Shown: piece by piece, positions 1 to 29,407 of the stretch
How positions within the stretch are numbered: position 1 is the first letter of the stretch
Layout of the letters: every line of letters begins with the position of its first letter
Virus record (IMG/VR): IMGVR_UViG_3300012350_000006
Location: 1-29,407 of that record
DNA: 29,407 bases
Reading direction: 5' to 3' (one strand)
From: a virus
Notes under the pieces: generated by a model
Told to the model about the DNA's origin: nothing
Databases searched by the model: none
Seen by the model: the letters and a program-made list of their open reading frames with translations, nothing else
Translations under genes and position numbers: made by a program

Positions 1-441
1 ACCACCGCCAACACCACCGCGAACAGCACCGTCAACAGCATCGCGAACAGCATCGCCAACAGCACCGCCAACAGCATCGCCAACAGCATCGCGAACAGCA
101 TCGTCAACAGCATCGCCAACAGCATCGTCAACAGCATCGCGAACAGCATCGCGAACAGCACCGCCAACAGCATCGCGAACAGCACCGCCAACAGCACCGC
201 CAACACCACCGCCAACACCACCGCGAACAGCACCGTCAACAGCATCGCGAACAGCATCGCCAACAGCACGGCCAACAGCATCGCCAACAGCATCGCGAAC
301 AGCATCGTCAACAGCACCGTCAACAGCACCGCGAACAGCATCGCGAACAGCACCGTCAACAGCATCGCGAACAGCACCGCCAACAGCATCGCGAACAGCA
401 TCGTCAACAGCATCGTCAACAGCATCGCCAACAGCATCGCC
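1..441 (-). repeat. 12-bp coding minisatellite, ~36 units
   Basis: On the minus strand the tract is a perfect-register 12-bp repeat, GTT-NNC-NNT-GNT. The second codon is GGC, CGC or GAC, the third is GAT or GGT (once CGT), and the fourth is nearly always GCT. No unit has an insertion or deletion and no third codon position varies, so every difference changes an amino acid. The tract runs off the left edge, so the full number of units is unknown. Confidence 0.97.
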
Positions 442-675
442 TTTATCGATAAGATAACCAGCCGTAGGAGCAGCTAGTGCTAGAACCAATGGGTTATTCA
501 CCCACACTACTCGCTTAGGACGATTAAATTTAGCTTTATCATAAGCAAGAGCTATGTTTTCTTCAAAACGAGGGCGATCTGCTTTCCCGACTTTTAGTCC
601 AATATCTGTCCACTTCTCAACCCATTCAGGAATACGAGATTTCTGTTCATCGGTTAGTTTATAGATGCGTTTCAT
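1..675 (-). CDS. DUF6745-like protein with tetrapeptide repeat tract (3' end beyond window)
   Basis: The frame is open from an ATG at 675 to the left edge, so the C-terminus is missing. The first ~65 residues (LTDEQ...IPEWVEKW, DRPRF, then RVVWVNNPLVLALAAPTAG) resemble the N-terminus of DUF6745-type proteins as I remember them: a helix, an adjacent DRPxxE...AY segment and a 'V.W..NPL..AL' strand. From about residue 79 the protein becomes a tandem four-residue repeat, D/G-A-V-G/R/D, that continues to the window edge. The function of this family is unknown to me; in some relatives a similar Ala/Val-rich repeat follows the N-terminus. It is the last visible gene of the leftmost minus-strand unit, 30 bp after the 706-1026 gene. 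The family call is by eye; the open frame and repeat are directly visible. Confidence 0.75.
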   Translation of the reverse strand, partial: MKRIYKLTDEQKSRIPEWVEKWTDIGLKVGKADRPRFEENIALAYDKAKFNRPKRVVWVNNPLVLALAAPTAGYLIDKGDAVGDAVDDAVDDAVRDAVGGAVRDAVDGAVRDAVRGAVDGAVDDAVRDAVGDAVGRAVGDAVRDAVDGAVRGGVGGGVGGAVGGAVRDAVGGAVRDAVRDAVDDAVGDAVDDAVRDAVGDAVGGAVGDAVRDAVDGAVRGGVGGG

Positions 676-705
676 TGTTTGCTTCTAATCCTAATTAAAC
701 AGTTA

Positions 706-1026
706 CTAATCAAAAACCTGAGCAATTATTTTAGTAATGGGATTGTACTCAACTTTGTGAACGACTTCCCAGATACCTGGCTTGATCGTTAATGTATCAT
801 GCTGATCATGAGACTTTTTGTGGGTTAGGAGTGAATCTAGCATTGTCTCTACATACATACGATTATCTTTCTCTAAAACTCGCATAGAAACTGGGCTTGT
901 CAAAACGTGGTGGTGACCAGTCTCAGAATGGCCTACGATTACCACCTTAAGCTCCTGCGTATCTCCTTCGGGCATTTTCTCGATCGGGACTAGGACATTT
1001 TCCCCGTGCTGGATGGGCGTATTCAT
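706..1026 (-). CDS. small conserved phage protein with GHSETGHHH motif
   Basis: A 106-residue protein starting at ATG 1026, overlapping the stop of the preceding gene by four bases (ATGA) and preceded by GGAG. It is soluble, with no membrane segment. The central GHSETGHHHVL motif and the opening 'GENVLVPIEKMPEG' resemble small proteins that I recall lying next to DUF6745-like genes in phages and actinobacteria (GE.TGHAH-type motif). The His cluster could bind metal, but that is inference. Its place between the Cys-rich gene and the DUF6745-like gene suggests a three-gene module. It stops with TAG, which shows that UAG is a normal terminator here. Confidence 0.8.
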   Translation of the reverse strand: MNTPIQHGENVLVPIEKMPEGDTQELKVVIVGHSETGHHHVLTSPVSMRVLEKDNRMYVETMLDSLLTHKKSHDQHDTLTIKPGIWEVVHKVEYNPITKIIAQVFD

Positions 1027-1226
1027 TTATTTTCTCCTTTATTCCTTAAGTTTACACTCTGATCTGGAAAATTAATCACTCTATGGTCCTCCTGGGCTTG
1101 ATTCTCCTTCCAGCCCTGCCACTCGGCTTCAGCTTTGTACATTTGGATCTCATGCTGCTTACAGAGATTAGGCCAGAAAACGATTGCTTCGTTTGGGCAA
1201 TCTTCGATTGAGCAAGAGGTTTTCAC
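1023..1226 (-). CDS. small Cys-rich hypothetical protein, GTG start
   Basis: Sixty-seven residues from a GTG at 1226 preceded by AAAGGAAAAC. The N-terminal half has CSIEDC, then after a gap CKQH, spaced like a small zinc-binding unit (Cys-x4-Cys ... Cys-x2-His). The second half is hydrophilic and probably helical. It is the first gene of the leftmost minus-strand operon and overlaps the next start by four bases. Its leader carries the structured element at 1251-1350. Zinc binding is inferred from spacing only and no function is recognised. Confidence 0.7.
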   Translation of the reverse strand: MKTSCSIEDCPNEAIVFWPNLCKQHEIQMYKAEAEWQGWKENQAQEDHRVINFPDQSVNLRNKGENK

Positions 1227-1250
1227 AGTTTTCCTTTAATTAATTCACGA

Positions 1251-1350
1251 ACTGATACAGGGGGACGCCACTAAGCCAAATCTTATAGATGCTTTATTCG
1301 GATTTGGCTTAGGCAACGGTAGTTTCTTACCAGCATCTCCCTGTATCAGT
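1251..1350 (-). other. structured leader element (closing stem plus internal hairpins)
   Basis: 1251-1262 (ACTGATACAGGG) is perfectly complementary to 1339-1350, and the stem can extend three more pairs with one wobble. Inside it, 1271-1282 pairs perfectly with 1301-1312, and a small GGTA/TACC hairpin lies near 1319-1332. Together these could form a three-way junction. On the minus strand it lies between the promoter at 1370-1398 and the GTG at 1226, so it would be in the 5' leader. There is no U-run after either arm, so it is not an intrinsic terminator. It does not match a tRNA. Confidence 0.7.
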
Positions 1351-1369
1351 CAATGACCTGCACATTTGT

Positions 1370-1398
1370 ATCCTAGCATACAGAGAGTGTTGTTACAA
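1370..1398 (-). promoter_or_regulatory. sigma-70-like promoter for 1226-1 operon
   Basis: Read on the minus strand: TTGTAA (1398-1393), a 17-bp spacer, and TAGGAT (1375-1370), each matching four of six consensus bases. The predicted start near 1363 lies just upstream of the inverted-repeat element and about 140 bases before the GTG. Confidence 0.5.
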
Positions 1399-1522
1399 TA
1401 GTTTTATAGATTAGGCTCATTATGTAATGGGTGGTTTTTTAACATGTAAGCTTTGTATCTGTTGGAATCTGAGGATTATCTAGTTTATGTAAATATCCGG
1501 TAGTTATTATGTAAGCTAATTG

Positions 1523-1717
1523 TTATTTATTCCACCATCGTCTACGGTTTTCTTTTTGTTTCTTTACTTTCTCGGTCCATTTATCAATATAATCACGAGC
1601 TTCTAGAGCCGGCAGGTTCTTTAACCATTCTTCTACTTTTGGGGTTAGTTTCTTGCCCTGCTGCATGTAGAGGCTTTTTAGTAATTCGTACTGCTTTTCG
1701 GAGAGCTTAGGCTTCAT
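1523..1717 (-). CDS. small basic helical hypothetical protein
   Basis: Sixty-four residues from ATG 1717, with GAAGGAACTAAACC upstream as ribosome binding site. Predicted helices (residues ~5-20, 27-45, 45-62) carry many lysines and arginines, ending in a strongly basic KKQKENRRRWWNK tail that suits nucleic-acid or membrane-surface contact. No cysteines or membrane segment. It stands alone between long non-coding stretches, probably transcribed from the promoter at 2104-2132 with a leader of nearly 400 bases. Function not recognised. Confidence 0.65.
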   Translation of the reverse strand: MKPKLSEKQYELLKSLYMQQGKKLTPKVEEWLKNLPALEARDYIDKWTEKVKKQKENRRRWWNK

Positions 1718-2013
1718 GGTTTAGTTCCTTCTTTTAGGTTTAAGGTACACCCCCTCTATTTCCCTCACATGTCTTGTAAGATCCTGAAACTTTTATGGCG
1801 CTTCTTATTCCTAGTATCCGGAGTCACAACTTCCAGACTGGGGAATCTTTTGTCCTTAGAGGCAAGTGAGGTCGGCCGTTGACAGGGGGTTAGTCAGAGC
1901 GGCCACTTTTATCTGCCTCCAAGGTTGACCCGTATTTGTTAAAGCCAAAGGCCTGCTCCTAGTCGGAGCTAATCAGGTCGGGGTGACTGCGTTAGAAGAG
2001 CTTTTTTAGAACC

Positions 2014-2097
2014 TGTGAAAAACAAAATGGCCGAACCCCTTGACAGGGCTAGCCTTCTATGCGATATTTGGATTGTATCGTTAGTTTTGTTTTCACA
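2014..2097 (-). other. branched inverted-repeat element at predicted 5' end of minus transcript
   Basis: The outer arms 2014-2027 and 2085-2097 form 13 pairs with a single bulge. Inside are one hairpin closed by CCCT/AGGG with loop TGAC (2037-2048) and another closed by CGATA/TATCG (2062-2080). On the minus strand the outer arm begins six bases after the -10 box of the promoter at 2104-2132, so it would sit at the very 5' end of that transcript. On the plus strand it would directly precede the terminator at 2109-2145. Confidence 0.6.
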
Positions 2098-2103
2098 CAA
2101 CAA

Positions 2104-2132
2104 AGTCTAATCCCCCAAAGACCTTACGTCAA
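2104..2132 (-). promoter_or_regulatory. sigma-70-like promoter, minus strand
   Basis: Minus-strand TTGACG (2132-2127, five of six), 17-bp spacer, TAGACT (2109-2104, four of six). It overlaps the plus-strand terminator hairpin; the -35 lies in the hairpin loop. It would drive the 1523-1717 gene. Confidence 0.5.
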
Positions 2133-2145
2133 CTGGGGGATTTTT
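2109..2145 (+). terminator. intrinsic terminator, plus orientation
   Basis: AATCCCCCA (2109-2117) pairs with TGGGGGATT (2134-2142) around a 16-base loop and is followed by a T-run to 2145. No T-run follows on the minus strand, so it works in the plus direction. No plus-strand gene is visible upstream in the window. This points to a plus-strand RNA, antisense to the minus operon, or to readthrough from beyond the window. Confidence 0.7.
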
Positions 2146-2158
2146 CTGCTAGGACTGT

Positions 2159-2455
2159 TTACGGTTCCCACTTCTTAATGGCAGGCATATCGCGTACCCA
2201 AGTTTTATATGTTAAGCGAACTGGATTCTCATTTTGTTTTAGTGTCGCCTCGGTCGGGTTTTCAATAACGTCCTCACTGTGTGCATGCTTATCAAGATAT
2301 TCATTCACTCTCTGCCGTACGACTTCGTTATCCCGGGTTCGATAACTACCGACAGGATACTACTTGCCTAAATAGGCAACATCTAGGGGATATTTTAGGT
2401 CTGAATCATTCGGATAGCACTTATTGCACACGAGCATCATCTGATTATTTGCCAT
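2159..2455 (-). pseudogene. small Cys-motif protein interrupted by in-frame amber codon
   Basis: The frame starts at ATG 2455 (GGGGATGG upstream, overlapping the previous gene by 11 bases). It encodes MANNQMMLVCNKCYPND... for 31 codons and hits TAG at 2362-2360. The same frame then continues without a further stop for 66 codons, to TAA at 2161-2159. The downstream part looks like real protein (YPVGSYRTRDNEVVRQRVNEYLDKHAHSEDV..., ending IKKWEP). The TAG lies between LGK and YPVGSY and could be a one-base change from a Tyr codon (TAC/TAT). The CNKC pair suggests metal binding. UAG is used as an ordinary stop elsewhere in the window (for example at the end of the portal and capsid genes), so wholesale reassignment is unlikely. 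A nonsense mutation, readthrough or a sequencing error remain possible. Confidence 0.7.
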
Positions 2456-2720
2456 GACCATCCCCAACTGAGGGCAAAACCGGAGGCTGATAATCCCGGC
2501 CGCCGGCATCCATGGGCACGTTAGGAAGATCAGCCTCGGGTGTAGCGCTTGGAATGGGGCACTGGATCGTTCTATAGTCAGGCTCAAACCCCGGTTCTCC
2601 GCAATAATCCTGATCAGGCCTAGCTGACGTGCTTTGGGCTAAAGCCATAATCCCGATACTGAGCCCGGACATGAGGACTGAGGAAATGATGTATGCGATC
2701 CTGAAATATTTTATCCTCAT
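2445..2720 (-). CDS. small exported/membrane-anchored Pro-rich protein
   Basis: Ninety-one residues from ATG 2720, overlapping the previous stop by four bases. A positively charged N-terminus (MRIKYFR) precedes a hydrophobic segment at about residues 8-28, ending in ALA, a plausible signal-peptide cleavage site. The mature part is acidic and proline-rich, with cysteines near 40 and 54 that could form a disulfide. There is no lipobox. Small exported proline-rich proteins in phages are sometimes outer spanins, but without a lipid-attachment Cys or an identifiable lysin nearby that remains a guess. Confidence 0.7.
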   Translation of the reverse strand: MRIKYFRIAYIISSVLMSGLSIGIMALAQSTSARPDQDYCGEPGFEPDYRTIQCPIPSATPEADLPNVPMDAGGRDYQPPVLPSVGDGHGK

Positions 2721-3028
2721 TTCTCTTCTACCCAGAACACGCTATGGGCTTCGCCGTTCTTAGCTAGGACTTCGTGCTTGCCATCTTTCTGCACTTCATC
2801 AATAAGTTTTCCACAGGCCTGTCCGCTAGCACTTGAGCTAACGCCTCCTGAGTTTTCGCATATCTGCTGTGTGGCCTCATATAGCTCCGTCTGACGGTCA
2901 TAGTGGCCTACGATGCCTAAAGCTACCATTATGATGATAAGAGCAGCGCAGCCGGCCCCTACAGGGCTTGTGGTGAGGGCTGATAGGGCGTTAGCTCTGG
3001 AAGGGAGCAGGCCTTTGGCTTTATGCAT
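2717..3028 (-). CDS. small single-pass membrane protein
   Basis: One hundred and three residues from ATG 3028, one base after the stop of the upstream gene and overlapping the downstream start by four bases. A basic N-terminus (MHKAKGLLPSR) is followed by a hydrophobic segment at about residues 22-42 (AALIIIMVALGIVG). A charged domain follows with cysteines in QQICENSGG and QACGKLID, which could pair outside the membrane. It is translationally coupled with other membrane genes, so a lysis, superinfection-exclusion or envelope role is plausible but not shown. Confidence 0.7.
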   Translation of the reverse strand: MHKAKGLLPSRANALSALTTSPVGAGCAALIIIMVALGIVGHYDRQTELYEATQQICENSGGVSSSASGQACGKLIDEVQKDGKHEVLAKNGEAHSVFWVEEK

Positions 3029-3029
3029 A

Positions 3030-3245
3030 TTAGGATGAGACCTTTCGGGTGTGAGCTTTAATAGTAATGGTCCGAACGTGCTTGTTGTTTACATTAACCG
3101 GGATTCGGTTGACATTGAGTTTACGTAGAGATTTACCGGATCTTGTATAGTTTTGAGCACTTTTAGGCTTATTTTGTATAGTTTGGCGCTGGACTGTGGC
3201 TGCGATGATGAAAAACGCTACTATTGAGACGAGAAATAGTTCCAT
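3030..3245 (-). CDS. small N-anchored membrane protein, basic tail
   Basis: Seventy-one residues from ATG 3245, directly abutting the TAA of the upstream gene, with AAGGAAAA as ribosome binding site. Residues 2-17 (LFLVSIVAFFIIAATV) form one membrane segment. The rest is very basic, rich in Lys, Arg and Asn, with no cysteines. The layout (short outside N-terminus, cytoplasmic basic tail) fits a small holin- or antiholin-like or membrane-tethered protein, but no family is recognised. Confidence 0.65.
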   Translation of the reverse strand: MELFLVSIVAFFIIAATVQRQTIQNKPKSAQNYTRSGKSLRKLNVNRIPVNVNNKHVRTITIKAHTRKVSS

Positions 3246-3473
3246 TTATTTTTCCTTAATCACGAATGATGTTACGGCCCTAGATTCTAGAAGATCATAT
3301 TTTGGCTTTATTGTAGTGCCGTCAAGGCGCTCCATGGGCTTACTTGTCCGAGTGTGCGCTTCAATATGTCGGGCAAAATCTTGGCATCCTTGCTTGTACC
3401 CTTTCGCCCATGCCATTTTATATTTGATAGTTAAAGAAGATTGATTATGGTGATTTTTAATGCTCTTTGTCAT
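3246..3473 (-). CDS. hypothetical protein, 75 aa
   Basis: ATG 3473, overlapping the end of the 3457-3627 gene by 17 bases. The protein is hydrophilic and basic, with 'YKMAWAKGYKQGCQDFARHIEAHT' forming an amphipathic helix around residues 18-41. The motif AWAKGYxQGxxD resembles short phage proteins whose function is unknown to me. The gene position in the tightly packed operon supports it being real; the ribosome binding site (AAGG, about 12 bases upstream) is weak. Confidence 0.6.
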   Translation of the reverse strand: MTKSIKNHHNQSSLTIKYKMAWAKGYKQGCQDFARHIEAHTRTSKPMERLDGTTIKPKYDLLESRAVTSFVIKEK

Positions 3474-3627
3474 GCGTACTGCAGGCCTTGTCCCATGTCG
3501 TGTGAGCTATTTCCGAGCCAACCCTTTCTTCTAGATTGGTCCACTGCCGTAACACATTGCTACTTATGCTAGCTTCAGAGCTTTCGAAAAACTCTAGAAG
3601 ATAATCTAACTCGTCTTGATCTACCAT
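3457..3627 (-). CDS. small acidic hypothetical protein, first gene of operon
   Basis: A 56-residue protein from ATG 3627, with GAAAGGAAAG seven bases upstream. The N-terminus is acidic (MVDQDELDYLLEFF) and the whole chain is likely helical. One Cys lies near the C-terminus. It is the first gene after the strong promoter at 3934-3962 and directly follows a 23-bp inverted repeat (3646-3715) in the leader. Function not recognised. Confidence 0.65.
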   Translation of the reverse strand: MVDQDELDYLLEFFESSEASISSNVLRQWTNLEERVGSEIAHTTWDKACSTHDKEH

Positions 3628-3645
3628 TTTTACTTTCCTTTCAAT

Positions 3646-3715
3646 TTCATAACCCCTACCGGGCAGATGCCCATTATTGCAGGGTTTTCGAGATCTGCCC
3701 GGTAGGGGTTATGAA
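3646..3715. repeat. perfect 23-bp inverted repeat in operon leader
   Basis: 3646-3668 is exactly complementary to 3693-3715, with a 24-base spacer. Neither orientation is followed by a T-run, so it is not an intrinsic terminator. On the minus strand it would form a long double-stranded RNA stem about 18 bases before the start codon at 3627. The left arm's GGGCA (3661-3665) can alternatively pair with TGCCC at 3668-3672, giving a possible competing fold. Confidence 0.9.
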
Positions 3716-3717
3716 GG

Positions 3718-3831
3718 CTAGATAAGCCATCGCCAGTAATAAACCCGTACCAGTCATCTCCAAGTTTTTTCGAGGAGCAGGGCGCTATTGTCTATATGGG
3801 TTAGCCTTACTACCAACTCAAGCCTATCTAG
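3718..3831. other. long-range stem in operon leader
   Basis: CTAGATA (3718-3724) is complementary to 3825-3831. It encloses shorter pairings, among them TTACT/AGTAA and GGGT/ACCC type segments and a CTCC/GGAG hairpin around 3757-3776. It lies between the 5' hairpin of the minus transcript and the 23-bp inverted repeat, so the leader of 3627 looks folded over most of its ~300 bases. Seen by eye only. Confidence 0.4.
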
Positions 3832-3862
3832 TTGTTAATGTTGGGTCGGGGCCTAGGGGAGA

Positions 3863-3925
3863 TTCGAGAGAGTTGCTTGCGGCAGATGCTAATTTTATTG
3901 ATCTGGTGTTGTTATCTCTCTCGAA
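3863..3925 (-). other. inverted repeat at predicted 5' end of minus operon mRNA
   Basis: TTCGAGAGAG (3863-3872) pairs perfectly with CTCTCTCGAA (3916-3925), and CAGAT/ATCTG (3883-3887/3901-3905) can pair inside. On the minus strand the arm starts eight bases after the -10 box at 3934, essentially at the transcript's first bases. Confidence 0.7.
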
Positions 3926-3933
3926 CTAAGACC

Positions 3934-3962
3934 ATTGTAGCAAAGCTCTTATATATAGTCAA
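3934..3962 (-). promoter_or_regulatory. strong sigma-70 promoter of the 3627-2159 operon
   Basis: Minus-strand TTGACT (3962-3957), 17-bp spacer and TACAAT (3939-3934), five of six at each box. It drives the small-protein operon running to 2159, with a leader of about 300 bases. Confidence 0.8.
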
Positions 3963-3970
3963 TTAGAAAG

Positions 3971-3979
3971 TTATCCACA
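3971..3979 (+). promoter_or_regulatory. DnaA box (TTATCCACA)
   Basis: An exact match to the strong bacterial DnaA-box consensus, lying in the 27 bp between the -35 boxes of two divergent promoters and beside an AT-rich run (CTAATATTTT). One nine-base match could occur by chance in 29 kb, but this position suggests an origin component or DnaA-controlled transcription. Confidence 0.5.
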
Positions 3980-3989
3980 ACTAATATTT

Positions 3990-4018
3990 TTGCATTTGTA
4001 TCTGGTATTTGCTATAAT
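3990..4018 (+). promoter_or_regulatory. extended -10 promoter of plus-strand early genes
   Basis: Consensus TATAAT at 4013-4018 with TGC directly before it (extended -10, TGnTATAAT), and a weak TTGCAT at 3990-3995 with 17-bp spacing. Start of transcription is expected near 4025, 25 bases before the first ATG. Confidence 0.75.
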
Positions 4019-4049
4019 TGAACTCAAAGACGATCTTAAAGTAGGGTTT

Positions 4050-4247
4050 ATGAAGGTAGCAAAACCGGTTCCAATTCGATTGTCGGGTGGAATTTCTCTT
4101 GAACAGCAGTTAATTAATTTACCCAAAAAACAATATATTGGCGCGAGTAGGTATAATACTGATGATGAATCAAAACTCCATTTGTGGGATAGCGAAGGGC
4201 GCTCATACGACCTAAAGGTCCCTCGTTATCGCAAGGGACTAATATGA
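4050..4247 (+). CDS. hypothetical protein, 65 aa
   Basis: I take ATG 4050 as the start, because an upstream in-frame TTG falls inside the promoter. TAGGG lies upstream as a weak ribosome binding site. The protein (MKVAKPVPIRLSGG...) is soluble, with a beta-rich C-terminal half (LHLWDSEGRSYDLKVPRY). It is the first gene of the plus-strand run of tiny genes and overlaps the next start by four bases. Not recognised. Confidence 0.6.
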   Translation: MKVAKPVPIRLSGGISLEQQLINLPKKQYIGASRYNTDDESKLHLWDSEGRSYDLKVPRYRKGLI

Positions 4248-4489
4248 AGACAATTCCCGTCGCCCAAGGTACACGAATGATTTGTTTGTTGGATGCTCAA
4301 AAGGATCGGATTGTAGTTTTAGATCCGGAAAGCAAGGAAGAGCTCACTCAATTAGAGGTTTATAAGGGTAAGGTTGATGAAATGACTCTCGTAGAGCTAG
4401 GACAATTCCTTTTCAATACATATGGCTTAGAACACCTAGAGGATGTCCACAAAGAGCGAGAGCTGTTGGGATTAAAGGAGAACCTATGA
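4244..4489 (+). CDS. hypothetical protein, 81 aa
   Basis: ATG 4244 overlaps the previous stop (ATGA). Soluble and acidic: the first half looks like beta strands (MICLLDAQKDRIVVLDPESKEEL), the second half like helices (MTLVELGQFLFNTYGLEHLEDV). No metal-binding or catalytic motif is visible. The tight coupling on both sides (four-base overlaps) shows it belongs to the early small-gene operon. Confidence 0.6.
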   Translation: MKTIPVAQGTRMICLLDAQKDRIVVLDPESKEELTQLEVYKGKVDEMTLVELGQFLFNTYGLEHLEDVHKERELLGLKENL

Positions 4490-4638
4490 AATACCTAGAT
4501 GGCATTAAACTTCATATCATGAAGGATCAACTATATAATGGACCAATTGTTGCGGTTGATATTAAAGGACAGTTTTATGTGTTAGATCCTTCAAGCGCAT
4601 GGTACGTTAGCAGCACATCTGGTACATCCAATGGCTAA
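4486..4638 (+). CDS. hypothetical protein, 50 aa
   Basis: ATG 4486 overlaps the preceding TGA; AAAGGAG lies just upstream, giving good translation signals. The protein is MKYLDGIKLHIMKDQ... with alternating hydrophobic residues (PIVAVDIKGQFYVLDPS) like a small beta sheet, and a Ser/Thr-rich end. The segment 'VAVDIKGQFYVLDP' loosely echoes 'RIVVLDPE' in the preceding gene, so the two may be distant duplicates; this is weak. Its end overlaps the next gene by eight bases. Confidence 0.6.
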   Translation: MKYLDGIKLHIMKDQLYNGPIVAVDIKGQFYVLDPSSAWYVSSTSGTSNG

Positions 4639-4750
4639 TTTTAAACGTAAATCTCATTTAAGAAGCTGCGGATTATGCCGACCGTGGAAGTGCCAAGGTA
4701 ACAGCTTAGGAGCTCAGAAAGCTAAATGCCGGATAAAAGATGATGATTGA
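4631..4750 (+). CDS. tiny basic CxxC protein (39 aa)
   Basis: ATG 4631 lies inside the end of the upstream gene. The sequence begins MANFKRKSHLRSCGLCRPWKC and has four cysteines (CGLC, then KC and KC further on). The KSHLR.CGLCRPWK motif resembles very small zinc-knuckle-like proteins that I recall from phages of Gram-positive bacteria. Highly basic, so nucleic-acid binding is plausible. No ribosome binding site of its own is obvious, so translational coupling is likely. Confidence 0.6.
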   Translation: MANFKRKSHLRSCGLCRPWKCQGNSLGAQKAKCRIKDDD

Positions 4751-4883
4751 TACCACTAAAGAAAGAAAATCCCTACGTCGCACAATAATGCCGGCTCTAA
4801 CCCCAGTAGAGTACGGATTAGATAAAGACGTATCTTACTGGGACGACTTGATATTTCCCAAGATCATTGAAACAATAGTCTAA
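4740..4883 (+). CDS. hypothetical protein, 47 aa
   Basis: Starts at ATG 4740 (or the next codon, ATG 4743), overlapping the end of the Cys-rich gene by 11 bases. It reads MMIDTTKERKSLRRTIM... followed by an acidic, aromatic stretch (VSYWDDLIFPKIIETIV). It ends 24 bases before the terminase small subunit. No recognised family. Tight packing and in-frame organisation support it, but it is short. Confidence 0.5.
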   Translation: MMIDTTKERKSLRRTIMPALTPVEYGLDKDVSYWDDLIFPKIIETIV

Positions 4884-4907
4884 CTAAGCCAGCCCAAGAG
4901 GAAGCTC

Positions 4908-5330
4908 ATGAAGACTACATTATGGCCGCGAGGGAGAAAAGGGCTAACTCGCAAGCAAAAAGCATTCGCTCAAGCTCTCTTAGAGGATAAAAAGAAGCCG
5001 GCAGTTCAGGCAGCACTAGAGACATATGGGAGTAAGGGCAAGCCTACAACTTATATGACCGCGGATACAATAGCTAGAGCTAACCTCGAAAATCCTCGAA
5101 TACTAAAATACCTCAATGATCATGCTGAAAAAGCCGAATTGACCATGATAAAAATCATGAATGACAGCTACGATAAGATAGACGAATCGCCTGCTTACGC
5201 CGCAGTATCGAAGTCAGCAGCCTCAGATATCCTCGATCGAGTGCATGGAAAGGCTACACAAAGGCAAGAACTGGTATCTACCAAGGTCGTTATCAGCATC
5301 GATCTGACGCAAGCAGCAGACAGCGACTAA
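4908..5330 (+). CDS. terS: terminase small subunit-like protein
   Basis: One hundred and forty residues from ATG 4908 with AAGAGGAAGCTC upstream. The opening LTRKQKAFAQALLEDKKKPAVQAALETYG and the following 'ADTIARANLENPRILKYLNDH' match the layout of phage terminase small subunits: an N-terminal helix-turn-helix that binds the packaging site, then an oligomerisation helix. The end, 'HGKATQRQELVSTKVVISIDLT', also fits that family. Its role would be recognising phage DNA and delivering it to the large subunit (9105-10463). Four kb separate the two, which is unusual but known. A terminator follows at 5378. Confidence 0.75.
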   Translation: MKTTLWPRGRKGLTRKQKAFAQALLEDKKKPAVQAALETYGSKGKPTTYMTADTIARANLENPRILKYLNDHAEKAELTMIKIMNDSYDKIDESPAYAAVSKSAASDILDRVHGKATQRQELVSTKVVISIDLTQAADSD

Positions 5331-5377
5331 GCAGGATTATGGCTCTGCCAAGCGTCGTGCGCCGAATGTGTATTGTG

Positions 5378-5399
5378 AGACCCAAAGCGGGTCTTTTTT
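5378..5399 (+). terminator. intrinsic terminator after terS
   Basis: AGACCC (5378-5383) pairs with GGGTCT (5389-5394) around a five-base loop, followed by six T. It closes the 4050-5330 operon. Confidence 0.9.
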
Positions 5400-5811
5400 A
5401 GTAGCACACACGTTGAGGCTAACACCACATCAGGCGCACGTAGAGGCCCTACAGCGCACGTTACATAGTGAGGTGTATGATTCATCATCTAGCACCATTG
5501 CAACGCAGCACAGGGCACACAGTGAGGTTGCTTGCCCCTACCCCCGGTCGACTTTGGGGCTGGAAGCTACTCCACTCGCTCATTGTGTATAACGAAGTGG
5601 AAGGACCCGCCTGTAGATTCATGTACCCAAATTAGCCGATGTTCGCCCCTAATTACCGTTACATTTGTTCGGTTCTTGTTAGGGAATAAGCGTATCCCAA
5701 CAGATATGAGTGATCGTTAATGATACGATTGACCTGAATCCACTTGTTCGGTACTAGCCTGATTCAGCCTCAACTGTATGTTTTAGGGTATCATCCTCAA
5801 CCATGATCCGG
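5400..5811. other. gene-free region rich in short stems; possible pac/cos or RNA
   Basis: Two open frames here (5368-5592, 5532-5720) have no ribosome binding site and odd composition, so I do not call them. Visible pairings include CGTTG 5411-5415 with CAACG 5500-5504, and ACACC 5422-5426 with GGTGT 5472-5476. A nested GCGC/GCGC + GTAG/CTAC hairpin lies at 5433-5457, GCCCC/GGGGC near 5534-5560, CCACT/AGTGG near 5572-5599, and CTGAATC/GATTCAG at 5734-5767. Lying beside the terminase small subunit gene, it could hold the packaging recognition site; this is inference. Confidence 0.4.
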
Positions 5812-5817
5812 TATAAT
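5791..5817 (+). promoter_or_regulatory. -10 box with overlapping dyad (candidate operator)
   Basis: Consensus TATAAT at 5812-5817 has no good -35 at 17 bp (TATCAT at 5789-5794). The spacer carries a dyad, ATCAT (5791-5795) and ATGAT (5803-5807), where a regulator could bind. Expected start near 5824, 16 bases before the ATG at 5840. Confidence 0.55.
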
Positions 5818-5839
5818 GAAACTATTAAAAGGATACGTT

Positions 5840-6685
5840 ATGGAGAAAGCTTGCCAACAATGCTCAAACCTCTTTACAGCCCAACGATCTACTGCTCGAT
5901 TTTGTTCCGATGCCTGCAAACTAAAATTCAATCGCGCTGAGCTGAGACAGAAGAAAAATATTTCAGAGGGCTTAGGGGAAGTAGCGGATGGGATTGTAGA
6001 AAGCGCCGAGGAGGCATATCAGCGTCGCTTAAAGGGGTTTTTGGCCCAGCTTGAGCCTACAGAGTGGTTGACTACAAATACGCCACTCGATGAAATATCG
6101 CTCCTGCCAAAGCACAAAATCACGCTCATTTACGGAAGGCCTGGAATCGGTAAAACCACTCTAGCTCATAAAATTGCCTTTCAGGTCCCGCGAACGCTTT
6201 ATATTGATACCGAGGCTAGTGTCACCCCGGAACGGCTAGCTCAGCTTGGAATCGAACCGACCTCATTTACGCTCAAGAAAATGTCAATGGTAGAGGACAT
6301 TTATGAACTATTAACAGATGAGAAGTTCCTAAATCGGTATGATTTTATCGTCTGGGATTCGATTGGCGCTACGCTCTGTATGACTCAATTGCAAGCCAGT
6401 CCGACCGAAATAATGAACCCGAGCCTAGTACGGGCGAAAATTATCAATCAACTGATGCGCATCCTGCCAACAAAACTGGCCAAGACCCACACTACCCTTT
6501 TGCTCATTAACCAGGAATACCAGGAGGTCAAAGCTTCCTATGCTCGTGTTATTCCGCCCGGCGGGGAGGTGCAGCGGTACTCATCGAGTCTCACGATCCG
6601 CCTGACCGGGGAATACCCGAAGGTGACGGCCGAAGTGAAAAAGTCCCGTGTTGGTGAGAGCAAAAAGGGTGAATTTAAGCTTTAA
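5840..6685 (+). CDS. zinc-finger RecA-like ATPase
   Basis: Start ATG 5840 (AAAAGGATACGTT upstream); an earlier in-frame ATG overlaps the promoter. Domains in order: a four-cysteine zinc finger (C5, C8, C22, C26, with FCSxxC spacing), a linker helix, then a RecA/RadA-type P-loop ATPase. Walker A is GRPGIGKTT at residues 99-107 and the Walker B strand is DFIVWDS near 168-174. A later strand TTLLLINQ and a GGEVQRYSSSLTIRL segment match the RecA core region around loop L2. At 281 residues it is shorter than RecA. It probably binds phage DNA and uses ATP in recombination or replication repair. A KaiC- or DnaB-like role is an alternative. Confidence 0.8.
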   Translation: MEKACQQCSNLFTAQRSTARFCSDACKLKFNRAELRQKKNISEGLGEVADGIVESAEEAYQRRLKGFLAQLEPTEWLTTNTPLDEISLLPKHKITLIYGRPGIGKTTLAHKIAFQVPRTLYIDTEASVTPERLAQLGIEPTSFTLKKMSMVEDIYELLTDEKFLNRYDFIVWDSIGATLCMTQLQASPTEIMNPSLVRAKIINQLMRILPTKLAKTHTTLLLINQEYQEVKASYARVIPPGGEVQRYSSSLTIRLTGEYPKVTAEVKKSRVGESKKGEFKL

Positions 6686-6695
6686 AGGAGTCAAT

Positions 6696-6911
6696 ATGTA
6701 CTATTTCACGTTCGAATCAAACAGCAAAGTAAATTACAAAATAATTGCTCAGGACTTAAATACGGCCGAAGAACTGTTGATTAATCTGATTGAGGGTGGA
6801 AACGATCAAGCTCCGCCTCGGCCCCTGCCTGCTAACATCCAGCTTGTGAGTGTAGAGGCGATCTGGGACAAGGACTTGTATCGTGTGCCTGAGCCCGAGG
6901 AAGCGAAGTGA
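6696..6911 (+). CDS. hypothetical protein, 71 aa
   Basis: ATG 6696 with AAAGGAGTCAAT upstream, preferred over an earlier frame start inside the ATPase gene. MYYFTFESNSKVNYKIIAQDLNTAEELLINLIEGG has a beta-alpha layout of the kind seen in small phage proteins that carry aromatic strands. A proline-rich stretch (APPRPLPANI) and an acidic C-terminus follow. It overlaps the next GTG start by four bases. Function unknown. Confidence 0.65.
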   Translation: MYYFTFESNSKVNYKIIAQDLNTAEELLINLIEGGNDQAPPRPLPANIQLVSVEAIWDKDLYRVPEPEEAK

Positions 6912-7204
6912 TAGACAAAAAGGTACGCGAGAACTGCGACTGTGGCTGGTCTAATTCGCATAATGGCGAAACGCTCGATAACCATAATCTGATGGAACAC
7001 GATAACTGGCCATTTGATATCTTAGCTGATGCCGAGCAACGAGAAGCCAAGAATAAAGAAATCGCAGCTCAGGAACACTGTGAGCCCTCCCAAAGGGTAG
7101 ATGGCAAGCTCCACTCGTTTAGGTTCGATGGCGATGATCCCTATGTTATATGTGTATTTTGTGGGCAGATGCGAGATGCAATTAAAGGAGACGTGATTAA
7201 GTGA
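6908..7204 (+). CDS. two-site zinc-binding hypothetical protein
   Basis: A GTG start at 6908 overlaps the previous stop (GTGA). It holds two likely metal sites. The N-terminal one is CDCGW followed by HNGETLDNHNLMEH (Cys-x-Cys with spaced His, residues ~10-31). The C-terminal one is H...CVFCG (H near 71, CVFCG near 85-89), a zinc-ribbon half. The end 'CVFCGQMRDAIKGDVI' resembles other small phage proteins of unknown role. Soluble, 98 residues. Nucleic-acid binding is possible but not shown. Confidence 0.65.
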   Translation: MIDKKVRENCDCGWSNSHNGETLDNHNLMEHDNWPFDILADAEQREAKNKEIAAQEHCEPSQRVDGKLHSFRFDGDDPYVICVFCGQMRDAIKGDVIK

Positions 7205-7422
7205 GCGATTTTAGACAGATCACAATTGAGGAGGACTGGGAGGAGCGACCAGACGGTATTTACTGGAAGTACCGATTTCTCCACGAGAAAAATTGGCACT
7301 CAGTGCTGACCGCCTATACGAAAATCCCGGTAGTAAAAATCCAATTTCCGATCCTAGAAATGGAGCTGTTGCCTCAAAAAGATCTTAATCAGGTTCCAGG
7401 AGAACCATATTATGGCCAATAA
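7201..7422 (+). CDS. hypothetical protein, 73 aa
   Basis: A GTG start at 7201 with AAAGGAG about 16 bases upstream and a four-base overlap with the previous gene. The protein is acidic, with tryptophans in IEEDWEERPDGIYWKYRFLHEKNWHSVL. It looks like a small beta-rich fold; a proline-containing C-terminal stretch follows. It overlaps the next gene by 11 bases. No family recognised. Confidence 0.6.
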   Translation: MSDFRQITIEEDWEERPDGIYWKYRFLHEKNWHSVLTAYTKIPVVKIQFPILEMELLPQKDLNQVPGEPYYGQ

Positions 7423-7942
7423 ACAGATGAACATAACTAGGCGTGAATATCGGGTCGTTTGTGCTCTGGCGGGCATGTATGAGCAGTACTGTCCGGGTAG
7501 ACTCGGGCACAATTTCATGGGAGCTGGCGAGGAAGCAGCTGAAGTACTTGAATGGTATGGCCTCATAAAAGGACAAGACGAATTGGATACTGACGCAGTA
7601 GAGGAGTTTGCGATGGGAGCAGATGTGATTGACTTAAATCAGGTAAAAGAACGAAATTTGGCCGATATGAGCCTAGACGAACGCATAGATGAGATTGTGC
7701 TTGTTAGCGGGCTCGACAGGACCGGTACGGCTATGCAGGCTAAAGCGATCAAGCGACTTTTCCGCGAAATGCTGAACGAGATCAAGCCAGAAAAGAATCC
7801 TAATGCCTATCCTGCCGGTAAAATTGTGCTTACAAAAGATGGTCGCCTTGACGCTCATGAAGCTGCCCGATGGGCTGCAACTGATTTCAATCGGGCCATT
7901 GATGAAATGGAAACAAAGGCTAAGGAGTTGGGCCTTGATTAA
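7412..7942 (+). CDS. helical hypothetical protein, 176 aa
   Basis: ATG 7412, with CAGGAGAACC upstream inside the preceding gene. Mostly helical. Residues ~9-60 form one domain (YRVVCALAGMYEQYCPG...GAGEEAAEVLEWYGLI), and the acidic middle (DELDTDAVEEFAMGADVIDL) may be a linker. The C-terminal part ends in 'AARWAATDFNRAIDEMETKAKELG'. It does not show the catalytic residues of nucleotide pyrophosphatases such as MazG. Function unknown. It may bind a partner protein of the replication/recombination genes around it. Confidence 0.65.
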   Translation: MANKQMNITRREYRVVCALAGMYEQYCPGRLGHNFMGAGEEAAEVLEWYGLIKGQDELDTDAVEEFAMGADVIDLNQVKERNLADMSLDERIDEIVLVSGLDRTGTAMQAKAIKRLFREMLNEIKPEKNPNAYPAGKIVLTKDGRLDAHEAARWAATDFNRAIDEMETKAKELGLD

Positions 7943-8024
7943 AAAGATCCTCCACTTCCTCCATCTATGTCATAAGCGTCGTCTAGGCTACAAATGCCAT
8001 GGTCGGCCAGGAGAATGCGGATAA
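7935..8024 (+). CDS. tiny Cys/His-rich peptide (29 aa), TTG start
   Basis: A TTG start at 7935 overlaps the end of the previous gene and is preceded at seven bases by AAGGAG. The peptide is MIKKILHFLHLCHKRRLGYK followed by CHGRPGECG. Two His-Cys pairs and a basic core suggest one bound metal ion. It is short and depends on a rare start, so the call is cautious. Confidence 0.45.
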   Translation: MIKKILHFLHLCHKRRLGYKCHGRPGECG

Positions 8025-8026
8025 AT

Positions 8027-8056
8027 TTGACTCAAAGTGCTTAATTGTGTTTTCAT
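8027..8056 (+). promoter_or_regulatory. candidate promoter before 8109
   Basis: TTGACT (8027-8032, five of six), 18-bp spacer, TTTCAT (8051-8056, four of six). It would serve 8109-9101 and perhaps the terminase gene, with a leader of about 45 bases. Confidence 0.45.
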
Positions 8057-8108
8057 AGGTACAAACAAACCCTCTCAAAACTAAATATATTTTCAACTGG
8101 AAAAAATT

Positions 8109-8246
8109 ATGGTTACTTGTAAGAATGACGTTCATTATTCGCAAAATAATGAAAAGCGTTGCCGCTGTGGCGAGACCTGTTCTCATCTAAATCTAGATAA
8201 AAACCTAAAATGCCGAGACTGCAACGTGCAGTTGAAGGAAGGATAA
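8109..8246 (+). CDS. small zinc-ribbon-like protein, 45 aa
   Basis: ATG 8109 with CTGGAAA upstream. The sequence starts MVTCKND and then has RCRCGETC and KCRDCN, giving CxC...C and CxxC pairs (C18, C20, C24, C35, C38), the spacing of a compact zinc ribbon. Lys-rich near the second pair. It lies directly before the 8250 gene, with three bases between them. Similar small cysteine proteins recur through this window. Confidence 0.6.
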   Translation: MVTCKNDVHYSQNNEKRCRCGETCSHLNLDKNLKCRDCNVQLKEG

Positions 8247-8249
8247 CCT

Positions 8250-9101
8250 ATGACATGGTCACCAGAGCAGCGCAGGGCTGCTTCCGAACGCATGAGAGCT
8301 ATTCAGGCTCGTAAGAAAGCCGAAAAAGAGCAGCAAGAGGTCCAATCGCCCCAGGAAGATCCTAAACAGTCTACGTCGCACAATATTGAGGAACAGCCGG
8401 ATCCAACAGCAGCTCAACCCGATCTATCTCAAGCTCCGAATATCGAAAATGAAGACTACAAGTCGCTAAAGCGTCAGGTTGAGGAATTGAAGGCTTCACT
8501 GGAGCGTCTTGCCAATACCGCAGCTCCAAGTTCCCCGCAAGTGAGTCTAAATCGGGGTCTAGTAGGCACAATTGAGAAATATACAGTCGACCCCTCGTAC
8601 TATCCAGATGAGACGAAACGACTATCCCAAGAAGTCAAGTTGCAACGCTTTGCCTTCCCGATGAACTACGAAATGAAATTTATTGTCGAGACGGTCAATT
8701 ACGAAACCAAAGACGGCTTGAGCGTAAAAGAGCCCAAATTTACCCTCGAACTAATCCGAATTATCCTGGACGAAGACACTGGCGAGCAGACCAACAAGCG
8801 TTATGTGGTGTGTCGTCAGGTGTTCTTCGAAGACCCCCAAACGGCTGTTGTAGTAGCCAGGCAGTACGGAGTTGAGCCCGAATTGTTCCCGGGAGGAGAG
8901 CGAGCTTTCTTAAATGAGATGCGCTACATGCGGATGCGGGATTGGCTCTTAGAGGCGTTTTATCCTCCGAAGCCAGCACCGAGCCAGAACAAGCGTGAAA
9001 CGGTGATTGGGAACAAGCTGGTTGAAGTTTACGAGGTCAATACTGAGCTAGGCGAAAGTTCCCCAACGATTGATTTCCACTCCCTTAAGAAGCTGTCATA
9101 A
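8250..9101 (+). CDS. coiled-coil protein upstream of the large terminase
   Basis: ATG 8250 with AAGGAAGGATAACC upstream; 283 residues. The N-terminus (MTWSPEQRRAASERMRAIQARKKAEKEQQ) is a basic charged helix. A low-complexity Gln/Glu/Pro linker follows, then a coiled coil (YKSLKRQVEELKASLERL, ~75-92). From ~100 onward lies a folded domain with many aromatics (YTVDPSYYPDE...LQRFAFPMNYEMKFIVE) and an acidic, beta-rich core. It sits immediately before the terminase large subunit. A DNA-packaging or scaffold-associated role is possible. I do not recognise a named family. Confidence 0.65.
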   Translation: MTWSPEQRRAASERMRAIQARKKAEKEQQEVQSPQEDPKQSTSHNIEEQPDPTAAQPDLSQAPNIENEDYKSLKRQVEELKASLERLANTAAPSSPQVSLNRGLVGTIEKYTVDPSYYPDETKRLSQEVKLQRFAFPMNYEMKFIVETVNYETKDGLSVKEPKFTLELIRIILDEDTGEQTNKRYVVCRQVFFEDPQTAVVVARQYGVEPELFPGGERAFLNEMRYMRMRDWLLEAFYPPKPAPSQNKRETVIGNKLVEVYEVNTELGESSPTIDFHSLKKLS

Positions 9102-9104
9102 ACC

Positions 9105-10463
9105 GTGGGCTATAGCCCGTTTAAACTTCAGGCTCAGGCTCACCGCGCCCTTTTGATCGATAATTACAAAAGAGCGTTGCTCTATTGGTCTCGGAGAACG
9201 GGGAAAACTTTGTGGATGATACAACAACTCAAGCTGGCCGCCTCGATTCGTCAAGGTCCATATCATATCGTGTTCAAGGAATACACTCAAGCGGAGACGG
9301 TTGCTTGGGAGCAGTATCTGCATACGATCGAGCCTCAACTGATCAAGAAGACGGATAAATCAACGCTCACAATCACATTCCAGTACATGCAGGGAGACGT
9401 GAAGATTCCCGGTATGAAAGAGCCCGTTTTTGTTGATCACGACGAGTCTAGGCCCGCCTCATCAATCCGGCTCCTGGGGAGTGATAAGGCTGATGCCCAT
9501 CGTGGAGGTGAGAGCAACGGGATCATTTTCGATGAGGCCCAGGACCAGGATGACTATGGATGGGATTTTGTTTATAAGTATTTTTTGGCTACAACTGATG
9601 GCTGGGCAGCTTGGATGGGAACGGCTAAATCTGATGATGCCTGGAACGAGAAGCTCCAGAAGGCAGAGGAAAATGACGATTGGTACTATTCAAGAGGAAC
9701 ATGGAGGGAAAATCCTTTGATTAAACCGGAATGGATTGAGCAAGAACGTAAAGAAGCTGAACGAGACGGGAAATTGGGCTCGTTTTTGCAGGAAACGGAA
9801 TTAATCCCGTTCACGCAGCAAGGGGCGGTCTATCCGATGTTTGAACGTAAGATCCATGTTATTAAACCCGGAGAAGAGCCGAGTGAGGGCACAGATTATA
9901 TCGCGCTGGACTTCGGATTTGCCGAGGGGCATCCGATGGCAGCTCTTTTTATAAGGGTGACACGAGATGATATTTGGTACCAGTGGGACGAAATCCACGG
10001 GATTGGTATTCACATAGATGATCTAATCGCCGAGATTCGGACAAAAATGGGTGACCGGAGGCTAACTGCGATTGTAGCTGATTCGGCTAGACCTGATTTG
10101 ATCGAGTATATGCAGGGCAAGGGCTTACCGGTTATTCCAGCTCCCAAAAAACAGAACTCTATCGTAACGGGCATTCAACTATTCTCGCAGCGGTTAAAGC
10201 CAAAAATCCAGATCATTGGTAATCCTAAGCCAGGATATTTTCTCACCTCAAACTGCAAGGCGACAATTTATGACTTTGGCCATTATCGTTACAAGGAAAT
10301 TAAGCAGAACCGTCCAGCTCAAGAAGTCCCCGAGAAGCGCTTCGATGATACGTGTGATGCCGCTCGTTACCTAGCGCTATGGTTTAAGTTCGGTGTGCAA
10401 GACGACAAAAAGCTTCCAGAATCGAGTGTGAAGAAGGAATTAAACAGTTACGGTCTTTTGTGA
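9105..10463 (+). CDS. terL: terminase large subunit
   Basis: A 452-residue protein from GTG 9105, three bases after the previous stop. Motifs in order: Walker A SRRTGKT at residues 29-35 and Walker B GIIFDEAQ (acidic pair at 143-144), the packaging ATPase. The C-terminal RNase H-like nuclease has D269 (YIALDF), D326 (AIVADS) and the DD..D cluster at 414-418 as metal ligands. It pumps DNA into the prohead through the portal and cuts concatemers. Length and motif order are typical. The ribosome binding site is weak (AAGAAG), which suggests coupling to the upstream gene. Confidence 0.95.
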   Translation: MGYSPFKLQAQAHRALLIDNYKRALLYWSRRTGKTLWMIQQLKLAASIRQGPYHIVFKEYTQAETVAWEQYLHTIEPQLIKKTDKSTLTITFQYMQGDVKIPGMKEPVFVDHDESRPASSIRLLGSDKADAHRGGESNGIIFDEAQDQDDYGWDFVYKYFLATTDGWAAWMGTAKSDDAWNEKLQKAEENDDWYYSRGTWRENPLIKPEWIEQERKEAERDGKLGSFLQETELIPFTQQGAVYPMFERKIHVIKPGEEPSEGTDYIALDFGFAEGHPMAALFIRVTRDDIWYQWDEIHGIGIHIDDLIAEIRTKMGDRRLTAIVADSARPDLIEYMQGKGLPVIPAPKKQNSIVTGIQLFSQRLKPKIQIIGNPKPGYFLTSNCKATIYDFGHYRYKEIKQNRPAQEVPEKRFDDTCDAARYLALWFKFGVQDDKKLPESSVKKELNSYGLL

Positions 10464-10486
10464 GATAATAAGCCCAAATTGTTGGG
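10461..10486 (+). promoter_or_regulatory. extended -10 promoter with hairpin before portal gene
   Basis: TGA-GATAAT (10461-10469) fits the TGnTATAAT pattern, with only a weak -35 near 10440. CCCAA (10473-10477) and TTGGG (10482-10486) form a hairpin at the predicted transcript start, upstream of the portal ATG at 10511. Confidence 0.5.
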
Positions 10487-10510
10487 AAACCCGAGGAAAA
10501 ACTAAAAAAC

Positions 10511-12544
10511 ATGGCTGAAACTGCAACAAAAAGTTCACTTGAGACTGAATTTAAGAAAGACTACCTCTCAGATTGGGATCTGCACCAAAAGGCTGTTCAA
10601 AACTTTGATGCTCTTGAGGCCATGGTTATCGGTCAAGTCTACGACTCAGTTTCCAATTCGATAGATAGCTCAAAGATTACCGACAGCTATACAACGACTC
10701 TAGCGATTGAACGAGCGGCGCGGGTAATGGGCAAGCTTCCTGACGGTCAGACGGTGGCTACGGCCAAAGCTGATCAGGGAACGGCTATGTTCTTCGATAT
10801 TTTAAGGCAGAAATGGATTTATCCCAATGCCAATGCCCAACTTCCGTTTGAGCTCAAGCTTGAGTTGTGGCAATTCTATTCGGATGTGTATGGCTATATG
10901 CCGATGTTTGAGGACTGGAATGTAGCTCCAGATGGCTATGTAGGACCAGACTGTTGGTTATGGAGCCCACGAAACTTAGTGTTTCAACAGGGGCGAAATT
11001 TCTATCGGGACATGGATTATGTGACAGCTCTTACCTGGGTGGGCAAGAAATTTATTGATGATATCATTGATGGCCAGAGCAATAACAAGGAGCAAGCCGG
11101 GGGGTGGAATCTTAGTGCCCTAAAAGAGCTTTCTATTGCAGCCCAAAATGAGCTTACAGATATAGATCTCCACAAAGATACTCAGGTAGCCCGAACGAGA
11201 ATGCCTCAGGGAGCAAAGAGAGGTATCTGTTTGGCTACTCGCTATGAGGCTGGAGAGAACGGTGAGTGGATCACATTTGCCCCAGATCACGGGTTCATTG
11301 AGGTCCGTAGACTCAAGAATCCTCATAAAAACAGCAAAATTCCGTTTGTCATTAAGTACTCCCAGGAATTGTTTGATTCAGCTTACGGGTTGGGCGACTT
11401 TTCACGTGCAAAACCGCTTCAATTTGCTCGAGATGGGCTAACGAATTTCTACTTCAAGGGCATCAAGATGAATTTGATCCCTCCAATTATTGCCAATGCG
11501 AATGGAGTATTGAAGCACACCCTGGACTACCGCGAGGGCGCGGTGATGCTCGAAACGATCCCGAACTCGATTCGTCGTTTAGAGACCTCGAATGCCGGCC
11601 TAGCTACATACCAAGCAGCGCAGACTTCGCTTACAGGTTCGCTATTGAGCTTATTTGGTTCACAGAATGCAGCAGCTCCAGCGGCAGAAACGTTGAACCC
11701 AAGCCAGGGCAAAACCCCCGCAGCCATCAATCTTTACTCTGATAAAGAGGCCGATCGTGATGGACGGGCTCGAAAACGACTTGAACTTGCAATCGAAGAG
11801 CTTACCGATGGGTTTTTCTCATTAATAGCCAACATTGGAACGGAGGATATTCCGGTCAATCTATTTGCCAAAGATATCGAGGAGATTGCCAAGCAGCCGG
11901 GGCTGGCCGATGTGCTAGGGATTTTCACGAAGAATTTTACACCCAATCAGACCCTAACGGGCGGTGAGCTCAAGATAGACCCCACAAAACTCAAGAATAT
12001 CGAATGTCGGTTTAATATCGAGCGTAATTCCACGGCAGCAGTAAACAAGCAGCAGCAACTAGCTCAGCTAGAAAATCTGATGGGCAATTTAGCTAAATTC
12101 CAGAACCAGTTCAAGGACGATTTCACAATCAATGTGAACTGGGCGAAAATTATGGAGACCTATGCTACGCTCACGAATCTTCCGGGAGCAGATGAGTTCG
12201 TCACAATTAGGAACCAGCAGGAGGCTCAGGCGATGCAACAACAGCAGGCACAGGCCCAGCAAACACCCCCTAAGAGCCCGTCTGAAACAATGTCATATAA
12301 AGATGTTCCCGAGGACATCAAGCGGCAAATTGAAGCTCAAGCAGGCTTAAAACCGAGCCAAGAGATTAGTCCGGCCGGTAGTCAACAGGCTCAACAGGCA
12401 GCTCAAATCCAAGATCAAGCTGCACAGCAACAAGTGCAGCAAGCCCAGAATCAACCGGAACCACCTCAGCCCACAATTAATAAGGCCGGAGCATTCCAAG
12501 ATCAGCATTTAGGTGCAGCTGCAGAGCAGATAGCTAAGCTTTAG
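10511..12544 (+). CDS. portal protein
   Basis: Six hundred and seventy-seven residues from ATG 10511, with GAGGAAAA some distance upstream. It follows the large terminase directly, and its length and composition fit a podovirus-type portal: a helical N-terminus, then a middle with many aromatic and 'FYRDMDYVTALTWVGKKF' type elements, and 'GLGDFSRAKPLQFARDGLTNFYFKGIKMNL' in the stem/clip region. The C-terminal ~100 residues are Gln/Ala-rich low complexity. It would form the twelve-subunit ring through which DNA enters and leaves. Assigned by position and appearance, not by an exact motif. Confidence 0.85.
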   Translation: MAETATKSSLETEFKKDYLSDWDLHQKAVQNFDALEAMVIGQVYDSVSNSIDSSKITDSYTTTLAIERAARVMGKLPDGQTVATAKADQGTAMFFDILRQKWIYPNANAQLPFELKLELWQFYSDVYGYMPMFEDWNVAPDGYVGPDCWLWSPRNLVFQQGRNFYRDMDYVTALTWVGKKFIDDIIDGQSNNKEQAGGWNLSALKELSIAAQNELTDIDLHKDTQVARTRMPQGAKRGICLATRYEAGENGEWITFAPDHGFIEVRRLKNPHKNSKIPFVIKYSQELFDSAYGLGDFSRAKPLQFARDGLTNFYFKGIKMNLIPPIIANANGVLKHTLDYREGAVMLETIPNSIRRLETSNAGLATYQAAQTSLTGSLLSLFGSQNAAAPAAETLNPSQGKTPAAINLYSDKEADRDGRARKRLELAIEELTDGFFSLIANIGTEDIPVNLFAKDIEEIAKQPGLADVLGIFTKNFTPNQTLTGGELKIDPTKLKNIECRFNIERNSTAAVNKQQQLAQLENLMGNLAKFQNQFKDDFTINVNWAKIMETYATLTNLPGADEFVTIRNQQEAQAMQQQQAQAQQTPPKSPSETMSYKDVPEDIKRQIEAQAGLKPSQEISPAGSQQAQQAAQIQDQAAQQQVQQAQNQPEPPQPTINKAGAFQDQHLGAAAEQIAKL

Positions 12545-12553
12545 GAGAAAAGA

Positions 12554-12880
12554 ATGACAGGAGCGAAATACGGGCTCGTTTCGGATGATCCAATTATGGA
12601 TCTACCTACAACTCAAGTTCCAGAGCGAGATTTAACAACCGAAAAAAATGCAGCTAAATTTTCACGTACTAAGGAATTTAAAACACTCAAGGAGCATCTT
12701 GAGGCTAGAATTGCTTTTTATCAGACATTCCTTCCCGATGGTCGGACACTCGAACAGGTGTCGGATATTGACGATATCGAACTCGGTGGCCACTGGCGGT
12801 CGGCTAATCTGGTTATCAAGGAATGCAGAATGATCATCGATAGCTATGAAAAAGCCCAGGAGGTAGTTGAGGGTGCTTAG
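12554..12880 (+). CDS. hypothetical protein between portal and scaffold, 108 aa
   Basis: ATG 12554 with TAGGAGAAAAGA upstream, nine bases after the portal gene. The first ~35 residues look unstructured. The rest is helical, with 'FKTLKEHLEARIAFYQTFLPDGRTLEQVSDIDDIELGGHWRSANLVIKECRMIIDSYEKAQ'. No membrane segment or enzyme motif. The position suggests a small head or head-assembly component. Confidence 0.65.
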   Translation: MTGAKYGLVSDDPIMDLPTTQVPERDLTTEKNAAKFSRTKEFKTLKEHLEARIAFYQTFLPDGRTLEQVSDIDDIELGGHWRSANLVIKECRMIIDSYEKAQEVVEGA

Positions 12881-12937
12881 TGTCGCAGTGGTAACAGAGA
12901 AATTGTTATTTTCTTCTAAACTAAAGAAAAGTTTGTT

Positions 12938-13198
12938 ATGACTGTGACGCCCACGATTAATCCTGAAGATTGGTACAAATTAATTGGAAAACCTGGGCCG
13001 ACTAGGGAACAGCATGGGAGCGAAGCGAGTGTGAGTGAGAATCTTGTTCCGCTAAAGCTCACCAATTGGCGGCTTGAGGGAAATATGCTTATGGCCGATT
13101 CGAGCCTAGGAACATATGGCCACAGGATACCGAGTGATCTTATTATGACGGGGTTAAATGAGGATGGTTTGCCTATTCTTAGGAAAGTTGTATTATAA
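12938..13198 (+). CDS. hypothetical protein, 86 aa
   Basis: ATG 12938, preceded only by a weak AAGAAAAG. The protein has a proline-rich N-terminus and a short beta-rich C-terminal half ('LKLTNWRLEGNMLMADSSLGTYGHRIPSDLIMTG'). A possible extended -10 (TGTTATTTT, 12904-12912) lies 25 bases upstream. Between portal and scaffold, it may be a structural accessory protein. Not recognised. Confidence 0.6.
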   Translation: MTVTPTINPEDWYKLIGKPGPTREQHGSEASVSENLVPLKLTNWRLEGNMLMADSSLGTYGHRIPSDLIMTGLNEDGLPILRKVVL

Positions 13199-13297
13199 GT
13201 TTAAGTGTCTCCCGACTTACGTGGGATAGAAAAAAATAAAGATGTCGCCCGATCTAGTACGAAGCACAACTTTGTCAATCGAGGGCTGGAGGACAAA

Positions 13298-14089
13298 ATG
13301 GCAGATCAAGAGGTAGATAATACTGAGGTAGTGGAATCTCCAAAGGGGGAGGAAGCAGTAGAGGAAAAGCCTCAAGAGCCAGAAGTCCAGGAAGAGGCCA
13401 ACGAAGAGCCTCAGGAAGTTGAAAACCAGGAAGAGCAGCCTGAACAAATCAAGGAACAGCCTCAAGAAGAGCGTGTTTCTAGGCGGGCAGAGAAACGGAT
13501 ACAGAGCCAATCGCTGAAGATTAAAAATCTTCTAGCGGAAAAGGCCGAGCTTGAGCGAAGATTGCCCGAGAATCCAAAGGGTCTGGACTACAGCAGAGAG
13601 CTTGAAGCTGATGATGAAACGATCAGTCGCTTGGATGCGGATCGTAAACAGTACGGAGAATCGGCTTATTCCCAGGGCCTAGAGCAGGCTAAGTCGCTGC
13701 AATTTCACACTCGCTTAGAGGTAGATGCCCCCAGGGTAGAATCCAAATATCCGCAGTTTAACGCTCAGGCAGAGGAATTTAATCCAGGTGTAGCCGATGC
13801 GATTAACTCCATGTATTTATCGGCGGTAGGGTATGATCCCAAAACCGATACAGTCCGTAATCCTAGCCTTCGTTACTCGGATTATGTGGGAGCTGTTATG
13901 GAACTCGTAGATGCAGCGGCTGGAGAGAAGGTTTCGAAGACTCAGAGAAATATTGTTAGCCAGGTAGCCAATACGGGTCTACGCCCAAGTGGCGGGACTG
14001 CAAAACAATTGAATCTAGAGCAGCCGGTAGAGCAGATGAGCGATGAAGAACTCAAGGCCTACGGGAAAAAACTCGGGATGCGAGTTTAG
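13298..14089 (+). CDS. capsid scaffolding protein (putative)
   Basis: I choose ATG 13298, with GGAGGACAAA directly upstream, over an earlier in-frame GTG at 13205. The first ~60 residues are an acidic Glu/Gln/Pro-rich tract. A basic coiled coil follows ('RRAEKRIQSQSLKIKNLLAEKAELERRLPE', ~65-95), then a helical body. This composition (acidic disordered start, coiled coil, basic end) and the place right before the major capsid gene are typical of phage scaffold proteins, which fill the prohead and leave before packaging. Assigned by position and composition. Confidence 0.75.
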   Translation: MADQEVDNTEVVESPKGEEAVEEKPQEPEVQEEANEEPQEVENQEEQPEQIKEQPQEERVSRRAEKRIQSQSLKIKNLLAEKAELERRLPENPKGLDYSRELEADDETISRLDADRKQYGESAYSQGLEQAKSLQFHTRLEVDAPRVESKYPQFNAQAEEFNPGVADAINSMYLSAVGYDPKTDTVRNPSLRYSDYVGAVMELVDAAAGEKVSKTQRNIVSQVANTGLRPSGGTAKQLNLEQPVEQMSDEELKAYGKKLGMRV

Positions 14090-14133
14090 TCTTAAAAGAA
14101 CGTTTTTATAAAAAATAAACAAAGGTAAATACA

Positions 14134-14994
14134 ATGGCTGCACCGACTTTGGGCACAAATGTAACTCGTTCAATCGCCCAAACAGCACAATATATTCAAG
14201 AACAGTGGACTCGGGATATCCAACAGCCGTTCGATAAAGAACTGCAAATGGCTAAACTGGTCCAGGACCGATCGGGAGATGTTCCGGATGGTGACACCCT
14301 AAACATTCCGTTTGTGGCCGGGATTAACGCCCGCGCCAAAGCCGCTAGTACTCAGGTGACATTTGACTCACCGGATGGTACTGCGATCTCGATGGCCATC
14401 GACAAGCACTACTACGCAGCGGTGCTGATCGAAGATATCGTCAAGTTTCAAGCTAAATATGACACCAAAAAGGCTTTTCAGCCTCGTATGGCAGAAGCTT
14501 TGGCTCGTCAGATCGACACTGATCTTCATGCGCTCTACGCTTCGGCTGGAACTTCGGTTTCAGCTGGTGCAGCGGTAGATGACGCGGATGTGATTGCGAC
14601 TGTCTATGCTTTGGACAATGCTAATACTCCGTCTTCGGATCGTAAGTTTGTGATTGGTCACAACACCAAGAGCGACCTTCTGGGCGTGAACAAGTACACC
14701 GCCTACGACCAGACCGGAAAGACTGGTAAGGCAGTGGATGGTTCTACGGGTCTTGTTGGAACTGTCTATGACCTGGATGTCTACCACTCGGGTAACGTGC
14801 CGACCTCAACCACTGGTCGTAACTTGGCCTTCCACAAGTCGGCCATTAACATCGCCCAGCAGTTGGCTCCGAAGTACGAGATGGAATATGTCGTTCGCGA
14901 TGTAGGCTGGAACGTGCTCTTGCACACGATTTATGGGGTAGGTGTTGAGCGGGCAGCTTCGGTGATCGAGGTGACGCGTACGACTGCTCCCTAG
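14134..14994 (+). CDS. major capsid protein
   Basis: ATG 14134 with AAAGG upstream; 286 residues. The opening 'TRSIAQTAQYIQEQWTRDIQQPFDKELQMAKLVQDRSGDVPDGDTLNIPFV' and the later 'IAQQLAPKYEMEYVVRDVGWNVLLHTIYGVGVERAASVIEV' look like the N-arm and the last domain of a HK97-fold coat of the kind seen in short-tailed phages. It follows the scaffold gene and is closed by a strong terminator. The gene stops with TAG. It forms the capsid shell around the DNA. Confidence 0.85.
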   Translation: MAAPTLGTNVTRSIAQTAQYIQEQWTRDIQQPFDKELQMAKLVQDRSGDVPDGDTLNIPFVAGINARAKAASTQVTFDSPDGTAISMAIDKHYYAAVLIEDIVKFQAKYDTKKAFQPRMAEALARQIDTDLHALYASAGTSVSAGAAVDDADVIATVYALDNANTPSSDRKFVIGHNTKSDLLGVNKYTAYDQTGKTGKAVDGSTGLVGTVYDLDVYHSGNVPTSTTGRNLAFHKSAINIAQQLAPKYEMEYVVRDVGWNVLLHTIYGVGVERAASVIEVTRTTAP

Positions 14995-15017
14995 ACAAAG
15001 CCAAAATCTAGCAATCT

Positions 15018-15038
15018 AGCCCCGAAAGGGGCTTTTTT
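15018..15038 (+). terminator. strong intrinsic terminator after capsid gene
   Basis: AGCCCC-GAAA-GGGGCT with a tetraloop (15018-15033) and six T to 15038. The T-run touches an extended -10 promoter at 15040. Confidence 0.95.
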
Positions 15039-15039
15039 G

Positions 15040-15048
15040 TGTTATAGT
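15040..15048 (+). promoter_or_regulatory. extended -10 promoter abutting the terminator
   Basis: TGT-TATAGT (15040-15048), one mismatch from TGnTATAAT, starts two bases after the terminator T-run. It would restart transcription for 15077. Confidence 0.55.
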
Positions 15049-15076
15049 TTATTTCACAAATAAGGGGTCAATTCTG

Positions 15077-15256
15077 ATGGCAAAGAACTGGATCGCAGGA
15101 GCTACTGAGCATTCACATGGCCAATTTAAAGCTAAAGCTCACAAGGCTGGTATGAGTACGGCGGATTATGCTAACAAAATGGCAAGTTCTCCGAGCAAGA
15201 CTGGAGCTCAGGCACGTTTGGCTCAGACACTAATGGGTTTTCACAAAGGCAAATAA
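15077..15256 (+). CDS. small basic protein after capsid, 59 aa
   Basis: ATG 15077; GGGG at 15064-15067 is a weak ribosome binding site. MAKNWIAGATEHSHGQFKAK... with a Lys/Ala-rich helical middle and 'SKTGAQARLAQTLMGFHKGK' at the end. It resembles the small 'WIAGA...K...RLAQTL' basic proteins that lie near capsid or portal genes in many phages, whose role is not known to me. A new promoter begins inside its 3' end (15238-15266). Confidence 0.7.
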   Translation: MAKNWIAGATEHSHGQFKAKAHKAGMSTADYANKMASSPSKTGAQARLAQTLMGFHKGK

Positions 15257-15266
15257 CCTTTATACT
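15238..15266 (+). promoter_or_regulatory. promoter before 15356 gene
   Basis: TTTTCA (15238-15243), 17-bp spacer, TATACT (15261-15266, five of six). It would yield a structured leader of about 85 bases. Confidence 0.55.
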
Positions 15267-15269
15267 GGG

Positions 15270-15355
15270 GATAACTCGCAGAGAAAAGCTCCGCAAAGGT
15301 GCCCGAGTATCACATAAAAAAGAGGATTTGCACCCTCTAAAAAAGGAAATATAAA
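15270..15355 (+). other. structured leader with competing pairings
   Basis: GATAACTCG (15270-15278) pairs with CGAGTATC (15304-15311) with one bulged A, closing a GC-GAG / CTC-GC hairpin. A second hairpin AGAGG/CCTCT follows (15321-15338). GGTGC (15298-15302) in the first can instead pair with GCACC (15330-15334) in the second, so the two folds may be mutually exclusive. The ribosome binding site AAAAGGAAAT lies directly after. Confidence 0.5.
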
Positions 15356-15886
15356 ATGGCTCTTGATAAGAAATCTCGATATATTGTCGATGGTACTGAT
15401 CAGGTATATACCGCTTCGACCCAAGCAGGTGTTGCCACCTCGACTGCCCTGGCTACAACTCAGACTGGTTTTACCCTGACGAACCCTTTCGGCTCAGGCA
15501 AGAATCTGGTTGTGCTCAACATTGATGTTGCCCCCACTACGGCCCCGGCCGCTGCGGCTACTTTGGTGGCTGCGGCTAACGTGAACACGATTGCAGCGGC
15601 AGTAACTCAGACAACTCCGTTGACGGTTCGTAGCGCTAAGCTAGGTGTATCTGGCACTGGTGCAGGGCTAGCTGCTTCAGCAGTAACGCTTCCAGCGGCT
15701 CCGGTAGTGGTTCGAGCTCTTGGTGGCCCGGTTGGAGCTACAACGCTTAACGGTGAGCCGGTTCACGATAAAGTAGACGGTGCATTGGTTTTGACTCCGG
15801 GCACTGCCTTGTCGGTTAACTCGCTAACTACCGCTATTTCGGCTGTCATTTCTATGACATGGGCTGAAGTAGATGCGTTCGCTTAA
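15356..15886 (+). CDS. Ala/Thr-rich structural protein (capsid-associated)
   Basis: ATG 15356 with AAAAAAGGAAATATAA upstream; 176 residues. It has no membrane helix, but long Ala/Thr/Val/Gly stretches consistent with a beta-sandwich built of many short strands. The N-terminus MALDKKSRYIVDGTDQVYTASTQAG is Lys/Ser rich. It ends 'ISAVISMTWAEVDAFA', a strand seen in other small head-surface proteins. Its own promoter and structured leader suggest high expression. Likely a decoration or head-surface protein. Assigned by position and composition. Confidence 0.65.
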   Translation: MALDKKSRYIVDGTDQVYTASTQAGVATSTALATTQTGFTLTNPFGSGKNLVVLNIDVAPTTAPAAAATLVAAANVNTIAAAVTQTTPLTVRSAKLGVSGTGAGLAASAVTLPAAPVVVRALGGPVGATTLNGEPVHDKVDGALVLTPGTALSVNSLTTAISAVISMTWAEVDAFA

Positions 15887-15909
15887 AGAATAGTTAAAGG
15901 AAAAATGAA

Positions 15910-16890
15910 ATGCCTTCAAGAAATGAACTTGTCATTCGCGGTAACGCGGTAGGCCTTACTGCCTCTAACTATCCGAACGACTCAAAATTTGAACAAAAGA
16001 TCTTGTACCTAGAGAAATTTGGTACAGCTTATACTGAGACACTTGGTGTCGGGACGTTAACCCAGAGCGGACCAGCTACTGCTGGTGACCAGATTTTAGT
16101 TGGTAATCGTACCTATACCTTCGTAATAGCTCTGACCGGCGTAAAAGCTAGTTCCACTATGACTAACGCGACTTCATTCTCGGATGGAGAGACCATACTT
16201 ATTGATGGTTTCATTTACACGTTTGTCACGACTATGGTAGCGACTGCTCCTAACCTGATTTTGATCGGTGCGAACGTAGCTGCCTCTCTCGACAACATGA
16301 AGCAAGCTATTAACCAGGGTGATACAGCTTGGCCTTCGGCTGCTACAAATGAGGGACGCGGTACTAACTGGTCAACTCAGACTGTACGACATCCTACTGT
16401 AACTGCTACGACCAATGGTGCAACCACTCAAGTTGTAGAGGCTCATGACTTCGGTACTGCTCCTAATAGTTTCCTTACGGCTGAAACTTGTGCTACTGGT
16501 GCGTGGACCGGAACTACCCTTAGTGGCGGCGTAGCTAATGTTCCCGATGAAATTAAGCTAACCGGTGTTGCGGCTACTGAGCTTGATATGCTCAAAGATG
16601 CCATCAACAATGGAGCTATCGCTGGGGTCGAAGGGACGGACTACTCATTTGGTACTAAGGCCCATACGCAGGTTACGGCTACTACTAATGGTGCAACAAC
16701 CCAGGTTGTGGCTTCTCGTAACTCCGCTTTCGATAACGCTAGCATTCCTACGACTGACCCCGTAGATACTGGTACTGTGTTCTCATGGGGAGCTACCACG
16801 CTGGCCTCGGGAGTGCGCGGGGTGATCGCGGCTAATACGACTACTTATGCTGGCTCCGCTGGGGTATCGGGAGATAAAAACCTTGTCTAA
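15910..16890 (+). CDS. structural protein with duplicated beta domain
   Basis: ATG 15910 with TTAAAGGAAAAATGAA upstream; 326 residues. The central domain has 'ETILIDGFIYTFVTTM...NLILIGANVAASLDNMKQAINQG', then a 'HPTVTATTNGATTQVVEAHDFG' segment. A second copy follows with 'ELDMLKDAINNGAIAG' and 'HTQVTATTNGATTQVVASRNS'. Phage surface and tail proteins often contain a similar YTF...LIGA..A.LDNL..AIN domain. The second copy lacks the first strands. Probably a virion surface or tail-associated protein. Confidence 0.65.
   Translation: MPSRNELVIRGNAVGLTASNYPNDSKFEQKILYLEKFGTAYTETLGVGTLTQSGPATAGDQILVGNRTYTFVIALTGVKASSTMTNATSFSDGETILIDGFIYTFVTTMVATAPNLILIGANVAASLDNMKQAINQGDTAWPSAATNEGRGTNWSTQTVRHPTVTATTNGATTQVVEAHDFGTAPNSFLTAETCATGAWTGTTLSGGVANVPDEIKLTGVAATELDMLKDAINNGAIAGVEGTDYSFGTKAHTQVTATTNGATTQVVASRNSAFDNASIPTTDPVDTGTVFSWGATTLASGVRGVIAANTTTYAGSAGVSGDKNLV
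16383..16728 (+). repeat. internal duplication in structural gene
   Basis: Two coding copies, one ending near 16460 and the other near 16728. They share the segment VTATTNGATTQVV and a matching helix (NMKQAINQG versus DMLKDAINNG) about 30 residues before it. The DNA copies differ mainly at third positions, so the duplication is old. Confidence 0.6.
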
Positions 16891-16906
16891 CGTGGAGAAA
16901 ACCGTC

Positions 16907-17056
16907 ATGACTAAAATGGGTAGAATGAAGCGAGTTATAGCTCCTAATTTTGCTGATTTAGGTAGCGCAGTTACACTTGCTCAAACTGAACCTAATCCAA
17001 AAAATCCGGATATTAACGATAAGAATGACGCCAATAAGCGGTATCGGGATCTGTAA
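16907..17056 (+). CDS. short basic hypothetical protein, 49 aa
   Basis: ATG 16907 with GTGGAGAAAACC upstream, preferred to longer in-frame starts that overlap the previous gene. MTKMGRMKRVIAPNFADLGS... is basic at the start and Asn/Asp/Pro-rich at the end ('NPDINDKNDANKRYRDL'). The next gene's ATG follows its stop directly. The same PDIN-containing element appears in the 17544 gene. Unknown role; probably a virion-associated small protein. Confidence 0.55.
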   Translation: MTKMGRMKRVIAPNFADLGSAVTLAQTEPNPKNPDINDKNDANKRYRDL

Positions 17057-17524
17057 ATGAGTACAAATATTCTAGATGGGTACAACTATGTTAAGGTCAC
17101 ACCTGGAGCTTTTACGGGAGGTACAAATGGAACTCGAGGGGATAAAGATTCTACGGGCGGTACAGCCTTTCCGCTGTTCTACACTACGGGAACTGTAAAA
17201 GTGATCGTGTGGGGCGAATGTACTAAGACGCTTGTAGGTGCCGGAACGCTTGAAGTGGGTATTACCGGTAATACAGCCTTGATTCTGCCTCAAGTAGCTG
17301 ATGCTACCACGATTGCCACTGGTGATACCTGGGTAGATGCTACGGTCGCTGAAGTAGGTGGCTTTGTTGCTACCTCTTTACCCGCTGCAACTTATCTCTG
17401 GGGAGATCGGACTATACAAGAGACTGCCGGTACGGCCGATATTACAGCCGGAGGATTAAATTACTCCTGCTTGTGGATACCTCTTTCGCCGGGTGCTACA
17501 GTTGTAGGCGCGGTAGCAAATTAA
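17057..17524 (+). CDS. structural beta-rich protein, 155 aa
   Basis: ATG 17057 directly follows the previous stop. Rich in Thr, Gly, Ala and Val, with strands such as 'VKVIVWGECTKTLVGAGTLEVGITGN' and 'NYSCLWIPLSPGATVVGAV'. No membrane or signal sequence. The composition is typical of capsid decoration or small tail proteins. It sits in the head/tail block with its neighbours. Specific family not recognised. Confidence 0.65.
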   Translation: MSTNILDGYNYVKVTPGAFTGGTNGTRGDKDSTGGTAFPLFYTTGTVKVIVWGECTKTLVGAGTLEVGITGNTALILPQVADATTIATGDTWVDATVAEVGGFVATSLPAATYLWGDRTIQETAGTADITAGGLNYSCLWIPLSPGATVVGAVAN

Positions 17525-17543
17525 GAAAGTAAGGGAGAAAATT

Positions 17544-17909
17544 ATGTTAAGCCGAGAAGTGACTACAAAAGGTGGAGTGACTAAAACAATAATGGCTGAT
17601 AACCCAGAGGAACTGGAGCAGGCAGTTAGAGCCGCTGAAGCCGAGGAAGCAAAGACTCAGCCGGATATCAACAATCCTGAAGATGGGAACAAAGTAGTTT
17701 CCCCCGATAATATTCATACTGACGCCCAGGGCGGTGGTCAAGTCGTCCAGGAAGCCGAACAGGCCGAGGAACAGTCGGAACAGCCTCAAGAAGAGGTAGA
17801 AGAGGTATCTGAACCACAAGAAGTACCACAGACTGGGGAGGTAGCTCCGACAGCCGAGGAAGTACCTGAAACTTCTGAGGAACAGCCTCAAGAAACTCCT
17901 AGTGTCTAA
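17544..17909 (+). CDS. acidic Glu/Gln/Pro-rich low-complexity protein
   Basis: ATG 17544 with AAGGGAGAAAATT upstream; 121 residues. The first ~35 residues are ordinary; the rest is disordered, with repeated Glu-Gln-Pro-Gln-Glu units. The composition matches the N-terminal tract of the scaffold gene. 'AEEAKTQPDINNPEDGNKVV' echoes the end of the 16907 protein. It may act in assembly or be a virion-associated linker. No catalytic motif is present. Confidence 0.6.
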   Translation: MLSREVTTKGGVTKTIMADNPEELEQAVRAAEAEEAKTQPDINNPEDGNKVVSPDNIHTDAQGGGQVVQEAEQAEEQSEQPQEEVEEVSEPQEVPQTGEVAPTAEEVPETSEEQPQETPSV

Positions 17910-17970
17910 GCATAAGATTTGCCCTAAGTGTAAAAAATCTTACCTAGCAGGCACGGAACACACCTGTTAA
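17902..17970 (+). CDS. 22-residue zinc-ribbon microprotein, GTG start
   Basis: GTG 17902 overlaps the end of the acidic gene. The peptide MSKHKICPKCKKSYLAGTEH ends in TC, with CPKC and HxxC, the four ligands of a minimal zinc knuckle. The ribosome binding site is weak (AAGAAA), so coupling to the upstream stop is needed. Stop TAA at 17968-17970. Small size makes this uncertain, but the ligand pattern is exact. Confidence 0.45.
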   Translation: MSKHKICPKCKKSYLAGTEHTC

Positions 17971-18004
17971 AATGACCCTGTGCTCCTCATGCACACTCGA
18001 AAAG

Positions 18005-18032
18005 AAGAGCCTTGTAACAACGGGCTCTTTTT
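18005..18032 (+). terminator. intrinsic terminator overlapping a promoter
   Basis: AAGAGCC (18005-18011) pairs with GGCTCTT (18023-18029), followed by T to 18032. The loop contains TTGTAA, the -35 box of the promoter for 18048. Confidence 0.9.
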
Positions 18033-18040
18033 GATATAAT
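18012..18040 (+). promoter_or_regulatory. promoter for GroES-like gene, nested with terminator
   Basis: TTGTAA at 18012-18017 (in the terminator loop), 17-bp spacer, and consensus TATAAT at 18035-18040 preceded by TGA (extended -10). The GroES start codon is at 18048, about where transcription should begin, so the mRNA may be leaderless. Confidence 0.75.
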
Positions 18041-18047
18041 CATAATT

Positions 18048-18299
18048 ATGAAAATCCTTAGAGATTTGGTGCTCATAAAAGCCGATAAACGACCCGACAA
18101 AACAGATTCAGGAATTCTCATCATGGAAGAGTGGAAGTCGCTACCGCCAACAGGGGAGATTTTAGCAATAGGGCCGCTCGTAAAAGAGGTTAAAGTGGGC
18201 GATCGGGTGATATTTGAGAGATTTGGCTCGATTATTCTAGAAAACGATGAGCGTGTCTGTAAAGAATCTCATTTGATGGGCGTGTTCGATGAGGCTTAG
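18048..18299 (+). CDS. groES: GroES-like co-chaperonin
   Basis: ATG 18048; 83 residues, slightly shorter than bacterial GroES (about 95). Visible family features: the N-terminal MKILRDLVLIKADKRPDKT, then the mobile-loop region 'DSGILIMEEW' that contacts GroEL, 'GEILAIGPLVKEVKVGDRVIFERFGS' as the barrel strands, and a C-terminal 'RVCKESHLMGVFDE'. It is shortened at the roof hairpin. It would cap the host GroEL ring, probably to help fold capsid or tail proteins, as phage T4 gp31 does. The lack of a ribosome binding site and the promoter spacing point to leaderless translation. No GroEL gene is in the window. Confidence 0.9.
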   Translation: MKILRDLVLIKADKRPDKTDSGILIMEEWKSLPPTGEILAIGPLVKEVKVGDRVIFERFGSIILENDERVCKESHLMGVFDEA

Positions 18300-18543
18300 T
18301 AAGCAGCTCAATACCTTGACTCGAAAAGACATGAGCGTTCTTCGGGAGGCTGATTCGATCAGGACACAGGTAAAAAAAGCTCCCCGGGGGATCCTGCGGG
18401 ATTACTCTCTGCAACATCGGGTAGAGATGAACTGGGACTTGAACGAAGAAAGTATTCGAGATCGTGTTTTTAGGCTTAAAGTAGACAATTATGAGGTTCT
18501 CTTGGACGCCGAGGAATTGCTTAGATATGTGAGGCTCGTATGA
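18289..18543 (+). CDS. hypothetical protein, 84 aa
   Basis: ATG 18289 overlaps the end of the groES-like gene by 11 bases. It is a basic helical N-terminus (MRLSKQLNTLTRKDMSVLREADSIRTQVKKAPRG) followed by an acidic region 'NWDLNEESIRDRVFRLKVDNYEVLLDAEELLRYVRLV'. No recognised domain. Its coupling with the co-chaperonin suggests the same regulation. The next ATG overlaps its stop. Confidence 0.6.
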   Translation: MRLSKQLNTLTRKDMSVLREADSIRTQVKKAPRGILRDYSLQHRVEMNWDLNEESIRDRVFRLKVDNYEVLLDAEELLRYVRLV

Positions 18544-18698
18544 CGCGAAAAGAAAAGGGTAAGATTCTGCTTTGGTCTGGAGCTGCGGTTGTAGTTTTAT
18601 TCCATGCTCTTTTACCCAGTCTTATCGGTCTCGTGATGTTTTTCTACGGCATCGATACTATCAGGCGAGAAAATAAAAAAGCTAAATCAGCTAAATAA
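18540..18698 (+). CDS. small membrane protein, 52 aa
   Basis: ATG 18540 overlaps the previous stop (ATGA). Charged N-terminus (MTRKEKGKI), hydrophobic run at residues 10-38 (LLWSGAAVVVLFHALLPSLIGLVMFFYGI), and a basic tail ending KKAKSAK. The hydrophobic part is long enough for one or two membrane passes. The layout is holin-like, but no lysis partner is next to it. Confidence 0.6.
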   Translation: MTRKEKGKILLWSGAAVVVLFHALLPSLIGLVMFFYGIDTIRRENKKAKSAK

Positions 18699-18725
18699 AA
18701 CTGCCCTGCCGATTACCTAACAGGG
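18690..18725 (-). terminator. terminator for 18754 gene, minus strand
   Basis: Minus strand CCCTG (18725-18721) pairs with CAGGG (18708-18704), then the tract CAGTTTTATTT. It sits between the ends of two convergent genes and may also slow plus-strand transcription. Confidence 0.6.
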
Positions 18726-18753
18726 AAGTCGTTTCTATTGTAACATTACTTCT

Positions 18754-19017
18754 TTAATCTCCGTATCTTTGTCGGGTTAAAATTTTCATAGAGTATCGTT
18801 CTGGGTAATTCTTCGTGGATGCGAGTTTGGCCCAGCGTTGGACTTTTGCCCATCCAAAGTGTTGTATGTGGCCAATGACTGCATGTTCGAATTGCGGATT
18901 TATCGAGAAGGGCAGTTCGCTTAAAAGTTGTTTTACTGTTTTATAACTGTTATCTGTTGGGTTTAAAACCTTCTGATAGCTGTTAACAGTTAACTGTTGT
19001 GTGGAGGACCAGGTCAT
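18754..19017 (-). CDS. lone minus-strand small protein, possible DNA-binding
   Basis: ATG 19017; 87 residues. A ribosome binding site is not clear (AAAGAAAG upstream). The N-terminus is polar, and the second half, 'SINPQFEHAVIGHIQHFGWAKVQRWAKLASTKNYPERYSMKIL', has a Phe-Gly...Val-x-x-Trp...Pro-x-x-Tyr rhythm. Helical replication-accessory and HTH-type proteins of phages often end with a similar segment. It has its own promoter (19175-19203), hairpin operator candidates and terminator, so it may be a regulator. Regulation and role are inferred. Confidence 0.6.
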   Translation of the reverse strand: MTWSSTQQLTVNSYQKVLNPTDNSYKTVKQLLSELPFSINPQFEHAVIGHIQHFGWAKVQRWAKLASTKNYPERYSMKILTRQRYGD

Positions 19018-19057
19018 GGGGGTTGATCTTTCTTTTTGACCCTGCTAACCTATAACT

Positions 19058-19165
19058 AGCGTCGTTCAAGAGAGCTCGTTACATAGCTAACGGGCTTTTT
19101 CTATTACAAAATTTGGCTGTACAAACAGTTTACGTAACCTGCGGCTTTGAACAGCGTCGCTCAAA
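19058..19165. repeat. 13-bp direct repeats in divergent promoter region
   Basis: AGCGTCGTTCAAG at 19058-19070 and AGCGTCGCTCAAA at 19153-19165 differ at two bases and are spaced 95 bp apart. They lie in the leader of the 18754 gene and could be half-sites of a regulator. Confidence 0.45.
19073..19100 (+). terminator. intrinsic terminator, plus strand
   Basis: AGCTCGTT (19073-19080) pairs with AACGGGCT (19089-19096), one G:T wobble, loop of eight, then a T-run to 19100. It would stop plus transcripts that run antisense through 18754-19017 before the next promoter. Confidence 0.75.
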
Positions 19166-19167
19166 GC
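19144..19167 (-). other. hairpin at predicted 5' end of 19017 transcript
   Basis: GCTTTGA (19144-19150) is perfectly complementary to TCAAAGC (19161-19167), with a ten-base loop. On the minus strand it starts seven bases after the -10 box. It could be a 5' RNA hairpin or an operator dyad. Confidence 0.6.
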
Positions 19168-19174
19168 TAAACTA

Positions 19175-19203
19175 ATTATACCCTCGCTTATTTTTGTTTG
19201 CAA
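19175..19203 (-). promoter_or_regulatory. promoter of the 18754 gene
   Basis: Minus strand: TTGCAA (19203-19198), 17-bp spacer, consensus TATAAT (19180-19175). It forms a divergent pair with the plus promoter at 19207-19215; the two overlap closely. Confidence 0.75.
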
Positions 19204-19206
19204 ATA

Positions 19207-19215
19207 TGGTACTAT
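19207..19215 (+). promoter_or_regulatory. extended -10 promoter for ejection-protein genes
   Basis: TGG-TACTAT (19207-19215). No good -35. The mRNA would begin near 19222, 20 bases before the ATG at 19242, with AAAAAGGAAAT as ribosome binding site. Confidence 0.55.
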
Positions 19216-19241
19216 TTAGGTAAGACAAAAAGGAAATATCA

Positions 19242-20231
19242 ATGCCTGCGTATCCAGTTCCTACTACGCCTTATAGTACTCAGGGTTTGCTAAGCGCCAT
19301 TAGCCCGACTCAGAGTTTTGGAAATATTGTAAATGCTGTTAACGCGAATAGGCCTCCTCAGCAAGCTGGAGGCGTTTTAGGCGAGTCTACTGCTGGTCCT
19401 CAACCTACACCGGTTGATCCGTTTGCTGCTTATGGGGGTAAGGCTGCCTATGATGCCAAAGTGGGCAACATTAATGCTCAGAAGCAGGGATTATTTGGTT
19501 CGATTGGCGATGCAGTTGGAAATGCTGGTAGCCAGTACAAAAGCAGTATTTTAGATTATCTTGATTCACTTCGGGCTGGTCAGCGCTCCATTGACTCTCA
19601 GGCAGTTCAGAACGAACTAGCCAAAACTCAGGGTACCAAGAACATTTTGGGCATGGTAGGACGTGGTATTCGTTCAGGAGGAGTGCAACTGGCCAATCGA
19701 AACGCTGGTGATTCTAGCGCTTCTCAAGCCCTAGCTGATGCTTATGGAACATTGGGACGAGAGCAATTATCTAATGTCGGTAATCAGTATGCTCAAGGTC
19801 AAAACGCAATCAACGAACAGCAAATGGGCTTTGCAGATCAGCAAGCTCAAGGTCTTCGGCACCTAGATGAAAGCAAGACGAATGTCATTAACAATATTGT
19901 CTCTTCAGCTAGGACTCAACTAGCTAATCTGGATGCTAGTATTGCCGGGATGGCTTTGCCTGACCGCATTAATGTTGAGGCTGAAAAAGAGAAGATCCGC
20001 CAGCAGGCTGTCAATGCACTTCAGCAATACGACTCTCAATTATCTCAGGGTGTAGCTGGGATTGGTCCGAGTAGCCAAGAGGCCCGTGCAGGTCAGGCTA
20101 ATCAGTTGGCTTTGGCAGGTACAGCTCCGACAAATGCGTTTAACTTTAGTGCCGAAGCTCCGGCCCAATTCCAAAATGGACCGTTCCCATCCTCTTTACC
20201 ATTATTCCTGGCTCCGCGAAGACGAATATAG
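19242..20231 (+). CDS. virion-internal (ejection-type) protein, 329 aa
   Basis: ATG 19242 with AAAAAGGAAATATCA upstream. The protein begins with a Pro/Gln/Ser-rich disordered part. From ~70 it is helical, rich in Ala, Gln and Asn ('QKQGLFGSIGDAVGNAGSQYKSSILDYLDSLRAGQRSID...'), with long heptad-like segments ('INVEAEKEKIRQQAVNALQQYDSQL'). This composition and its place before a very large protein fit the small internal/ejection proteins of short-tailed phages, released into the cell ahead of the DNA. Not a named family by motif. Confidence 0.65.
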   Translation: MPAYPVPTTPYSTQGLLSAISPTQSFGNIVNAVNANRPPQQAGGVLGESTAGPQPTPVDPFAAYGGKAAYDAKVGNINAQKQGLFGSIGDAVGNAGSQYKSSILDYLDSLRAGQRSIDSQAVQNELAKTQGTKNILGMVGRGIRSGGVQLANRNAGDSSASQALADAYGTLGREQLSNVGNQYAQGQNAINEQQMGFADQQAQGLRHLDESKTNVINNIVSSARTQLANLDASIAGMALPDRINVEAEKEKIRQQAVNALQQYDSQLSQGVAGIGPSSQEARAGQANQLALAGTAPTNAFNFSAEAPAQFQNGPFPSSLPLFLAPRRRI

Positions 20232-20240
20232 GAGGCTCAC

Positions 20241-23200
20241 ATGAGCTTTCAACTTCCAAATCTAGGCAAGAAGCTTTCAGATATTGAAGGAGCAGTAGGA
20301 AATTTCTTCGGTGGAGCTGCTCAGGGGCTGGGAAATGTAGCTAATCAAACAAGCAAAACGGTAGGTGGATTCGTTAATCAGCTTCCGGTAATTTCAGATG
20401 CTGAGAAATTTGCTCTTCGTGCATCTACTCCAGAATTCCAACGTCAGCCTCTGGGTCAGCAAGTAGGCCAATTCATTGGCGGGATTGGAGATGTAGGCTA
20501 TCGTAATTCCCCGTTAGGTTCAGCCGAGCGGCTAGGAGCTAATATCGCTTCCACGGTCACTCAGAGGCCGGTTATTTCAGCTCAAGGCACGACTTTACCG
20601 GTAAATACCCAGATTGGGCAACAACAGGGGCTGTTGAATAAAGGACTAGCGACAGCGGGTATTTTAGGTGATGCCGCTTTTGCTGCGAGTCCCCTAAAAA
20701 TAAGCACTCCAGTAGTAAAACCTACCGTCAACCTGGTTAAGAATGCTTATCAAAAAAGCCAGCTAGCTAATGAGAACGGTTATATCGGCCAGCCCAGATT
20801 AGGCGGAAAGTTCTCTGGAGGCACTCAGATCCATCCTGACGACGCTCAAGTGATGGAGCAATTTATCGATCACGCTCGCGGGGTAAAAAAGCTTCCCGAG
20901 AACCAGGCTAGGCAGCTTGAGCTAGATGCTTCCCGGGTAGCCGAGCACTACAATATTGGAAAATCGGGCCAGAGCATGGGCAATCTTGCTAGTGCCTTTG
21001 ATAAGCGCATCCAGACAACGCCCAGTTTGCTTGATCGGATTAAGGCACCCCTACAAAACGAAGGAGGCTACCTAAGACTACCAGGAACGTCAGAACAAAA
21101 GCCCCGAGTGCAACTAGCCAAATCTGAACAAAGTCCTTCTGGTTCTTCATTACCTAAAAGTATAGCACGGCCCACTCATCAGGCGGCCATTGAGGCGGCT
21201 TCAAATAAAGGAGATATGGCCGAAGTTGCACGGATTATCAAGAGCATGCCCGATAACGACTCCTATAAGAAAAGCATGCAATCACTATTTGCTGATCGTT
21301 TGCCGAAAGAGGTCACACAACTCCCTGTTTCTGGGGTTAAAAAGGTCGGCTTGGTTGATAAGGCGTTTCGTTCCACTCGCTCTATTATTGAGCGCCAGGG
21401 TGAGCACGGTAAGCAGTTGGCTGGAATGCTTCAGGGAGCCAGAGATACTGAGGAGCTGTACTCGGCTGCGCTTCAGAAGAGTTTGCCTACAGCTCGCTCG
21501 CTTAAGGGTAAGGATTTTGAGAATTTTGTTGAAGCTACTCAAGGCAAGGCTACTCCCAGCTCTACCAAAGTGGCCCAGGCTGTATCGGAATGGCAGGCTG
21601 TAGCCCCTCAGATTCGCGATAGAGCAGTTCAGGCTGGACTGAATGTGGGCGATTTGGGGCCGAACTATTATCCTCATATAATTGACTTCGAGAAAGTCTT
21701 TAAGGACCGCAACAAGTACAATGAAGCCGTTAATCATCTAGTAGAAACGGGTCAAGCAAAAGATGTTCAGGAAGCAATCAAGAATCTAAGTTATGCTCGT
21801 GATGTTTCTCGTAATCGTACGTTTGGGAATCTTGAGGCCTCTCGCTTAGTTGATCTTCCGATGTATGACAAAACTCCAAATTCTCTTAGTCAATATCTAC
21901 AAGGCTCTACGCGACGTACCGCTCAGGCTGAGACATTTGGCCCGAAGGACGAGAAGTCCCTTGAGCTGATCGCCAAAGCCGGAGCGCAGGGCAAAGATGC
22001 TGAGGCTATGAAAAATGCCTATGATATTGCAGTTGGAGCTAGGAAGTACAATCCTGAGGCTCAAAAGGTCTCAGGTAATATTCGCAAATATATGACTACT
22101 ACCAGGCTCGGATTGGGGGCAATTACTAATGCTTCTCAGAGTGTCAACACGGGTATTGTCACCGGCCACCTACGTACGCTTAATTCAATGATTAAACAGC
22201 TTAGCCCAAAAGAGCGTCAGTACACTTTTGATACTGGCGTAATTTCGGATGCCGTATTGAACGATATCAAGGAGCAAGCCGGGTTTACTGGTAAGGCTTT
22301 ATCCAAAATTACGGCCCCAGGATTTAACGCTGTGGAAAAGTTCAACCGTTCTGTGGCAGCTACATCTGGTCGGGATTATGCCTTAAGGCTTGCCCAGAAA
22401 GGCGACGAATCTACACTTCGCAAGCTCGGAGTAACGGGTAAGATAGAAGGGAAAACCCTTACAAGAGACCAGCAGATTCAAGCTTCGCGCAAAATTGTGG
22501 AAAAAACTCAGTTCAAAGTCGATCCTCAAGATCTTCCGGGGTGGACCAGTAGCCCAGGAGGGAAATTGGTCTCCCAGTTCAGAACTTTTTCATATAGTCA
22601 AAGCAAGTTCTTCAATAACGAAATTTTGCAGCCAATGCGCAAGGGCAATTACCAGCCTTTTGCTCGATTATTGGCTGCTCTTCCGGTGGGCTATGGACTA
22701 TATGAAACGAAACGTGCTATTGCAGGCCGCCCCGAGGAAACAAATAAACCCAGAGTAGCGTTGGAGTCATTTGCTAATGTAGGTGGAGCTGGGCAAGTTA
22801 TGGATATTTTTAGAGGCATGGTACCGCTTAATGGTAAATACCTGTCTCCTGACCGGCGTATCTCAATGGCCCTTAGTACATTCGGAGGCCCAACGGCTGG
22901 TGCTGCGGCTGACTTAATTGGAGGAGTGAGTGAGGCGGTTCAACGTAAAAATGTACCTGACGCTGGCTTGGAAGGCAAAGTAGCTGTAGGCAATAATGGC
23001 GAGCAATATACCGATCTAACGCCTCTTTCCAGGACTGGGCTGCGCCAAATTCCGATCGTAGGTACTGCTATCCAAAATCGTGTTCTTCCCTATAACAAGC
23101 CCGTTACACCGGCTACAGAACTACTTCCTGGAGCTAGCGCCGCAGAGGGACCGCTACCCGTTAAGCCAAATACCCAAGGGCTACCGACTGTTAATAACGG

Positions 23201-23918
23201 CTCTATTCTTACGGGAGATAATACGACTCCGGAGGCTAAAGCAGCGGCTAAACTGAAGCGCGATACTCGTAAAGTTGAGGTCAAGACTGGAGCCCGTCTA
23301 GGTGGGACCGAGGAGCTTGATAAGGCTCAGACTCGAATTGATACTGCTACAAAAACACTTAATCCCGGACTGCCAGAAGATCAACAGAAGCTTATTATTC
23401 GTCATGCCAAGCTCAACGAGAACGGTAGAGCCAAATTTGAGGCCGATCCAAAAAATAATTACAAGCTCAAATTGGCTCAGTATGAAAACAACAAGCTCAA
23501 TGGCAAGTTCGATTCTACAAGCGATTTTAAAGCTCGCGAATCCCTAGCAAAATTGTCCATCACCTCGAACTACTCGCAGGAAGTGTCCGAGTTCTATGGC
23601 ATGAGCAAAGAAAATATGCGTCAGTTTATTGCTCAGAATCCCGAAAAAGGTCAGAAGCTTTTCTCCGAGGCGCTAAAGCTAGATCAAGAGCTGGTTAAAA
23701 AATATGGAGCAGATTCTAAATTCAAGTATGGTCTGGGCTCAAAACCAGCCAGAGGAACGACAGGATCGCCATATAAATATGCTATTTCGGCTAATGCTGG
23801 AGGCGAGATAAAGCGGCCTAAGGTGACCGTAGCTAAGGCGGCTAAGCCTAAAACCGGTAGGGCCCGAAGCCAAGCTGGTACTAGGCCGACCGTAACAATC
23901 AGGAAAAGTAAGATATAA
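20241..23918 (+). CDS. large internal virion protein, 1225 aa (LPD-like)
   Basis: ATG 20241 with TAGGAGGCTCAC upstream. The first ~100 residues are Gly/Ala/Gln-rich (FFGGAAQGLGNVANQTS). The long helical body carries 'TRLGLGAITNASQSVNTGIVTGHLR...FNAVEKFNRSVAATSGRDYALRLAQ...QFRTFSYSQSKFFNNEIL'. The end is basic (VAKAAKPKTGRARSQAGTR). This series is like the LPD-type domains of giant internal proteins of podoviruses, as I recall them. Such proteins are ejected into the host and build a channel for the DNA. There is no clear lysozyme motif. Confidence 0.7.
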   Translation: MSFQLPNLGKKLSDIEGAVGNFFGGAAQGLGNVANQTSKTVGGFVNQLPVISDAEKFALRASTPEFQRQPLGQQVGQFIGGIGDVGYRNSPLGSAERLGANIASTVTQRPVISAQGTTLPVNTQIGQQQGLLNKGLATAGILGDAAFAASPLKISTPVVKPTVNLVKNAYQKSQLANENGYIGQPRLGGKFSGGTQIHPDDAQVMEQFIDHARGVKKLPENQARQLELDASRVAEHYNIGKSGQSMGNLASAFDKRIQTTPSLLDRIKAPLQNEGGYLRLPGTSEQKPRVQLAKSEQSPSGSSLPKSIARPTHQAAIEAASNKGDMAEVARIIKSMPDNDSYKKSMQSLFADRLPKEVTQLPVSGVKKVGLVDKAFRSTRSIIERQGEHGKQLAGMLQGARDTEELYSAALQKSLPTARSLKGKDFENFVEATQGKATPSSTKVAQAVSEWQAVAPQIRDRAVQAGLNVGDLGPNYYPHIIDFEKVFKDRNKYNEAVNHLVETGQAKDVQEAIKNLSYARDVSRNRTFGNLEASRLVDLPMYDKTPNSLSQYLQGSTRRTAQAETFGPKDEKSLELIAKAGAQGKDAEAMKNAYDIAVGARKYNPEAQKVSGNIRKYMTTTRLGLGAITNASQSVNTGIVTGHLRTLNSMIKQLSPKERQYTFDTGVISDAVLNDIKEQAGFTGKALSKITAPGFNAVEKFNRSVAATSGRDYALRLAQKGDESTLRKLGVTGKIEGKTLTRDQQIQASRKIVEKTQFKVDPQDLPGWTSSPGGKLVSQFRTFSYSQSKFFNNEILQPMRKGNYQPFARLLAALPVGYGLYETKRAIAGRPEETNKPRVALESFANVGGAGQVMDIFRGMVPLNGKYLSPDRRISMALSTFGGPTAGAAADLIGGVSEAVQRKNVPDAGLEGKVAVGNNGEQYTDLTPLSRTGLRQIPIVGTAIQNRVLPYNKPVTPATELLPGASAAEGPLPVKPNTQGLPTVNNGSILTGDNTTPEAKAAAKLKRDTRKVEVKTGARLGGTEELDKAQTRIDTATKTLNPGLPEDQQKLIIRHAKLNENGRAKFEADPKNNYKLKLAQYENNKLNGKFDSTSDFKARESLAKLSITSNYSQEVSEFYGMSKENMRQFIAQNPEKGQKLFSEALKLDQELVKKYGADSKFKYGLGSKPARGTTGSPYKYAISANAGGEIKRPKVTVAKAAKPKTGRARSQAGTRPTVTIRKSKI

Positions 23919-23919
23919 T
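23914..23919 (+). promoter_or_regulatory. TATAAT -10 box immediately before HNH gene
   Basis: Consensus TATAAT at 23914-23919, overlapping the previous stop codon. The HNH start codon is six bases after it, so the transcript would start at or beside the ATG. The -35 region is not recognisable. Confidence 0.5.
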
Positions 23920-23925
23920 AATATT

Positions 23926-24540
23926 ATGGATAAGTACAAGAAATATTATGATAAACATAAGAATGATGCTGATTTCAAGGCAAAAAATGCTGCACGCGCT
24001 AAACTATACTATCAACAGAATAAAGATAAAGTTAAACGGTACACTGAGATAAATCGTCAAAAAATTGCCGATAGAATGAAGACGTGGAGACTAGAAAATC
24101 GAGCAAAGCTTAATCAGTATCAGAATGAAAGACGAGCCCAAAATCCTGGAGATAGAAAAGGTGAAAGTGGTCCCGATTATTATCAAAAGAATCGTACCAG
24201 GATTTTGTACAATCAACGTAACTATGAAGCGAAGAACCCCGACAAAAGAGCTGAGCGAGGTCGGCGCTGGAGATTAGAACATTCTGCAGAAGTTCGATTA
24301 CAGGTGCATAAATATCGAACTAAAACTAAAGGTGTTCAGATTAGTAAAGAAGAAATTTATAACTGGTTTACTCGAATCTGCGGCATATGTAAAGAGCCAA
24401 TCACAGAAAACTTTGAGATTGACCACATTATTCCTCTTTCACGCGGGGGGCTACATGAAGTTCTAAACCTCCAGCTAGCTCATCCCCACTGTAACCGCGT
24501 CAAGCATAATAAATTACCAAGTGAACTACTAATGGTATAG
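23926..24540 (+). CDS. free-standing HNH endonuclease
   Basis: ATG 23926; 204 residues. The N-terminal two thirds are Lys/Tyr/Arg/Asn-rich DNA-binding helices (YYDKHKND..., YYQKNRTRILYNQRNYEAKNPDKR). The HNH domain has CGIC (152-155), a DH pair (166-167), N181 and C189...H194, so the catalytic His and the zinc ligands are present. It is a homing-type endonuclease gene inserted between structural genes, and its base use is more A-rich than its neighbours. The only ribosome-binding-like site is too far away (AGGAAAAG, ~20 bases). Confidence 0.9.
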   Translation: MDKYKKYYDKHKNDADFKAKNAARAKLYYQQNKDKVKRYTEINRQKIADRMKTWRLENRAKLNQYQNERRAQNPGDRKGESGPDYYQKNRTRILYNQRNYEAKNPDKRAERGRRWRLEHSAEVRLQVHKYRTKTKGVQISKEEIYNWFTRICGICKEPITENFEIDHIIPLSRGGLHEVLNLQLAHPHCNRVKHNKLPSELLMV

Positions 24541-24541
24541 T
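24533..24541 (+). promoter_or_regulatory. extended -10 promoter at end of HNH gene
   Basis: TGG-TATAGT (24533-24541) overlaps the HNH stop codon (24538-24540). It would start a transcript near 24548 for the tail genes, 17 bases before the ATG at 24565. Confidence 0.5.
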
Positions 24542-24564
24542 TAATGTGATGGGACAAAAATAAA

Positions 24565-25284
24565 ATGACTACTCCTAGCTTTGATAACATATTTATGTTA
24601 TACTATACTTTATATAGGATGGAGGCAACTACTCCTTCAAGTTCTGACGATGAGTACACTATCGGCTTGACACTGGCTAATGAGGCTAAATCCAGGTGGG
24701 AGGACTATGATGGCGTTTATTGGGAGCAGCTTTTTTCTACAGCTCAGACATTTTCAACGGGCGGTGTGGTTATTATTACTAGTGGAACTAGCTCCTATCT
24801 GACGCCTACAGCCTTTAAGCAGGCTGGTGGATTCGTTAAGATCAAAAATTCTAATGGAAATACTGTAAGATTTTACCCGATTATTGAAGCGCACGAAGCT
24901 CAGTTTAAGGGTGATTTTGGACACTACGCGTACTTTACAAGCGTGGCTGGTGGGCTATTTACACTCCATATTAACCCTGTTCCAGATACTTCTATTAATG
25001 GTATGGCTATCGATTACGTCTTTTACCGAAAAGCTACCGAGTTTACGACCGGAACAGATAAAACCGAATGTCCTAATGCTGAATTTATGGCACATCGAAT
25101 GCTTTGTATGCGTTTTATGGGCTCTCGTAATCCATTCTCGTCTGCTGCTGAACGGCGGTCTGAAGACATGCTTAAGATAATGAAAATGCGTAACGATAGT
25201 GGTAGTTGGGCTAATCCATGGGTATTGCCGGATAATTCAGGAGCTCAATTTGGAGCAGCTATTACTCCAGGAACTGGATTCTAG
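24565..25284 (+). CDS. head-tail or tail-tube protein (239 aa)
   Basis: ATG 24565 with GGGAC upstream; 239 residues. The N-terminus (FDNIFMLYYTLYRMEATTPSSSDDEYTIGLTLANEAKSRWE) is helical, the rest beta-rich ('GGVVIITSGTSSYLTPTAFKQAGGFVKIKNSNGNTVRFYPIIEAHE...HYAYFTSVAGGLFTLHINPVP'). Position, just before a long nozzle-like protein, and size fit the adaptor/tail-tube A type of short-tailed phages, which connect the portal to the tail tip. Confidence 0.65.
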   Translation: MTTPSFDNIFMLYYTLYRMEATTPSSSDDEYTIGLTLANEAKSRWEDYDGVYWEQLFSTAQTFSTGGVVIITSGTSSYLTPTAFKQAGGFVKIKNSNGNTVRFYPIIEAHEAQFKGDFGHYAYFTSVAGGLFTLHINPVPDTSINGMAIDYVFYRKATEFTTGTDKTECPNAEFMAHRMLCMRFMGSRNPFSSAAERRSEDMLKIMKMRNDSGSWANPWVLPDNSGAQFGAAITPGTGF

Positions 25285-25286
25285 CC

Positions 25287-27353
25287 ATGCCAATGGACAT
25301 TATTGATGATGTTAAGGTTAAATTTCCGTCTCCTACGTACTTGACGCTAGAGAACTTCAAACGTGGTTGCATTACGCTCATCGATAAGTCCCGTCTTCCC
25401 CGTAACGCTCTGGAGGAAGCTACAAACCTCTTCCTATATGAAGACGGCCAGCCAGGCCCAAGACCAGGGGTGAACTGGTTCGGCATAACTCTACCGAATG
25501 GAGCGAGCATTGATGGCTTCGATTACTTCGACTTCCAGGGGGTAATTCATCTTATAGCGGTCGGTGGCGGGATTGTATATCGATCAGTAGATAATGGGCT
25601 GACCTGGGATGTCTGTAGCGGGGCTAGCCCTATCGCTGGGCACGATGTATTCATGAATCAGTATAATAATTTTCTCTACCTAACAAATGGCATTAACCCA
25701 ATTATTCGATACGATGGCACGACAATGCTCCAAGCTTATACAGCCCTGACTACTCCAGCAGCCCCCACAGTAGCTGAGACGGGTTCGGGGCTTACTTCGG
25801 GTACAGCCTATCAATACTACTATAAATGCTCGGCCGTAAATACGATTGGATTTTCAGTTGCATCTGCAGCTTCTACGGTTATTCAAACGGGTATTCCTCG
25901 TGAGTCTTGGAGCCCAGGGACTAATTACGCTACGCTTACTCTCCCAGCACTCCAATCTACCCAGACACGGTACGATGTATACATTAGCGAGGATAACCTT
26001 AACTACTTTTACCTAGGTTCTACCGGGACTACAATTTTTACCGATGATGGTACATGGATTGCTTCCCCCGGCACACTAGCTCCTACAGCGAATACTACTC
26101 AAGGGCCGCTAGTAGAAGAGCTCAAAAATGTGGGCTCTCGAATGTACGGAGTCCGTGACACCCAGAACCGATACCGAATTTGGTTTAGCTCAGGACAGCC
26201 ACCCAAGGGTGCATTTGCGGGAGCTTATGACGGTGGGTACCTGGATTGGCAGGAGGGTGGAAAATATATTCCGGTTCAGGTTGAAGATTATCGGAACGGT
26301 AAGGGGGACCCCTTAGCGACTATTTGGTGCAAGAGCGCAGATGGTCAGGGCTGTGTTATCCAGATGAGCTTAGACGTGCTGACAATTGGAGATATTTCCA
26401 TTACTGTTCCAAGTGCTTACAAATTACCCGGCTCAAGAGGTACACCGGCTCCGGGGAGTGTGGTGAATGTGCTCAACGACTACATGTTCTACAACCAACA
26501 GGCATTCTACAATCTTGGTTCCCGAGCTCAACTTCTTAATCTACTCTCGACTGATGAATCCAGTGCGAATATCCGTCCGACAATTAGACGGATCACTCCT
26601 ACGGCGGAATCGGGTATTGCTAGTGCTTATTTTGATGCTAAAGTCTACTTTTCGGTTCCATATGGAAATAGCTCGAATAATTTTACAGCTGTCTATGATA
26701 CCGAACGTAAAGCCTGGTTGCCAAAGGCATTTACGCTTGGGTTTAAGAAATTTCTTCGTTACACGGATACATTGGGGACTCATCGTCTTTTAGCTCTAAA
26801 GCCTGGAGATAATCGATTAAGCGAAATTGGGGTAAACATCCAGGGTGATTACGGGGAGGCCTTTGAAACATCCCTTTCAACGGGACTTTATCCGACCGTA
26901 AAGAATCGGTTTGAATTTGAATTTACCGAAGAAGCTGAAGTGGAATTTTCCAATCCTCAGGGCTCAATTAATGTAGAGTTAATTGGGATTGAACGCTCTA
27001 AAGGCTTTAGATCAATTAACACTCAGACGGTCACCTCGACAGTTACCCAGGTAGGCTGGGACTCGTTTCTATGGGACACGACCCTTTGGGACGATACTTC
27101 TAATGTTCCTGATTTATTTTCTGAATCTTCAGTTAAACGATATTTTCCGGTCCAAAAAGAGCTTAATGCGGTCCAGTGGCACATCAGTACAAACGGCATT
27201 AATTCTCAGTATATCCTAAGAACACTTCAAACTTGGGGTACCGAAACAAATGCCGGTAAGCCCCGAAGTTGGCGCCTGGTTTCGGGATCTAGTAGCTCTG
27301 GTTCCAGTACGGTAGTTGCATCTGAGTCTGGGACTTATATTTTGACCGAATAG
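25287..27353 (+). CDS. tail nozzle / tail-tube B-like protein (688 aa)
   Basis: ATG 25287 after a two-base gap; AGGA lies 15 bases upstream. The N-terminus (FKRGCITLIDKSRLPRNALEEATNLFLYEDGQPGPRPGVNWFG) shows the usual opening of short-tail nozzle proteins, where the conserved R-P-G...N segment recurs. The remainder is a long beta-rich chain ('YQYYYKCSAVNTIGFSVASAAST', a fibronectin-like stretch around ~165-190, 'AYFDAKVYFSVPYGNSSNNFTAVYD'). The end is Ser/Gly-rich. It probably forms the tail tip that seals DNA. Assigned by position and motif appearance. Confidence 0.75.
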   Translation: MPMDIIDDVKVKFPSPTYLTLENFKRGCITLIDKSRLPRNALEEATNLFLYEDGQPGPRPGVNWFGITLPNGASIDGFDYFDFQGVIHLIAVGGGIVYRSVDNGLTWDVCSGASPIAGHDVFMNQYNNFLYLTNGINPIIRYDGTTMLQAYTALTTPAAPTVAETGSGLTSGTAYQYYYKCSAVNTIGFSVASAASTVIQTGIPRESWSPGTNYATLTLPALQSTQTRYDVYISEDNLNYFYLGSTGTTIFTDDGTWIASPGTLAPTANTTQGPLVEELKNVGSRMYGVRDTQNRYRIWFSSGQPPKGAFAGAYDGGYLDWQEGGKYIPVQVEDYRNGKGDPLATIWCKSADGQGCVIQMSLDVLTIGDISITVPSAYKLPGSRGTPAPGSVVNVLNDYMFYNQQAFYNLGSRAQLLNLLSTDESSANIRPTIRRITPTAESGIASAYFDAKVYFSVPYGNSSNNFTAVYDTERKAWLPKAFTLGFKKFLRYTDTLGTHRLLALKPGDNRLSEIGVNIQGDYGEAFETSLSTGLYPTVKNRFEFEFTEEAEVEFSNPQGSINVELIGIERSKGFRSINTQTVTSTVTQVGWDSFLWDTTLWDDTSNVPDLFSESSVKRYFPVQKELNAVQWHISTNGINSQYILRTLQTWGTETNAGKPRSWRLVSGSSSSGSSTVVASESGTYILTE

Positions 27354-27364
27354 CTACTGCCCCA

Positions 27365-27373
27365 TGTTAGAAT
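27365..27373 (+). promoter_or_regulatory. extended -10 promoter of tailspike gene
   Basis: TGT-TAGAAT (27365-27373), one mismatch from consensus, with a weak -35. Start is expected near 27380, 19 bases before the ATG at 27399. Confidence 0.5.
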
Positions 27374-27398
27374 AAGATTAACAAAAGAGAAAACAAAT

Positions 27399-29407
27399 AT
27401 GGCAGTCACGGGCGTAAAAGTATCTCAGCTCAACGAAGATAGTAATCCTACCAGTGATGATTATGTATTAGCTGTCGATAACGCCACGCAGGCTAGCAAG
27501 AAAGTCACCATGGCTAAAGTGGTGACTGCAAGTCCTTCAACGGGTACAGGGGATCTAGTTCGGGCTGATTCTCCGACCATTACCGGCCATATGGTTGTTC
27601 CGACTCCAACTTCTGCTACTGATCCGGTCACAAAGGCTTATGCGGATGCTCTAGCTCAAGGGCTAAATGTAAAATTGAGTGTTCGTGTTGCGACTACGGC
27701 CAATATTACGCTTTCTGGCGCTCAGACTATCGATGGGGTATCCGTAATTGCTGGGGATCGAGTTCTAGCCAAGAATCAGAGCACAGGGGCTAATAATGGC
27801 ATCTATGTGGCGGCTTCAGGTGCTTGGTCGAGGGCTACAGACGCAGATATTAGTGCTGAGGTAACAGCTGGTATGTTCACGTTTGTTACCGAAGGAACAG
27901 TGAGCGCGAATATTGGCTATGTTCTAACCACTCCTAATCCGATAATTCTTGCCTCTACAGCACTTACGTTTACTCAGTTTTCGGGCGCTGGGACAATTGT
28001 AGCGGGGCATGGTCTTCTTAAAACGAGTAATACATTGAGTGCTGTAGAGGCAGACTTCACGGGTATTCCTCAATCTGCAATAACAAATCTTACCGCAAGT
28101 TTAGCTACTAAAACAGATAAGTCCACTCTCACCACTAAAGGTGATTTGTATGTTGCAACTGGAAGTGCCGTTCCGACCCGCCTAGGTGTCGGTTTAAATA
28201 ATCAAGTTCTAACCGCTGATTCAGCTCAAACGACGGGAACGAAGTGGGACTTTGTGCCATCTGCTAGTGATTCTACGGGTAGTTCTAAGGGTGTGCTACA
28301 ACTTGCGGGAGATCTTGGTGGCACAGCAGCGCTTCCGACAATTAAACGTACTCATCGGATTATAGTTGCGGCATACGGTGATACTGATCCCGCTGATTAT
28401 ACCTGTGCAAGTGCTACCGGAAATGAAGTTGAGATTAATGCGGCTATTGTAGCTGCTAACGCTATAGTCGGTGGATCGTCAGTCTATCTCAAGGGGGCAT
28501 TTATAGTCTCGGGTGATGGTATCGAGCCTAGGTCAAATGTTACTTTAACTTCGGATGGCAAGGCAACGCTTCAGCACAACAACTCCTCAGGCAGTTATAC
28601 AGGTATCGGGTCTAAACCGATTATTCATGATGATGGGACTACTGATTTTAGCAATTTTGGTGTAGAGAATCTTACCTTTCTTGGCAATACACTTAGTACG
28701 GGTACCTCGTGTTCTATCCATATTACTGGCGATGGTGACCCAGATTCAGTCTCAGCTCCTACCATTACCAATTTCTGGATTCGTGACTGTAATTTCCGGG
28801 ACAACTCATCCTTGCCGATTCGTCTGTTTGGTCTTAAGGGGAAACTTAGCGTTGTCAATTGTGAGTTTAATAACAATGCAGATGCTGGTTTCGGTTTTAA
28901 TGAGGAGGTAATTTTCGCAGGGAACCACTCAATTGATAGCCGGGATAATGGTTTCTCGATCAGTCGCGGCAATACCAAAGTAACCTGTGTTGGCAATACC
29001 ATCGAAAATGCAGCTTTCTGGGGTATCTGGGCTAGTGGATACAATAACCAAGTAGGTCCTACCTACATGACTATTACTGGTAATGTCGTTAAGGGCTCAG
29101 GGCGTTCAAGTATTGGTATTATTAACGCACCAAGTAATCTTGCTGTTGTGGGGAATGTTCTCGACCAAGAGCATGATCGCGCGAGCGATAGTGATGTTGA
29201 CGGTATACAGATTAGAGGTGGGAGTCTAACACAACGGGCCACTAATATCCTAGTTTCTAATAACGTCATTATGAATTCCTCGCGTAATGGTATCTCTTAT
29301 GGCTGGGTGGATCAGATGTCCATCACTGATAACCTGATCATTAATCCCGGTACTCAGTACAAAGCAAACGGCTCAACTGCGATCTTGTCTTCTGATCGAA
29401 CGACCAA
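27399..29407 (+). CDS. tailspike / tail fibre with beta-helix domain (3' end beyond window)
   Basis: ATG 27399 with AAAGAGAAAAC upstream; the frame stays open to the right edge. The first ~100 residues are a trimerisation or attachment region. Next comes a well-known tail-fibre module, 'TTANITLSGAQTIDGVSVIAGDRVL' with 'NNGIYVAASGAWSRATDADI' and 'LTFTQFSGAGTI' (residues ~105-205). From ~325 a pectate-lyase-type right-handed beta-helix begins ('HRIIVAAYGDTDPADYTCASATGNEVEINAAIVAAN', then the repeated NxV/NxI turns). Such proteins bind and often degrade host surface polysaccharide. The catalytic residues cannot be assigned without the rest. Confidence 0.85.
   Translation, partial: MAVTGVKVSQLNEDSNPTSDDYVLAVDNATQASKKVTMAKVVTASPSTGTGDLVRADSPTITGHMVVPTPTSATDPVTKAYADALAQGLNVKLSVRVATTANITLSGAQTIDGVSVIAGDRVLAKNQSTGANNGIYVAASGAWSRATDADISAEVTAGMFTFVTEGTVSANIGYVLTTPNPIILASTALTFTQFSGAGTIVAGHGLLKTSNTLSAVEADFTGIPQSAITNLTASLATKTDKSTLTTKGDLYVATGSAVPTRLGVGLNNQVLTADSAQTTGTKWDFVPSASDSTGSSKGVLQLAGDLGGTAALPTIKRTHRIIVAAYGDTDPADYTCASATGNEVEINAAIVAANAIVGGSSVYLKGAFIVSGDGIEPRSNVTLTSDGKATLQHNNSSGSYTGIGSKPIIHDDGTTDFSNFGVENLTFLGNTLSTGTSCSIHITGDGDPDSVSAPTITNFWIRDCNFRDNSSLPIRLFGLKGKLSVVNCEFNNNADAGFGFNEEVIFAGNHSIDSRDNGFSISRGNTKVTCVGNTIENAAFWGIWASGYNNQVGPTYMTITGNVVKGSGRSSIGIINAPSNLAVVGNVLDQEHDRASDSDVDGIQIRGGSLTQRATNILVSNNVIMNSSRNGISYGWVDQMSITDNLIINPGTQYKANGSTAILSSDRTT

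Follow-up and report, generated by a model that had tools for sequence, protein, structure and literature searches.

In this study, we describe a family of phage genes in which tandem 12-bp units encode a four-residue repeat. Comparison of 60 such arrays at the sequence level indicates that selection probably holds residues 1 and 2 of the unit varied while recombination shuffles the array. This repeat pattern was previously known only from gp54 of mycobacteriophage Tweety, in one phage group, and is now extended to some 60 related genes, mainly from phages. The same repeat logic is found here in an unrelated and widespread phage family, nearly always next to the same small partner gene, which suggests a general route by which phages let a defence-facing protein evolve by recombination rather than by point mutation. 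One of these arrays opens the window, by which we mean the whole stretch of viral DNA analysed (29,407 nucleotides; positions 1 to 29,407 of IMG/VR record IMGVR_UViG_3300012350_000006).

The window array, its host gene and its partner

Coordinates of the features described in the window
Feature	Position	Strand	Basis
ORF of DUF6745-type protein, 3′ end cut by contig end	1..675	-	225-aa open frame, N-terminal domain and array
Tetrapeptide array	1..441	-	36 full 12-bp units and 9 nt, consensus [G/R/D][D/G]AV; TRF and reading-frame inspection
Conserved N-terminal domain, about 78 aa	442..675	-	Profile matches, alignment with phage homologues
Partner gene, 106 aa, distant PHROG_27831-type member	706..1026	-	Iterated profile; 30-nt gap, directly upstream of array gene

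The original prediction had described about 36 tandem minus-strand units of 12 bp encoding a four-residue repeat, with neither third-position nor length changes, and we confirm this description. Indeed, TRF reports 36.3 copies at 6-441 with 0% indels (score 592), the array is in frame with the ORF (675..1), and the third positions of all four codons are invariant across the 36 units. Codon 1 is GGC (14 units), CGC (13) or GAC (9), codon 2 is GAT (22), GGT (13) or CGT (1), codon 3 is GCT (33) or GGT (3, among the full units), and codon 4 is GTT in 36/36 units. The five variable sites, namely positions 1 and 2 of codons 1 and 2 and position 2 of codon 3, all change the amino acid. The codon variants listed beforehand are all present, but two had been overlooked: the CGT (Arg) at codon 2, restricted to unit 15, and the Ala-to-Gly GGT at codon 3 of units 19, 20 and 36 and of the partial unit. 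Part of the array appears to be a recent internal duplication, since units 12-19 recur as units 29-36 with a single difference (lag of 17 units, permutation p = 0.01). As the contig stops within the array, the count of 36 units applies to the part contained in the contig.

Profiles of the N-terminal domain match 16 viral contigs, and the domain is also present in MW202476 and MW584211; in an alignment with three other phage proteins, the window domain is 72% identical to that of L002, 29% to that of L003 and 27% to that of L010. The assignment of the host gene as DUF6745-like finds indirect support, through the relatives and not in the window itself. The 225-aa fragment has no Pfam match above cut-off, and PF20530 has no match in the window record, whose contig stops ahead of the expected core; the DUF6745 core of the window protein is thus expected past the contig end. 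The nearest relative, IMGVR_UViG_3300005617_000294 (G001, 44 kb), is 72% identical in the N-terminal region and has a PF20530 match (48.9 bits for a cut-off of 27) at the contig end opposite to the N-terminal domain. Its array gene exits the contig start inside the array, and the other end opens in an array of the same type followed by PF20530. As both ends lie within the same array type, this contig, listed as linear in IMG/VR, is probably a complete circular genome cut at the array. In other relatives, PF20530 also comes after the array. Our literature search found no paper naming DUF6745.

Seven contigs carrying the N-terminal domain terminate 306-732 bases past the domain start, and of the 75 viral contigs with a core, 24 are truncated in the part of the ORF that lies upstream of that core, 16 of these having at least eight array units. 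The array is therefore a regular assembly break point, and such arrays should be expected to break or distort short-read viral assemblies. The concern that the array might be an assembly artefact was justified to this extent, but breakage does not create the codon pattern.

With an iterated profile, the partner family was detected next to DUF6745 in 69/75 loci from viruses and in 79/80 cellular ones. Homologues of the window partner match PHROG_27831, while the window product itself falls below the threshold of that model; the neighbour gene in L002 is 69.5% identical to it. The pair of DUF6745 and partner occurs in phages, plasmids and actinobacterial chromosomes (neighbour loci L039-L193), and the partner is also present in Microcystis phages, where the DUF6745 protein has no array. 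We found no published description of this two-gene module. Chromosomal homologues retain the core and the partner without an array, so that the basic function presumably needs no array. The window and G001 have the partner/array gene pair in common, but searches of G001 with the window TerL and major capsid gave no match, the TerL search being run without a positive control. This combination suggests that the gene pair is a cassette mobile among phages. Elsewhere in the window, an inverted-repeat-like pair (CTGATACAGGGGGA ... TCTCCCTGTATCAG) lies at 1253-1351, in a gene-poor stretch among minus-strand genes.

Residue choice and turnover across the family

The survey covered 16 viral loci for the N-terminal domain, and 75 viral and 80 cellular loci for the DUF6745 core; one profile built from mixed families (A2) was discarded for scanning because of its divergence. 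In the majority of viral members, an array of 12-bp units in frame separates the N-terminal domain from the core. Arrays were found in 56/67 viral and 7/80 cellular loci, and are absent from most chromosomal members and from the Microcystis phage members. This raw association is strong, but it is not significant after tree correction, for which there are too few pairs (median p 0.25), and we therefore rejected arrays as a phage-only trait. Among distant DUF6745 proteins (L099, L101, L104 and L107-L113), we noted another type of backbone, x-[A/D]-A-T, which is closer to the Ala-Ala repeats of Tweety gp54 than the AV/QV type is. The same array gene type was also seen in two records of Nocardia farcinica NCTC11134 (L016 and L017; NZ_LN868939 and NZ_LN868940), in one of which the reading frame is broken within the array; it is probably a duplicate or misassembled sequence.

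The original prediction had proposed comparing synonymous with nonsynonymous differences between units. We performed this comparison on 1,868 units from 60 arrays. With every distinct codon change taken once per array and singletons left out, we obtained 14 synonymous and 226 nonsynonymous variants where 67.6 synonymous variants are expected, a roughly fivefold silent deficit. The nonsynonymous excess is confined to residues 1-2 (S = 7, N = 215), residues 3-4 having S = 7 and N = 11. The binomial p for the synonymous deficit (~1e-18) is too small because the arrays share ancestry; on the tree of the DUF6745 core, we counted at least 16 backbone residue changes and at least 28 backbone codon changes, with the proviso that array and core may recombine. 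Many silent changes in relatives would have spoken for ordinary drift, but in 53/60 arrays no silent variant is repeated, and the silent substitutions seen are concentrated in a few degenerate arrays. In the window alone, 5/5 distinct changes being nonsynonymous is not significant (p ~0.19, 0.72^5, with a synonymous opportunity of ~28% taken from the family-wide array count). Thus, the suspicion that silent changes are fewer than drift would leave is not borne out by the window alone, but it is by the 60 related arrays, with 14 observed against 68 expected.

Residues 3-4 are fixed inside each array and differ among arrays (QV, QL, AV, SV, AT, NL, SL). Third bases vary among arrays, but the change is then array-wide. 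In spite of the backbone changes counted on the core tree, codon 1 position 1 is polymorphic in 59/60 arrays, which gives a second line of evidence independent of the binomial p. With G as the third base, residue 1 is Gly, Arg or Trp; with C or T, it is Asp, Gly, Arg, Tyr or His. Its repertoire is glycine, basic or aromatic, with acidic residues mainly within one codon class, and aromatic residues are present in most arrays; residue 2 is mostly Asp, Ala, Gly or Ser in the surveyed arrays. At residue 1, Cys, Ala and Val, each a single step from Gly codons, are nearly absent, and yet Tyr, which takes two steps, is common. Mutation alone is therefore insufficient, which argues for selection for a particular residue mix. 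The shuffling of charge-changing variants, put forward earlier as the principle of the array, does not fit this repertoire, and charge order is random, with no signal of alternation between adjacent units (pooled z = -0.36). A fixed structural periodicity of the units was likewise dismissed, since nothing beyond weak signals at short lags and duplications particular to an array was detected, and free shuffling within units, with residues 1 and 2 independent, was rejected on pooling, even though most combinations do occur.

Comparing repeat count and unit order among relatives, another check suggested beforehand, revealed that both differ despite identical flanks. The Mycobacterium abscessus prophage L010 has 46 units and the prophage L044 has 19, in a different order, although 5,000 flanking bases show 0 mismatches between them. 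L111 and L112 have 15 and 17 units (0 mismatches over 6,950 flanking bases), L077 and L082 have 40 and 57 (6 mismatches over 3,800 flanking bases), and L046 reaches 62 units with a core identical across 530 bases and diverged outer flanks. Near-identical arrays have their end units in common, their interior is re-ordered and almost no new unit types appear, a pattern expected from inter-unit recombination. In single cases, certain array-length differences could reflect short-read assembly error or collapse. Altogether, the earlier picture of an expanded, shuffled and diversifying array is sustained by turnover and residue selection, both seen in relatives, with the exception of the charge principle and of the surface role discussed below.

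The window also encodes (5816-6685, plus strand) a RecA/AAA_24-type ATPase with a cysteine-rich N-terminal segment, possibly a Sak4-like phage recombinase, which could promote recombination between repeats.

Proposed mechanism and alternative explanations

We propose that the array would join the N-terminal domain to the DUF6745 core in a phage protein encoded next to its small partner. Slippage or homologous recombination among the 12-bp units would add, remove and re-order units with the frame intact, and the same process would even out silent positions across the array; turnover is shown in the relatives, and its route is inferred. Selection keeps residue 1 glycine, basic, aromatic or acidic and residue 2 Asp/Ala or Gly, with residues 3-4 constant, as the family-wide counts show statistically. 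The repeat region may then set the spacing or the contact surface between the two domains, and altered repeat number or order may retune an activity in defence or counter-defence that the protein would carry out together with the partner. Taken as a whole, a recombination-shuffled and selection-diversified array within a tunable defence or counter-defence protein like Tweety gp54 has in our view about an even chance of being right; the tunable defence function of the DUF6745-type array protein, which leans on this analogy, is itself offered tentatively, at somewhat under even odds. We consider it unlikely that the two variable residues are letters of a modular recognition code, with about six combinations per unit (Gly/Arg/Trp by Asp/Ala, or equivalents). 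If they were, recombination would re-spell the array and track shifting host or prophage defence partners, in many phages, with one two-gene module.

PADLOC gave no match to defence families. AlphaFold modelling of the L044 homologue yields confident N-terminal (mostly helical) and DUF6745 domains and does not resolve the array, for which a helix is suggested with low confidence (pLDDT ~30-50); a model of the window protein only is poor (mean pLDDT 48). In fold searches, the L044 model had significant matches to two viral models only, one of them named DUF6745, and none in the PDB (best Foldseek E 1.1; VIA-align Z ≤4.1, mainly residues 280-365).

Other origins of the variation can be considered. 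A neutral young array, grown from a few founder units that by chance carried nonsynonymous differences and too recent to have gained silent ones, would be in line with the five changes of the window, with its recent internal duplication and with the small fixed set of unit types used by near-identical prophages. It is nevertheless improbable, because the two-residue polymorphism recurs in 59/60 arrays whose backbones and codons differ, silent changes are about fivefold too few, and third bases change among arrays and then array-wide. Restriction of the variation to particular codon positions could also recall a diversity-generating retroelement, or some other mutator directed at the first two codons. 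We regard this as very improbable: no reverse transcriptase (PF00078) was detected in the window record and three relatives with a search whose control was positive, changes extend beyond template adenines and include G/C and C/G changes, and near-identical arrays show almost no new alleles.

As for the role of the array, a low-complexity or helical spacer, in which length matters and mixed residues prevent aggregation or mispacking with no part in recognition, is the most serious competitor, though less likely than not. The low-confidence helical prediction, the random charge order with little order signal besides duplications, and the changed repeat number of Tweety escape mutants (PMC9262239) would all agree with a spacer, but the restricted, recurring residue set with aromatics in most arrays exceeds what a spacer needs. 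The original prediction had raised the possibility of a variable surface or host-interaction protein, here taken as a surface or receptor-related protein varying to alter host range, and fast length and order variation is indeed typical of host-interaction proteins. We could not retain this proposal, which now seems quite unlikely: there is no sign of surface location, the gene sits among small genes on the strand opposite to the structural genes, the window protein matches no family of structural proteins, actinobacterial chromosomes also contain pairs of core and partner, and the closest studied analogue, Tweety gp54, acts in counter-defence. Returning to an array shuffled by recombination and diversified by selection, the gene set and its natural repeat-length variants offer concrete material for testing recombination-driven evolution.

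Comparison with Tweety gp54 and other repeat proteins

In-frame repeats of variable number have been described in another phage gene, bbp36 of Bordetella phage BMP-1, whose VR2 is set apart from the window array by its description, with a 24-bp element and a variable spacer (PMC2884959) instead of a 12-bp unit. Pentapeptide-repeat proteins also consist of short tandem residue repeats, with a period of five and not four, and the window protein has no match to Pfam repeat families. DUF6745 (PF20530) proteins share the N-terminal domain of the window protein and, in the relatives, have their core after the array; unlike the window, most chromosomal and Microcystis phage members are devoid of an array.

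The unit type of the window array, again with invariant third positions, is found in Tweety gp54 (Pham et al., PMC2884959), and Tweety escapes the defences of Phrann or MichelleMyBell prophages through gene 54 mutations that raise or lower the repeat number (reviewed in PMC9262239 and PMC8549241). By our unit count, Tweety and relatives with 0-8 N-terminal mismatches have 49, 39, 31, 17 and 14 units. As in Tweety gp54 and its Cheoctovirus relatives (PHROG_3416), distinct N- and C-terminal parts here enclose tetrapeptide repeats of 12 bp in frame, each unit combines two constant with two variable residues, third codon positions are invariant, and copy number varies with near-identical flanks, the latter being seen in the relatives of the window and not in the window itself. 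The constant residues differ, however, being Ala-Ala in Tweety gp54 and AV/QV/QL/SV/AT in the DUF6745 arrays. In profile searches, Tweety gp54 matches PHROG_3416 and not PF20530, the window protein does not match PHROG_3416, and no PHROG_27831-type partner was found beside gp54 in the stretch searched; since gp54 lacks both DUF6745 and the partner, the analogy is one of the repeat alone. Judging from these searches and alignments, the window protein resembles Tweety gp54 in its repeat behaviour, yet belongs to another family.
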